From: Bacillota bacterium
GTDB taxonomy: Bacteria > Bacillota > Halanaerobiia > B1SED10-174
Assembly (NCBI GenBank): GCA_007122335.1
Contig: SKTZ01000008.1
Coordinates: 1 to 53,439, forward strand
Direction of reading: 5' to 3'
Length of the DNA stretch: 53,439 nucleotides
Part shown: positions 1 to 53,439 of the stretch, piece by piece
Position numbering within the stretch: position 1 is the first letter of the stretch
Layout: every line of letters starts with the position of its first letter
Notes under the pieces: generated by a model
What the model was told of the DNA's origin: nothing
The model's database searches: none
The model's input: the letters and a program-made list of their open reading frames with translations, nothing else
Position numbers and translations under genes: made by a program

Positions 1-16
1 TAGGGGGTGAAAAGAA

Positions 17-301
17 GTGGTAGAAAAAAAAGAAATAAAGAGCACGGTTCCTTCACTTCGGTTAGATTCTCTTTTAGGGGTGGGTTTTGGCTGTTCTAGA
101 TCTAAAGCCGCCCAATATATAAAAGATGGAAAGATTACCTATAAGGGAAAACCTGTAACCAACCCTGCTCAAGGGGTTGAAGTTGGAGATTCTTTAGAAT
201 GGAAAAATCACGGAGTTGTTTGTCTGGAAGAAGTTGAAGGGGAGACAAAAAAAGGTCGTTTGCGGGTAATTATGTCGCGGATGAAAAAAAGGGAGGACTG
301 A
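17..301 (+). CDS. S4 RNA-binding protein, resembles the C-terminal part of YlmH
   Basis: The 94-residue product is mostly one S4 RNA-binding domain (SLRLDSLLGVGFGCSRSKAA at about 13-32, then a basic IKDGKITYKGKPV strand). This matches the C-terminal third of YlmH proteins, which are normally about 250 residues and have a further N-terminal domain; YlmH homologues act on stalled ribosomes. The GTG start at 17 follows a GGGGTGA ribosome site. An in-frame TGA at 8-10 lies three codons upstream, so the N-terminal domain is not in this frame. The position just before divIVA is the canonical ylmH position. It may be a standalone S4 protein or the tail of a frameshifted ylmH whose front lies outside the window. 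Confidence 0.75.
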   Translation: MVEKKEIKSTVPSLRLDSLLGVGFGCSRSKAAQYIKDGKITYKGKPVTNPAQGVEVGDSLEWKNHGVVCLEEVEGETKKGRLRVIMSRMKKRED

Positions 302-303
302 AG

Positions 304-795
304 TTGAAATTAAATCCTTTAGACATTTATAACAAGGAATTCAGGAAGGGCTTTTCAGTTTGGTCTTATAAAAAAGAAGATGTTGATGATTTTCTGGAGC
401 AGGTGGGCCGGGATTATGAAGAGGTTTATAATGAATTAAACCAGTTAAAAGAAGAGAATGAAGAACTTCAACAGCAACTGGAAAAATGCAAGGCGAATGA
501 AATGAACCTAGAACAGGAGTTGCAACAGGCTGAAGAGGAAAAAGAACAGGTTGAAAAGGAATCCGATTTAATAGTTAAAGAAGCTAAAATGAAGGCAAAA
601 GAAATCATTGAAGGCGCCCAAAAACAAATCCAGGATTACTATTCTCGCTACCAGAAGCTAAAAGAGTTAGAGGAGTTGTTCCGAGTTCGCTTCCGGACCT
701 TGCTGGAAACACACCTTGAATATTTAGAAAAACATGAAGCTCAGGTCCAGGAACATAGTGAGGAGGAAGAAAGCAAGGATGGGCCAGCAGAATAA
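304..795 (+). CDS. divIVA: DivIVA cell-division/polarity protein
   Basis: DivIVA is a cytoplasmic coiled-coil scaffold that binds negatively curved membrane at poles and septa. The N-terminus (LNPLDIYNKEF, then EDVDDFLEQV) is the family signature. Residues about 30-135 are a long Glu/Lys/Gln-rich coiled coil with few breaks. Phe17 is kept where Bacillus subtilis DivIVA uses Phe17-Arg18 to enter the membrane, but position 18 is Ser, followed by Val-Trp. The start is TTG at 304, after GGGAGG at the end of the preceding gene. It follows the S4 gene by 2 nt, the usual ylmH-divIVA order in Bacillota. Its 3' end overlaps the racemase gene by 17 nt. Confidence 0.93.
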   Translation: MKLNPLDIYNKEFRKGFSVWSYKKEDVDDFLEQVGRDYEEVYNELNQLKEENEELQQQLEKCKANEMNLEQELQQAEEEKEQVEKESDLIVKEAKMKAKEIIEGAQKQIQDYYSRYQKLKELEELFRVRFRTLLETHLEYLEKHEAQVQEHSEEEESKDGPAE

Positions 796-1468
796 AAAAG
801 TAATTGGGATACTTGGAGGAATGGGCCCTGACGCAACAATTACCCTTTTCCACCGGATTGTGGCTCAAACCCGGGCAGAAAGAGAACAGGACCATTTGCC
901 CATAATTGTTGACAATAACCCGGCAATTCCTGATAGGACCAGAGCTTTGCTTGAAGGAGGCCCGAATCCCGTTCCCTTCTTAAAGGAATCTGTTCAACGC
1001 CTGCAAAAAGCAGGCGCAGAAGTGATTGGGATGCCCTGCAATACAGCCCATGGTTTTTTGGCTGAGATCAGGAAAGATTTAAAAGTTCCCTTTGTAGATA
1101 TGGTGGGGTTAACTCAAGATCAGCCAGGGTTTAAGGATAGGAATTATTTTCTTCTTGCAACCCGGGGAACAATTAAGGCAGGAATTTATTCGGGCTTACA
1201 GATTCCGGAAAAATCATTCCAGGAGAGAATTCAAGCCCTGATTTACGGGGTAAAAGCTGGTGAGAATTTAGTGGAAAAACAGCTTGAATTAAAAGGGATA
1301 ATTAATATTATCAGGGAAAAGGACGGAGGCGTTGTCCTGGGATGCACAGAATTATCCTTCCTTTACTGGCCTCCCTATAACAAGCCCTTATTTAAAGATG
1401 ATGGATTTGTTATCGATCCGCTTAATTTGTTAGCCCAGGAGTTAATCAGGGCCGCTGGTTTGAATTAA
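779..1468 (+). CDS. Aspartate/glutamate racemase family protein
   Basis: The 229-residue protein belongs to the cofactor-independent Asp/Glu racemase superfamily. It opens with IGILGGMGPDAT and has the two catalytic-type cysteines, MPCNTAH near residue 87 and LGCTELS near residue 190. Such enzymes interconvert D- and L-aspartate or glutamate by a two-base mechanism, often supplying D-amino acids for cell wall. The ATG at 779 is chosen because AGGAGG at 761-766 lies at good distance, although an in-frame ATG exists at 734 inside divIVA. The real start gives a 17-nt overlap with divIVA, which suggests translational coupling. The substrate (Asp or Glu) cannot be fixed from sequence. Confidence 0.88.
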   Translation: MGQQNKKVIGILGGMGPDATITLFHRIVAQTRAEREQDHLPIIVDNNPAIPDRTRALLEGGPNPVPFLKESVQRLQKAGAEVIGMPCNTAHGFLAEIRKDLKVPFVDMVGLTQDQPGFKDRNYFLLATRGTIKAGIYSGLQIPEKSFQERIQALIYGVKAGENLVEKQLELKGIINIIREKDGGVVLGCTELSFLYWPPYNKPLFKDDGFVIDPLNLLAQELIRAAGLN

Positions 1469-1508
1469 AAATACTCCTTTTTATGGTTATAAGGAAAGGG
1501 GTTAATTT

Positions 1509-1832
1509 ATGGCCGAAGAAAGGGAAAAAGAAGCTACAAAAGAAAAAGAAGTAGTCAACATGCTGGAGAAAATTAACGGGCGAATGGAAGATATTACCGA
1601 AAGAATTGAAGAAATTGGGATCGAGGATTATTTTGATCTGCTGAAATCTCCAAGGAGACTTTTGTTTACAAACTTCATTGTCGGGCTAGCCCGAGGACTT
1701 GGCTTTGCTGTTGGGGCAACTATTCTGGGTGCAATCTTTTTGATGGTTCTTTTTCGGCTCGGCGAATTAAATCTTCCTGTAATCGGAGAATTTATTGCAA
1801 GAGTGATCCGAATTGTCCAGGAATTTCTCTAA
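1509..1832 (+). CDS. DUF5665 membrane-associated protein
   Basis: The 107-residue protein has a charged N-terminal half (about residues 1-45, rich in Glu and Lys, likely helical). A conserved stretch follows (SPRRLLFTNFIVGLARGLG), then a hydrophobic segment from about 65 to 84 that should span the membrane, and a second amphipathic stretch near the C-terminus. The pattern fits the DUF5665 family found in Bacillota, whose function is unknown. The ATG follows an AAAGGGG site. It sits between the racemase and lspA, on the same strand with small gaps, so it is probably cotranscribed with the lipoprotein-processing gene. Confidence 0.7.
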   Translation: MAEEREKEATKEKEVVNMLEKINGRMEDITERIEEIGIEDYFDLLKSPRRLLFTNFIVGLARGLGFAVGATILGAIFLMVLFRLGELNLPVIGEFIARVIRIVQEFL

Positions 1833-1865
1833 ACTTCTATTTACTTGTTCCGGGGGGTAATTTAT

Positions 1866-2315
1866 TTGGTTTTGTTTTGGGCTCTAATTATCTTTTTAAT
1901 GGATCAGGGGAGCAAATTTCTGGTTGATAAAAATCTGGAGGTTTTCACCTCCCGGCCGATTATAGAAAATTTTTTTCATATTACCCTCTTGTATAATACT
2001 GGAGGGGCTTTTGGTTTATTCCCGGGAAGAACATTAATTTTAATAGGTTTTACGGTGGTTCTATTTCTTTTAATTTTTAAATACCGCCATCTTTTCCCCC
2101 AGAAAGCCTGGTGGCATAAAGCGGCATTGGGATTGCTTGTCGGGGGTGCGGCAGGCAATTTTTTTGATAGGATTTTCCGGGGCCATGTAATTGATTTTCT
2201 GGATTTTCAGATCTGGCCTGTTTTTAATATTGCTGATTCTGCGATAACTGGCGCTATTTTTCTATTATTTTTCCAGGTTTTTTTAGATTGGAGAGCAGAG
2301 AGCAATGAAAGATGA
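1866..2315 (+). CDS. lspA: Lipoprotein signal peptidase (signal peptidase II)
   Basis: LspA is the membrane aspartic peptidase that removes the signal peptide from diacylglyceryl-prolipoproteins. About four transmembrane helices are visible. The two catalytic aspartates lie in NFFDRI (near residue 100) and NIADSAI (near residue 122), and the family motif LYNTGGAFG is present. I place the start at TTG 1866 because GGGGGG at 1852-1857 is at proper distance and the product then begins MVLFWALIIFLMDQGSKFLV, as usual for the family. A TTG at 1845 is in frame but has no ribosome site. The end overlaps the next gene by 11 nt; lspA-rluD is a conserved pair. Confidence 0.95.
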   Translation: MVLFWALIIFLMDQGSKFLVDKNLEVFTSRPIIENFFHITLLYNTGGAFGLFPGRTLILIGFTVVLFLLIFKYRHLFPQKAWWHKAALGLLVGGAAGNFFDRIFRGHVIDFLDFQIWPVFNIADSAITGAIFLLFFQVFLDWRAESNER

Positions 2316-3243
2316 AATCCGGAAAATTAGGGCTGCAGAGGAAGGGGAGAGAATTGATAAATATCTGGCAAAATTCCAGGAAGATCTTTCCCGGAATTTT
2401 ATCCAGAAGTTAATAAAAGAAGGAAGAATTTTCGTTGAGGGGAAGAAGGTTAAGGCCAGTTATCGAATCAAAGAGGGCCAAGAAATAAGTATTGAAATAC
2501 CTCCTCCCGAGCCGATTAAACTGGTTCCCCAGAAAATTCCTTTAAATATTATTTTCGAGGATTCCTGGCTTTTAGTAATTAATAAGCAGCCTGATCTGGT
2601 AGTTCACCCTGCTGTAGGACATCCTGATGGGACTCTTGTTAATGCTCTTCTTTACCACTGCCAGGATTTAGGAGGAATAGGGGGGCGGTTACGGCCGGGA
2701 ATTGTTCATCGGCTGGATCGGGATACTTCAGGGGTAATGGTTGTCTCCAAAACTGATAAAATCCACTCTGAACTTGTAAAAGCTTTTAAAGAAAGAGAAA
2801 TAGAAAAAACCTACCTGGCAATTGTGAGTGGAGGTATTTCCCGGCTTGAGGGTTGGATTGATTCCCCGATTGGACGCCATCCCCAGCAACGGAAAAAAAT
2901 GGCTGCTGGTGTTGTTGGAGGGAGAGAGGCTCAGACCTATTTTAGGGTTCTGGGGCGGGCCGAAAATTGTTCTTTACTGGAGTTGCAACCCCGGACAGGA
3001 CGCACTCATCAGCTCCGGGTTCACCTTGCTTCAATTAACCACCCTATTCTCGGGGACAGGGTTTATGGAGGCAAAAATGTTATAGCTGCGGCCCCCAGGC
3101 AAATGCTACATAGTTTTAAACTAAAATTCTTTCACCCCTCCCTGGAAAAAGAAATGACCTTCTCTGCTCGGCCCTGGGAGGATTTTCTGGAGGTTGCCCG
3201 TGAATCAGGTTTGGACAAATATCTAACTAGTGAGGGTGATTAG
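2305..3243 (+). CDS. RluA/RluD-family pseudouridine synthase
   Basis: The enzyme isomerises uridine to pseudouridine in large-subunit rRNA. An N-terminal S4 domain (about residues 15-75) precedes the RluA-type catalytic domain. The catalytic aspartate is Asp138 in HRLDRDTSG, and the RTGRTHQLRVH motif lies near residues 230-242. The length of 312 residues is typical of RluD/YlyB proteins. ATG 2305 follows GGAGAG and lies inside the end of lspA. It is the YlyB position in the lspA-ylyB-pyrR order of Bacillota. Which uridines are modified cannot be read from the sequence. Confidence 0.93.
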   Translation: MKDEIRKIRAAEEGERIDKYLAKFQEDLSRNFIQKLIKEGRIFVEGKKVKASYRIKEGQEISIEIPPPEPIKLVPQKIPLNIIFEDSWLLVINKQPDLVVHPAVGHPDGTLVNALLYHCQDLGGIGGRLRPGIVHRLDRDTSGVMVVSKTDKIHSELVKAFKEREIEKTYLAIVSGGISRLEGWIDSPIGRHPQQRKKMAAGVVGGREAQTYFRVLGRAENCSLLELQPRTGRTHQLRVHLASINHPILGDRVYGGKNVIAAAPRQMLHSFKLKFFHPSLEKEMTFSARPWEDFLEVARESGLDKYLTSEGD

Positions 3244-3244
3244 A

Positions 3245-4411
3245 ATGGAGTACTGTTTTGATGAAGTTTTAGACCGACGAGGCACAAATTGTATCAAGTG
3301 GGATTATACTGAAGATATCTTTGGCAAAAAAGATATCCTCCCCCTCTGGGTTGCCGACATGGACTTTCCCGTTCCTCCTGCAGTTCAAAAAGCCCTGAAA
3401 GAGAGAGCCGAACATCCAATTTATGGGTACTCAGGTTTCCCGATTTCTTTTTTCGAGGCTTTTGCCAATTGGATGAAAAAAAGACACGGCTGGCAGGTTG
3501 ATAGGGACTGGGTAATTCCCACCCCGGGGGTTGTTCCAGCAATTGCCCTGACAATTAATTCTTTTACCAAAGAAGGGGATAAAATTGTTATCCAACCTCC
3601 CGTTTATCCCCCGTTTTTTTCTGTTGTTAAAAACAACCACCGGGAGCTTGTTTACAATCCCTTACTGGAAACTGAAGAAGGTTATAAAATGGATTTTGAC
3701 AACCTGGAAAAAAAATTGGATGAGCGGACAAAAATGCTTGTTTTTTGCAATCCTCATAACCCCGTGGGCCGGGTCTGGAAAGAGGAAGAATTAAAAGAGC
3801 TTGTCCGAATTTGTTCTGCAAATGATATTTTAATTGTTTCTGATGAAATCTGGTCTGATATCGTTTTTGCAGGTAATGAACATCGACCAATTGCCGAGGT
3901 GGCAGGAGATTACAGCTCAAAAATAATTACCTGTATGGCTACGAGCAAAACATTCAATCTTGCTGGGCTTAAAACATCTGCAACAGTTATTTCTCATCCT
4001 GAACTCCGGGAGAAATTTTGTGAAACAATGAACCGTTTGGGCCTTGGGAAAATCAATGTTATGGGAACCACTTCTTTTACAGCTGCTTACAACCATGGCC
4101 AAGAATGGCTGGAAGATCTCCTGGAATACCTGGAGGAAAATGTTAAGTTCCTTCTGGGGTTTTTAAAAAAACGCATGCCTAAAGTCAGGGCAAAATATCC
4201 TGAAGGGACTTTTGTTGTTTGGCTTGATTTCAATGAATATGGATTTTCTGACGAGGAGTTGCAGGAAAAAACAGTTCAGGGAGCCAGAGTTGGTTTAAAC
4301 CCGGGTTATTCATTTGGGGAGCAGGGAAAGGGTTTTCTCCGAATTAATATTGGTTGCCCCCGGCCTATTCTTGAAGAGGCGATGGAAAGGCTGGCCCGGG
4401 AATTTGAATAA
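3245..4411 (+). CDS. PatB/MalY-type PLP aminotransferase or C-S lyase
   Basis: This 388-residue fold-type I PLP enzyme carries the PatB/MalY signature at its start (DRRGTNCIKWD) and WVADMDFPVPPAV. The Schiff-base lysine is Lys235 in SKTFNLAGL; CNPHNPVGR and VSDEIWSDIVF complete the active site. PatB/MalY members cleave cystathionine to homocysteine, pyruvate and ammonia, or act as aminotransferases. ATG 3245 is preferred to the in-frame GTG at 3230 because GAGGGTG lies just before it and it begins right after the previous stop. The gene ends 5 nt before the pyr promoter, so it closes the upstream transcription unit. Confidence 0.88.
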   Translation: MEYCFDEVLDRRGTNCIKWDYTEDIFGKKDILPLWVADMDFPVPPAVQKALKERAEHPIYGYSGFPISFFEAFANWMKKRHGWQVDRDWVIPTPGVVPAIALTINSFTKEGDKIVIQPPVYPPFFSVVKNNHRELVYNPLLETEEGYKMDFDNLEKKLDERTKMLVFCNPHNPVGRVWKEEELKELVRICSANDILIVSDEIWSDIVFAGNEHRPIAEVAGDYSSKIITCMATSKTFNLAGLKTSATVISHPELREKFCETMNRLGLGKINVMGTTSFTAAYNHGQEWLEDLLEYLEENVKFLLGFLKKRMPKVRAKYPEGTFVVWLDFNEYGFSDEELQEKTVQGARVGLNPGYSFGEQGKGFLRINIGCPRPILEEAMERLAREFE

Positions 4412-4415
4412 AATC

Positions 4416-4444
4416 TTGACAAATTTTATATCTATTGATAATAT
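4416..4444 (+). promoter_or_regulatory. Promoter of the pyrimidine operon
   Basis: A perfect -35 box TTGACA (4416-4421) is followed by a 17-nt spacer and a TAATAT -10 box (4439-4444) with an upstream TGA that fits an extended -10. Transcription should begin near 4451, giving a leader of about 100 nt that holds the PyrR attenuator. Confidence 0.75.
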
Positions 4445-4469
4445 TTAGAGAAGCGTATGTGTCCTTTAA

Positions 4470-5093
<624 letters not shown>

Positions 5094-5112
5094 AGAAAAT
5101 AGCCCTTTAATT

Positions 5113-5200
5113 CGGTCCGGAGAGGCCGGCAAGGAAAGAAGCGAAAAAACATTCCCCTGCCTGTTTCACTGTACCGATTGGGAAAATAAATTAGGAGGCG
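5113..5200 (+). promoter_or_regulatory. Second PyrR box, possible translational control of the uracil permease
   Basis: The segment GGTCCGGAGAGGCC inside 5113-5128 fits the PyrR consensus at 12 of 14 positions and folds as CGG-U-CC/GG-CCG around GGAGA, including the bulged U seen in PyrR sites. No U-run terminator follows. Instead TGCCT (5158-5162) can pair with AGGCG (5196-5200), which covers part of the permease Shine-Dalgarno. GGC-A-AGG (5128-5134) can alternatively pair with CCTGCC (5156-5161). This suggests control of translation rather than termination. The pairings are short, so the mechanism is an inference. Confidence 0.6.
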
Positions 5201-5205
5201 GTATG

Positions 5206-6489
5206 ATGGCAGGGAAAGAAGCAGGAATGTTCAGGGAAAACTGGCAGGAGATCGAGAATTTTGGCAGGGGAAAAGCGGCAATGCTTGCCCTACAGCATCT
5301 ATTTGCGATGTTTGGCGCCACAATACTTGTCCCGCGATTAACTGGTCTTGATCCTGCAGTTGCTTTATTTACTTCTGCAATAGGAACTCTTGCATTTTAT
5401 TTTATTACCCGGGGACAGGTTCCTGCATACCTTGGTTCTTCGTTCAGTTTTATTATTCCCCTGCAGGTTGTTATTTTCCAGGAAAACCTGGGGTTGGGGA
5501 TAGGCCCGGCAATGGTTGGAGTTGTTTTTGCTGGGTTAATTTATGTACTGGTGGCATTAATTTTAAAAAGAGTTGGTCCGGAATTCTTCAAAAAACTTCT
5601 TCCTCCTGTCGTTGTTGGGCCGGTTATTATAATAATAGGTTTGGCTCTGGCTCCTGTCGCCAAGGATATGTTCATGGCTCACCCCTCGACAGCCCTGGTT
5701 ACATTGGTCCTGACAGTGGTTGTAAGCATTTTTATGCGGGGCTTTCTCCGCTTGATACCGATTTTAATTGGAATTATTGGTGGTTATACATTTGCTCTTT
5801 TCCAGGGTTTAATAGATTTTGCTCCATTAAATGAAGCTGCCTGGCTGGCCTGGCCTTCATTTACCGCCCCTTCCTTCCAGGGTTCTCTGGCAGCAATAAC
5901 CATAATTACTCCCATTGCCCTGGTTACTATTGTAGAGCACCTGGGAGATGTTGTGGCCCTCAGTAGAACAGTTGGGAAGGATTTTGTAGTCCGCCCCGGC
6001 TTACACCGAACCCTGCTAGGGGATGGGATCGCTACAATGCTGGCAGGTTTTTTTGGTGGCCCTCCCAACACTACTTATAGTGAAAATGTTGGGGTTCTGG
6101 CTCTTACCGGCGTAAAAAACGCGTTGATTGTTTCCATGGCAGCAGTTTTTGTAATGTCGATCAGCTTTATCGGAAAATTTGGTGCCTTAATCCAGAGTAT
6201 TCCCGCAGCAGTAATGGGTGGGATAACCTTCCTTCTTTTTGGAATGATTGCAGGAGTCGGGTTGCGTACTCTTATCGAGAACGAAGTGGATTTTTCCAAT
6301 CCCCGCAACCTGGTTATCGTATCTCTGACCCTGGTGGTTGGTCTGAGCGGAATTTCCCTGGAAATTGGGGGCCTGGTTTTTGAACAAATGGGTTTGGCGG
6401 CCATGGTAGGAATTTTCCTGAATTTGATCTTACCGGATAGAGAAATAGGCTTTATTAGTGCAGCAACTGCTGGTAAAGTTAAGGAGTGA
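5206..6489 (+). CDS. uraA: Uracil/xanthine permease of the NCS2 family (uracil:H+ symporter)
   Basis: The protein (427 residues from ATG 5206, 428 from ATG 5203) is highly hydrophobic with about 12-14 membrane segments. It opens with a helix typical of UraA/PyrP permeases (QHLFAMFGATILVPRLTGLD). The conserved VEHLGD near residue 245 and GGPPNTTYSENVG near residues 285-297 are the NCS2 substrate-site motifs and favour uracil. AGGAGG at 5193-5198 lies 7 nt from ATG 5206, better than the 4 nt to ATG 5203. Position between pyrR and pyrC is where PyrP sits in bacilli, so uptake is coregulated with synthesis. Confidence 0.94.
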   Translation: MAGKEAGMFRENWQEIENFGRGKAAMLALQHLFAMFGATILVPRLTGLDPAVALFTSAIGTLAFYFITRGQVPAYLGSSFSFIIPLQVVIFQENLGLGIGPAMVGVVFAGLIYVLVALILKRVGPEFFKKLLPPVVVGPVIIIIGLALAPVAKDMFMAHPSTALVTLVLTVVVSIFMRGFLRLIPILIGIIGGYTFALFQGLIDFAPLNEAAWLAWPSFTAPSFQGSLAAITIITPIALVTIVEHLGDVVALSRTVGKDFVVRPGLHRTLLGDGIATMLAGFFGGPPNTTYSENVGVLALTGVKNALIVSMAAVFVMSISFIGKFGALIQSIPAAVMGGITFLLFGMIAGVGLRTLIENEVDFSNPRNLVIVSLTLVVGLSGISLEIGGLVFEQMGLAAMVGIFLNLILPDREIGFISAATAGKVKE

Positions 6490-6494
6490 TAGTT

Positions 6495-7754
6495 TTGAGC
6501 TTTCTTTTAAAGGAAGCAGAGCTTATTTGCCTGGAAAAGGAAGAAATAATTACCGGGGACCTTCTCCTGGGAGAAGATAGAATTATTTCCCTGGGAAAAG
6601 AAATTAATTGTCCCGCCGAACATACAGAAGTAATTGATTGTAAGGGGTTACAGGTTTTTCCTGGTTTTTTTGATATACATGTTCACTTCAGGGAGCCAGG
6701 TCAAACTCATAAAGAGGATATAAAAAGCGGTTTGCAGGCGGCTGCCGCCGGTGGTTTCACCGGCGTCGCCGCCATGGCAAATACCAGTCCTGTTATCGAT
6801 AAACCAGAATTGGTAGAAACTCTGCTTGCCAGGGGAAGGGAATTGCAGGGTCCTGATTATTGTCAGATTGGGGCAGCTACTTTTGGCCTGGCCGGGCGAG
6901 AATTTACTGATATTCCAGGTCTTTTAAGAGCGGAAACAGTTGCTATAAGTGATGATGGACATCCTATTCCTGATCCAGGCATGTTAAAAGAGCTTCTGCA
7001 GTGGACGCTTGAACTTGGTTTTGTGTATATAGAACATTGCGAGGATAAAACATATGAACCCGAGGATCCGCGTTCAGAGATAAATATGGTTTACCGGGAT
7101 ATTGACTGTCTGGCTCAAACTGGAGGGAATTTACACCTGGCCCATATTAGCTGCAAGAAATCTCTGGAACTGGTTGCAGAGGGGAAAAAAGAAGGTCTTA
7201 ACTTAACCTGTGAGGTTACACCACATCACCTTGCTTTGGACCAGGAAACTATAAAAAAGATGGGAACCAATGCCCGGATGAACCCGCCGCTTCGCAGCCG
7301 GGAAGATGTCCTTGCCCTGCAACAGGGAGTTGCAGAAGGTCTTATCGATGCAATTGCAACTGATCATGCTCCCCACACCTCGGAGGAAAAGGATGTTTCT
7401 TTTAATAAGGCACCCCGGGGAGTGGTGGGATTGGAAACCGCACTTGGAGTTATCTGGGAAGAGTTATTCCACGGGTTGAATCTTTCTCCCCTCTTGCTGG
7501 GCAAATTGTTAGCGGAAAATCCGCGAAAAATTCTCAAATTACCCCTGCAGGATATCAAAGTGGGAAATAAGGCAGATCTAACGGTGATCAACCCAGCCCG
7601 GGAGTGGAGCGTTGATCCCCCAAAATTTTATTCCAAAAGCCGGAATTCACCTTTTTCCGGTGAAAATCTCCAGGGGAAACCGGTGCTGGTATTTAAAAAT
7701 GGCCAAAAAATAATGGAAAAAGGTCGGGTAATGTTCCCGACGGGGAGGAGTTGA
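6495..7754 (+). CDS. pyrC: Dihydroorotase
   Basis: PyrC closes carbamoyl-aspartate to dihydroorotate, the third step of pyrimidine synthesis. Zinc ligands His62 and His64 lie in DIHVHFREPGQ, with further ligands in EHCED, AHISC and the metal-binding DHAPH. The length of 419 residues is normal for class I dihydroorotases. I choose TTG 6495 because AAGGAG at 6481-6486 is correctly spaced; an in-frame GTG at 6486 would sit on that ribosome site. It follows the permease closely. No pyrB or carbamoyl-phosphate synthase gene is in this operon. Confidence 0.94.
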   Translation: MSFLLKEAELICLEKEEIITGDLLLGEDRIISLGKEINCPAEHTEVIDCKGLQVFPGFFDIHVHFREPGQTHKEDIKSGLQAAAAGGFTGVAAMANTSPVIDKPELVETLLARGRELQGPDYCQIGAATFGLAGREFTDIPGLLRAETVAISDDGHPIPDPGMLKELLQWTLELGFVYIEHCEDKTYEPEDPRSEINMVYRDIDCLAQTGGNLHLAHISCKKSLELVAEGKKEGLNLTCEVTPHHLALDQETIKKMGTNARMNPPLRSREDVLALQQGVAEGLIDAIATDHAPHTSEEKDVSFNKAPRGVVGLETALGVIWEELFHGLNLSPLLLGKLLAENPRKILKLPLQDIKVGNKADLTVINPAREWSVDPPKFYSKSRNSPFSGENLQGKPVLVFKNGQKIMEKGRVMFPTGRS

Positions 7755-7756
7755 AA

Positions 7757-8713
7757 GTGCCTAAAGATTTTATTGTCGACCTAGTTGAAGGGGTACAAAA
7801 GAAGAAATCCCACGTTTGTGTTGGCCTGGATCCTGATTTTGAAAGGATACCCGGGCATATTAAAGAAATGGCTATTAATGAGTACGGGCCCAACCGGAGG
7901 GCGATTGGAGAGGCTTTTTTAAATTTCAACAGAGAAATAATCGAGGCCGTTAAAGATTCGGTTGCGGCAGTTAAACTGCAGATTGCTTTTTTTGAAGAAT
8001 ACGGCCACTGGGGTTTGAAAGCGTTGGAAGAGACAATTTCCTTTGCTCACCATAAAAAACTACTGACTATCCTGGATATTAAAAGAGGGGATATTGGAAG
8101 TACTGCTGCAGCTTATTCCCGTGGTTATCTGGGAGGGGTAAATTTCTGGTATGGGGTTAAGAAAAAAGTTTTCAATGCAGATGCGGTAACCCTAAACCCC
8201 TATCTGGGCAAGGATAGTGTGGAACCTTTTCTCCGGGAGATGGAAGAAAATAAAAAGGGAGCATTTGTCCTTGTAAAAACTTCTAACCCTGGAAGCAAGG
8301 ATATCCAGGACCTCCGCTTGGAAAGTGGCGAACTCCTCTATGAAAAAGTCGCGATGATGGTAAATAATTGGGGGGAGTATTTAGTATCTGAAAAAGTTCC
8401 CTACAGCCAGTTGGGAGCGGTTACAGGGGCAACCTTTTCCGGAGCTGCAGAGAAACTTCGGGACTTAATGCCCAAATCCTATTTACTGGTTCCCGGTTAT
8501 GGAGCTCAGGGGGCAGGGCCTGAAGATGTTATTCCGTTTTTCAATGAAGATGGACTCGGGGCTTTAATAAATGCTTCCCGATCAATTATCTTTGCATATG
8601 AAAAAGATAGCTATCCTGACCAGCATCAATGGGCCGCACGACAGGCTGTTGAAAAGATGAGGACAGATATTAATTCCGCTTTAAAAAAGGCCGGGCGCCT
8701 CGCCTGGGATTAA
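7757..8713 (+). CDS. pyrF: Orotidine 5'-phosphate decarboxylase, type 2
   Basis: PyrF decarboxylates OMP to UMP, the last step of the pathway. The active-site Lys-Asp network appears in ILDIKRGDIGSTAAAYSRG near residues 112-130. At 318 residues it belongs to the longer type 2 subfamily rather than the usual 230-residue form. GTG 7757 is chosen because GGAGG at 7744-7748 stands 8 nt upstream; a TTG at 7751 overlaps the pyrC stop and is too close. The gene is tightly packed with pyrC before it and pyrK after it. Confidence 0.94.
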   Translation: MPKDFIVDLVEGVQKKKSHVCVGLDPDFERIPGHIKEMAINEYGPNRRAIGEAFLNFNREIIEAVKDSVAAVKLQIAFFEEYGHWGLKALEETISFAHHKKLLTILDIKRGDIGSTAAAYSRGYLGGVNFWYGVKKKVFNADAVTLNPYLGKDSVEPFLREMEENKKGAFVLVKTSNPGSKDIQDLRLESGELLYEKVAMMVNNWGEYLVSEKVPYSQLGAVTGATFSGAAEKLRDLMPKSYLLVPGYGAQGAGPEDVIPFFNEDGLGALINASRSIIFAYEKDSYPDQHQWAARQAVEKMRTDINSALKKAGRLAWD

Positions 8714-8724
8714 AGGAGGCCGAC

Positions 8725-9513
8725 ATGCTGCAGGAGTCTGTTTTAATCGAGAAGAATGAAGAGATAGCTCCGGGGCTTTATTTTCTAAAAATTAGAAATG
8801 AACAAATGGCAGGGGAGGCCCAACCCGGGAAATTTATCCACATTAACCTGGGAACAATTTATGACCCTCTTCTGCGCCGACCCATGAGTATATTAAATGC
8901 CCAGGGAGAAACTTTATCAGTTCTTTACCAGGTTGTGGGAAGAGGAACCAGAATTATGACCCGATTTCGTCCTGGAGATGAAATTGATGTCCTGGGTCCG
9001 CTGGGAAATGGTTTCGAGATTGAGGATTCCGGGCAGAATTTTCTGATTGGGGGAGGAGTGGGAGCTGCCCCTCTGGTGTTTTTAGCCCATCGTTTGCCCA
9101 AAAAGGGAGTGGATAATAAATTTTTCCTGGGAATGAGGGAGCGGGAACTCCTTTTTATCAAAGATTTTTTGCCCGAGGAAGTTGAATTCTTTTCAAGTCA
9201 TGAAAACTCTCCCCGTGGTGAAGCAAAGCAGGTTACCGATTTGCTTCCCCCCCATCTCAAAACGAAAAAAAAGACCTCTCTTTATTGTTGTGGACCGGAG
9301 GGAATGTACAGGGAAATAGCAGGTCTGTGCAATGATTGCAGTGATTTTTCCATCCAGGTTTCCATTGATCGAAGAATGGGCTGCGGGGTGGGAACCTGTT
9401 TGGGTTGTGCAGTCAAGGTAAAAAAACCACCCCGGGAAGAACCTCAGATAGTCCGGGCCTGTGTTGAAGGTCCCGTTTTTCGCTGGCAGGAGGTAAATAT
9501 TGATGGAACCTAA
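8725..9513 (+). CDS. pyrK: Dihydroorotate dehydrogenase electron-transfer subunit (FAD, 2Fe-2S)
   Basis: PyrK carries electrons from the catalytic PyrD subunit to NAD+ in the class 1B enzyme. The FAD-binding part has RRPMSI near residues 53-58, the NAD-binding part has GGGVGAAPL near 110, and the C-terminal CGVGTCLGC plus a later Cys in VRACVEGPVF bind a 2Fe-2S cluster. The length of 262 residues is usual. ATG 8725 follows AAAGGAGG. The 3' end overlaps pyrD by 11 nt, as expected for subunits of one complex. Confidence 0.95.
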   Translation: MLQESVLIEKNEEIAPGLYFLKIRNEQMAGEAQPGKFIHINLGTIYDPLLRRPMSILNAQGETLSVLYQVVGRGTRIMTRFRPGDEIDVLGPLGNGFEIEDSGQNFLIGGGVGAAPLVFLAHRLPKKGVDNKFFLGMRERELLFIKDFLPEEVEFFSSHENSPRGEAKQVTDLLPPHLKTKKKTSLYCCGPEGMYREIAGLCNDCSDFSIQVSIDRRMGCGVGTCLGCAVKVKKPPREEPQIVRACVEGPVFRWQEVNIDGT

Positions 9514-10429
9514 AATTCAGAGCAGGATTGGCTCCTTAGAATTAAATAACCCCCTCCTTACGGCTTCTGGAACTTATGGAAATGGCCGTGAATACAGCAA
9601 TTACATTGATCTTCATTGCTGGGGAGGCCTGGTAACAAAAGGTTTAACTCTCGAATCCCGTTCTGGTAACAGCGGTATCAGAATTGTAGAAACTGCTGCA
9701 GGAATTTTGAATTCAATTGGGCTTCAGAACCCGGGGATAGAATATTTTATCAAAGAAGAACTTCCTTTCCTGGAAAAACTGAAAATCCCCGTGATTGTAA
9801 ATATCGCCGGGCGAAGAATTCGTGATTATGAAGAACTGGCCAGAAGGCTCGACCCTTTTTCAACGGTTTCTGCTCTGGAAGTAAATGTTTCCTGCCCTAA
9901 TGTGAGGGAAGGGGGCCTTGCCTTTGGAACCAATCCGGGTTTGGTTTATGAGATAACTGCAAGGCTGCGGGAAATAACCACCAAACCGCTTATAATTAAG
10001 TTGACACCAAATGTAGCTGACGTGGGAGAAATTGCTATTCAGGCAGAAAAAGCAGGAGCTGACGCTGTTTCTTTAATTAACACCCTGATGGGGATGGAGA
10101 TCGACGTAGAAAGACAAAAACCCATGCTGGGTAATATAGTGGGGGGACTTTCAGGGCCTGCGGTAAAACCAGTAGCCCTGAGGATGATTTACCAGGTTTA
10201 CCGGCAGATTAAAATTCCAATAATTGGCATGGGTGGTATTACCAAGGGAGAAGACGCTGTAGCTTTTTTACTTGCGGGAGCCAGGGCAATAGCCCTGGGA
10301 ACTGTAAATTTTGTCAATCCAAAGGCTCCTTTAGAAATAAAGAATTATCTATTGGATTATATGCGGCGCCATAATTTTTCCAGTTTGGAAGAAATGGTGG
10401 GACTTGCTCACCGGGAAAGGGAGGATTAA
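9503..10429 (+). CDS. pyrD: Dihydroorotate dehydrogenase, class 1B catalytic subunit
   Basis: This FMN enzyme oxidises dihydroorotate to orotate and works with PyrK. The catalytic cysteine is in EVNVSCPNV, which marks class 1 enzymes, and GMGGITKGEDA near residues 243-253 binds FMN phosphate. ATG 9503 fits the AGGAGGT at about 9489-9495; a TTG at 9500 is also in frame but poorly placed. The product is 308 residues, normal for the family. It lies between pyrK and pyrE in the operon. Confidence 0.95.
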   Translation: MEPKIQSRIGSLELNNPLLTASGTYGNGREYSNYIDLHCWGGLVTKGLTLESRSGNSGIRIVETAAGILNSIGLQNPGIEYFIKEELPFLEKLKIPVIVNIAGRRIRDYEELARRLDPFSTVSALEVNVSCPNVREGGLAFGTNPGLVYEITARLREITTKPLIIKLTPNVADVGEIAIQAEKAGADAVSLINTLMGMEIDVERQKPMLGNIVGGLSGPAVKPVALRMIYQVYRQIKIPIIGMGGITKGEDAVAFLLAGARAIALGTVNFVNPKAPLEIKNYLLDYMRRHNFSSLEEMVGLAHRERED

Positions 10430-10432
10430 TTT

Positions 10433-11011
10433 ATGAAAAAAGAAGAAATAATGCAATACCTTGAAGAATTTGGAGTGCTCCAGGAGGGACATTTCCTGCT
10501 TTCCTCGGGCCTGCACAGCGACAAGTACCTGCAGTGTGCCCAGGTTTTACAATATCCCGAGCAGGCAGAAAAACTGGGAGCAGCCCTGGCCCAGAAATTT
10601 TCTGATCAAAAAATTGATCTGGTAGTTGGTCCAGCCCTGGGTGGTGTGGTTCTGGCCCATGAAGTGGCCCGGAGTATCGGGTGCCGGGGGATATTTGCCG
10701 AGCGGAAAGATGGAAGAATGCAACTGCGCCGGGGTTTTTCTATTGAACCAGGAAGCCGGGTTTTAATTGTTGAGGATGTTGTCACTACCGGGAAGTCTGC
10801 CCTGGAAGTTGTTGAAGTTGTAAAAAATGAAGGTGCAGAAATAGTTGGGTTGGGTTCTATTGTAGATCGAAGCCCCAAGGATATTAACATGCCAGTTCCT
10901 TTCCAGGCCCTTTTGCGAGTTGAAGTAGAAATTTACTCCCCTGGGGAGTGTCCCCTCTGCGAGCAGGGACTATCTCTGGTCAAACCGGGAAGCCGGGAGA
11001 GTAAAAACTGA
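10433..11011 (+). CDS. pyrE: Orotate phosphoribosyltransferase
   Basis: PyrE joins orotate to PRPP to give OMP. The PRPP motif is VLIVEDVVTTGKSALEVVE near residues 104-122, and residues at the start (LLSSGLHSDKYLQC) bind orotate. At 192 residues with a C-terminal CPLC pair (YSPGECPLCEQG) it resembles the Thermus-type PyrE subfamily, in which such cysteines are common. It starts 3 nt after pyrD and is followed 1 nt later by the metalloenzyme gene. Confidence 0.94.
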   Translation: MKKEEIMQYLEEFGVLQEGHFLLSSGLHSDKYLQCAQVLQYPEQAEKLGAALAQKFSDQKIDLVVGPALGGVVLAHEVARSIGCRGIFAERKDGRMQLRRGFSIEPGSRVLIVEDVVTTGKSALEVVEVVKNEGAEIVGLGSIVDRSPKDINMPVPFQALLRVEVEIYSPGECPLCEQGLSLVKPGSRESKN

Positions 11012-11012
11012 A

Positions 11013-11864
11013 TTGTCTTTTCTGCTATTTTTCATTGATGGTTTGGGGTTGAACCATGATTCTAAAACAAACCCCATAATTCAAAAAGAATTTCCTCGTC
11101 TAAAGGAGATAATTACTGGAAAAGGGACAGGTTATTTGCTGAAAACCGATGCTTCCCTCGGATGTCCTGGATTACCCCAAAGCGCTACGGGTCAGACTGC
11201 TCTTTTGACTGGAGAAAATCCCATCCCCCTTGTGGGAGGCCATCGCAGTGGTTTTCCCGGGCCCACCCTGATATCTTTAATTAAGGAAAAATCCTTGCTG
11301 AAAAAGGTTAAGGAAAAAGGATATAAAAGTACTTTTGCCAACGCCTACACCAGGGAATTTACTTGGGAAAATGTAAGAAGAGCTTCAGTAACAACTTATA
11401 CCGTCCTTGCAGCAGGGCAGAATTTTAGAACCCTTGAAGATTTAAGAAATAAAAAGGCTGTATATCAGGAATTCACGAATAAACAACTCCGGGAAAGGGG
11501 CTATGATGTTCCGCTATGGTCACCGAAGGAAGCGGGAGAAGTTTTGTTGAATGTTGCCTCTGAAAATGAACTGTCAATTTTCGAATTTTTTCAAACAGAT
11601 ATAGCGGGGCATCGCAATGACCCCGAGTTTACAAGAATAGTTCTGCAAAATTTAGAAAATTTTTTAGATAGTTTAATCACAAAACTCCCGGAGGGTTCAA
11701 CTTTGATTATTACCAGTGACCATGGGAATATAGAGGATAATTCGACCCATCTCCATACAGAGAATCCAGTACCTACTTATGTATTGGGGAAGAATGGCGC
11801 CCTTTTCAGGGGAGTCAGGGAAATAACCGATATTGCTCCAATTATAATTAGCGGATTAGATTGA
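11013..11864 (+). CDS. Metalloenzyme of the alkaline phosphatase superfamily, function unknown
   Basis: The 283-residue protein has the metal-site pattern of phosphopentomutase and cofactor-independent phosphoglycerate mutase: FIDGLG at the N-terminus, a likely nucleophile in SATGQTALLTG near residues 56-66, DIAGHRND near residue 195, and ITSDHGNIED near residues 234-243. It lacks the length of either full enzyme and I do not recognise a substrate. TTG 11013 begins 1 nt after the pyrE stop, with a weak ribosome site inside pyrE (GGGAGAG). It is the last gene of the pyr operon, so it should respond to PyrR and may act on a nucleotide or sugar phosphate. That role is inference only. Confidence 0.75.
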   Translation: MSFLLFFIDGLGLNHDSKTNPIIQKEFPRLKEIITGKGTGYLLKTDASLGCPGLPQSATGQTALLTGENPIPLVGGHRSGFPGPTLISLIKEKSLLKKVKEKGYKSTFANAYTREFTWENVRRASVTTYTVLAAGQNFRTLEDLRNKKAVYQEFTNKQLRERGYDVPLWSPKEAGEVLLNVASENELSIFEFFQTDIAGHRNDPEFTRIVLQNLENFLDSLITKLPEGSTLIITSDHGNIEDNSTHLHTENPVPTYVLGKNGALFRGVREITDIAPIIISGLD

Positions 11865-11984
11865 AAAGTTTTCTTGATTAAGAAGGTTTTTGCAAACATT
11901 AAAGAGAAAAAATAGAGAGATATGGGATAAACAAATGAGCCTTTTCCCTCTACTATATTTTTATAATAAGGATGGTGGTTTTTA

Positions 11985-14060
11985 GTGAAGGTTTCTAAAC
12001 CTGAAGACATCAGAAACATTGCTTTGCTTTCCCACGGCAGCGTGGGAAAAACTTCTTTGCTTGAATCTATGCTTTTCCATAATGGAGCAATTAATCGCCT
12101 GGGGAAGGTTGAAGAAGGAACTACAGCGTCTGACTTCACCCCCGAAGAAAAAAACAAAGGGATTTCTATCAATGCCACTTACATCCCTATTTATCGGGGT
12201 GGGATTAAATTCAATATGATTGATACTCCCGGTTATATCGATTTCATTGGTGATGTTCATGGGGCCCTCCGGGTAGTTGACAGTGCTATTGTTATGGTTT
12301 GTGCAGCATCTGGGGTCGAGGTAAATACTCATCGAGTCTGGAAAATGGCCGACGATGCAAACTTACCTCGCCTGGTTTTCATTAACAAGATGGACCGGGA
12401 AAGCGCTGATTTCCGGGGTACCTTAAGCCAGGTCCAGGAAAACTTTGGCAGTGGAGTTATTCCCCTGTTTATACCGATGGGTTCAGAAGATAATTTCAAG
12501 GGAGTAATCGACCTCTTTAGTGGAAAAGCTCATGTTTACGAGGATTGGGGAAAGTATAAAGTTGAGGATATTCCGGCCGAATACGTTGATGATTACGAGG
12601 AGTTCCACATGGAAATGGTTGAAACCCTGGCCGAAGTGGACGATGAATTGATGATGAAATACCTGGAAGAAGAGGAATTGAGCAAAGAAGAGCTGGAAAA
12701 CGCCCTGGAAAAAGGTGTGCGGGAAGGAAAATTGATGCCCGTTTTTGCTGGTTCAGCTAATAAGGGTATGGGAGTTGATGAAATTTTAAACCTCGCACCC
12801 AAGGTTCTTCCATCACCTGTGGGGCGGGGGCCGGTTAAAGGTGTTCTTCCTGATAGCGAGGAGGAAACCGCACGCAAACCATCCCTGGATGAACCAACCT
12901 GTGCTCTGGTTGCCAAAACCATGGTTGACCCCTATGTAGGGAGGCTATCAATTTTCCGCGTTTTCTCAGGGAAAATAACCATAGACTCCGAAATTTATAA
13001 TGCCAACAAAGAGGAAAGCGAAAAAATCGCAAAACTTTATAACCAAAAAGGGAAAGACCAGGAAAATGTTGAGGAAGTAATTGCTGGAGATATTGGAGCG
13101 GTTGCCAAACTGCAGCATACTGGAACTGGTGATACCCTCTGCGAAAAAGAAAATCCGATCATTCTTCCCCAAATTAAGTTTCCCAAACCCAACCTTTCTC
13201 TCGCCGCCTATCCCAAAGGGGAAGGGGACGAAGACAAAATTAGTACAGCATTAAATCGCTTCGCGGAAGAAGACCCAACCTTTAATGTTTTCCATGATCC
13301 CGAAACAAACGAACTGGTTGTTTCCGGAATGGGAACAATGCACCTGGATATAGTTAAGGATGTAAGTAAGCGGAAATTTGGAGTTGATTTTGAAACAACT
13401 GCTCCCAAGATTGCTTACAAAGAAACTATCCAGAAAAAAATTGAAGTTGAAGAAAAGCATAAAAAACAAACCGGTGGAAGAGGCCAATACGGGCACGTCC
13501 ACATCCGGCTTGAACCCATGCCCCGGGGAAGTGGTTTTGAGTTTAAAGAAGAAATTTTCGGAGGGGCAATTCCCAACCAGTTTATCCCTGGAGTTGAAAA
13601 GGGTGTCCGTGAGGCTATGAAAGAAGGGGTAATTGCCGGATATCACGTTGTTGATTTCAAGGCAACTGTTTTTGATGGCTCCTATCACCCGGTTGATTCT
13701 TCGGAAATGGCCTTCAAGCTAGCAGCTTCCAAGGCCTTTAAAAAAGCAGTAGAAAATGCTGATCCCGTCCTTCTGGAACCAATCATGGAAGTTCGGGTTG
13801 AAGTATCAGAAGAGCAGATGGGTGATGTTATCGGAGACCTGAACAGTAAGCGGGGGAAAATCCTGGGAATGGATCCTCAGGATGGGTTGCAGATAATTAA
13901 AGCCAATGTTCCCCTTGCTGAAATGGCTAATTATGCCAATGACCTTAAATCAATTACCGGGGGCCAGGGAACCTTTAGTATGAAAGTTGCTTATTACGAT
14001 AAGGTTCCGCCCCGTGAAACTGAACAGATAATTGCAAAGTCTAAAAAGGATGAGGAATAA
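11985..14060 (+). CDS. Elongation factor G-like paralogue (EF-G2 type)
   Basis: This 691-residue translational GTPase shows all five EF-G domains. The P-loop is SHGSVGKTS near residue 16. Switch I is EEKNKGISIN instead of the usual ERGITI, and G4 is NKMD. The canonical EF-G motif DTPGHVDF reads DTPGYIDF, replacing the catalytic histidine with tyrosine. The domain IV start GGRGQYGHV and the EF-G C-terminus are intact. The changes place it with EF-G2-like paralogues rather than the housekeeping FusA, which normally lies beside rpsL/rpsG. GTG 11985 has only a weak upstream ribosome site. The gene is isolated between the pyr operon and tldD. Confidence 0.85.
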   Translation: MKVSKPEDIRNIALLSHGSVGKTSLLESMLFHNGAINRLGKVEEGTTASDFTPEEKNKGISINATYIPIYRGGIKFNMIDTPGYIDFIGDVHGALRVVDSAIVMVCAASGVEVNTHRVWKMADDANLPRLVFINKMDRESADFRGTLSQVQENFGSGVIPLFIPMGSEDNFKGVIDLFSGKAHVYEDWGKYKVEDIPAEYVDDYEEFHMEMVETLAEVDDELMMKYLEEEELSKEELENALEKGVREGKLMPVFAGSANKGMGVDEILNLAPKVLPSPVGRGPVKGVLPDSEEETARKPSLDEPTCALVAKTMVDPYVGRLSIFRVFSGKITIDSEIYNANKEESEKIAKLYNQKGKDQENVEEVIAGDIGAVAKLQHTGTGDTLCEKENPIILPQIKFPKPNLSLAAYPKGEGDEDKISTALNRFAEEDPTFNVFHDPETNELVVSGMGTMHLDIVKDVSKRKFGVDFETTAPKIAYKETIQKKIEVEEKHKKQTGGRGQYGHVHIRLEPMPRGSGFEFKEEIFGGAIPNQFIPGVEKGVREAMKEGVIAGYHVVDFKATVFDGSYHPVDSSEMAFKLAASKAFKKAVENADPVLLEPIMEVRVEVSEEQMGDVIGDLNSKRGKILGMDPQDGLQIIKANVPLAEMANYANDLKSITGGQGTFSMKVAYYDKVPPRETEQIIAKSKKDEE

Positions 14061-14080
14061 GCCTCTTATGAGGCTTTTTC
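14060..14080 (+). terminator. Probable intrinsic terminator after the EF-G paralogue
   Basis: AGCCTC (14060-14065) and GAGGCT (14070-14075) form a 6-bp stem with a TTAT loop, followed by five T and a further T-rich stretch. The stem begins at the last base of the stop codon. It is short, so read-through into tldD is possible. Confidence 0.6.
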
Positions 14081-14104
14081 CTCTTTTTAATGAGGAGGGA
14101 TTTC

Positions 14105-15544
14105 GTGGAACGCTGGAAAAGGCTGATAAAAAAGGCACTGGAAGCAGGAGCGGATTATGCTGATTTGCGTTATATTGAGAATGAAAACCAGGGCATCAGA
14201 TGCAAAAATGGAAAAATTGAAGACCTGAACCTGGGAGAAGATAGGGGAGTGGGATTAAGAGTTTGGGTTAATGGGAGCTGGGGATTTGCCAGCATGAGCC
14301 TAGCTGAAGAAAATCTTGATAAGGCTGATCAATTATCCGGAGAAGCCGTTGCCCTGGCGCGGGCGGCAAATAAGGGGCAACCTCCAAGAGAACTTGCTCC
14401 AGTTGAACCAGCCCAAACCGAGTTTACTTCCGAGATTGAGGAAGATCCTTTCGATATTTCCCTGGATGAGAAGATTGAACTTCTGCAAAAAGCTCATCAG
14501 GGAATGAAAGGAGAAAAAATTTTTCTAACTACTGGGAATATTAATTGCCAGAAAGAAAAGAAATTATTTATTTCCTCGGAAGGTTCAGAAATTGAACAGA
14601 CTTTTTACAGAACTGGAGCAGGAATTAGCGCCATGAGTACGGATGGGAAAGATCGCCAGATTCGATCTTATCCCAGTGCATTCGGGGGGAATTACGCTCA
14701 GAAAGGCTTCGAGTTTATCAGAGAGATGGATTTAGAAGGGGAAGCTGAAAGGGTTCGCAGAGAAGCAGAAGGTCTTTTAACTGCGGAACAATGTCCTAAG
14801 GGTGAAATGACCCTTATTCTCGGGGGCTGTCAACTGGGACTTCAGGTTCACGAATCAGTCGGACATCCCATTGAACTTGATCGGGTCCTGGGAACTGAGG
14901 CGGCTTTTGCAGGGACAAGTTTTTTGACTCCCGACAACCTGAAGGAACTGGTCTATGGTTCAGAACTGGTGAATATCTATGCGGATGCGACGATGCCTGG
15001 AGCCCTAGGAAGCTTTGCCTATGATGATGAAGGTGTCCCCGGGCAGCGTGTTCCCATAGTACAAAACGGACGTTTTGAAAACTATTTAACTTCCCGGGAA
15101 ACAGCACCGGTGTTAAAGCAGAAAAGTAATGGAACAATGAGAGCTATTGGCTGGAGCAATTTCCCCATCATTCGGATGACCAATATTAATCTGGAACCCG
15201 GAAATTCCTCCCTCGAGGAATTAATCCAGGGTACCGAAAAAGGTATTCTTCTGGATATGATCAAATCCTGGAGTATTGATGATAAAAGGATCAATTTCCA
15301 GTTTGGGACAGAGATCGGTTGGCTAATTGAAGATGGAAAAATTAGGGGAATGCTAAGAAACCCCACCTATACGGGAAGTACCCTTCCTTTCTGGCGTTCA
15401 TGTGATGGAATCGCCGGCTCTTCAGAATGGAAAATGTGGGGTGTTCCCAACTGTGGAAAAGGTGAACCCATGCAAGCCGCACCGGTAGGTCATGGAGCTT
15501 CCTATGCCAGGTTTAGAAATATAAAGGTAGGTGTCAGCCGATGA
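14105..15544 (+). CDS. tldD: TldD metalloprotease subunit
   Basis: TldD forms a heterodimer with TldE that cleaves unfolded or small peptides; known substrates include microcin B17 precursor and CcdA. The zinc motif HExxxH is His249-Glu-Ser-Val-Gly-His254, followed by PIELDRVLGTE. The product is 479 residues, the usual length. GTG 14105 is chosen since GAGGAGGG at 14092-14099 directly precedes it; an in-frame ATG at 14090 overlaps that ribosome site. Its stop overlaps the tldE start by an ATGA junction. No RiPP precursor-like gene is visible next to it. Confidence 0.93.
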   Translation: MERWKRLIKKALEAGADYADLRYIENENQGIRCKNGKIEDLNLGEDRGVGLRVWVNGSWGFASMSLAEENLDKADQLSGEAVALARAANKGQPPRELAPVEPAQTEFTSEIEEDPFDISLDEKIELLQKAHQGMKGEKIFLTTGNINCQKEKKLFISSEGSEIEQTFYRTGAGISAMSTDGKDRQIRSYPSAFGGNYAQKGFEFIREMDLEGEAERVRREAEGLLTAEQCPKGEMTLILGGCQLGLQVHESVGHPIELDRVLGTEAAFAGTSFLTPDNLKELVYGSELVNIYADATMPGALGSFAYDDEGVPGQRVPIVQNGRFENYLTSRETAPVLKQKSNGTMRAIGWSNFPIIRMTNINLEPGNSSLEELIQGTEKGILLDMIKSWSIDDKRINFQFGTEIGWLIEDGKIRGMLRNPTYTGSTLPFWRSCDGIAGSSEWKMWGVPNCGKGEPMQAAPVGHGASYARFRNIKVGVSR

Positions 15545-16878
15545 AAAAGGAAGAATTAAGAAAACTGGTTGCTGAATCTCCGGCAGAACACACCGAAATA
15601 TTTTGCCAGCAGACAAATCTTAAGCTTTCTCGCTTTGCAGAATCCATCATACATCAAAATATAAGCCAGGAAACAGCAAACCTTACGGTAGTTGTTCATG
15701 ACCAAAAACGAAAAGGTAGTGCCAACACAACAGATCTCAGCCCTTCTTCAGTCCGGCAGGCAATAGAACGAGCCCATAAAGCAGCAAGTTATCAAAAACC
15801 GGACCCTGACTTTCCCGGACTACCTTTTACAGAAGAAATTGCCCCTGAGCTACCTTCATATTCCCAAAAAACAGCCAACTGCAGCCCTGAAAAGAGGGCG
15901 GAAGGAATTGCAGAAATCAGGAGAATTGGAGAAAGGGAAGGATTTAAAGGGTTTGGAACTTTTTCAACTCAAGCCAACAAATATATTTCCATCAATTCCA
16001 GTGGAAACTACCGAGAATGGATGACTTCCCAGGCTTTTTTAAAGGTCTTATACATGGGAGGTCCCGGTGGCGGAGAAGGTTTTGCCCAGGATGTCCAGGT
16101 TAATGTTGATGATTTAAATGTTTCTGAAGTTGCTGAAAAGGCTGCTAAAAAATGTGCAGCTACCCAGGAAAGGGAAACCCTCCAGCCAGGAGAATATACT
16201 GTAATCCTAGAACCTCTGGCTGTATGCGAACTATTGGGTTACCTCAGCTTTATTGGATTTAATGGACTTGCCTGTAATGAAGGCAGAAGTTTTTTTACTG
16301 GTAAGATTGGAGAACAGGTTATGGCAGAGAAAATTTCCATTATTGATGATCCCTATGATGAAAATGGGCTGCCCTTTCCTTATGATGGTGAGGGGATGCC
16401 CAAAAGGCCAATTCCTCTCGTAGAAGAAGGTATTTACAAGAACTATGTTTACGATCATTATTTAGCCCAAAAAGAGGACAGGAAATCAACAGGGCATGCT
16501 CTGCCTCCCGTTTTCAGGACTTATGGGCCGATGCCCACCCACCTAAAAATGAGACCCGGAAAAGAAACCAACGACCAGCTTCTGCAAAAAGTGGAAAAAG
16601 GAGTTTTAGTTACAAGGTTTCATTACGTGGGAGTAATTCATCCTCAAAAGACAATTATTACGGGCTTAACCAGGGATGGGACCTTCTGGATAAAAAATGG
16701 AAAAGTTGATCATGCTCTCAAAAACTTGAGATTTACCCAGAACATAATTGAAGCATTGAAAAAAGTAGTTGGGGTTGGCGATAGCCTGGGCAAAATGCCC
16801 TTCCAAATGGGAGCTCCGCAGTCTCCTGCCCTGGTTATTGATGGGTTTAATTTTACAGGAGTATCGGAGATGGAATAA
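15541..16878 (+). CDS. pmbA: TldE/PmbA subunit
   Basis: TldE is the partner of TldD and shares its fold, but lacks the HExxxH zinc motif, as here. Family features include GTFSTQANKYISINSSGN near residues 139-156 and a C-terminal half resembling TldD (PLAVCELLGYLSFIGFNG). The length of 445 residues is typical. ATGA overlap with tldD points to coupled translation and equal amounts of both subunits. The gene ends in a bidirectional terminator shared with rqcH. Confidence 0.92.
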   Translation: MKKEELRKLVAESPAEHTEIFCQQTNLKLSRFAESIIHQNISQETANLTVVVHDQKRKGSANTTDLSPSSVRQAIERAHKAASYQKPDPDFPGLPFTEEIAPELPSYSQKTANCSPEKRAEGIAEIRRIGEREGFKGFGTFSTQANKYISINSSGNYREWMTSQAFLKVLYMGGPGGGEGFAQDVQVNVDDLNVSEVAEKAAKKCAATQERETLQPGEYTVILEPLAVCELLGYLSFIGFNGLACNEGRSFFTGKIGEQVMAEKISIIDDPYDENGLPFPYDGEGMPKRPIPLVEEGIYKNYVYDHYLAQKEDRKSTGHALPPVFRTYGPMPTHLKMRPGKETNDQLLQKVEKGVLVTRFHYVGVIHPQKTIITGLTRDGTFWIKNGKVDHALKNLRFTQNIIEALKKVVGVGDSLGKMPFQMGAPQSPALVIDGFNFTGVSEME

Positions 16879-16910
16879 AAAAATGGCACGGGGAACCCGT
16901 GCCATTTTTT
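16878..16910. terminator. Bidirectional terminator between pmbA and rqcH
   Basis: A 15-bp perfect stem (six A then TGGCACGGG, paired with CCCGTGCCA then six T; loop 16893-16895) is flanked by A-run and T-run, so it works in both directions. It lies exactly where the two convergent genes end. Confidence 0.93.
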
Positions 16911-18585
16911 AGGAACCAGGAAGTTCAGGTGGGGCAAGAATTGTCCTGTAGTTTTCGTAGTGAACAAAACCGAGAGGACTTCCTTTGGGCTTTTTTAAAT
17001 TTTTAACCTCGGTGTAGTCAACTGCAACCTTACTGTCTTGTCTACCCTTGCTGAAAAAAGCTGCCAGGCTGGCTGCCTTAAGCAGGTCCTCATCGTTTAC
17101 AGCAAGTTTTTCAGTTTTGATTATGACATGAGATCCCGGTATTTCCCTGGTGTGAAACCATAAATCGTGGGGTTTTGCTTTCCGAAATAATTCTTCGTTT
17201 TGGCGATTATTTCTCCCTACCAGGATTGTTCTTCCGTCAGAAGTTTCGAACTGGCGTGGTTTGCTCTTGATATCTGGGCTGCTTTTTTTCCTGCGGATTG
17301 TGATCACGCCTGTTTCTTTAAATTCCTCTTCTAATTCCCAAACTTCTCTCAGAGAATCTGCCTGGTCCAGATAATGGTTTGCCTCCTCCAGGTATCTTAA
17401 CTCCCGCCGGGTTAAAGCCAGCTGTTTTTTGAGGTGTTTTAAAGCCTTTTTCTTTTTATGATATTGTTTGAAATATTTTTGGGCGTTGGCATGAGGGGAA
17501 AGTTCTGGCTTTATTTTTATTTCTATTGGGGAATTATCCTGGTAATAATTGGGAAGTTCAACTACCTGATCCCCTTTTTTAATTTTATGAGCATAGGCGG
17601 TTAAAAGTTCTCCCTTGACCTTGAGGGTTTCACTTCCCCGGGCTTCTCGAAGGTCTGCCTGCAGTTTTTGCAATTTCCGCTCTTTTTTCTTGACCTCTTT
17701 ATTTACCAATTTTTGCAGTTGGTTCTTTTTTCCCTGTAGTTGATTTTTTTCCCAGTTTTGAATTATGGTTGTTCCCAAAAGTTGGGACAGGGTAGCAAAT
17801 TTTCTTTTTTCCATTTCCGGCCAGGCAACTGGTTCGAAGGGGAAAACTTCAAATAATTCTTCGTCTTCATATAGGGCAGTAGGATCGGGAGGAGAGGTGG
17901 CAAGGAAATTTTCGAGCCAGGAAACAACTTCTTTGACATTATCCATTTGCTGCTCTCCCAGATTATCTACCTTTTCTTCGGGATCAAGTTCAGCTCTCAC
18001 TACCAGGTCCTTTGCTGTTTTAGGGCCGATTCCTTCAATATTATCAAATAATAATCTCCAGATTTTTTTATCTCCGTTTTCCCCTTTTAATCTTTCCCAG
18101 GGAATCTCCCAGGGATCGTATTTCCCCTGGGCGGGAGGGGGGTTATATGGTAACCCGGGACTGATGGGACGCTGGCTTTCTTCCCCCTGGGGTTTTAAAA
18201 CTCCCAGGACTTTTCCTTCCTTGACGAGGGCTAAATTAGCATGCCGCCCCATCAATTCAACAATTAACTGGAATGAACCAAAATGGAAAACAAGCATTCT
18301 ATCCAGACCCCGCTGCTCAATTTTATCCAGGGGCATTCCCTGCAGGTACTTGCGGAGTAACATGGTAAAGGAAGGGGGTTTGGGGGGATTGTCCATATTA
18401 TAATCTGCGAGAAAAATCCCCTGATCAGAGGGGTGAAGAAAAATATAAAGATTTTTATTCCTATGCTGGCAGCGGAATTCAATATTAACAACCTGCTGGT
18501 GAGGTTGATATATTTTTATGATATACCCAGTTTGTAATTCTCTTTGCAGTTCTGCTCCCGTCTTATTGAGCATAACGCCGTCCAT
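16909..18585 (-). CDS. rqcH: RqcH, NFACT-family ribosome quality-control factor
   Basis: RqcH (Rqc2 homologue, earlier FbpA) binds obstructed 50S subunits and directs C-terminal alanine tailing of stalled chains. The N-terminal NFACT-N domain begins MDGVMLNKTGAELQRELQTG. A central coiled coil covers about residues 280-420 and the C-terminal NFACT-R domain has the conserved DLWFHTREIPGSHVIIK near residue 475. The length of 558 residues is near the usual 570-590. The start ATG follows AGGAGGGAG on the minus strand. It is the only gene here on this strand and is divergent from yicC. Confidence 0.93.
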   Translation of the reverse strand: MDGVMLNKTGAELQRELQTGYIIKIYQPHQQVVNIEFRCQHRNKNLYIFLHPSDQGIFLADYNMDNPPKPPSFTMLLRKYLQGMPLDKIEQRGLDRMLVFHFGSFQLIVELMGRHANLALVKEGKVLGVLKPQGEESQRPISPGLPYNPPPAQGKYDPWEIPWERLKGENGDKKIWRLLFDNIEGIGPKTAKDLVVRAELDPEEKVDNLGEQQMDNVKEVVSWLENFLATSPPDPTALYEDEELFEVFPFEPVAWPEMEKRKFATLSQLLGTTIIQNWEKNQLQGKKNQLQKLVNKEVKKKERKLQKLQADLREARGSETLKVKGELLTAYAHKIKKGDQVVELPNYYQDNSPIEIKIKPELSPHANAQKYFKQYHKKKKALKHLKKQLALTRRELRYLEEANHYLDQADSLREVWELEEEFKETGVITIRRKKSSPDIKSKPRQFETSDGRTILVGRNNRQNEELFRKAKPHDLWFHTREIPGSHVIIKTEKLAVNDEDLLKAASLAAFFSKGRQDSKVAVDYTEVKNLKKPKGSPLGFVHYENYRTILAPPELPGS

Positions 18586-18623
18586 GATAAAACTCCCTCC
18601 TGAAACACAACTCTTTATATGCT

Positions 18624-18653
18624 ATTATTCACTATTTAGGTGCTTGTAGTCAA
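18624..18653 (-). promoter_or_regulatory. Candidate promoter of rqcH
   Basis: On the minus strand TTGACT (plus 18648-18653) is followed by an 18-nt spacer and AATAAT (plus 18624-18629). Each box is one base from consensus. It points to rqcH, whose start codon lies about 40 nt downstream. Confidence 0.6.
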
Positions 18654-18707
18654 GCGATGTTTTTAAAGAAAAAGTCAATCCACTATTTTAAAACCTGGAT
18701 GGAATTA

Positions 18708-18736
18708 TTGAAACGGGCCTTTTATTATGATATTAT
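18708..18736 (+). promoter_or_regulatory. Promoter of the yicC-remA-gmk-rpoZ-coaBC operon
   Basis: TTGAAA (18708-18713), a 17-nt spacer and TATTAT (18731-18736) make a good vegetative promoter 28 nt before the yicC start codon, so the leader is very short and has no room for a riboswitch. Confidence 0.7.
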
Positions 18737-18764
18737 TTAAAGGAAATTAGAGGAGGAGTGCAAA

Positions 18765-19625
18765 ATGAGGAGTATGACCGGGTATGGGACCGGAGTTGCA
18801 AAAAAAGGCCGCTGGATTTTTGAAACTGAAATAAAGAGTGTAAATCACCGCAATCTTTCTCTTAATATTTATTTTCCTGGAGAATATTCTGCACTGGATC
18901 CCCTTGTTAGATCACTGGTGAAAGAACGAATTGCCCGGGGAAGGGTTGATTTGAATATTAATGTTGTGGTTGAAGAAGGGGAAGTTCCGGAAATTTCCCT
19001 GGATACCAGTTTGCTTCAGGCCTACAATCAGGCTATAATTCAGGCTGTCGGGAAGGGAATGGTTAGTGAGGAGTTTAAGCTTTCTCTTCCTGGAGTTTTA
19101 AGACAGAAGAAAACCCCTGAACTGGAAGAGGTAAAAGAAGTTCTACAGGGATCTATAAAACAGGCCTTGGAACAATTAATTTTCATGCAGGAAAGAGAAG
19201 GGGAGACGCTGAAAAAGGAAATAGAAGAATATGCGAAAAAAATTGCGGAAATGGTCCAAAGTATAAAAGGTATATTGCCCGAAATCCAGAAAGAACATTA
19301 TCATAAGCTAAAAAGCAAACTGGAGAGTTTTCTCGAGGAAAATGATTTTGCCGAAGAAAGAATAATGATGGAAGCGGGGGTGTTAGCGGAACGCAGTGAT
19401 ATTCAAGAAGAAATAGTCCGTTTAGAAAGCCATCTTGAACATTTAAGCGGGGCGTTGCGGGAGAAAAATGCAGTTGGGAAGAAACTGGATTTTATTGCTC
19501 AGGAGATGCTCAGGGAAATTAACACCATCGGCTCCAAGATTAATAACCGTGAAGTTTTGTATCGGGTTATTGAGTTAAAAAGTTGGGTAGAAAAAATCAG
19601 GGAACAGGTTCAAAACATTTTATAA
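18765..19625 (+). CDS. yicC: YicC-family endoribonuclease
   Basis: YicC proteins are RNases; Escherichia coli YicC takes part in decay of the small RNA RyhB. The N-terminus MRSMTGYGTG is the family hallmark, and the C-terminal DUF1732 block ends IGSKINNREVLYRVIELKSW near residues 253-272. The length of 286 residues is normal. ATG 18765 follows GAGGAGGAG. It leads a common Bacillota operon (yicC-remA-gmk-rpoZ-coaBC). Confidence 0.94.
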   Translation: MRSMTGYGTGVAKKGRWIFETEIKSVNHRNLSLNIYFPGEYSALDPLVRSLVKERIARGRVDLNINVVVEEGEVPEISLDTSLLQAYNQAIIQAVGKGMVSEEFKLSLPGVLRQKKTPELEEVKEVLQGSIKQALEQLIFMQEREGETLKKEIEEYAKKIAEMVQSIKGILPEIQKEHYHKLKSKLESFLEENDFAEERIMMEAGVLAERSDIQEEIVRLESHLEHLSGALREKNAVGKKLDFIAQEMLREINTIGSKINNREVLYRVIELKSWVEKIREQVQNIL

Positions 19626-19645
19626 GTTTTCAGGAGGGATAATTA

Positions 19646-19900
19646 ATGGATATTAAGCTAATTAATATTGGTTTCGGAAATATTGTCGCAGCAAACAGGA
19701 TTATTGCAATTGTAAGCCCTGAATCGGCCCCCATTAAAAGAATTATCCAGGAAGCAAGGGAGCAAGGTCGCCTTGTAGATGCTACTTACGGCCGGCGGAC
19801 TCGTGCCGTTGTTATTACTGATTCCGATCATATCATTTTGAGTGCAGTGCAACCAGAAACTGTTTCTCACCGTTTAGTCGATAAAGAAGCTCCCCTGTAA
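19646..19900 (+). CDS. remA: RemA-family (DUF370) DNA-binding regulator
   Basis: RemA is a small DNA-binding regulator that activates biofilm matrix and osmoprotection genes in Bacillus subtilis. The 84-residue product has the conserved [17 protein letters not shown] start and the arginine-rich [17 protein letters not shown] segment implicated in DNA contact. The ribosome site is AGGAGGG. It occupies its usual place between yicC and gmk. Targets in this organism are unknown. Confidence 0.95.
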
Positions 19901-19902
19901 AA

Positions 19903-20469
19903 ATGAAAGAGGGGAAATTATTTATTCTTTCCGGTCCTTCCGGGGTCGGGAAGGGAACCGTCCTCAGGGAATTATTACGGCAGAGAAAAGACCTGGTATA
20001 TTCAGTTTCAGCAACAACCCGCCCGCCCCGCCCCGGCGAAGTTAACGGTAAAGACTATTTTTTCCTTACCCCCGAGGATTTCCAGAAAGGTATTGAGGAA
20101 AACCTATGGCTGGAGTGGGCCCGGGTTCACAATCACCTTTATGGAACTCCCCGGGATTTTGTCGAAAAGACTTTGCAGGCCGGGAAACACATAATACTGG
20201 AAATCGATGTTCAGGGAGCAAGACAGATTAAAAAGAAATGCCCTGAAGGCGTTTTCATCTTTCTGGCTCCCCCAAGTTTAGAAGAACTGGCCCAACGTCT
20301 GGAAAAAAGAGGTACAGACTCCTCTCAAGAAAAAGAAATCCGTTTACAGAATGCTCTCCAGGAAATGGAGGAGCAGGACGATTACAATTATATTGTTATC
20401 AATGATGAACTCCAGGAAACTGTAAACAGAATAAAAAGAATTATTTGTGACGAGGAAAGGGGAAATTAA
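19903..20469 (+). CDS. gmk: Guanylate kinase
   Basis: Gmk phosphorylates GMP to GDP with ATP. The P-loop is SGPSGVGKGT near residues 10-19, the GMP-binding region TTRPPRPGEVNGKDYFF near 37-53, and GTPRDFVEK near 80. The length of 188 residues is slightly short but complete. ATG 19903 is only 2 nt past the remA stop with no clear ribosome site, so translation probably depends on remA. Confidence 0.96.
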   Translation: MKEGKLFILSGPSGVGKGTVLRELLRQRKDLVYSVSATTRPPRPGEVNGKDYFFLTPEDFQKGIEENLWLEWARVHNHLYGTPRDFVEKTLQAGKHIILEIDVQGARQIKKKCPEGVFIFLAPPSLEELAQRLEKRGTDSSQEKEIRLQNALQEMEEQDDYNYIVINDELQETVNRIKRIICDEERGN

Positions 20470-20472
20470 AGG

Positions 20473-20694
20473 GTGGCTATTAACAAGCGGTTGAGTCATG
20501 AAAAATTAATGCAGAGAGTTGACAGCCCCTATACCCTGGTTATTGCTGCAGCCAAAAGGGCAAGGGCCTTAAATGATGGAAGTAAACCCCTTATTGAATA
20601 TTCAAGTACCAATAAACCTGTAACGATAGCAATGAATGAAATAATAGCTGGAAAAGTAGATTATATCCGGAAAAAGATTGACAGCATTAAGTAA
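20473..20694 (+). CDS. rpoZ: RNA polymerase omega subunit
   Basis: Omega assists assembly and stability of RNA polymerase by holding the beta-prime C-terminus. The 73-residue sequence has the family pattern, with SPYTLVIAAAKRARAL near residues 17-32 and the conserved IAMNEIIAGKV near 51-61. The start is GTG 20473, 3 nt after gmk, with a purine-rich AAAGGGG upstream. The gmk-rpoZ-coaBC order is standard in Bacillota. Confidence 0.94.
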   Translation: MAINKRLSHEKLMQRVDSPYTLVIAAAKRARALNDGSKPLIEYSSTNKPVTIAMNEIIAGKVDYIRKKIDSIK

Positions 20695-20710
20695 TTGAGG
20701 AGGGGAAATT

Positions 20711-21913
20711 TTGCTCCAGGGGAAGACTATTGTAATTGGTGTGAGCGGAGGTATTGCTGCTTATAAAGCAGTTGATATTGCAAGCCGAATGGTAAAACAG
20801 GGAGCCAAAGTCAGGGTAATTATGACCAGGGCTGCCTGTGAACTGGTTCGTCCCATTACATTCCAGAGCATAACCCATCAGCCTGTTGCTACGGACATGT
20901 TTTCCGAACCGCCCAACTGGAATATTCAGCACATTGAGCTGGCAACAGAAGCCGACCTTATCCTTGTGGCTCCTGCAACGTATAATATTATCGGTAAGGT
21001 TGCCAGTGGCATAGCGGACGATCTCCTAACAACAACAATTTCAGCAACAAAAGCCCCTGTTATTTTTGCTCCAGCCATGAATAACCGGATGTATGAGAAT
21101 CCAATTTTCCAGGTTAATTTAAGGAAGCTACAGGAGATGGACTATACTTTTATTGAACCGGAAGTAGGGCGATTGGCTGAAGGTTCTTCCGGGAAAGGCA
21201 GGCTTGCTGATAACGAAATTATCATTGAAGAAGTAATTCGGGCTTTAACCCCCAAGGATCTTGCTGGAATGCGATTACTTGTAACTGCAGGCCCAACCCA
21301 GGAGTTTATTGATCCAGTCAGGGTTTTGACCAATCCTTCATCAGGGAAAATGGGTTATGCTATTGCCCAGGCAGCTTTGCGCCGGGGAGCTCAGGTAACA
21401 CTGATTTCTGGACCTACCCAATTAAAAACTCCCTGGGGGCTGAACGAATTGGTAAAGATTTCAACCACCAGGGAAATGCTGGATGCTGTTGTAAAAAGAT
21501 GCTTGGATAATGATGTTATAATTAAAGCTGCGGCTCCGATGGATTTTCGTCCCAAAGAAACCTATAAAATGAAGGTGAAAAAAGAAGAAAAAAAGGAGCT
21601 CGTTTTGGCTTTAGAGCGCAATGAAGACATTCTCGAAGAAATTGGGCGGAAAAAAGGTGATCGAATACTGGTAGGCTTCGCCGCCGAAACAGAGAATATC
21701 GTTGCCAATGCCCAGGAAAAACTAAAAAGAAAATATCTGGATTTTATCGTCGCTAATGACGTTTCTGCTGAGGGATCCGGGTTTGGAGTGGATTCAAATC
21801 AGGCAACCCTCGTTTTCCCGGATTCTTATGAAAGCCTTCCTCCAACAACCAAACTGGATCTGGGGAACCGGATCCTTAGTGAGGTGCAAAAACTCAGGCG
21901 AGAAATCAAATAA
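20711..21913 (+). CDS. coaBC: Bifunctional phosphopantothenoylcysteine synthetase/decarboxylase
   Basis: CoaBC makes 4'-phosphopantetheine for coenzyme A. The N-terminal CoaC half (about 1-185) has the flavoprotein motif GVSGGIAAYKA, the active-site histidine in NIQHIELA near residue 75, and APAMNNRMYENP near 117. The CoaB half (about 190-400) has TAGPTQEFIDPVR and KAAAPMDFRP. TTG 20711 follows GAGGAGGGG. It ends the operon ahead of a terminator hairpin. Confidence 0.95.
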   Translation: MLQGKTIVIGVSGGIAAYKAVDIASRMVKQGAKVRVIMTRAACELVRPITFQSITHQPVATDMFSEPPNWNIQHIELATEADLILVAPATYNIIGKVASGIADDLLTTTISATKAPVIFAPAMNNRMYENPIFQVNLRKLQEMDYTFIEPEVGRLAEGSSGKGRLADNEIIIEEVIRALTPKDLAGMRLLVTAGPTQEFIDPVRVLTNPSSGKMGYAIAQAALRRGAQVTLISGPTQLKTPWGLNELVKISTTREMLDAVVKRCLDNDVIIKAAAPMDFRPKETYKMKVKKEEKKELVLALERNEDILEEIGRKKGDRILVGFAAETENIVANAQEKLKRKYLDFIVANDVSAEGSGFGVDSNQATLVFPDSYESLPPTTKLDLGNRILSEVQKLRREIK

Positions 21914-21914
21914 A

Positions 21915-21940
21915 AAGAGCCTTTTAGGCTCTTATTATTT
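21915..21940 (+). terminator. Probable terminator after coaBC
   Basis: A 7-bp stem AAGAGCC/GGCTCTT (21915-21921 and 21927-21933) is followed by an A/T-rich tail with interrupted T runs. It should end the coaBC transcript, though less strongly than a clean U-tract would. Confidence 0.6.
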
Positions 21941-21994
21941 ATGTATACTTTTTAGGGAAATTATGAAGGAGTTCTTCTTTTTTTGTAAAAATTG

Positions 21995-22000
21995 TATAAT
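21995..22000 (+). promoter_or_regulatory. Candidate -10 box of the glutamate-to-propionate operon
   Basis: A perfect TATAAT lies 36 nt before the TTG start of the ferredoxin gene. No good -35 box is present at 16-18 nt upstream (TTCTTC at the 17-nt position), so an activator or an alternative sigma factor could be needed. Only the -10 element is directly supported. Confidence 0.4.
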
Positions 22001-22035
22001 TGATTGCAAAAGTTGAAGCGAAAGAGGTGTAAAGG

Positions 22036-22245
22036 TTGCCAAAAAAAGGGAAGGTCGAGATCAAGGAATCCTGGTGTAAAGGTTGCGAAATTTGTGCAAC
22101 TTTCTGTCCCAAAAAGATTTTGGGGCTTAGAAATGATGGGAAAATGGAAGTAAAGGATCCGGAAAACTGTATTGCGTGTAATCAATGTGTTCTCCGCTGT
22201 CCTGATTATGCCATAAAAGTCGAGGTGATTGAAAATAATGACTGA
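22036..22245 (+). CDS. korD: 2-oxoglutarate:ferredoxin oxidoreductase, ferredoxin-like delta subunit
   Basis: This 69-residue protein binds two 4Fe-4S clusters through CKGCEICATFCP (about 14-25) and CIACNQCVLRCP (about 44-55). It is the electron-transfer subunit of KorDABC and hands electrons to soluble ferredoxin. The TTG start at 22036 follows GAGGTGTAAAGG. Its end overlaps korA by 8 nt. It is the first gene of the operon that runs to 32944. Confidence 0.92.
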   Translation: MPKKGKVEIKESWCKGCEICATFCPKKILGLRNDGKMEVKDPENCIACNQCVLRCPDYAIKVEVIENND

Positions 22246-23374
22246 GAGAGTTAAGCTTATGCAGGGTAATGAAGCCTGTGTTGAAGGAGCTCTTGATGCA
22301 GGGGTTCTTTTTTACGCCGGATATCCGATAACACCCTCCTCGGAGATTGCAGAAGAATTTGCAGCAAAGCTTCCCAAGGTGGGAGGAAAGTTTATTCAGA
22401 TGGAAGACGAAATTGCCAGTATGGGAGCTGTTGTTGGGGCCTCCCTTGCTGGGAAAAAAGCAGTGACTGCAACCAGCGGTCCTGGTTTTTCTCTTAAACA
22501 GGAAATAATAGGTTTTGCCAATATGATTGAAGCGCCCTGTGTGATTATGAATGTGCAGCGGGCTGGCCCGAGTACTGGACTGCCTACTTCTCCAGCTCAA
22601 GGAGATGTGATGCAGGCCCGCTGGGGAACCCACGGTGATCACCCTGCTCTGGTGCTCTGTCCAAACTCAGTCACTGATGCTTACCTTTTAAGCTTTCAGG
22701 CAGTAAACTGGGCTGAAAGGTTTCGGACCCCCGTAATTTTATTGCTCGATGAAACCATCGGGCACCTGCGGGAAAGAGTTATTCTCCCCCGAAAAGATGA
22801 AATGGTAATAACCAACCGAAAGCAACCCCATGGAGCCCCGGGATCCTTCCAGCCCTATGATATTACTGATGAAGATTTAATCCCTCCGTTGCCCCCATAT
22901 GGTGGTGGTTATCGCTTCCATACAACCGGGTTATACCATGATGAGACCGGTTTTCCTTCAAACAGACCCGAGGTTACCAGCAGACTATTAAATCGTCTCC
23001 ACGAAAAAATTGATAAGTATAAAGAGACGCTGTTCCTTTATGAAACCTACGGTTTGCGCCAGGCCAATCAGTTGATAATCAGCTACGGTGCATCAGCCCG
23101 TTCGGCCAAGGCAGCCTGGAGAATTGCCCGGGAAAAAGGCCTTTTGGTTGGGCTGTTAATTTTGAAAACGATCTGGCCTTTCCCTGAAGAAATTGTTGCC
23201 CAGGCGGGACATGATAAGAATAATATAGTTGTTGCTGAGATGAATAGAGGGCAGTTGATAGGTGAAGTGGAGAGAGTAATGGATAAAAGGATTCCTATCC
23301 GTGGAGCCCAGCGGGCTGATGGAGTTCTCATTACTCCCGAACAGATTCTTGCAAAACTGGAGGGGGTTAATTAA
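22238..23374 (+). CDS. korA: 2-oxoglutarate:ferredoxin oxidoreductase, alpha subunit
   Basis: The 378-residue protein contains the pyrimidine-binding half of the thiamine diphosphate site, with YAGYPITPSSEIAEEF near residues 26-41 and SGPGFSLKQE near 86, both typical of KorA. The enzyme oxidises 2-oxoglutarate with CoA to succinyl-CoA, CO2 and reduced ferredoxin. ATG 22238 is chosen over an in-frame TTG at 22229 because GAGGTGA at 22222-22228 is well placed for it. It is followed directly by korB and korC. Substrate assignment rests on family resemblance and on the downstream succinyl-CoA-consuming genes. Confidence 0.9.
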   Translation: MTERVKLMQGNEACVEGALDAGVLFYAGYPITPSSEIAEEFAAKLPKVGGKFIQMEDEIASMGAVVGASLAGKKAVTATSGPGFSLKQEIIGFANMIEAPCVIMNVQRAGPSTGLPTSPAQGDVMQARWGTHGDHPALVLCPNSVTDAYLLSFQAVNWAERFRTPVILLLDETIGHLRERVILPRKDEMVITNRKQPHGAPGSFQPYDITDEDLIPPLPPYGGGYRFHTTGLYHDETGFPSNRPEVTSRLLNRLHEKIDKYKETLFLYETYGLRQANQLIISYGASARSAKAAWRIAREKGLLVGLLILKTIWPFPEEIVAQAGHDKNNIVVAEMNRGQLIGEVERVMDKRIPIRGAQRADGVLITPEQILAKLEGVN

Positions 23375-24190
23375 ATGGAAATGGAAAAATATTTTCGAGT
23401 AGATAAACTTCCCCATATCTGGTGCCCGGGGTGCGGCCACGGTTCGGTAATGATGAGTATTGTTAAAGGTATTGATAAGATGGGTTGGGACCCTGAAAAA
23501 GTAACTGTTGTTTCCGGGATAGGTTGTTCATCCCGAGCGCCAGGTTATATGAATTTCAATACCCTGCATACAGTTCATGGTCGGCCGATAGCTTTTGCCA
23601 CCGGAATTAAACTAGCCAATCCAGAACTGCATGTGATTGTAATAACAGGGGATGGAGACGGTGCCGCTATCGGAGGAAATCACCTGATCCATGCCTGCCG
23701 ACGAAATATCGGGATAAATGTGGTTTTGTTTAACAATCAAATTTATGGGATGACCAGTGGGCAGTATTCCCCAATGACTCCGGAAGGGTCAATGGCCACT
23801 ACATCACCTTACGGAAATATCGAGCCGCCCTTTGACCTTTGCGAACTGACCAGGAGTGCCGGGGCTAATTTTGTGGCCCGGGGAACGGTTTACCACCTTC
23901 CCAAACTGGATTCCTATATAGAAAAAGCCTTTGGAAAAGAAGGTTTTTCTTATGTAGAAGCAATAAGCCAGTGCCCGACCTATTATGGGCGCCGTAATAA
24001 AATGAAAACACCGCTGGAAATGCTGGAGTGGCAGAAGAAAAATTCTATCGATATCAAAAAAGCCAGGGACCTGGATTCCGAGCAATTAAAAGGAAAAATA
24101 ATTACCGGGATTTTTGCAGAAAGAGATGACGAGGAGTATACAGCCAGGTACGATCAATTAATTAAAAGTGTGCAGGGGGGTAAAGAATAA
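23375..24190 (+). CDS. korB: 2-oxoglutarate:ferredoxin oxidoreductase, beta subunit
   Basis: KorB binds the diphosphate end of thiamine diphosphate through GDGDGAAIGGNH near residues 93-104 and has a 4Fe-4S ligand pattern including WCPGCGHG near residue 16 and GIGCSSR near 49. MTSGQYSPMTP near residue 126 is characteristic of KorB-type proteins. At 271 residues it is of usual length. Start ATG 23375 is immediately after the korA stop with GGAGGGGG upstream. Its final base overlaps korC. Confidence 0.92.
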   Translation: MEMEKYFRVDKLPHIWCPGCGHGSVMMSIVKGIDKMGWDPEKVTVVSGIGCSSRAPGYMNFNTLHTVHGRPIAFATGIKLANPELHVIVITGDGDGAAIGGNHLIHACRRNIGINVVLFNNQIYGMTSGQYSPMTPEGSMATTSPYGNIEPPFDLCELTRSAGANFVARGTVYHLPKLDSYIEKAFGKEGFSYVEAISQCPTYYGRRNKMKTPLEMLEWQKKNSIDIKKARDLDSEQLKGKIITGIFAERDDEEYTARYDQLIKSVQGGKE

Positions 24191-24765
24191 TGGCCAGGTA
24201 TGAAATCAGGCTAAGCGGGGCAGGAGGTCAGGGTTTGATCCTTGCAGGGATCATATTATCCGAAGCTGTGGTCAGGTTTACCGATAAGGAAGTTGTTCAG
24301 ACCCAGTCTTATGGGCCTGAAGCCCGCGGAGGAGCCAGCAAGGCGGAAGTAATCATTTCCGATGAAGAAATAGACTACCCCCAGGTTAATAAACCGGATT
24401 TTCTCCTGGCCTTAACCCAGGAAGCATATAACAAATATAACCGGGACCTCAAGGAATACGGGATAATGGTAGTGGATGAGAGAGTAGATATTGCCATGCG
24501 TGGTGGTCCAACTTACGTCGTGCCAATCCAAAAGTTAACCCAGGAAAAACTGGGAACGAGGATGGTTGTTAATGTAGTTTCTCTTGCCCTTTTCAATAAA
24601 CTTCACGAAGTAGTAGAAACAGAGAAATTGAGAGAAGTGGTTCTGGAGAGAGTCCCCAGGGGAACCGAGGATTTAAACAAAAAAGCTCTGGAACTTGGTG
24701 AAGAACTGGCGGAGAACCTGAACCAATACAAAATTAAAAGCAAGGAGGAGGAAGAAGAAGAATGA
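24190..24765 (+). CDS. korC: 2-oxoglutarate:ferredoxin oxidoreductase, gamma subunit
   Basis: The 191-residue gamma subunit has the family start ([20 protein letters not shown]) and [19 protein letters not shown] near residues 39-57, a signature of CoA-binding gamma domains of 2-oxoacid:ferredoxin oxidoreductases. It completes the four-subunit enzyme. The C-terminus is a short run of glutamates. The ATGA junction with the mutase gene couples the two enzyme systems in one operon. Confidence 0.92.
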
Positions 24766-26429
24766 AAGACAAGGACCGGCAGGAAAAAATTCAAGAGAAT
24801 CTAAAAAAATGGCGAGAAGGTCCTTTTGCAAAGTTCCAGCAAAGAGGTTGGAATGAAGCCTTTACCTCCTATCGGGAACCGGTAAAAGAAATCTATACTC
24901 CGCTGGATTATTCTGATGACGAATACCTGGAAAAGGCGGGTTTTCCAGGTCAGTATCCTTTTGTTCGGGGGGTTTACCCAACTATGTACCGGGGACGTCC
25001 CTGGACAATGCGCCAGTACGCAGGATTTGCCAGTGCTGAAGAATCCAATCGCCGTTATCGCTACCTTCTGGAGCAAGGGCAGACTGGACTTTCAGTTGCC
25101 TTTGACCTGCCAACACAGATTGGACTTGATTCAGACCACCCCCTTGCTGATGGAGAGGTAGGTAAGGTCGGGGTTCCCATTGACTCCCTGGCTGATATGG
25201 AAATTCTTTTTGACCAGATTCCTCTGGATAAGGTCAGCACTTCCATGACAATTAATTCTCCTGCAGCAGTACTTCTGGCCATGTATATAGCCCTGGCAGA
25301 AAAACAGGGGGTTTCAGCTGATAAATTAAAGGGTACCATTCAAAATGATATTTTAAAAGAATATTTTGCCCGCGGTACTTATATTTTTCCTCCGGGTCCA
25401 TCTTTGCGTTTGATTACAGACATATTTGCTTATTGTTCCCGGGAATTACCGAACTGGAATACAATCAGTATTTCCGGTTACCATATCAGGGAAGCAGGAG
25501 CGAATGCTGTGCAGGAACTCGCTTTTACCCTGGCTGACGGAATAGCCTATGTAAAGGCTGCTCTCCAGGCCGGATTGAAAGTGGATGAATTTGCTCCCCG
25601 GCTTTCTTTCTTTTTCAATGCTCAGATGAACCTTCTGGAAGAAGTGGCAAAATTCCGGGCCGCCCGCAGGTTGTGGGCAAAAATCATGGAGGAAAAGTTT
25701 GGAGCAGAGAATCCCAAGAGCAAAATGCTTCGCTTTCACACCCAGACTGCAGGGGCTTCTTTAACTGCTCAGCAGGCGCAAAATAATATTGTTAGGGTTA
25801 CCATCCAGGCCCTGGCAGCAGTTTTGGGGGGAACGCAATCTTTGCATACCAATTCCTATGATGAAGCATGGGCTCTGCCAAGCGAGGAATCGGTGCGGAT
25901 TGCTCTGCGGACCCAGCAAATCATTGCCAGTGAAAGCGGTTCAACTTCAACTGTTGATCCCCTGGGAGGATCTTATTATGTGGAAAGCCTTACTGATGAT
26001 ATTGAAAAGAGGGTAGAAGAGTACCTAGAAAAAATTGAAGAAATGGGCGGAATGGTAAAAGCAATTGAAAAAGGTTATGTGCAACGAGAAATCCAGAAAA
26101 GCGCATATGAAATGCAGAAAAGAGTTGAAAGACAGGAAGATATTGTGGTAGGGGTTAATAAATACGCCCAGGAAGAACCTTCTCCTACTGATCTTCTTGA
26201 AGTTGATCCCCAGATGGAAAAAGAACAGATTAAAAAATTAAAAAATACCAGGGCAAAAAGAGACGAAAAAGAAGCTCAAAAAGCACTGGAGCAGCTTAAG
26301 AAAACAGCCCAAGAAGATGAAAATCTTATGCCAGCAATAATTGATGCAGTTAAAGCTTATGCAACACTCGGGGAAATTTGTGATGTCCTGCGTTCAATTT
26401 ACGGTGAGTACCAGGCTCCCACATTTTAA
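24762..26429 (+). CDS. mutA: Methylmalonyl-CoA mutase, large (catalytic) subunit
   Basis: The enzyme interconverts succinyl-CoA and (R)-methylmalonyl-CoA using adenosylcobalamin. The 555-residue chain is the TIM-barrel substrate domain without its own B12 domain. Substrate-specificity residues can be read: RQYAG (Tyr86) and YFARGTY (Arg204) align with Tyr89 and Arg207 of Propionibacterium methylmalonyl-CoA mutase, whereas isobutyryl-CoA mutases have Phe and Gln. [13 protein letters not shown] and [11 protein letters not shown] are also conserved. The gene overlaps korC by 4 nt, so its succinyl-CoA probably comes from KorDABC. The cofactor-binding subunit is encoded next. Confidence 0.93.
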
Positions 26430-26446
26430 AGTTAGGAGGCAGAAAC

Positions 26447-26845
26447 ATGGGCGAGAATAAGATTAGAGTATTAATTGCCAAACCGGGTCTTGACGGGCAT
26501 GACCGTGGAGCTAAAGTTGTGGCACAGGCCTTAAGGGATGCGGGCATGGAAGTTATCTATACGGGTCTTCGCCGAACTCCAGATCAGATTGTTTCCGCTG
26601 CAGTTCAAGAAGATGTTCAGGTAATTGGCCTGAGTAGTCTTTCCGGAGCCCACAACCACCTCTTCAAAAAAGTTGCAGAACTGCTCCAGGAAAAAGGACA
26701 CGAAGATATTCTGCTGATTGGAGGAGGAATTATTCCAGAGAAAGATAGAAAACAACTGGAGGATGTTGGGTTTGATCGGATTTTCTCTCCTGGCACTTCA
26801 ACAGAAGATATCGTTTCCTATATAAAGGAAAAGGTAAATGGGTAA
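26447..26845 (+). CDS. mutB: Methylmalonyl-CoA mutase, cobalamin-binding small subunit
   Basis: This 132-residue B12-binding domain has the DxHxxG motif at Asp16-Gly-His18-Asp-Arg-Gly21, where His18 is the lower cobalt ligand. The SxL motif (GLSSLSGAH near residue 65) and the GG motif (LIGGGIIP near residue 87) complete the site. A separate small subunit is common in anaerobes and archaea. The ribosome site is AGGAGG. The end overlaps meaB by 8 nt. Confidence 0.94.
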
Positions 26846-27788
26846 TCAGGTAAATGAACTGGCCCGGGGAATAATTGCTGGTGAAGAAAAAGCCCTTGCT
26901 AAAGGTCTAACCTTTATCGAAAATAGAAAAAGTGGTTACCGAGAACTTCTTGATTCCATTTACCCCGAGGTCAGGTCCTGTCCAATCTGGGGCCTTACTG
27001 GAGCTCCAGGGGTGGGTAAAAGCACCATTACTAATTATCTGGTAGATAGTTTGGCCAACAGGTCTGAGAGAATTGGGGTCATTGCCGTAGATCCGACCAG
27101 TCCCTTTTCCGGAGGAGCCATTCTCGGAGATCGGGTTCGAATGATGGACTTGGCTGGAAGAGAAGGGATCTTCATTCGCAGCATGGCTTCCCGAGGCGCC
27201 TTGGGTGGGCTTAGCCCTGCAATAATGGACGCAGTTTCTTTGTATCAAGCCTTTGGAGTTGATAGGATCCTGGTGGAAACCGTTGGTGTGGGCCAATCGG
27301 AAACAGATATTGTATCTCTTGCTGATACTGTAGCAGTAATAATGATGCCCGGGACAGGAGACGATGTTCAAACTATTAAGGCTGGTTTACTGGAAATCGG
27401 CGATATTTTTGCCGTAAACAAGGCTGATCTGGAGGGAGCGGAAACTCTCGCGGGATTATTGCAAAGTATGCTTTCTTCCCGGAATGGGGATGAAAAATGG
27501 GTCCCTCCTGTAATTAAGCTGGTTGCCAGCCAGGGGCAGAATCTTGATACCCTGCTTGAGAAATTTCTGGATCACCAGAAGAGCCTTGAAAAATCAGGCC
27601 AGAAAGAAAAGAAAGAAAAAATGAGAAATGAAATGGCCCTAAAAATGCACCTACAGGCTCGCTTTCAGGATCTATATCTGGGGCCGCTTCTGGGAACAGA
27701 AGACTGGGAAAAGGCTATTAAATCTATTAACAGGCGGGAAAAATCACCTGCTTATTGGGCAGAAAAATTGATTTCCAGGAGTGATTAA
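26838..27788 (+). CDS. meaB: MeaB/ArgK-type G-protein chaperone of methylmalonyl-CoA mutase
   Basis: MeaB is a GTPase that loads and protects adenosylcobalamin on the mutase. The P-loop GAPGVGKST spans residues 55-63, with [15 protein letters not shown] near 85-99, [13 protein letters not shown] near 177, and the G4 motif NKAD near 194. The length of 316 residues is normal. The 8-nt overlap with the small mutase subunit gene and the direct vicinity of the large subunit make the assignment firm. Confidence 0.95.
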
Positions 27789-27789
27789 A

Positions 27790-28182
27790 ATGCATATAGA
27801 CCACATTGGTATTGCTGTATCCAATATTGAAGAGGCGGCGAAAGTTTATAATCTTATGGGTTTGGAAATTGTAAATATTGAAGAGGTTCCTTCCCAAAAA
27901 GTCCGGGTTGCCATGTTACCACTTGGGGAAAGCAAGATCGAACTATTAGAGCCAACTGACCCGGAAAGCCCCATTCAGAAATTCCTGGATAAAAAAGGGA
28001 GCGGAATTCACCACCTTGCTGTTTCCGTTGATGATGTGGCAGCCGAACTGGATAAATTAAAAGAACAAGGAATCAGGTTGATTAATGAGGAACCTGTTCC
28101 CGGGGCCGGGGGGGCCCTGATTGCCTTTGTCCACCCCAAGGAAACCCAGGGAGTTTTATTAGAATTATGCCAGCATGAGTAG
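27790..28182 (+). CDS. mce: Methylmalonyl-CoA epimerase
   Basis: The enzyme interconverts (R)- and (S)-methylmalonyl-CoA, joining the mutase to the decarboxylase. The 130-residue protein is a glyoxalase/VOC fold with metal-binding residues in HIDHIGIAV at the start, GIHHLAVSVDDV near residue 75, and LLELCQ at the end. ATG 27790 is favoured over GTG 27781 because AGGAGTG at 27776-27782 is spaced 7 nt from it. Confidence 0.94.
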   Translation: MHIDHIGIAVSNIEEAAKVYNLMGLEIVNIEEVPSQKVRVAMLPLGESKIELLEPTDPESPIQKFLDKKGSGIHHLAVSVDDVAAELDKLKEQGIRLINEEPVPGAGGALIAFVHPKETQGVLLELCQHE

Positions 28183-28194
28183 AGGAGAGTGAGT

Positions 28195-29742
28195 ATGAAA
28201 GCAAAAAAAGGAGAAACCCTGCAGTCACTTAAGGAAAGGGCTAAACTTGGCGGGGGTAGTGAAAAAATAAAATCCCAGCATGAAAAAGGGAAGTTAACAG
28301 CCCGACAGAGGTTGGAAAAACTGCTTGATCCTGATTCTTTTATGGAAATTAACCTTTTTACTGCTCACAGGTCAACAGATCTAGGAATGGAAGGCCGGGA
28401 AGTTCCGGGAGAAGGGGTAGTAACAGGTTCTGGGACGGTTAACGGACAACTGGTATTTGTTTTTGCCCAGGATTTCACTGCAATGGGGGGAACTCTTGGA
28501 GAAGCTCACGCAAAAAAAATAGTAAAAATAATGGATCTGGCCCTGGAAAATGGAGCTCCGATAATTGGTTTGAATGATTCAGGAGGGGCAAGGATTCAGG
28601 AAGGCGTGGATGCCTTGGACGGCTATGGGGATATTTTCTACCGCAATACAATTGCCTCTGGAGTTATTCCCCAGATTGCTGCAATCCTTGGCCCCTGTGC
28701 CGGAGGAGCGGTTTATTCTCCAGCTCTCATGGATTTTACTTTTATGGTGGAAGGAATAAGCCAGATGTTTATAACCGGTCCTCAGGTAGTGAAAGCCGTT
28801 ACAGGGCAGGAAGTCTCTCCTGAAGAACTGGGTGGAGCAGCAACTCACAATCAGCTCAGTGGAGTTGCCCACTTTAACAATGCTGATGAAGAATCCTGCT
28901 TGAATGCTATCCGGGAATTATTGAGCTATTTACCTGCAAACAATATGGAAAATCCACCCGAAACCCAAACCGAAGAACCACCTGCTCCAGGACCTCAGGG
29001 GATTAGGGATATTGTTCCTGAGGATCCCAAGCGACTATATGATATGAAAGAGGTAATAAGGCTGATAGTCGATGGGGGCTACTTTTTTGAAGTCCATCCC
29101 TATTTTGCCCCGAATATTATTGTTGGTTTTGCCCGCCTGGGTGGAAAATCTGTAGGAATAGTTGCCAATCAACCCAAAGACAAAGGTGGAGTTTTAGATA
29201 TTGATTCCTCTGATAAAGCTTCGCGTTTTATCAGGTTTTGTGATGCTTTCAATATTCCCCTGGTTAATCTGGTGGATGTTCCGGGTTATCTTCCGGGAAC
29301 CGAACAGGAATATGGGGGTGTAATTCGCCACGGGGCGAAACTTCTCTATGCTTATTCCGAGGCTACAGTTCCCAAGGTAACTTTAATTGCTCGTAAGGCC
29401 TACGGAGGGGCTTTTGTGGCCATGTGTAGCCAGGCTCTGGGGGCAGACTTTGTTTTTGCCTGGCCTAACGCGGAAATTGCTGTTATGGGGCCTGAGGGAG
29501 CGGCAAACATAATTTACCGGAAAGAAATTAAAGGGGCAGAAAATCCTGAAGAAGTAAGGCAGGAAAAAATAAAAGAATATCGGGAACTTTTTGCCAATCC
29601 CCTTGTGGCAGCCAGGCGGGGTATGGTTCACGATATCATCGAATATGAAGCAACCCGGGCCCGTTTAATTTATTCCCTGGACCTTTTATCCTGCAAAAAG
29701 GTTTCCCGGCCGCCCAGGAAACACGGTAATTTTCCGGTTTAA
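28195..29742 (+). CDS. mmdA: Methylmalonyl-CoA decarboxylase alpha subunit (carboxyltransferase)
   Basis: This 515-residue carboxyltransferase moves CO2 from (S)-methylmalonyl-CoA to biotin, giving propionyl-CoA. Both crotonase-like halves are visible: GLNDSGGARIQEG near residues 124-136 with GPCAGGAVYSPAL near 166, and DVPGYLPGTEQEYGG near 361 with ARKAYGGAFVAM near 400. The family also includes propionyl-CoA carboxylase beta subunits. The three following genes are pump subunits, so MmdA is the better reading. ATG 28195 is chosen because GAGGAG at 28182-28187 fits it; an in-frame GTG at 28189 is too close. Confidence 0.92.
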   Translation: MKAKKGETLQSLKERAKLGGGSEKIKSQHEKGKLTARQRLEKLLDPDSFMEINLFTAHRSTDLGMEGREVPGEGVVTGSGTVNGQLVFVFAQDFTAMGGTLGEAHAKKIVKIMDLALENGAPIIGLNDSGGARIQEGVDALDGYGDIFYRNTIASGVIPQIAAILGPCAGGAVYSPALMDFTFMVEGISQMFITGPQVVKAVTGQEVSPEELGGAATHNQLSGVAHFNNADEESCLNAIRELLSYLPANNMENPPETQTEEPPAPGPQGIRDIVPEDPKRLYDMKEVIRLIVDGGYFFEVHPYFAPNIIVGFARLGGKSVGIVANQPKDKGGVLDIDSSDKASRFIRFCDAFNIPLVNLVDVPGYLPGTEQEYGGVIRHGAKLLYAYSEATVPKVTLIARKAYGGAFVAMCSQALGADFVFAWPNAEIAVMGPEGAANIIYRKEIKGAENPEEVRQEKIKEYRELFANPLVAARRGMVHDIIEYEATRARLIYSLDLLSCKKVSRPPRKHGNFPV

Positions 29743-29754
29743 GGAGGAAGAGAA

Positions 29755-30081
29755 ATGCCTGATTTAACTGCTGGTTGGGAAATAATAATCCTCGGGACGG
29801 GGACCGTTTTTGTTGCTTTAATATTCCTTGGCCTGGTAGTTGTGGGATTAGAGAAAATTTTTGGACCTAAAACCCCTCCCCCGGCCCGGGATGAACACCT
29901 TACCGGGCAAGATGAGGAGGAAAAAACTGAACCACCGATCGCAGCAATAACTGCTGCTATTCATGCTTACAGGGGCGATGACAGGTTTAAGATAATTAGG
30001 GTCAGCCATCGTGGTGAAGAGTGGGCCCGGAGGGGCCGTCAGGAACTTATTAATAATAAACCAGAATGGAAAGGAAGTTAA
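29755..30081 (+). CDS. mmdD: Na+-pump decarboxylase gamma-type (OadG) subunit
   Basis: The 108-residue protein has one N-terminal membrane helix (about residues 9-33, ILGTGTVFVALIFLGLVVVG), a Pro/Glu-rich linker and a short basic C-terminal region. This is the layout of OadG/MmdD subunits, which hold the biotin carrier and carboxyltransferase to the membrane subunit. IAAITAAIHAYRG near residues 63-75 is widely conserved in the family. The ribosome site is AAGGAGGAAG. It lies between mmdA and mmdC as in other pump operons. Confidence 0.85.
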   Translation: MPDLTAGWEIIILGTGTVFVALIFLGLVVVGLEKIFGPKTPPPARDEHLTGQDEEEKTEPPIAAITAAIHAYRGDDRFKIIRVSHRGEEWARRGRQELINNKPEWKGS

Positions 30082-30089
30082 GACCAGGC

Positions 30090-30473
30090 ATGAAAAAATA
30101 CAGAATTAGAGTAAATGGTGAGGAATACGAGGTTGAGGTTGAGGAAATCAAGGAAGGCGGAGAAAAGCAAACCTCTTTTGTTGAAAAATCCCCTGTTTCT
30201 TCTGCCCCTGCTGCTCCAAAAACTCAGGAAAAAAAGAAGGCAGTGCAGAGTAGTGGCATACCCGGAGAAGTAAAGGCACCCATGTCCGGAAAGGTTTTGA
30301 AAGTAACCGTAAAAACAGGGGATGAAGTTACCAAAGGTCAGGTGCTTATGATCCTCGAAGCGATGAAAATGGAAAACGAAATTACCGCGAACGCTGATGG
30401 GAAAATCAAAGAAATTAAAGTAAATGAGGGAGCTTCCGTTAATCCAGGAGATATTCTTGTAATTTTGGAGTAG
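30090..30473 (+). CDS. mmdC: Biotin carboxyl carrier subunit of methylmalonyl-CoA decarboxylase
   Basis: The 127-residue protein carries biotin on Lys93 in EAMKMENEI within a C-terminal lipoyl/biotinyl domain (about 57-127). A Pro/Ala-rich swinging linker (about 33-55) precedes it, and the N-terminus begins MKKYRIRVNGEEYEVEVEEI. I start at ATG 30090 because this matches the family start; an in-frame ATG at 30066 lies within mmdD and would add eight unusual residues. It shuttles carboxybiotin from MmdA to MmdB. Confidence 0.93.
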   Translation: MKKYRIRVNGEEYEVEVEEIKEGGEKQTSFVEKSPVSSAPAAPKTQEKKKAVQSSGIPGEVKAPMSGKVLKVTVKTGDEVTKGQVLMILEAMKMENEITANADGKIKEIKVNEGASVNPGDILVILE

Positions 30474-30484
30474 GGGGAAAATTA

Positions 30485-31615
30485 ATGGAACTTGCAATAG
30501 ATAGTTTCTGGCAGAGCACAGGTTTTGCCAATATGACCTGGCAGCAAATGGTTATGGTTGCAGTGGCCGGGGTTCTGTTATATCTTGCGATAAAGAAAAA
30601 ATATGAACCTCTTTTGCTCATCCCGATCAGTTTTGGGGTAATAATGGTCAATTTACCCCTGACCGGAATTATGGCCCCACCCCAGGGGGGTGAGGTAGGG
30701 GGTTTGCTTTATTACCTTTACCAGGGAACCAGTCTGGGTATTTATCCCCCCCTTATTTTTATTGGGGTTGGAGCCTGGACGGATTTCGGCCCTCTGCTGG
30801 CCAATCCAAAAACCATGTTGCTCGGTGCAGCAGCCCAGTTTGGGATTTTCACCACCATTTTGGGCGCTCTTGCGGTGGGTTTTCAACCCTTTCAAGCTGG
30901 AGCAATTGGGATAATAGGCGGGGCAGATGGGCCAACAGCTATTTTTACTGCAGCGAATCTGGCCCCGGAACTTTTGGGGCCGATAGCTGTTGCAGCGTAT
31001 TCTTACATGGCCCTGGTTCCTGTAATCCAGCCGCCCATAATTAAATTATTAACCAATGATACCGAACGAAAAGTTAGAATGGGCCAGTTAAGAGAGGTTT
31101 CTCAGAAAGAAAAGATAATTTTTCCTGTTGCCGTAACCATTCTAACAGGCTTACTTATTCCCGCCTCAATTCCCTTAATCGGTTCTTTAATGTTTGGTAA
31201 CCTTTTGAAGGAATCCGGTGTGGTTGACCGGTTACTGCAAACGGCCCGGGATTCTCTGGTTAATATAGTAACCATCTTTTTGGGCCTTACTGTTGGAGCG
31301 ACTGCAACTGCGGAAAATTTCCTTGTTTGGGAAACAATCCAGATTATTTTGTTGGGCCTCTTTGCCTTTTCAGTTGGTACTTTTTCAGGGGTTGTTTTGG
31401 GCAAAATTATGTACAGGTTGACCGGAGGGAAAATCAACCCCCTTATTGGTTCCGCCGGTGTATCTGCGGTTCCAATGGCAGCCCGGGTCAGCCAAAAACT
31501 TGGTTTAGAAGCGGATGGAGACAATCACCTTTTAATGCACGCCATGGGACCTAATGTGGCCGGTGTTATTGGTTCGGCCGTTGCCGCTGGGGTAATATTA
31601 TCTCATTTTGGCTAG
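30485..31615 (+). CDS. mmdB: Na+-translocating methylmalonyl-CoA decarboxylase, beta membrane subunit
   Basis: This 376-residue integral membrane protein has about nine to eleven helices and decarboxylates carboxybiotin while exporting Na+. The ion-binding aspartate appears as Asp148 in GGADGPTAIF, corresponding to the essential aspartate of Klebsiella OadB. GLTVGATATAENFL and GSAGVSAVPMAARV are further signatures. It makes decarboxylation energy-conserving and argues that the operon runs toward propionyl-CoA. GGAGTAGGGGG precedes the ATG. Confidence 0.94.
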   Translation: MELAIDSFWQSTGFANMTWQQMVMVAVAGVLLYLAIKKKYEPLLLIPISFGVIMVNLPLTGIMAPPQGGEVGGLLYYLYQGTSLGIYPPLIFIGVGAWTDFGPLLANPKTMLLGAAAQFGIFTTILGALAVGFQPFQAGAIGIIGGADGPTAIFTAANLAPELLGPIAVAAYSYMALVPVIQPPIIKLLTNDTERKVRMGQLREVSQKEKIIFPVAVTILTGLLIPASIPLIGSLMFGNLLKESGVVDRLLQTARDSLVNIVTIFLGLTVGATATAENFLVWETIQIILLGLFAFSVGTFSGVVLGKIMYRLTGGKINPLIGSAGVSAVPMAARVSQKLGLEADGDNHLLMHAMGPNVAGVIGSAVAAGVILSHFG

Positions 31616-31629
31616 GAAAGGAGGTTTTA

Positions 31630-31656
31630 ATGGGGAGTTTTCGTCTTGAATTTTGA
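31630..31656 (+). other. Eight-codon mini-ORF with a strong ribosome site
   Basis: ATG 31630 opens an 8-codon frame (MGSFRLEF) ending at TGA 31656. It is preceded by a perfect AAAGGAGG at 31617-31624 with 5-nt spacing. It lies in the 81-nt gap between mmdB and the glutamate dehydrogenase gene. It may be a leader peptide or only a remnant; nothing shows that it is functional. Confidence 0.3.
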
Positions 31657-31696
31657 GGAATTTTAGTAATTAATAAAAAAAGAGGTGAATTAATTA

Positions 31697-32944
31697 ATGG
31701 AAGAAAGTCTTAACGTCTATGAAATTGTTCAACAGCAGCTAGCAGTAGCGGCTCGGGAACTGGACTTAGATCCAGGAGTGCATGACCTTTTAAAAGAACC
31801 GATGCGCGTTTTCACCTGTTCAGTTCCGGTAAGGATGGATGATGGTTCTGTAAAGGTTTTTACCGGCTATCGCTGTCAGCATAATGATGCTCTTGGACCG
31901 ACCAAAGGGGGACTTCGTTTCCATCCTGATGTTGCAATGGATGAAACAAAAGCCCTTGCTGCCTGGATGACCTTTAAATGCGCCCTTGTTGGAATACCAT
32001 ATGGTGGGGGTAAAGGTGGAGTTCAGGTTAATCCCAAGGAACTCTCCCGCAGGGAGATCGAGAGATTGTCCCGTAACTTTATCCGTGCCCTTGCTCCAAT
32101 AGTTGGTCCGGATAAAGACATTCCTGCTCCTGATGTTTATACCAACCCCCAGATAATGGCCTGGATGATGGATGAGTATAGCCAGTTAAAAGGGGTAAAC
32201 GTTCCAGGGCTTTTAACCGGTAAACCGATTATTCTGGGTGGTTCTGAAGGCCGTGAAGAAGCCACTGCTCGTGGTTGTGTAATCGTGGTGCGGGAAGCTG
32301 CAAAAGCAATTGGCATGGACCTTAACGGAGCAACAGTTGTAATACAGGGTTATGGAAACGCAGGAAGCGCTGCCGGACGCCTCTTAAAAGAGCTCGGAGC
32401 AAAAATTATTGCAGCTAACGATTCTTCCGGAGGAGTTTATAACCCCGATGGGTTTGATCCCGTTGAATTGAAAGAACATAAGGAGCGAGTGGGCTCAGTA
32501 AAGGGCTTCCCCGGCTGCAACGAAATCTCCAATAAGGACCTGTTAGAATTAGAGTGTGATATTCTGATTCCGGCAGCCCTGGAAAATGTAATTACTACCA
32601 AAAATGCTGCTAACATAAAGGCCAAAATAATTGGGGAAGCAGCAAACGGACCGACAACTCCTAAAGCAGATGAAATTCTTGATGAAAAAGGAGTTCTGGT
32701 TCTTCCCGATATTCTGGCCAATGCTGGTGGAGTTACCGTTTCCTACTTTGAATGGGTCCAGAACCTGATGAATTTTTACTGGGCAGCTGACGAAGTGAAA
32801 GAAAAGCTGGAAAAAATAATGGTCAAGGCTTTCAAAAATGTATACAATTCCTACCTTGAAAATGATGTTAACATGAGAATAACTGCATATATGGTTGCAA
32901 TAAAACGCCTTGACGAAGCAATGCGACTCAGGGGCTGGGTATAA
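31697..32944 (+). CDS. gdhA: Glutamate dehydrogenase
   Basis: The enzyme deaminates glutamate to 2-oxoglutarate and ammonia with NAD(P)+, or the reverse. The 415-residue sequence is of the hexameric short type. The substrate region is GPTKGGLRFHPDV with the catalytic-lysine region KCALVGIPYGGGKGGV near residues 95-110. The Rossmann motif is VIQGYGNAGSAAG near 215, and ANAGGVTVSYFEWVQN near 341 is conserved. Cofactor choice is not clear by eye. It is the last gene before the terminator at 32952, so it is probably cotranscribed with kor, mut and mmd and feeds 2-oxoglutarate to KorDABC. Confidence 0.94.
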   Translation: MEESLNVYEIVQQQLAVAARELDLDPGVHDLLKEPMRVFTCSVPVRMDDGSVKVFTGYRCQHNDALGPTKGGLRFHPDVAMDETKALAAWMTFKCALVGIPYGGGKGGVQVNPKELSRREIERLSRNFIRALAPIVGPDKDIPAPDVYTNPQIMAWMMDEYSQLKGVNVPGLLTGKPIILGGSEGREEATARGCVIVVREAAKAIGMDLNGATVVIQGYGNAGSAAGRLLKELGAKIIAANDSSGGVYNPDGFDPVELKEHKERVGSVKGFPGCNEISNKDLLELECDILIPAALENVITTKNAANIKAKIIGEAANGPTTPKADEILDEKGVLVLPDILANAGGVTVSYFEWVQNLMNFYWAADEVKEKLEKIMVKAFKNVYNSYLENDVNMRITAYMVAIKRLDEAMRLRGWV

Positions 32945-32951
32945 GAAAGAA

Positions 32952-32984
32952 AAGGGTCTTGATTATAAATCAAGACCCTTTTTT
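32952..32984 (+). terminator. Intrinsic terminator after gdhA
   Basis: A 13-bp perfect stem AAGGGTCTTGATT/AATCAAGACCCTT (32952-32964 and 32968-32980) with a 3-nt loop ends in a run of six T. It closes the 11-kb operon. Confidence 0.95.
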
Positions 32985-32986
32985 AG

Positions 32987-33015
32987 TTGACAGTTCAAAA
33001 TACCTTGTATAAGAT
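32987..33015 (+). promoter_or_regulatory. Promoter upstream of sfsA-metK
   Basis: A perfect TTGACA (32987-32992), a 17-nt spacer and TAAGAT (33010-33015) form a strong vegetative promoter. It starts only 2 nt after the T-run of the gdhA terminator. The predicted transcript begins near 33022, about 250 nt before sfsA. Confidence 0.8.
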
Positions 33016-33272
33016 AAATGTAGGTATTTTTTGGGAAGAGTTTGGAGTTTAGTAAATTATTATGTTGATTTTTACCGAAGCAAGATGACAGAAGAGAAAA
33101 GCTTTTTTTCTTCCCCATAAAAAACCTGGAATAGAGCAAAATGATTTTTGAAGTCTTATGGTTTTTTCGCCCGGGATTAAAAAAATACCGAGGAATAACC
33201 CTGCAAATTATTAGCTTTCTGGAAACAAAAAAGTTTTTATTTGTTTAAATTAACCTGAACAGAGGTAAAAAA
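33016..33272 (+). other. Long A/T-rich untranslated leader of sfsA, content unexplained
   Basis: No gene is visible in this stretch; the only frames are of about ten codons without ribosome sites. GGGAAGA (33033-33039) can pair with TCTTCCC near 33109-33116. The same 3' segment can instead form a local hairpin with GAAGAGAAAA (about 33091-33100). No SAM-I, T-box, 6S or other riboswitch consensus known to me fits, although metK lies downstream. It could be a leader with regulatory structure, a small RNA, or plain spacer. Confidence 0.35.
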
Positions 33273-33974
33273 ATGGAATATAACAAATTAACACCGGCAA
33301 TATTGCTGGAAAGGGAAAACCGATTTGTTGCAAAAGTAAGAGTATGGGGGCAAACCCAACTGGCTCATGTTCCCAATACGGGCCGGCTTGAAGAACTAAT
33401 GCAACCGGGAACAAGAGTGTATTTGGAGCCAGTCCAAAACAAACAAAGAAAAACCCTCTGGGACCTGGTTCTGGTCAGGGGTCCTGAAAGTATTGTCGCA
33501 GTGGATTCACGGCTTTCCACACTGCTTTTCGCTGAAGCCCTTGCTGAGAAAAAAATAAAGGAATTTCAAGGAGCAACTATAGAAAAAAAAGAAATTACCT
33601 TTGGTAAAAGCAGGCTTGATTTCAAGCTTTCTTCCCCCCAGGGGCCGGTGTATGTGGAAGTGAAATCAGTGAATCTGGTCCAAAATGGTCGTGCTCTCTT
33701 TCCGGATGCACCCACGGCAAGAGGAGCAAGACATATTGATGAATTAATTAAAGCCCAAAGTAATGGTTCGAGGGGGGCGTTGTTTTTCTCCGTGCAGAGA
33801 GAGGATGGCAATGCTTTTTCTCCACACTATGAAATGGATCCTGTTTTTGGACAGAAAGTTGAAGAAGCATATAAGGCTGGAGTAATGGTTGTGGCCTACA
33901 AGTGTGAAATTAACATACCCCAGATTACCTTGAAAGAAAGTATTGAAGTAAAACTAAACAAAGTGGGTGATTAA
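33273..33974 (+). CDS. sfsA: SfsA family protein (sugar fermentation stimulation protein homologue)
   Basis: SfsA proteins have an OB-like N-terminal domain and a PD-(D/E)XK-like nuclease domain; the E. coli protein was linked to maltose metabolism and nucleic acid binding. The 233-residue product has the conserved AHVPNTGRLEELM near residues 31-43, KSRLDF near 110, and VYVEVKSVNLVQ near 125, where Glu and Lys form the nuclease-like site. FPDAPTARGARHIDEL near 146 is also a signature. Start ATG 33273 follows AGAGG. It is followed directly by metK, an unusual partner. Confidence 0.9.
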   Translation: MEYNKLTPAILLERENRFVAKVRVWGQTQLAHVPNTGRLEELMQPGTRVYLEPVQNKQRKTLWDLVLVRGPESIVAVDSRLSTLLFAEALAEKKIKEFQGATIEKKEITFGKSRLDFKLSSPQGPVYVEVKSVNLVQNGRALFPDAPTARGARHIDELIKAQSNGSRGALFFSVQREDGNAFSPHYEMDPVFGQKVEEAYKAGVMVVAYKCEINIPQITLKESIEVKLNKVGD

Positions 33975-35156
33975 ATGTCTTCCAATGGGAAATTTTTGTT
34001 TACCTCTGAATCAGTAACTGAAGGGCACCCGGATAAGATTGCTGACCAGATCAGCGATAGTATTTTGGATGAAATAATTAAGGATGATAAAATGGCCAGG
34101 GTAGCCTGTGAAACCCTTGTAAACACGGGCTTAATCATGGTTGCAGGTGAAATAACAACATCCTGTTATGTGGATATTCCCAGGGTTGCCAGAGAAACTG
34201 TTAGAGAAATTGGGTATACCCGGGCCAAGTATGGGTTTGATTGTGATACCTGCGCGGTATTAACCTCAATTGACGAACAATCTCCAGATATTGCCCAGGG
34301 AGTTGATCGAGCTCAAAACGGGGAGGATCATGAGATCGGGGCAGGTGACCAGGGTTTAATGTTTGGGTTTGCCTGCGATGAAACCCCTGAACTAATGCCC
34401 CTTCCCATTATGCTCAGCCACAAAATTGCTCGCAGACTAGCCTGGGTTCGAAAGAATGGTGTAATTCCCTATCTCAGGCCCGACGGGAAAACCCAGGTAA
34501 CCATTGAATATGGACCGGGAGGTCCTGAAAGAATCCACACGGTTGTTGTTTCAGCCCAGCACCACCCTAAGGTTGAGAACGAGCAACTCCACCAGGATAT
34601 TATCCAGGAAGTGGTTGACCCAATAATTCCCGATAATTTGAAGAATGAAAAAATGCTTTATTATGTTAATCCCACAGGTCGATTTGTAATTGGGGGGCCC
34701 CAGGGTGATGCTGGCCTTACTGGTAGGAAGATAATTGTTGATACCTATGGAGGATATTCAAGACATGGCGGAGGAGCTTTTTCCGGGAAGGATCCAACCA
34801 AAGTTGACCGTTCTGGTTCGTACGCAGCAAGATATGTTGCGAAAAATATTGTTGCTGCTGGACTCGCCAAAAAGTGCGAGGTGCAAATTGCTTATGCAAT
34901 CGGTGTTGCCCGGCCGGTATCCATATTCGTTAATACTTTTAACACGGGAACTATAAGCGATGGGCAACTGGAAAAACTGGTTCGGGAAAATTTTGACCTC
35001 AGACCGAGTAAGATTATAAAAGATCTTGATCTTCTCCGTCCTCTTTACCGTCAGATAGCAGCATATGGGCACATGGGCAGAGAAGACCTGGATTTACCCT
35101 GGGAGAAAACTGACAGGGCAAAGGATTTGAAGGACCAAGGAGGGCGACAAATCTAA
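33975..35156 (+). CDS. metK: S-adenosylmethionine synthetase
   Basis: MetK makes S-adenosylmethionine from methionine and ATP. The 393-residue protein has [19 protein letters not shown] at residues 10-28, [20 protein letters not shown] near 121-140, [14 protein letters not shown] near 242, and the P-loop-like [16 protein letters not shown] near 263. No SAM riboswitch consensus is visible upstream; the nearest promoter is before sfsA. The start ATG abuts the sfsA stop. Confidence 0.97.
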
Positions 35157-35157
35157 A

Positions 35158-37326
35158 ATGGTTCCCAAAGTGGCCGAAGTTATTATTGATATTTCCCATG
35201 GAGAAGTGGACCGGGTTTTTGACTATTCGATACCTTCTTGTTTTTGCAAACAGATTAAACCTGGCTGTAAAGTTCGTATTCCCTTCGGCCGCGGTTTAAG
35301 GGAAGGATTTGTCTGGAGATTAAAAGAAAAAAGCGAAATTAAAAAAATAAAACCAGTTACGGATGTTTTGGGTGAACCCATCCTTAATTCAACCCAACTT
35401 AAACTTGTTGAATGGCTGGTTAATAATTATTTTTGCTTCCACATTACTGCTCTGGAAGCTGTTGTTCCACCTGAAATAACCCGGGAAGCGGTTCCTAAGG
35501 AATCCCGGGTTTATAAATTGTTCCCCGATCAGGATATTGAATTGGGGAAGGCTGTGAAACAAAAGGCTGTTTGGGAGTATTTGAACTCCGTTAATTATCC
35601 CCCACTAAAAAAAGAAATTGAAAGAGAAGCTGCAACCAGTTCTTCAACAATAAGTGCTATGGAAAAAAAAGGTTTGTTAGAAGTAAGGAGGTTAATTTCC
35701 GGGAAAGATCCGCTTTCACCTCGCCCGGATAAACCAGAAGCTTTTCCCAGCGGTGAGGTTGGGCAAAAGAGACTGGGCTTAAACTCTGAAAAGCCCATTG
35801 TTTTTCATTTTGGGGCCGGAGAAAATGTTTGGCAAATTTATTTTTCTCTTGTTGAAAATAAAATTAAACAGGGCCAAAGTGTAATATTGTTAGTACCCGA
35901 AGCTCAATTGGCTGATCGGGTTGGGGAAATGCTTGTTAAATATTTCCCCGCAGAAACCTTGGTGCTCCATAGTGATCTTGCTCCCCGGGAACGCTATGAC
36001 CAATGGTGGAAGTGCAAAAAAAATGGGCCCGTTGTTCTAGTAGGGACAAGGTCGGCAGTTTTTTCTCCCGTTGCAAACCTGGGGTTAATGATAATTCACA
36101 ACGAAGAAGATGAAGCCTATCGCCAACAGGAAAATCCCCGCTATATTACAGCGGAGGTAGCCAGAGAAAGAGTTAATCTTGAAGGTGGGGAATTACTTTT
36201 ATCCTCGGCAAGTCCCTCCCTGAATTCTTTTTATGGAATCAAGAAGAAAGAATTAATTTACAGGGAAAGCCCCGCTCTTAAAACAGGGGAAACCGGAGTC
36301 GAACTGGTGGATATGCGGGAAGAGTTTAGCAAGGGAAATGTAAGCATCTTCAGTCAGAAAACCCAATCCCAACTCCAGGAATTGACAGAAAGAAAGAAAA
36401 ATAAAGTTTTCCTTTATGTAAACCGCAGGGGGTATGCACCCTTTATCCTCTGCAGAAGCTGTGGTTTTGTTGCTCGGTGTGAAAATTGCAATAGGGCTAT
36501 GACCTTCCATAAGGAAAACAATATTCTTTACTGTCATCGCTGTAAGAAAAAACAAAAGTCCCTGCAGGTCTGTCCTGAGTGCGAAAGCAAATATATCAGG
36601 TCGTTGGGAATAGGAACAGAAAAAGTTTCCGAAGAAATAAATAAATTATTCCCTGGATTGCGGCAGGTTATTGTTGATTCTGATCGGGTTAAAAACCTGG
36701 TTCAACTGGGAAAAATTTCAGGAGAAATTCAAAATGGGAAGTGGGAAATTGTTATTGGGACCAGGTTAATGTTAAAAGAATTTTTCCCCCTTTTTGATGC
36801 GGGTGTTATGGTAATGGCAGATACTCAACTGAACCTGCCGTTTTATGATTGCCAGGAAGATTTATTTCATCTGATTAATGCCAATTTGCGAAGAGTCAGG
36901 GACGGAAACCTTTTAATCCAGACTTACAACCCCGATAACGCTACACTGCGGCTTGCTGCGAAAAACGACTGGAGAGAGTTTATGAAGAAAGAGCTTGATT
37001 TCAGGGAGGAATTTAATTATCCTCCTGTTACCCAGTTTCTGGTTTATATCCTTTCGGGGAATTCTGAAAAGGAAGTTTCTCAAAGCGCCAGGAGACTTGC
37101 CAAAGAAATTGCATTTTTTGCCCGCAGGGGAGATTTGGAAATGATAGGACCCGCTCCTGCTTACTTCTCCGAGGAAAGAGGAAAATACAGATGGCAGATA
37201 TCCTGTCGCAGTTCAAATCGAGATGTTTTCCGGGAAATGGTAAATAAAACCAGTCCAATTACAAGGGAGCTAATCAGGGATAACATTGGGGTGAACCTTG
37301 AACTTAATCCAAAGGGAATGTTATAA
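35158..37326 (+). CDS. priA: PriA-like primosomal protein N' with inactivated ATPase/helicase motifs
   Basis: PriA restarts replication at stalled forks. The 722-residue protein keeps the N-terminal DNA-binding domain (about 1-105), LVGTRSAVFSP near 299, and all eight zinc cysteines (Cys432, 435, 441, 444, 459, 462, 472, 475). The motor motifs are lost. Where PriA has GSGKT, residues 221-225 read GENVW. Where it has Walker B DEEH, residues 314-317 read HNEE. The GRAGR segment is replaced by NLRRVR near 576-581. The frame is open throughout, so this is not simple decay. Actinobacterial PriA is also reported to lack helicase motifs. The neighbours metK, def and fmt are those of ordinary clostridial priA, so this is the orthologue, probably a helicase-dead adaptor. 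Confidence 0.9.
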   Translation: MVPKVAEVIIDISHGEVDRVFDYSIPSCFCKQIKPGCKVRIPFGRGLREGFVWRLKEKSEIKKIKPVTDVLGEPILNSTQLKLVEWLVNNYFCFHITALEAVVPPEITREAVPKESRVYKLFPDQDIELGKAVKQKAVWEYLNSVNYPPLKKEIEREAATSSSTISAMEKKGLLEVRRLISGKDPLSPRPDKPEAFPSGEVGQKRLGLNSEKPIVFHFGAGENVWQIYFSLVENKIKQGQSVILLVPEAQLADRVGEMLVKYFPAETLVLHSDLAPRERYDQWWKCKKNGPVVLVGTRSAVFSPVANLGLMIIHNEEDEAYRQQENPRYITAEVARERVNLEGGELLLSSASPSLNSFYGIKKKELIYRESPALKTGETGVELVDMREEFSKGNVSIFSQKTQSQLQELTERKKNKVFLYVNRRGYAPFILCRSCGFVARCENCNRAMTFHKENNILYCHRCKKKQKSLQVCPECESKYIRSLGIGTEKVSEEINKLFPGLRQVIVDSDRVKNLVQLGKISGEIQNGKWEIVIGTRLMLKEFFPLFDAGVMVMADTQLNLPFYDCQEDLFHLINANLRRVRDGNLLIQTYNPDNATLRLAAKNDWREFMKKELDFREEFNYPPVTQFLVYILSGNSEKEVSQSARRLAKEIAFFARRGDLEMIGPAPAYFSEERGKYRWQISCRSSNRDVFREMVNKTSPITRELIRDNIGVNLELNPKGML

Positions 37327-37354
37327 TTATCTAAGAATTGTGAGGTGGATATAA

Positions 37355-37819
37355 TTGGCCATAAGACCGGTAAGGACGATGGGTGATCCTGTTTTAAAAA
37401 GCAAGTGTAGCCCCATAAAAAAAATTGATGAAAGCCTTAAAAGGCTAATAAAAGATATGGCGGATACCATGTATGATGCTCCGGGTGTTGGGCTTGCCGC
37501 GCCTCAGATTGGAGTTAATAAACAGGTAGTAGTTTACGATATTGGTGAGGGATTGGAAGTTATTTTAAACCCGGAAATATTGGAAAGTGGTGAAGGGGAA
37601 GAAGGAGCAGAGGGTTGTTTAAGCGTGCCTGGAGAAGAAAGGGCGATAAAAAGGGCAAACTGGATAAAGGTTAGAGGACTTGATCGCAATGGGGAAAAAT
37701 TAGAAAAAGAATTTTCGGGTTTTGCAGCAAGAGTTTTGCAACATGAAATTGATCATCTTCAGGGTAAATTGATTGTCCAGAGAGGAAGACCCCTGCCAAA
37801 AAAGGAGATTGAGGACTGA
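37355..37819 (+). CDS. def: Peptide deformylase
   Basis: Def removes the formyl group from new proteins. All three metal motifs are present in the 154-residue protein: GVGLAAPQIG near residues 44-53, EGCLSVPG near 86-93, and QHEIDHLQG near 129-137. The TTG start follows TGAGGTGG at 37341-37348. Its last base is shared with the fmt start ATG, matching the usual def-fmt coupling. Confidence 0.95.
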   Translation: MAIRPVRTMGDPVLKSKCSPIKKIDESLKRLIKDMADTMYDAPGVGLAAPQIGVNKQVVVYDIGEGLEVILNPEILESGEGEEGAEGCLSVPGEERAIKRANWIKVRGLDRNGEKLEKEFSGFAARVLQHEIDHLQGKLIVQRGRPLPKKEIED

Positions 37820-38766
37820 TGAGGGTTTTTTTTGCAGGCACCCCTGATTTTGCGGTTCCTTCTCTAAAGTTTTTAGCAGCAGATCAAGAAACAGAAGTCG
37901 TTGGAGTTTTTTCTCAGCCTCCTCGCCCCCGGGGTAGGGGGCAGAAGACCAAACTGACGGCGGTTTCTCAGACAGCAAGAGAACTAAATCTCCCTCTATA
38001 TCAAGTTAAAAATATTAATAGCAGGGATAATCTTGATTTTATTGCTGAAAAAGAGGCGGATTTTCTTGTTGTTGTGGCTTTTGGGCAGAAAATTAGCGGG
38101 GAATTATTAAATATTTGTAAAAATGGTGCCGTTAATCTTCATGCGTCAATGCTTCCTAAATACAGGGGGCCAAATCCCATTCAGCGAGCAATCTTAAACG
38201 GGGACCGGGAAAGTGGTTTAACTACCATGTTAATGGATGAAGGCTGGGATACCGGTCCGATTTTAATGCAAAAAAGTATTCCCATTGAAAATGATGACAC
38301 CTTGGGAAAGCTCCATAATAAAATGGCTGAAGAAGGAGCACCTCTTCTTTTAAAAACTTTGAAATTATTCAATACTGGAAAGATAAATCCCCAAAAACAA
38401 TCAGGCCAACCTGTCCATGCCCCCAAGCTAAAACAGGAAGAAATTTACCTTGATTGGGAAAAGGATGCGGAAAATTTGGAAAGAAAGTTAAGAGCCTTGA
38501 ATCCTTTTCCTGTTGCCAGAACTTATTACAGGGGAGAGGAATGGAAAATCTGGAAGGGAGAAGTATTGAATAATATTCCTGGATATCAACCCGGGCAGTT
38601 CAAGGTTATTAATGAAGAAATTGTAGTTCAAACAAAAAATGAGGCCCTGGGAATTTTAAAGCTCCAAAGGCCCGGGAAAAAACCCTTGCCTTCAGGGGCT
38701 TTTCTGCGGGGCTATCCTCTGGAAGATGGGGACCGGTTTGGGAGAAGGGGCGAGAAAAATGGATGA
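37819..38766 (+). CDS. fmt: Methionyl-tRNA formyltransferase
   Basis: Fmt formylates initiator Met-tRNA with 10-formyl-tetrahydrofolate. The 315-residue chain has MRVFFAGTPDFAVPSL at the start, the catalytic NLHASMLPKYRG near residues 104-115, and EGWDTGPIL near 141. The residues after KYRG are PNP where AAP is commonest. The C-terminal tRNA-binding domain extends from about 205. It overlaps def by one base and the next gene by 8 nt. Confidence 0.95.
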   Translation: MRVFFAGTPDFAVPSLKFLAADQETEVVGVFSQPPRPRGRGQKTKLTAVSQTARELNLPLYQVKNINSRDNLDFIAEKEADFLVVVAFGQKISGELLNICKNGAVNLHASMLPKYRGPNPIQRAILNGDRESGLTTMLMDEGWDTGPILMQKSIPIENDDTLGKLHNKMAEEGAPLLLKTLKLFNTGKINPQKQSGQPVHAPKLKQEEIYLDWEKDAENLERKLRALNPFPVARTYYRGEEWKIWKGEVLNNIPGYQPGQFKVINEEIVVQTKNEALGILKLQRPGKKPLPSGAFLRGYPLEDGDRFGRRGEKNG

Positions 38767-39520
38767 TAGAAAACTTAACTCTTCATTTATTTTCCTGACC
38801 CTGGGGGTGTTTTTCGCCTTCATCCTGGTTCTGGGCTTTTTATGGTTTTTTAATATATTCGGAGTTTCGGCTCTGGTAAATATTTTCTTTTTGGTTTTTA
38901 GTTTGATTTTAACCCTGATTTTTTTGGTTTTAGTTGGGGGGTTTTTGGGGATATGGCTATTAATTAGGAATAATAGAATCCCCTTTATCCTTCAAACTCC
39001 GATGGTTTTAACTGTAAATTATTTTATGGGCTTTGTAATTAAGATTGGCCAATTATTTGGCTTTTCCCGGGAGAAACTGCAGAGAAATTATATTAATCTA
39101 ACCAATAAGCTGGTAAAAAGTTTGCGGCTTCGTTTTTCTCCGGAAGATATTCTTGTTTTAGCGCCTCATTGTATCCAAAAAGCAAATTGCCCCCACCGAA
39201 TTACCCATGATTTAAACAATTGTAATAGATGCGGGGAATGCCAGATTGGTAATTTAACCGAGATGCAGGAGGAACTAGATTTTCGCCTGGCTGTAGTTTC
39301 GGGGGGGACTGGAGCCCGGCAGGTGGTAAAAAAGATGAAGCCCCGGGCTATTGTAGCCATTGCCTGTGAGCGGGATTTGATGAGTGGGATTCAAGATGTT
39401 TTTCCCCATCCGGTTTTGGGAGTGGTCAATATAAGGCCGGATGGGCCGTGTTTAAATACAGAAGTTGATTGGACTGAACTGGAAACTGCAATTAAAAGTT
39501 TGTGTAAGGGGGTAGGGTAA
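38759..39520 (+). CDS. DUF116 membrane protein with conserved cysteines
   Basis: The 253-residue protein has two N-terminal membrane helices (about residues 10-33 and 39-64) and a cytoplasmic domain. The domain holds APHCIQKANCPHRITHDLNN and CNRCGECQIG near residues 140-170, then VVSGGTGARQVV and IVAIACERDLMSGI. The cysteines suggest metal or Fe-S binding. This is the DUF116 family, of unknown role, often found beside fmt in clostridia. ATG 38759 is preferred to an in-frame ATG at 38726 because AGAAGGGG precedes it. It shares a base with the next gene. Confidence 0.82.
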   Translation: MDDRKLNSSFIFLTLGVFFAFILVLGFLWFFNIFGVSALVNIFFLVFSLILTLIFLVLVGGFLGIWLLIRNNRIPFILQTPMVLTVNYFMGFVIKIGQLFGFSREKLQRNYINLTNKLVKSLRLRFSPEDILVLAPHCIQKANCPHRITHDLNNCNRCGECQIGNLTEMQEELDFRLAVVSGGTGARQVVKKMKPRAIVAIACERDLMSGIQDVFPHPVLGVVNIRPDGPCLNTEVDWTELETAIKSLCKGVG

Positions 39521-40206
39521 TGTTTTTTCCAGTTTTTGATATTTCAATAATTGTTGTAATTCCGGCGATGCTTTTTGCTTTTTATGCTCAATACAAGGTA
39601 AAGGCCACCTTTAATAAATATTTGCGGATTCCATCTCGAGCCCCCTACACCGGAGCTCAAATTGCCCGGGAGGTACTCGGGGTAGAAGGGCGGAAAATTA
39701 AAATAGAAAGAGGAGAGGGGCAGCTTTCCGATCACTATGACCCCAGGAATAAAACCATCCGCCTTTCTCAGGATGTTTTTAGTGGTAACTCCCTCGCTGC
39801 AATAGGTGTTGCTGCCCATGAAGCAGCCCATGCTCTTCAAGACCTGAATGGATATGCTCCCCTGGCAATTCGAAGCCTGATATTTCCTGCTGCCAATATT
39901 GGGTCTCGTCTGGGGATCCCCCTGGCCTTTATCGGTTTTATTTTTGCGGCAGAAAGCCTTGTAATCGCAGGGATTATATTTTTTGCCGGGGCTGTTTTGT
40001 TCCAGGTAGCAACTCTTCCAGTTGAATTCAATGCCAGCACCAGGGCCATGCAGGTTCTGGAACACAAAAATATTCTGGCTCAGGGTGAAATGGGGCAGGT
40101 AAAAAAAGTGCTTGACGCAGCTGCTTTAACTTATGTTGCTGCTACTGCAGTTGCAATCGCCCACCTGCTTCGCCTGTTTTTATTACTCGCTGGGTCCCGG
40201 AGGTAA
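39520..40206 (+). CDS. YugP-type membrane zinc metallopeptidase
   Basis: The 228-residue protein has an N-terminal membrane helix, the zinc motif HEAAH near residue 105 (GVAAHEAAHALQD), and two or three further membrane helices to the C-terminus, with LPVEFNASTRAM near 166. This is the DUF2268-unrelated YugP family of membrane metallopeptidases; substrates are unknown. It overlaps the DUF116 gene by one base and precedes another membrane protein gene by 4 nt. The run def-fmt-DUF116-yugP is frequent in clostridia. Confidence 0.85.
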   Translation: MFFPVFDISIIVVIPAMLFAFYAQYKVKATFNKYLRIPSRAPYTGAQIAREVLGVEGRKIKIERGEGQLSDHYDPRNKTIRLSQDVFSGNSLAAIGVAAHEAAHALQDLNGYAPLAIRSLIFPAANIGSRLGIPLAFIGFIFAAESLVIAGIIFFAGAVLFQVATLPVEFNASTRAMQVLEHKNILAQGEMGQVKKVLDAAALTYVAATAVAIAHLLRLFLLLAGSRR

Positions 40207-40210
40207 AAAA

Positions 40211-40876
40211 ATGGGGTTTTTCATTTTACTTCTTTTTTTAATGGTTATTTTATTCCCACCGCTAATTTTGCCCTTATTAGTTATGTTGGGTATTTTTCTG
40301 CTGGTTTTTATTCCCTTTAAATTTGCTTTTAATTCAATAGTAGTTCTTTTGAGTGCCCCGGGGCAGATTTACCAGATTGCTACAAATAAACTGCTTAGAA
40401 AAAACCACGCCTTAGAACATGCAACAATTAATGTTCTGGAGGAAAAATACGGAAGAGGTCTATTCTTTTCTGGATTGGCCAAGGAAAATGGTTTTTTTAT
40501 CAGGGGTCAGGCCAATCCCCTGGAAGTTGAAGAAGCAGCCAGGGAAGGTTTAATTAGGCTCCAGCAGGGAGAAGAAAATCTTGCCGTTCATACCCGGTGC
40601 GGAACCACTATCCTCGTTGTTAATCTTTTGGCCTCTATTGTCTTTTTGGCGATTCTTTTTGGACTGGGAGCGTTTTCCCTTTTATATGTTATTATTGCTA
40701 TTTTACTGGCAAACCTTGTTGGGCCATCCCTGGGAGTTTCTTTTCAGAGGTGGATAACAACTTCAGCAAAAGTAAGAGACATGGTAATTAAAGGTGTTGA
40801 AAACCGTTCCCCCCAGGGAATTCCATCTCCGGGGTGGTTTTTTATCCATACAGCATTCCTGCGGACCTTAAATTAG
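40211..40876 (+). CDS. DUF6391-type membrane protein
   Basis: The 221-residue protein has an N-terminal hydrophobic region of about 45 residues that can form two helices. A soluble block follows with NHALEHATINVLEEKYG near residues 65-81 and VHTRCGTTILVVN near 130, then a C-terminal membrane pair. The HALEHATI motif with its two histidines resembles a metal site. I recognise it as a DUF6391-like protein of unknown function. ATG 40211 follows CGGAGGT; a longer in-frame reading from 40133 lies over the preceding gene and is unlikely. Confidence 0.72.
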   Translation: MGFFILLLFLMVILFPPLILPLLVMLGIFLLVFIPFKFAFNSIVVLLSAPGQIYQIATNKLLRKNHALEHATINVLEEKYGRGLFFSGLAKENGFFIRGQANPLEVEEAAREGLIRLQQGEENLAVHTRCGTTILVVNLLASIVFLAILFGLGAFSLLYVIIAILLANLVGPSLGVSFQRWITTSAKVRDMVIKGVENRSPQGIPSPGWFFIHTAFLRTLN

Positions 40877-40942
40877 ACTTTTACAAAAGGAGCCGGGGGC
40901 AAAATTGTCGAACTTTTAATTATGATAAACAGAAGGAGAACT

Positions 40943-41983
40943 ATGGAACTTAAAACGGAATTACGCGGTATGACAAAAAAGGAACTTTCCTCCCTGATGG
41001 AAAATTTGGAGGAGCCAAATTATAGAGGGTCGCAAATTTTTAACTGGATCCAGGCCCATTGCGAGGATGACCTGGATAAGATGCATAATCTCCCTAAAAA
41101 GTTAAAGGAAAAAATGGCCCGTCAAACTTTAATCGCCCCCCTGCAAATAATTAGGGAATGGAAGGGCAATGATGGAACAAGGAAGTTTTTACTTGAATTA
41201 TTCGATGGAGAAAAAATCGAAAGTGTTTTCCTAAAACATAGAGATCATAACACTTTATGTGTTTCAAGCCAGGTTGGCTGCAGTTTCCAATGCAAATTTT
41301 GTGCAACCGGAAAAATGGGTTTAAAGAGAAACCTGCTTCCCGGAGAAATTGTTGGTCAGATTCACGCCATAAGCAAAATAACCGGCTGTTCTATTCGGAA
41401 TGTTGTTTTTATGGGAATGGGAGAACCACTGGCCAATTTGGAGGCAGTTGTAAAATCAATTGAAATACTTGGAGATCCAGAGGGACAGAATATTGGCCAG
41501 AGGCGGATCACTATTTCTACCTGTGGACTGATTCCAGAAATAAATAAGCTTGCGGCTTTAGAATTCCAGTGTGTCCTTGCTATTTCTCTGCACGCTCCCA
41601 ACGATGATTTGCGAAGCAAACTGGTTCCAATTAACCGCAAATACCCCCTTGAAGAATTACTCAAAGCCTGCCTCAATTATTTTAATGCAAGTGGGCGGCG
41701 GATTTCTTTTGAATATGCTCTAATTGAAGGTATTAATGACAGCCCCGAACATGCTAAGCAACTTGGAGCCCTTCTGGGCAGGTTTCCTGCCCATATAAAT
41801 ATTTTGCCTGCCAACCCAATCAGTGGAGGGAATATTAAGGGTTCCGGAGAAGAAAAGATAAAGAGGTTTGTGGGAATTTTGGAGGCAAACCGTCTCCCTG
41901 TTTCGGTTAGAAAATCAAGGGGCCAGGATATTGAAGCTGCCTGTGGGCAACTCAGTACGCTGGAAGAGGAGGATAAAGAATGA
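40943..41983 (+). CDS. rlmN: Dual-specificity 23S rRNA/tRNA adenine-C2 methyltransferase RlmN
   Basis: RlmN is a radical-SAM enzyme that methylates A2503 of 23S rRNA and A37 of some tRNAs. The cluster motif Cx3Cx2C is Cys113, Cys117, Cys120 (CSFQCKFCATG). VFMGMGEPLANLEAV and the second active-site cysteine near the C-terminus (DIEAACGQL) are present. The product is 346 residues. ATG 40943 is chosen because AAGGAG precedes it by 5 nt; the in-frame ATG at 40922 has no ribosome site. An ATGA junction joins it to the phosphatase gene. Confidence 0.95.
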   Translation: MELKTELRGMTKKELSSLMENLEEPNYRGSQIFNWIQAHCEDDLDKMHNLPKKLKEKMARQTLIAPLQIIREWKGNDGTRKFLLELFDGEKIESVFLKHRDHNTLCVSSQVGCSFQCKFCATGKMGLKRNLLPGEIVGQIHAISKITGCSIRNVVFMGMGEPLANLEAVVKSIEILGDPEGQNIGQRRITISTCGLIPEINKLAALEFQCVLAISLHAPNDDLRSKLVPINRKYPLEELLKACLNYFNASGRRISFEYALIEGINDSPEHAKQLGALLGRFPAHINILPANPISGGNIKGSGEEKIKRFVGILEANRLPVSVRKSRGQDIEAACGQLSTLEEEDKE

Positions 41984-42705
41984 CACAACTGCGCACCGGT
42001 GCTTTATCAGACACCGGTAAGATTAGAAAAAGAAATGAGGACGCACATCTGGTCCAGCTTTCCCAGGATATTAAGAAATTAGCAGTTGCCGATGGAATGG
42101 GAGGCCATCAGGGAGGCCATATTGCCAGCCGCCTGGCTCTCGAAGTAATTGATAATTTTAGTATTAATGGAGACAGTTTGAAAGAAGATATGGGAAAAGC
42201 TGTTTATAAGGCGAATGAAGAAATAATAGCCCGGGCCAGCAGTGATCCGGAACTTGAGGGAATGGGAACAACCATTACTTTCCTGGGAATTAACGAAAAT
42301 AAAGCTCTGGTAACCCATGTTGGTGATAGTAGACTTTATCTATTCCGAAAAGGCCGTTTGCAAAGGATTACTCGCGACCAGTCTCTTGTTGAGGAAATGG
42401 TCCGGCAGGGCAAACTCTCTACTGAAGAAGCGGCTATTCATCCCCAACGAAATGTCCTCCTGCAGGCCCTTGGAGTGGAGGAGGATATTGAGGTTGAATT
42501 TTATGAACTCAAGATGCAGCAAGGGGATCTTTTTCTTCTCTGTACTGATGGTTTGACCGGCCCGGTAAGCGATGAGGAAATAACTCAAATTATAAAAAAG
42601 ACAGCAAATTTACAGAAGTCAGCCGAAGAAATGGTGGAACTTGCCAATGCCAGGGGTGGTCATGACAATATCACGGTTGTTTTGTGTGCTTATGATGGGG
42701 AATAG
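41980..42705 (+). CDS. stp: PP2C-type Ser/Thr protein phosphatase
   Basis: The 241-residue phosphatase has the PP2C metal motifs NEDAHLV near residue 19, VADGMGGHQGGHIAS near 38, THVGDSRLY near 110, LCTDGLTG near 188, and GGHDNITVVL near 226. Such enzymes reverse the action of the Hanks-type kinase encoded next. The start overlaps the rlmN stop (ATGA). The order rlmN-stp-prkC-rsgA-rpe is conserved in Bacillota. Confidence 0.95.
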   Translation: MTQLRTGALSDTGKIRKRNEDAHLVQLSQDIKKLAVADGMGGHQGGHIASRLALEVIDNFSINGDSLKEDMGKAVYKANEEIIARASSDPELEGMGTTITFLGINENKALVTHVGDSRLYLFRKGRLQRITRDQSLVEEMVRQGKLSTEEAAIHPQRNVLLQALGVEEDIEVEFYELKMQQGDLFLLCTDGLTGPVSDEEITQIIKKTANLQKSAEEMVELANARGGHDNITVVLCAYDGE

Positions 42706-42729
42706 AGTTAATAAAAGAGGTGGAAGTTA

Positions 42730-44748
42730 ATGGAGGGACGGATTTTAAACAATCGGTATAAACTTGAACAGAAAATCGGCGAAGGTGGTATGGCCGTAGT
42801 ATTTAGAGCCGAAGACCAGCTTTTGGGAAGAAAGATTGCCGTAAAGATTCTCCGTCCCCAATTTGCCAGTGACGTGGATTTTGTTCGCAGATTCCAAAGA
42901 GAAGCAAAGGCTGCGGCAAGCCTAAACCATCCTCATATTGTTAATGTATATGATATTGGCCAGGATGGAGAATTTCATTTCCTGGTTATGGAAAATGTTG
43001 AGGGAATTGACCTTAAGAAAAAATTGAAAAGCCAGGGGAAATTATCCGTAGAAGAAAGCCTGGAAATAGTTTCTCAAATCGGAGAAGCCCTGGCAGTTGC
43101 CCATCGAAATAATATTGTTCACTGTGACATAAAACCCCATAATATCCTTTTAACTGAAGATAAGGGTTGCAAGGTTACTGATTTTGGAATAGCCCGTGCT
43201 GTTTCTTCTGCGACTTTAACCCATACTGATAGTGTGGTTGGATCGGCGCCATATATATCCCCTGAACAGGCCAAGGGAGATCGACTAACCTCGTCTTCAG
43301 ATATTTATTCTTTAGGAGTTGTTTTATACGAACTTTTAACTGGCAGATTACCTTTTCAGGGCGAGGGACCTATTACCCTTGCTTTGAAACATATCAGGGA
43401 ACATCCCAGTCCTCCGTCTCTTTATACCGCAGGGCTACCGGATTATATTGAAAAGATTGTAATGAAGAGTCTGGAAAAAGAACCCGAGGATCGTTACCCC
43501 AACGCAGAAAGCTTCCTGGAAGCAGTTGAAGAAGCAAAGGAATTATACGTAAAAGAAAGAGGGGAAAAGAAGGCCGGAAAGTATGATGCTGACGAGGCTG
43601 ATACCCAGGAATTACCCCATATAAGGGATTTTGAGAATTATCATCAGCCCAATAATTTTGAGAACGAACTCTGGGATGATGAAGAAGAGGAAGAAGAAGA
43701 ACGAAAAAGCTGGAAGGAATATTTCTCCAAATTTGCGCTGAGGCGAAAAAAGGGAGATATAGAAAAAGAGGAAGTTGCAAGGAAAGAACCGGCAGGGAGT
43801 TTTTCGCGGTACAAGTATTGGATTTATTCGGCAATTTTGGTTATTTTGGTTTTTGCTGTGGGTTGGAGTATTTTCTCCTGGTACATGGATGTTCCCGTAG
43901 TGGAAGTACCAGACCTTGTGGGATTGTCCGAAGAAGAAGTGATTGAAAAATTGGAAGAAATTGAATTGAGATTTATAATAAGCGGAGATCAACCCCATAA
44001 CGAGATTCCCAAAGGTTCAGTTGTTACCCATTTTCCCCAGCCCGGGACCAGAATTCGTGCCAGCCGGGAAATCCGATTAATTTTAAGCAGCGGGCCCAGG
44101 TGGGCTGAAGTTCCTGATCTTTACAGGGTTACCTTGAGAGAAGCAGAAATAATTCTCAGCGCTGCAGGCCTTTCTTTTGGAGAAATTGAATATGAGTTTG
44201 ACGAGGAATATGAACCCAATACAATAATCAGACAATCTCCCGAACCAGGAGAAGAAATTGTCGCTGATGAATTGATTAACCTTGTAGTTAGCCAGGGCAG
44301 CGAAGAGGATATGGTCCGTTTGCCAAATTTAACCGGTTTAACCCAGTCTGAAGCCCAGGAAAGGTTAACGGGTTTAGGGCTTGTTGTGGGAGAAATTAAT
44401 AGAGAAGAATCCCGTCGTTTTATGTCCGGTTATGTCATCGCCCAGAATCCAGGATCGGGAACTCCAATGCTGGAGGGTGATCTTGTGGACATTGTTTTGA
44501 GTTCCGGACTTATTAATGAAGACCAGGCCCAGGTTTATTCACCCGGAATCAGAATACCCGTTCCTGAAGGGCCCCAGGAACAGGAAATTCGGATTGAAAT
44601 TGAGGATATGAATGGACGTTATACCCTTTACCAAGAAGTGCACAGCCCGGGGGATAGAGTTTTCCAGCGGGCTCATACAGTTGGCCCGACTATAGTCCAG
44701 ATTTTTATAAATGGTGAACTGGCCAAAGAAGAAAAAATCGGTCATTAG
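42730..44748 (+). CDS. prkC: PASTA-domain Ser/Thr protein kinase PrkC
   Basis: PrkC senses muropeptides or lipid II and phosphorylates many proteins. The kinase domain covers residues about 1-275: GEGGMAVVF (P-loop), IAVKIL (ATP lysine), HCDIKPHNILL and DFG. An acidic juxtamembrane linker (about 280-360) with a run of glutamates leads to one membrane helix (about 363-384). Three PASTA repeats follow outside (about 391-457, 458-526, 527-597), then an extra C-terminal domain of about 75 residues. The same overall layout is known for Bacillus PrkC. The ribosome site is AGAGGTGG. Confidence 0.95.
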   Translation: MEGRILNNRYKLEQKIGEGGMAVVFRAEDQLLGRKIAVKILRPQFASDVDFVRRFQREAKAAASLNHPHIVNVYDIGQDGEFHFLVMENVEGIDLKKKLKSQGKLSVEESLEIVSQIGEALAVAHRNNIVHCDIKPHNILLTEDKGCKVTDFGIARAVSSATLTHTDSVVGSAPYISPEQAKGDRLTSSSDIYSLGVVLYELLTGRLPFQGEGPITLALKHIREHPSPPSLYTAGLPDYIEKIVMKSLEKEPEDRYPNAESFLEAVEEAKELYVKERGEKKAGKYDADEADTQELPHIRDFENYHQPNNFENELWDDEEEEEEERKSWKEYFSKFALRRKKGDIEKEEVARKEPAGSFSRYKYWIYSAILVILVFAVGWSIFSWYMDVPVVEVPDLVGLSEEEVIEKLEEIELRFIISGDQPHNEIPKGSVVTHFPQPGTRIRASREIRLILSSGPRWAEVPDLYRVTLREAEIILSAAGLSFGEIEYEFDEEYEPNTIIRQSPEPGEEIVADELINLVVSQGSEEDMVRLPNLTGLTQSEAQERLTGLGLVVGEINREESRRFMSGYVIAQNPGSGTPMLEGDLVDIVLSSGLINEDQAQVYSPGIRIPVPEGPQEQEIRIEIEDMNGRYTLYQEVHSPGDRVFQRAHTVGPTIVQIFINGELAKEEKIGH

Positions 44749-44756
44749 GGGGTTCT

Positions 44757-45611
44757 ATGGATAACGGTACTGTTTTAAGAGCAAGCGGTGGAGAATTTCT
44801 ACTTTGGCATGAGGAAGAACAGGAAATATTAACAGCAGTTGCCCGGGGGCGTTTAAAAAAAGAGGGGGTCAAAATTCACCCCGGGGACCATGTTCAATTT
44901 GTTATTGAAGATGGTCAGCCTGTGGTGGAAAAAGTGCTGGGCAGGAAAAACCTCCTGTTTCGTCCCAAAGTGGCCAATGTTGACCTTTTAATAGTGGTAT
45001 TGAGTCTGGAAAACCCCCCTCCCGATTATTTTTACCTGGATAAAGTAATTGCCCTGGCGGAATGGTTCCAACTTCCTGTTAAGATTTGTGTTAATAAAAT
45101 TGATCTGGATGGACTGGAAATGGAAAGAATCAGGAAAATTTACGAGCCCCTGGGTTACGAGGTTTTCTTTACCTCTGCCCTCCATGGAGAGGGGATTGAG
45201 AAATTCAAGGAATCGGTTGCAGGAAAAACGGTTGTTCTGATTGGTCTTACCGGTGTTGGGAAATCAACCCTTTTAAACCAGATAAATCCCGAGTGGGAAC
45301 TGGCTACTGGGGAAGTAAGCAGAAAACTTGGTAGAGGAAGGCATACAACCAAACAGGTCCAGCTTTTTCCCTGGGAAGGTGGTTTGATTACTGACACACC
45401 GGGTTTTTCCCAGTTAAAGGTAAATTTAATCCCTAAAAACTCACTTCCTTTTACTTTTGTTGAGTTTATCCCTCTTCTGGAAAAGTGCCGCTTTTCTTCC
45501 TGTTTGCACAATAAAGAACCGGGCTGTGGAGTAAAACAAGCAGTTGAAGAAAGTATAGTTGACGGCAAGCGCTATGAAAATTATTTACGGTTGTTAAAGG
45601 AGCTGGAATAA
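44757..45611 (+). CDS. rsgA: Ribosome small-subunit biogenesis GTPase RsgA
   Basis: RsgA is a circularly permuted GTPase that helps 30S maturation. The order of motifs is permuted as expected: NKID (G4, near residue 113) precedes GLTGVGKST (G1, near 163) and DTPGF (G3, near 214). The C-terminal zinc site is CRFSSCLHNKEPGC near 244-257. An OB-fold is at the N-terminus. The length of 284 residues is normal. It is flanked by prkC and rpe, 8 nt and 1 nt away. Confidence 0.96.
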   Translation: MDNGTVLRASGGEFLLWHEEEQEILTAVARGRLKKEGVKIHPGDHVQFVIEDGQPVVEKVLGRKNLLFRPKVANVDLLIVVLSLENPPPDYFYLDKVIALAEWFQLPVKICVNKIDLDGLEMERIRKIYEPLGYEVFFTSALHGEGIEKFKESVAGKTVVLIGLTGVGKSTLLNQINPEWELATGEVSRKLGRGRHTTKQVQLFPWEGGLITDTPGFSQLKVNLIPKNSLPFTFVEFIPLLEKCRFSSCLHNKEPGCGVKQAVEESIVDGKRYENYLRLLKELE

Positions 45612-45612
45612 A

Positions 45613-46266
45613 ATGGGTGATGTCAAGATTGCTCCGTCTATTCTCGCAGCTGATCCCCTAAAACTGGGAGAAGCCTTAAAAAATGTAAAAGGGGCTGATA
45701 TGCTCCACCTTGATATTATGGATGGTCACTTTGTACCCAATATTTCAATGGGCCCTGCTTTTGTGGAAGCTTGCAAAAGGGGTTCTGATTTAATCTGTGA
45801 AACCCACCTGATGGTGGAAAAACCTGAACGCCTGCTTTCCGGGTTTATTGCCGCAGGAAGCGACATTATAACTCTGCATGTGGAGAGTACCCCCCATATT
45901 TACCGCGGGATACAGGAATTAAAAGAAAACAATGTGGGGGTGGGCGTATCTCTTAATCCGGGAACTCCCCTTTCAGTGCTGGATAGTATCTGGGAGGAAA
46001 TTGACTTATTACTGCTGATGACTGTCAATCCCGGTTTTGGTGGACAGGCCTTTATTCCGGGTATGCTGGAAAAAATAAAGGAAGCCCGGTATTTGATTGA
46101 TAGCAGGGAAAAAGAAATAGACCTGGCTGTTGACGGGGGAGTTAACGCAGAAAATGTCGGTGAAATTGTTTCGGCAGGTGCAAGGGTAATTGTTGCGGGG
46201 TCTGCAATTTTTGGCGATAATAACGGTGCTGATTGGGATTTATTCAGGAGGAAAACACTTGCTTAA
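45613..46266 (+). CDS. rpe: Ribulose-phosphate 3-epimerase
   Basis: Rpe interconverts ribulose 5-phosphate and xylulose 5-phosphate in the pentose phosphate pathway. The 217-residue TIM-barrel protein has APSILAADPLKLGE near residues 7-20, HLDIMDGHFVPNIS near 32-45, the metal His in ETHLMVEKPE, and MTVNPGFGGQAF near 136-147 with DGGVN near 175. The start ATG is 1 nt after the rsgA stop. Confidence 0.96.
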   Translation: MGDVKIAPSILAADPLKLGEALKNVKGADMLHLDIMDGHFVPNISMGPAFVEACKRGSDLICETHLMVEKPERLLSGFIAAGSDIITLHVESTPHIYRGIQELKENNVGVGVSLNPGTPLSVLDSIWEEIDLLLLMTVNPGFGGQAFIPGMLEKIKEARYLIDSREKEIDLAVDGGVNAENVGEIVSAGARVIVAGSAIFGDNNGADWDLFRRKTLA

Positions 46267-46270
46267 AGGA

Positions 46271-46290
46271 TTCGCCCTTTATAGGGCGAA
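46271..46290 (+). other. Hairpin after rpe without a U-tract
   Basis: TTCGCCCT (46271-46278) and AGGGCGAA (46283-46290) form an 8-bp stem with a TTAT loop. An A/T-rich region follows but no T-run, so it is a weak terminator at best. It may stabilise the upstream mRNA end or separate it from the riboswitch transcript. Confidence 0.5.
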
Positions 46291-46316
46291 GTAAAATAAT
46301 TAAGAATTAAATTAGC

Positions 46317-46409
46317 CCTTACTGGGGGAGCTTTCGCTGAGAGGGCAGTCAAAAGCAGGCTGTCGACCCCAGAACCTGAACCAGATAATACTGGCGGAGG
46401 GAAGTGAGG
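46317..46409 (+). ncRNA. TPP (THI-box) riboswitch aptamer
   Basis: The conserved blocks are clear: CTGAGA (46337-46342) in the pyrimidine-sensing arm, ACCTGAACCAGATAATACTG (about 46373-46392) and GGCGGAGGGAAGT (about 46393-46405) in the pyrophosphate arm. P1 is CCTTACT/AGTGAGG (46317-46323 with 46403-46409), fully paired with one G-U. Downstream, GCTCAAC (46411-46417) can pair with GTTGAGC (46445-46451). CTCCG (46424-46428) can pair with CGGAG (46467-46471), which covers the thiT Shine-Dalgarno. No terminator is visible, so translational control is likely. Confidence 0.95.
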
Positions 46410-46481
46410 TGCTCAACAACATTCTCCGTTGCAAACTGAGTAGGGTTGAGCTTGTCCAGGGGGCTGCGGAGGAGGCAAATA

Positions 46482-47027
46482 ATGAAAGAGAAGATTGAAT
46501 TAAGGCTAATGACAGAAATTGGTTTGGCAGTTGCTCTTGTTGTTATTCTGGACCTGTTCAAACTCTGGCGGGCTCCTCAGGGTGGTTCAGTTACCCTGGC
46601 TCTGGTACCTTTAATTGTAGTGGCTTTCAGGCACGGACTCCCTGCGGGAATAATGGCCGGTGGAATAGCTGGTATTGTTAAACTTTTCCTTGGACCTTAT
46701 ATAGTTCATCCCCTACAGGCTATTCTAGATTATCCTCTGGCATTTTTACTCGTGGGTTTGGCCGGCCTTTTTTATTCCGGGTTTCAGAAAACTCAAAACA
46801 AGAAATATTTTTACCTGGCAGCCGGGGTTTTCCTTGGATTTTTTGCTCGATTTATAAGCCACTTTATTTCTGGGCTGGTATTTTTTGGCCATTATGCACC
46901 AGAAGGCACTCCTGTTGTTGTATACAGCTTAACCTACAACCTTTCTTTTATTATTCCTGAAGCACTGCTAACTTTTGTAGTTGTTTTGGCTTTAAGTTAC
47001 AAGCGGGGAATTTTTCAAAGGAGGTAA
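46482..47027 (+). CDS. thiT: Thiamine ECF transporter substrate-binding subunit ThiT
   Basis: ThiT is the membrane S component that binds thiamine and works with the shared ECF module, whose genes are not in this window. The 181-residue protein has five to six membrane segments and the family motif LWRAPQGGSVTLALVP near residues 28-43 and SHFISGLVFFGHYAPEG near 125-141, which contribute to the thiamine site. ATG 46482 follows GGAGGAGG. A reading from 46446 would include the ribosome site and is rejected. It is the first gene under the TPP riboswitch. Confidence 0.92.
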   Translation: MKEKIELRLMTEIGLAVALVVILDLFKLWRAPQGGSVTLALVPLIVVAFRHGLPAGIMAGGIAGIVKLFLGPYIVHPLQAILDYPLAFLLVGLAGLFYSGFQKTQNKKYFYLAAGVFLGFFARFISHFISGLVFFGHYAPEGTPVVVYSLTYNLSFIIPEALLTFVVVLALSYKRGIFQRR

Positions 47028-47033
47028 ACGCAT

Positions 47034-48056
47034 TTGGAACCGAGGAGGGAATTTGCACTCATTGAAATGCTGGAAAAAATTTTTGCGCCCTCTTCGGGGA
47101 AAGTAAAATTGGGAATTGGAGATGATGCAGCAGTAGTTGATTGTTTGCCTGGAAATAAGGTTTTATCAACTGATACCCTTGTAGAAGATGTTCATTTTAA
47201 ACGGGCTTTCCATCCCCCAGGATGGCTGGGGAATAAAGCTATTGCTGTAAATGTTAGCGATATAAATGCGATGGGGGGAGTGGCTGAATTTGCCTTATTG
47301 GCTATGGCCATCCCTCCCGCTATGGGTGACGATTATTTAACAAAAATTGGGCAGGGGATTGCCGAGGGTTGTCGCCAATATGGTTTGGAAATAATTGGCG
47401 GAGATATTACCCGTTCTCCCGGCCCATTTTTTATTAATATTATGATTTGGGGTTCAGTAATAAATTATATCACCCGCTCCGGTGCTAAGGTGGGAGATGA
47501 TATATGGGTAACTGGATTTCTTGGTGATTCCTATGCAGGGTGGCTATGGTTATCAGAGGAAGCAAGTAAAAACCAACTTGAATTGATTTTAAAAGAAGTT
47601 AAAGAAAACGGGTTAAACGAAGGAATTAATTTTCTTTTAAAGGCTCATCTTAAACCTCAAGTTTCCAGCAAAGCAGGTCCTTTGCTTGCACCGCTGGTAA
47701 GGTCGATGATTGATATCAGTGATGGACTTGCCAATGATATTGGTCATATTTGCACCCGGAGCAATGTAGGGGCAAGCATTAATCTGGATTCACTGCCCCT
47801 TTCTCCGGCCCTGAAATGGTGGGCAAAAAACAGGGGAAAGGACCCTCGCCAACTTGCCCTATTAGGGGGAGAGGATTATCAGCTATTATTTTCTGCACCT
47901 CCCGAAAAAGAAAAGGAAATCAGGTCGATTTTAGCTTCTTTAAAGCTTAAATGTTCCAGGATAGGAAAAATTAAAGAAAAAGCCCGGGGTGTAAAAGTTT
48001 TTGACCAAAAAGGGTGCCAACAACTTGAAGTGGAAGGATGGGACCATTTTGCCTGA
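47034..48056 (+). CDS. thiL: Thiamine-monophosphate kinase
   Basis: ThiL phosphorylates thiamine monophosphate to thiamine diphosphate. The 340-residue protein shows the PurM-like fold motifs LGIGDDAAVVD near residues 26-36, STDTLVEDVHF near 45-55, AVNVSDINAMGG near 73-84, GGDITRSPGP near 120, and IDISDGLANDIGH near 226. TTG 47034 follows AAAGGAGGT. It sits between thiT and thiN, so salvage and activation share one riboswitch. Confidence 0.94.
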   Translation: MEPRREFALIEMLEKIFAPSSGKVKLGIGDDAAVVDCLPGNKVLSTDTLVEDVHFKRAFHPPGWLGNKAIAVNVSDINAMGGVAEFALLAMAIPPAMGDDYLTKIGQGIAEGCRQYGLEIIGGDITRSPGPFFINIMIWGSVINYITRSGAKVGDDIWVTGFLGDSYAGWLWLSEEASKNQLELILKEVKENGLNEGINFLLKAHLKPQVSSKAGPLLAPLVRSMIDISDGLANDIGHICTRSNVGASINLDSLPLSPALKWWAKNRGKDPRQLALLGGEDYQLLFSAPPEKEKEIRSILASLKLKCSRIGKIKEKARGVKVFDQKGCQQLEVEGWDHFA

Positions 48057-48726
48057 AAATACCTGTTATATTATTGCCGGTGGAGATTTACTCGCCCCAA
48101 TTGAACTTTATAAAGGTTTTCTTTTTGATAAAAAACCGATATTGGCTGCTGATCGTGGAGGGGAATACCTCTGGGAAATGGGTATTTACCCGGATTATCT
48201 CCTGGGAGACTTTGATTCGATTGCCAAAAAAGTCCTTTTTGGTTTGAAAAAGGCCGGTGTTCAAACTACTGGCTATCCCGAGGAAAAAGATGAAACAGAC
48301 CTGGAAATAGCGGCTGAATTTGCTTTGCAGAAGGGTTACAAGAAGATAATTATTCTGGGGGCATGGGGTGGGCGCCCCGACCAGTCCATTGCCGGAATTT
48401 CTGTATTACATAAAATAAAAAAACATGATTGCCATGGGGTTATTTTAAATCCGGGGAATAGCCTTGAACTGTTATCCAGGGGAGTGGAGCTGCAAAAAGA
48501 AAAAGGGGAACGATTTTCCCTGGTTGCCTGGGGAGGAACAGTGGAGGGACTTAAAATAACCGGATGTAAATATAATGTCTGTGAAGCGGTTTTAAGGCCC
48601 TGGGAAACACTGGGAATTAGTAACAGGATTGTGGAAGAAACAGCAAAAATTAGCTTTGATAAAGGCCTGGCCCTGCTCATCAGAGAATCGAATTGCCCTT
48701 TCGCTGTGGAGAAACATTTTTTTTGA
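48049..48726 (+). CDS. thiN: Thiamine pyrophosphokinase
   Basis: ThiN transfers pyrophosphate from ATP to thiamine. The roughly 226-residue protein has LLGDFDSIAKK near residue 52, KDETDLEIAAEFA near 81, and GAWGGRPDQSIA near 105, the thiamine and metal site (the common final His is Gln here). I place the start at TTG 48049, which has a purine-rich GGAAGGATGGG upstream, giving an 8-nt overlap with thiL. Earlier in-frame TTG codons at 48001 and 48025 lack ribosome sites. In many Bacillota thiN follows rpe directly; here thiT and thiL stand between. Confidence 0.92.
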   Translation: MPENTCYIIAGGDLLAPIELYKGFLFDKKPILAADRGGEYLWEMGIYPDYLLGDFDSIAKKVLFGLKKAGVQTTGYPEEKDETDLEIAAEFALQKGYKKIIILGAWGGRPDQSIAGISVLHKIKKHDCHGVILNPGNSLELLSRGVELQKEKGERFSLVAWGGTVEGLKITGCKYNVCEAVLRPWETLGISNRIVEETAKISFDKGLALLIRESNCPFAVEKHFF

Positions 48727-48852
48727 TTGGGAAGTTACTGGGGGGACAGTGTTTAATTGAGTTTTTTTTTACAAGGTTTAAGTTAAGGCAGGAAAATAGA
48801 TGGTTTAAATGGAATAAAAAATGAAGAAAAAAGAATAAAGGGGGCTTCGCCA

Positions 48853-49773
48853 TTGAAGTGGACAAGAAAACATGTTCTTGGAATTGAAGAAATGACAGCT
48901 GATGAAATTATGCTTACCTTTGAAAAGGCGTCTGGATACCTGGAAGGGATTGAGAAAAAACCGGGGGTTGTGCTTTCAGATCTGAAAGGGTATACCGCGG
49001 TTAACCTTTTTTTTGAACCCAGCACCAGAACCAGAATGTCTTTTGAGCTCGCTCAAAAAAGATTGGGCATGGAAGTATTGAACTTTTCTGCAGGGACCAG
49101 CAGTCTGGCCAAAGGGGAAACTTTCATTGATACTATCCAGACAATTGATGCCATGAATATTGACGCTATTATTATGCGCCATGTCCAGCCTGGAACTCCT
49201 GAAATAGCAACTCGTTACACTGATGCCCCGGTCCTTAATGGAGGGGACGGTTCCCGAGAGCACCCCACCCAGGCTCTTTTAGATCTTTTTACAATCTGGA
49301 ACCGAGGTATTGATTTTGAAGGGTTGAAGGTAGCTATTGTGGGGGATATTTTGCACAGTCGGGTAGCCCGGTCCGAAATTTTTGGCCTGCAGAAACTGGG
49401 GGCAGAGATAATTCTGGTAGGACCTCCGGCTTTGATCCCGGGAGATTTAATGGAAAAAGGCCTGAAAATAGAGCATGATATTGATAAAATAATTGAGGAT
49501 ATAGATATTTTATACTTACTTCGGATCCAAAGAGAACGTATGGCAGAAGCTTTTATTCCCAACCAAGAAGAATATTTCAGAATTTACGGGATTAATAAGG
49601 ATCGGTTGGCCAGGACCAAAGAAAGCTGTTTTTTGATGCATCCTGGCCCTGTTAACCGCGGGGTGGAAATCGAAGCCGGCCTGGTGAACCATCCCAAATC
49701 TGCCATTTTGGAACAGGTTCGTAATGGGGTTGCCATGCGAATGGGTTTACTTTATCTCTGCCTTAAAGGATAA
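48853..49773 (+). CDS. pyrB: Aspartate carbamoyltransferase catalytic subunit
   Basis: PyrB makes carbamoyl-aspartate, the second step of pyrimidine synthesis. The 306-residue chain has the carbamoyl-phosphate site FFEPSTRTRMSFE near residues 53-65, SLAKGET near 83-89, the HPTQALLDL motif near 137-145, and HPGPVNRGVE near 263. TTG 48853 follows AAAGGGGG at 48837-48844. It lies 37 kb from the rest of the pathway. The 126-nt gap before it (48727-48852) contains a run of nine T at 48762-48770 and tiny frames, but no PyrR box, clear promoter or terminator. No pyrI regulatory subunit is next to it. Confidence 0.94.
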   Translation: MKWTRKHVLGIEEMTADEIMLTFEKASGYLEGIEKKPGVVLSDLKGYTAVNLFFEPSTRTRMSFELAQKRLGMEVLNFSAGTSSLAKGETFIDTIQTIDAMNIDAIIMRHVQPGTPEIATRYTDAPVLNGGDGSREHPTQALLDLFTIWNRGIDFEGLKVAIVGDILHSRVARSEIFGLQKLGAEIILVGPPALIPGDLMEKGLKIEHDIDKIIEDIDILYLLRIQRERMAEAFIPNQEEYFRIYGINKDRLARTKESCFLMHPGPVNRGVEIEAGLVNHPKSAILEQVRNGVAMRMGLLYLCLKG

Positions 49774-49791
49774 ATAGAGGAGGGTTTTTCT

Positions 49792-50637
49792 TTGCGGGAA
49801 ATTGATAGCAAAAGAATAATTGATGCCGTTGCAGAAAAATTAATAGAAATTAATGTTAATCTGGATTCTTCAATATGCAATGCCTTGAAGTCCAGCCTGG
49901 AAAAAGAGGAATCCCCTCTGGGCGAAGATTTGCTTAAACAAATCCTGGAAAACTCAGAAATAGCCGCAAAAGAAAAACTTCCCATCTGCCAGGATACCGG
50001 TGTTGTCGTTGTTTTTGTTGAGGCAGGAGAAGATTTGAGAATAAAAGGAATGGACCTTAAAGAAGCTATTAATGCTGGAGTGGCAAAGGGTTACGAGGAA
50101 GGTTATTTAAGAAAGTCTATGGTTTCGGATCCCATTTTCAAGAGAATAAATACTGGGGATAACACTCCGGCCATAATTCACATTGATTTAGTTCAGGGGG
50201 AAAAATTAAAAATTGAAATTGCTGCCAAAGGTGGCGGCAGCGAGAATATGAGTCAGCTTAAAATGCTAAAACCGGCAGATGGTCCTCAGGGGATTATTGA
50301 TTTCATCTGTCAGGTTGTAAAGGAGGCTGGACCCAATCCCTGCCCGCCCCTGGTAATTGGGGTGGGAATTGGTGGGACCATGGAAAAGGCTGCACTTCTC
50401 TCTAAAAAGGCTCTCTTTTTTCCGCCTGATTACAGGAATACCGATCCCGAACTTGCTCGGTTTGAGGAACAAATACTTTCTGAGGTTAACAAACTCGGTG
50501 TTGGCCCCCTGGGTTTGGGAGGAAGGACCACTGCTCTGGGAGTAAATATTTTAACCTATCCCTGCCACATTGCCTCTTTACCTGTTGCTGTTAACCTCAA
50601 CTGCCATGCAGCCCGGCATGGTCACATTGAATTTTAA
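49792..50637 (+). CDS. Class I fumarate hydratase, alpha subunit
   Basis: This is the N-terminal half of a 4Fe-4S class I hydratase; the pair interconverts fumarate and malate. The 281-residue chain has three cluster-type cysteines in PICQDTG (near residue 65), NPCPPL (near 184) and NCHAARH (near 273). KGGGSENMSQLKML near 145-158 is also conserved. Tartrate dehydratase alpha subunits look very similar, but the malic enzyme gene downstream favours fumarase. TTG 49792 follows GAGGAGGG. It is followed 11 nt later by the beta subunit gene. Confidence 0.9.
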   Translation: MREIDSKRIIDAVAEKLIEINVNLDSSICNALKSSLEKEESPLGEDLLKQILENSEIAAKEKLPICQDTGVVVVFVEAGEDLRIKGMDLKEAINAGVAKGYEEGYLRKSMVSDPIFKRINTGDNTPAIIHIDLVQGEKLKIEIAAKGGGSENMSQLKMLKPADGPQGIIDFICQVVKEAGPNPCPPLVIGVGIGGTMEKAALLSKKALFFPPDYRNTDPELARFEEQILSEVNKLGVGPLGLGGRTTALGVNILTYPCHIASLPVAVNLNCHAARHGHIEF

Positions 50638-50648
50638 GGAGGTTAGCC

Positions 50649-51197
50649 GTGGTTGAATTAACAACACCCCTCGCATCTGAAGGACTGGAAAAATTAAAAA
50701 CTGGAGATAAAGTTTTCCTCTCGGGTGTTATTTATACTGCCCGGGATGCCGCACACCGCAGGATTATTCAGGCAATTGAGGAAAAAAAACCACTTCCTTT
50801 TCCCCTGGGGGGAAGTGTAATATTCTACGTTGGGCCTACCCCTGCACCACCCGGAAAACCCATTGGTTCAGCAGGTCCCACAACAAGTGGGCGGATGGAC
50901 CCATATACCCCCATCCTTCTCCAAAAGGGAGTTAAGGGGTTTATTGGCAAAGGGAAAAGATCCATGGAAGTTAGAGAAGCCCTTAAACGTTTTGGCGGTA
51001 TTTACTTTGTGGCTACAGGAGGGGCCGGGGCCCTTCTTTCCCATTGTATAAAAACTTCTGAAGTAATTGCTTATGAAGACCTTGGACCTGAAGCGGTGCA
51101 TCGACTAGAAGTTGAGAGATTTCCGGTTTTGGTTGCCAACGATATTCATGGTAATGATATTTTTGAAAAGGGGATTGAGAAATACCGGATTCCCTAA
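50649..51197 (+). CDS. Class I fumarate hydratase, beta subunit
   Basis: The 182-residue product is the C-terminal half of a class I hydratase. GVIYTARDAAHRR near residues 26-38, AGPTTSGRMDPYTP near 75-88 and IGKGKRS near 98-104 are the signature segments. It binds substrate together with the alpha subunit. GTG 50649 follows AAGGAGGT; a TTG at 50652 is also in frame. Malate formed here is the substrate of the next gene product. Confidence 0.9.
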   Translation: MVELTTPLASEGLEKLKTGDKVFLSGVIYTARDAAHRRIIQAIEEKKPLPFPLGGSVIFYVGPTPAPPGKPIGSAGPTTSGRMDPYTPILLQKGVKGFIGKGKRSMEVREALKRFGGIYFVATGGAGALLSHCIKTSEVIAYEDLGPEAVHRLEVERFPVLVANDIHGNDIFEKGIEKYRIP

Positions 51198-51211
51198 AGG
51201 AGGAAAAAGTT

Positions 51212-52441
51212 ATGAAGGATTTTAAGAAAGAAGCACTGGAACTACACCTTAAACACAAAGGAAAAATTGAAGTGCGGGGAAAGGTAAGTGTAAAAACTCC
51301 CCGGGATTTGAGCCTGGCTTATTCCCCAGGAGTGGCGGAACCCTGCAAGGAAATTGCAAAAAACGAAGAACTGGTAAATGAATACACTGCCCGCGGGAAT
51401 CTGGTCGCCGTTGTTTCCACCGGAACCGCTGTTTTAGGACTTGGAGACATAGGCCCAAAAGCTGCTTTGCCGGTCATGGAGGGCAAGTGTGTTCTTTTCA
51501 AGGACTTTGCGGGTATAGATGCTTTTCCCCTCTGTATCGGGACCAAGGAAGTTGATGAGGTTGTTAACTTTGTTAAACTCCTTGAGCCTACTTTTTCGGG
51601 AATAAACCTGGAGGATATTGCCGCTCCAGAATGTTTTGAAATCGAGCGTAGATTGAAAGAAGAAACGGGAATGGCAATTTTCCATGATGATCAACATGGA
51701 ACGGCAATTGTTACCCTTGCTGGAATTATTAATGCCCTGAAATTTACTGATAAAAAGCTTGAAGATATTAAAATAGTAGTTAATGGAGCTGGGGCTTCCG
51801 CAATTGCTACTCTTAAACTTTTGATCAATGCGGGTGCCAAAAACTCAATAATTTGTGACAGCAGGGGAACAATTTTCCGGGGACGAACAGAGCGGATGAA
51901 TAAAGAAAAAGAAGAACTGGCTCAAATTACCAACCCTGATAATATTAAAGGGGGACTGGAAAAGGCGATGGTAGGAGCAGATGTTTTCATTGGCCTTTCT
52001 ATCGGGGATGTTGTTAGTGAAGAAATGGTCCGCTCCATGAATTCCGAACCTTTAATCTTTGCGCTGGCAAATCCAACTCCGGAAATAATGCCGGAAAAAG
52101 CCAAGAAAGCCGGGGCCAGAATAGTGGGAACAGGGCGAAGTGATTTCCCCAACCAGATCAATAATGTCCTTGCTTTTCCTGGAGTAATGAGGGGAGCCCT
52201 TGATGTTAGAGCCAGTGATATTAACGAAGAAATGAAAGTTGGTGCTGCAGAAGCCATAGCTGATTTGGTTGGAGATGACCTGCGGGAAGATCGGGTTATT
52301 CCTGAGCCTTTTGATGAAAGGGTAGCTCCTGCCGTTGCGGGTGCTGTAGCCAAAGCGGCAATGGAATCAGGGGTTGCAAGGTTAAAAGTTGATCCCCAGA
52401 CCATAATTGAGAGAACAAAAAAAATGGTGAAAAATCAATAA
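51212..52441 (+). CDS. Malic enzyme (oxaloacetate-decarboxylating malate dehydrogenase)
   Basis: The enzyme oxidatively decarboxylates malate to pyruvate with NAD(P)+. The 409-residue chain is the short bacterial form. It has LSLAYSPGVAEPC near residues 33-45, ARGNLVAVVSTGTAVLGLGD, the metal site FHDDQHGTAIVTLAG near 153-167, and the Rossmann motif VVNGAGASAIA near 189. Cofactor preference cannot be judged. With the fumarase genes it forms a fumarate-malate-pyruvate branch. The ribosome site is AAAGGAGG. Confidence 0.93.
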   Translation: MKDFKKEALELHLKHKGKIEVRGKVSVKTPRDLSLAYSPGVAEPCKEIAKNEELVNEYTARGNLVAVVSTGTAVLGLGDIGPKAALPVMEGKCVLFKDFAGIDAFPLCIGTKEVDEVVNFVKLLEPTFSGINLEDIAAPECFEIERRLKEETGMAIFHDDQHGTAIVTLAGIINALKFTDKKLEDIKIVVNGAGASAIATLKLLINAGAKNSIICDSRGTIFRGRTERMNKEKEELAQITNPDNIKGGLEKAMVGADVFIGLSIGDVVSEEMVRSMNSEPLIFALANPTPEIMPEKAKKAGARIVGTGRSDFPNQINNVLAFPGVMRGALDVRASDINEEMKVGAAEAIADLVGDDLREDRVIPEPFDERVAPAVAGAVAKAAMESGVARLKVDPQTIIERTKKMVKNQ

Positions 52442-52462
52442 AACCCGGTTATCCGGGTTTTT
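52441..52462 (+). terminator. Intrinsic terminator after the malic enzyme gene
   Basis: AAACCCGG (52441-52448) and CCGGGTTT (52453-52460) form an 8-bp perfect stem with a TTAT loop and continue into a run of five T (52458-52462). The stem starts at the last base of the stop codon. Confidence 0.88.
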
Positions 52463-52484
52463 CCCTGAACAGGAGGGGGTTAAA

Positions 52485-52853
52485 ATGGGTCTTGAATGCG
52501 ATATTTGTTCCAAGAAGATAAAAAAAATGGAGCTCGGACTTTTTTCCTGGAAAGAGGAGGAGGGAAAGGCCAGCAATTTTCATATTCACCATAAGCACAC
52601 CTGTGATATTGAAGAAAACAATGAATGGATACCCCTTTATTTGCTAACCAATCCCAAAATTTTATGTAACTGGTTTATTCTTTTTATCAGGAAGTGGCGG
52701 GATGGACTTTCCATAAAAGAGAGCAAAAAATTGGAAAAGGCATTTACTAGGTTATTTCCATATGTTATTCGGGAGCTTAGTGATAAAGAAAATAGGGATT
52801 GGATCGGTTACACCAATCGGGTTCTGCCCCTTAAATTTCCGGGAGAAGAGTGA
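52485..52853 (+). CDS. Hypothetical protein with CxxC and clustered histidines
   Basis: I do not recognise a named family. The 122-residue protein opens MGLECDICSKKIKKMELGLF, with a CxxC pair at residues 5-8. A cluster FHIHHKHTC follows near residues 32-40, so a zinc site of the CxxC plus His/Cys kind is plausible. The rest is basic and helical with a Trp-rich middle (LCNWFILFIRKW). No signal peptide is seen. AGGAGGGGG before the ATG argues that it is translated. It lies between a terminator and sdaAB, 5 nt before the latter. Confidence 0.7.
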   Translation: MGLECDICSKKIKKMELGLFSWKEEEGKASNFHIHHKHTCDIEENNEWIPLYLLTNPKILCNWFILFIRKWRDGLSIKESKKLEKAFTRLFPYVIRELSDKENRDWIGYTNRVLPLKFPGEE

Positions 52854-52858
52854 TAATA

Positions 52859-53439
52859 ATGGGAGAAACAATTTTTTCGGTTCTGGGTCCAATAATGGTT
52901 GGGCCTTCGAGTTCTCATACTGCTGGCGTGGCCCGTTTGGGTCAGATTGCCCGAAATATACTGGATAAAAAACCTGAAGGAGCTGAAATTACTTTTTTGG
53001 GTTCTTTTGCTACCACTTACAAAGGGCATGGTTCGGACCGGGCTGTAATTGGAGGACTTTTGGGCATGGATTCCTCAGACGCTCGTATCCCAAGGGCTTT
53101 AGAGATTGCAGCAGAGGAGGGCTTGTCCTATAAAATCAGGACAATTGAGCAGACAGCAGGCCATCCCAATTCCCTGGAAATTGTCCTCTGGAACGGAGAA
53201 GAAAAAATTGAATTAGCAGGTTCTTCCCGGGGTGGGGGCAATATTCTCGTGGAAAAAATAAACGGGTTTGATGTCCATCTGGATGGCAAGTATCCTTCAC
53301 TCTGGATTTTGCATTATGACCGGCCGGGAATGGTCGGAAAAATAGCTTCTCTACTCGCTGAAAAACATATCAATATTGCTTATATGCGCCTGGAGAGAAG
53401 TCAGCCCAGGGGGCTGGCCTCAATGACAATTGAATGTGA
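52859..53439 (+). CDS. sdaAB: L-serine dehydratase, iron-sulfur type, beta subunit (3' end beyond the window)
   Basis: SdaAB with SdaAA deaminates L-serine to pyruvate and ammonia. From ATG 52859 an open frame of 193 codons reaches the window edge without a stop. It has the diagnostic MVGPSSSHTAG near residues 13-23, ATTYKGHGSDRAVIGGLLG near 51-69, and TAGHPNS near 100. An ACT domain (LHYDRPGMVGKIASLLAEKH) begins near 151, as in Bacillus-type SdaAB. GGGAGAAGAG precedes the start. The alpha subunit gene would be expected just downstream. Its product pyruvate is shared with the malic enzyme. Confidence 0.92.
   Translation, partial: MGETIFSVLGPIMVGPSSSHTAGVARLGQIARNILDKKPEGAEITFLGSFATTYKGHGSDRAVIGGLLGMDSSDARIPRALEIAAEEGLSYKIRTIEQTAGHPNSLEIVLWNGEEKIELAGSSRGGGNILVEKINGFDVHLDGKYPSLWILHYDRPGMVGKIASLLAEKHINIAYMRLERSQPRGLASMTIEC

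Follow-up and report, generated by a model that had tools for sequence, protein, structure and literature searches.

A PriA protein with an erased helicase motor, probably an ATP-independent fork-binding platform, and the recurrent loss of the PriA motor in Bacillota

The priA gene of the window (the whole stretch of 53,439 nucleotides analysed here) encodes a full-length PriA that has lost helicase motifs I, II, V and VI, and we consider it highly likely that its product is a pseudohelicase that would recognise replication forks and serve as a DnaB-loading platform independently of ATP, with fork binding and loading without ATP proposed from the precedent of studied PriA proteins. This agrees with the core reading of an earlier note on this DNA, namely that PriA has been retained for a non-motor role while its motor was selectively erased; the single copy of the gene, purifying selection, the family-wide loss of the motifs and the domain-wise pattern of retention all speak for that reading. 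Motor loss of this kind also recurs elsewhere in Bacillota, on branches separate from that of the window organism.

Translation of positions 35158-37326 (+) yields an intact open frame of 722 codons, and the product matches PriA in sequence and domains over its full length, both as the earlier note had it. The protein scores 376.8 bits against TIGR00595 (cut-off 230), its best NCBIfam match is a general PriA model (2.8e-155), and the Pfam models PriA_3primeBD and PriA_C lie above their cut-offs. The Zn-ribbon Pfam model falls just below its own (25.3 vs 26), and all eight zinc cysteines that the note had reported are found in the alignment (C432, C435, C441, C444, C459, C462, C472 and C475). 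An AlphaFold2 model built on an alignment of 30 relatives (pLDDT 84, pTM 0.82) has only PriA structures as its best PDB matches (6dgd, 8fak, 6dcr and 4nl4, with E about 1e-48 and TM up to 0.76-0.79), and according to this model the protein keeps the PriA fold. The gene occupies the normal priA locus, as had been supposed, with the order metK-priA-def-fmt corresponding to the orthologous locus of relatives in a synteny comparison. The window genome (G000), a draft assembly of 157 contigs that is 97.8% complete, contains one PriA-like gene, as does each of the five other genomes searched from its family (f1; four of the same genus and one of a second genus). A second, paralogous priA was found neither in G000 nor in these five genomes, so that the gene is not a paralogue beside a canonical copy, an outcome that the earlier note had left to be checked.

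The motifs were read from an alignment of the window protein to 24 canonical PriAs of the same class, which replaced a regular-expression check that gave many false alarms (e.g. DEEQ, TASGKT). The alignment bears out, in residues and coordinates, the three replacements described earlier (GSGKT by GENVW at residues 221-225, DEEH by HNEE at 314-317 and the arginine motif by NLRRVR at 576-581), and adds to them the loss of motif V. Canonical PriA of Halanaerobiia and other Bacillota shares with the window protein the orthologous locus, domain order, zinc region and fold, but it carries GVTGSGKTE, DEEH, GTQMIAKGHD and GRTGR. The window protein thus lacks the features of an active SF2 3'-5' helicase (Walker A GxxGxGKT, DEEH, motif V and motif VI) and presents those of a pseudohelicase, with the catalytic motifs gone and the rest conserved and under selection.

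Table 1. The priA pseudohelicase, its domains and former motor motifs, and the adjoining genes (positions in the window).
Feature	Position	Strand	Remark
metK, upstream of priA	33975..35156	+	Relatives show the same order
priA pseudohelicase	35158..37326	+	722 aa plus stop; sole PriA of the window genome
3' DNA-binding domain (residues 1-104)	35158..35469	+	PF17764, 7e-22; 8/8 canonical-conserved residues retained in motor-less lineages
Former motif I / Walker A (residues 218-226)	35809..35835	+	FGAGENVWQ in place of GVTGSGKTE; GENVW (221-225) opposite GSGKT
Former motif II / Walker B (residues 314-318)	36097..36111	+	HNEED in place of DEEHE; E316 alone retained
Former motif III (residues 349-353)	36202..36216	+	SSASP in place of GSATP
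Cysteine-rich zinc region (residues 432-475)	36451..36582	+	8/8 cysteines present
Former motif V (residues 534-546)	36757..36795	+	GTRLMLKEF-FP in place of GTQMIAKGHDFP; one residue deleted
Former motif VI / arginine motif (residues 574-583)	36877..36906	+	NANLRRVR with deletion, in place of QVAGRTGRG; NLRRVR = 576-581
PriA C-terminal domain (residues 623-718)	37024..37311	+	PF18074, 3e-10; conserved
def, downstream of priA	37355..37819	+	
fmt, downstream of priA	37819..38766	+	

At first every other member of the class was taken to be canonical, but that view drew on the 24 relatives with the highest scores, a biased sample, and was overturned by a survey of 398 genomes of the phylum. A strict Walker A pattern for PriA was present in 311 of these, leaving 87 that did not match; 56 of the 87 were searched, together with relatives of two, and their PriA genes were then read. 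Most of the PriAs read are canonical with small variants, and complete loss of the motor was found in 37 genomes belonging to five groups: six in the window's family f1, 11 in genera g3 (L125) and g9 (L135, L163, L183-L190) of family f2, three in f117 (L165, L249, L250), 16 in f114 and f160 (L178, L179, L253-L266) and a single one in f157 (L243). Genus g9 is very probably Halanaerobium, including H. praevalens and H. hydrogeniformans, and genus g13 of the same family f2 has a canonical PriA, unlike g3 and g9. The PriAs of f117, f114/f160 and f157 have lost motifs I, V and VI, and many members of f114 keep the DE of motif II. As a separate observation, one Bacillota genome, G334 (L166, L180), carries a pair of PriA-like genes, and the P-loop is intact in each.

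The number of separate losses was assessed on two trees. A RecG tree of 20 genomes places f1 and f2 apart, with the canonical genome G016 inside f2; given its strongly supported branches, two changes are the minimum, and a single change suffices in no bootstrap tree. A PriA tree, made by a quick method with the motif columns removed and with SH-aLRT support only, shows four changes, of which at least three are forced by its starred branches. The PriA tree puts f117, f114/f160 and f157 close together on weakly supported branches, so that they may represent anything from one to three events. The Halanaerobium-type loss is separate from that of f1 and lies on a different branch, and, gene transfer aside, the regain of four motifs is not credible. 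From these phylogenies we estimate at least three losses of the motor in Bacillota, and five are likely. The parallel loss that the earlier note had anticipated for a Bacillota lineage is thus supported, but it is not confined to the lineage of the window, having occurred independently in f2 and in at least one further group.

To describe what the motor-less proteins have in common, we took the columns conserved in 45 canonical PriAs and counted a column as retained when it was kept in at least four of the five motor-less groups. Retention is 8/8 in the 3' DNA-binding domain, 14/17 in the zinc region and 9/10 in the C-terminal domain, against 21/50 in helicase lobe 1 and 24/57 in lobe 2; the winged helix, with 0/3, is not specially conserved. 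The first three regions together (31/35) differ from the helicase lobes (45/107) with a Fisher p of 1.2e-6, a value to be read with the caution that the columns depend partly on one another and that each group consists of related sequences. The lost columns concentrate at motifs I, II, V and VI, and E316, the third position of DEEH, is retained though its catalytic neighbours are lost. Residues kept in nearly all motor-less lineages include E316, W283, GTRSA, NRRG, the zinc cysteines and the YPP of the C-terminal domain. On balance we favour the view that the motor has been lost three times or more, probably five, within Bacillota alone, and that the residues retained nearly throughout outline a motor-independent core of PriA, the surface that would recognise the fork and pass DnaB on to the loader.

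In this reading, the 3' DNA-binding domain, the C-terminal domain and the remnants of the helicase lobes would let the window protein bind branched DNA resembling a fork, and the protein, with its zinc region, would be the platform where a loader of the DnaD-DnaC(DnaI) type reloads DnaB, with neither ATP hydrolysis nor unwinding of the lagging arm by PriA itself. Clearing of the lagging strand, if required, might fall to an ordinary helicase (PcrA/UvrD-type or RecG, both present) or to DnaB, and the expected price would be poorer restart where the lagging arm is duplex. The platform reading draws on two precedents, the loading of DnaB by ATPase-dead PriA of E. coli and the fork binding and DnaB contact of D. 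radiodurans PriA. In E. coli, Walker A substitutions (Lys230Ala, K230R) remove ATPase activity while the primosome is still assembled (PMC10175261, PMC4504706), and the Lys230Ala protein loads DnaB (PMC10175261); each of these is one laboratory substitution in a motor otherwise intact, whereas the motor of the window protein is erased. PriA of D. radiodurans neither hydrolyses ATP nor unwinds DNA, but it binds single-stranded DNA and forks and interacts with DnaB (PMC4504706). Like the window protein, it is a complete PriA whose Walker A and B motifs are non-functional and whose DNA-binding parts are retained (PMC4504706). It differs in that its Walker A lysine has become arginine and its motifs I and II match poorly, whereas the window protein, from a different phylum, has no trace of a P-loop and has motifs V and VI destroyed as well, with deletions.

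Actinobacterial PriA, which is reported to lack helicase motifs, was the precedent offered by the earlier note. It has been described as "smaller and very divergent" (PMC1193525), and the likeness holds insofar as both are divergent PriAs. The window protein is probably not of the actinobacterial type, because its match to the PRK14873 (actinobacterial-type) models, at 8e-54, lies far below that to the general PriA models, and the D. radiodurans pseudohelicase is the better-tested precedent (PMC4504706).

The genes for the presumed partners are present in the window genome, where the dnaD-dnaC-dnaB operon is intact and the loader has the P-loop GPVGSGKT and the Walker B sequence IIDDLG; G005 has the same three genes. 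The three genes form a compact operon in f1 (L119:3577-6969, L122:212-3624). DnaD-type proteins are present in f1 (except in the 57%-complete G003), f2 and f117, and a PF07261 search found none in f114/f160 or f157. DnaD was therefore rejected as a common correlate of motor loss, since a DnaD loader that goes unfound by PF07261 in two of the five motor-less groups is not a common denominator. Within the samples compared, DnaD-type proteins occur in motor-less members of f117 (G307, G442, G443) and not in five canonical relatives (G445, G446, G449, G450, G212).

Unwinding might instead be supplied in trans by another motor, such that a pseudohelicase and a partner helicase together replace PriA. 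We think this rather unlikely, although it would be compatible with the platform reading as an addition to it. Candidates exist in f1, which has RecG with intact motor motifs and helicases of the UvrD family. The same helicases are found in canonical-PriA relatives, however, and no gain accompanying the loss of the motor was seen, so that a second restart helicase gained with the loss was rejected. Restart in E. coli, moreover, needs no unwinding by PriA, the ATPase and helicase activities being dispensable for PriA-PriB restart in vivo (PMC10175261). Given that E. coli PriA without ATPase activity still loads DnaB, the conclusion of the earlier note that some other protein would have to act as the restart helicase is not a necessary one.

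The near relatives of the window organism are metagenome-assembled genomes labelled Halobacteroidaceae or Halanaerobiales bacterium, with the isolate names T1Sed10 and B1Sed10, and the window organism is closely enough related to belong to this group as well; a contig scan with the single window protein gave no matches, and a scan with the family alignment then found them. In a soda-lake study, the names B1Sed10 and T1Sed denote sediment data sets of high salinity, and Tanatar-1 and Bitter-1 were salt-saturated (PMC6146748). Salt adaptation was considered as a cause of the motor loss and rejected, as G017 (L012), taken as the halophile Acetohalobium arabaticum, retains the motifs. All six f1 genomes, down to 40% identity, have lost motifs I, II, V and VI within intact frames, and their zinc cysteines are invariant. 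The former ATP pocket might have become a new site, with the protein now binding other DNA structures in a role outside restart, and the HNEED-like word (HNEE[DN]) at former motif II, which is fairly conserved in f1, would fit such a change of function. We regard it as improbable, given that the sequence at the former Walker A loop varies within f1 and that the locus, the single copy, the fold and the conservation of the 3' DNA-binding and C-terminal domains are those of an ordinary PriA.

Between the window and L031, the one unsaturated pair in f1, the dN/dS of priA is 0.148 overall and about 0.10 across the old motifs, and it is far below 1 in every domain. The corresponding values are 0.11 for fmt, 0.065 for def and 0.044 for metK, and priA diverges faster than these neighbours. 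Elsewhere, pairs of canonical PriA give 0.08-0.12 and motor-less pairs of the Halanaerobium type 0.12-0.30. PriA of f1 is thus constrained, slightly less than active PriA. The somewhat higher value and the faster divergence are what one would expect if the motor were drifting and priA were becoming a pseudogene, and relaxed constraint may account for part of the change. The constraint itself speaks strongly against plain decay, as do the frames kept intact in all six genomes, one of them just 40% identical, the invariant zinc residues, and a motor loss that is old, with the gene retained in every lineage found; we therefore hold simple decay to be quite improbable. The earlier note had made the outcome depend on selection and on close relatives, and both the purifying selection (about 0.15) and the loss across the whole family fall on the side of a retained function. 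Apart from the draft state of the window genome nothing suggests an artefact of sequencing, assembly or binning, which is excluded for practical purposes by the same destroyed motifs in intact frames in the five further f1 drafts, by single-contig genomes of another branch and by the syntenic locus.

Almost all bacteria keep the PriA helicase, though laboratory mutants without it survive. The repeated erasure of the motor in natural lineages whose PriA is still under selection indicates that motor loss is possible in the wild, and its recurrence suggests that the essential function of PriA lies in marking the fork and loading the replicative helicase, and not in unwinding DNA. Motor-less lineages separate the residues for unwinding from those for fork recognition and loading, and cultured strains of Halanaerobium make the question testable. 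PriA pseudohelicases as such are already known; as far as our literature search shows, what is new is how deep the erasure goes, that it recurs, and that it occurs in Bacillota, probable Halanaerobium among them. For PriA in Halanaerobium, the literature matches listed were genome or food papers by title, in a search that lay outside most subscription journals.

Two further features of the window lie upstream of priA. At 24762-31615, genes for a methylmalonyl-CoA mutase, a carboxyltransferase and the beta and gamma subunits of a Na+-transporting decarboxylase are clustered, as for a sodium-pumping methylmalonyl-CoA decarboxylase. The glutamate dehydrogenase at 31697-32944 is nearest to an archaeal-type NCBIfam model, at 603 bits and below the cut-off of 750, and it is 95-97% identical within the genus, changing much more slowly than its neighbours.
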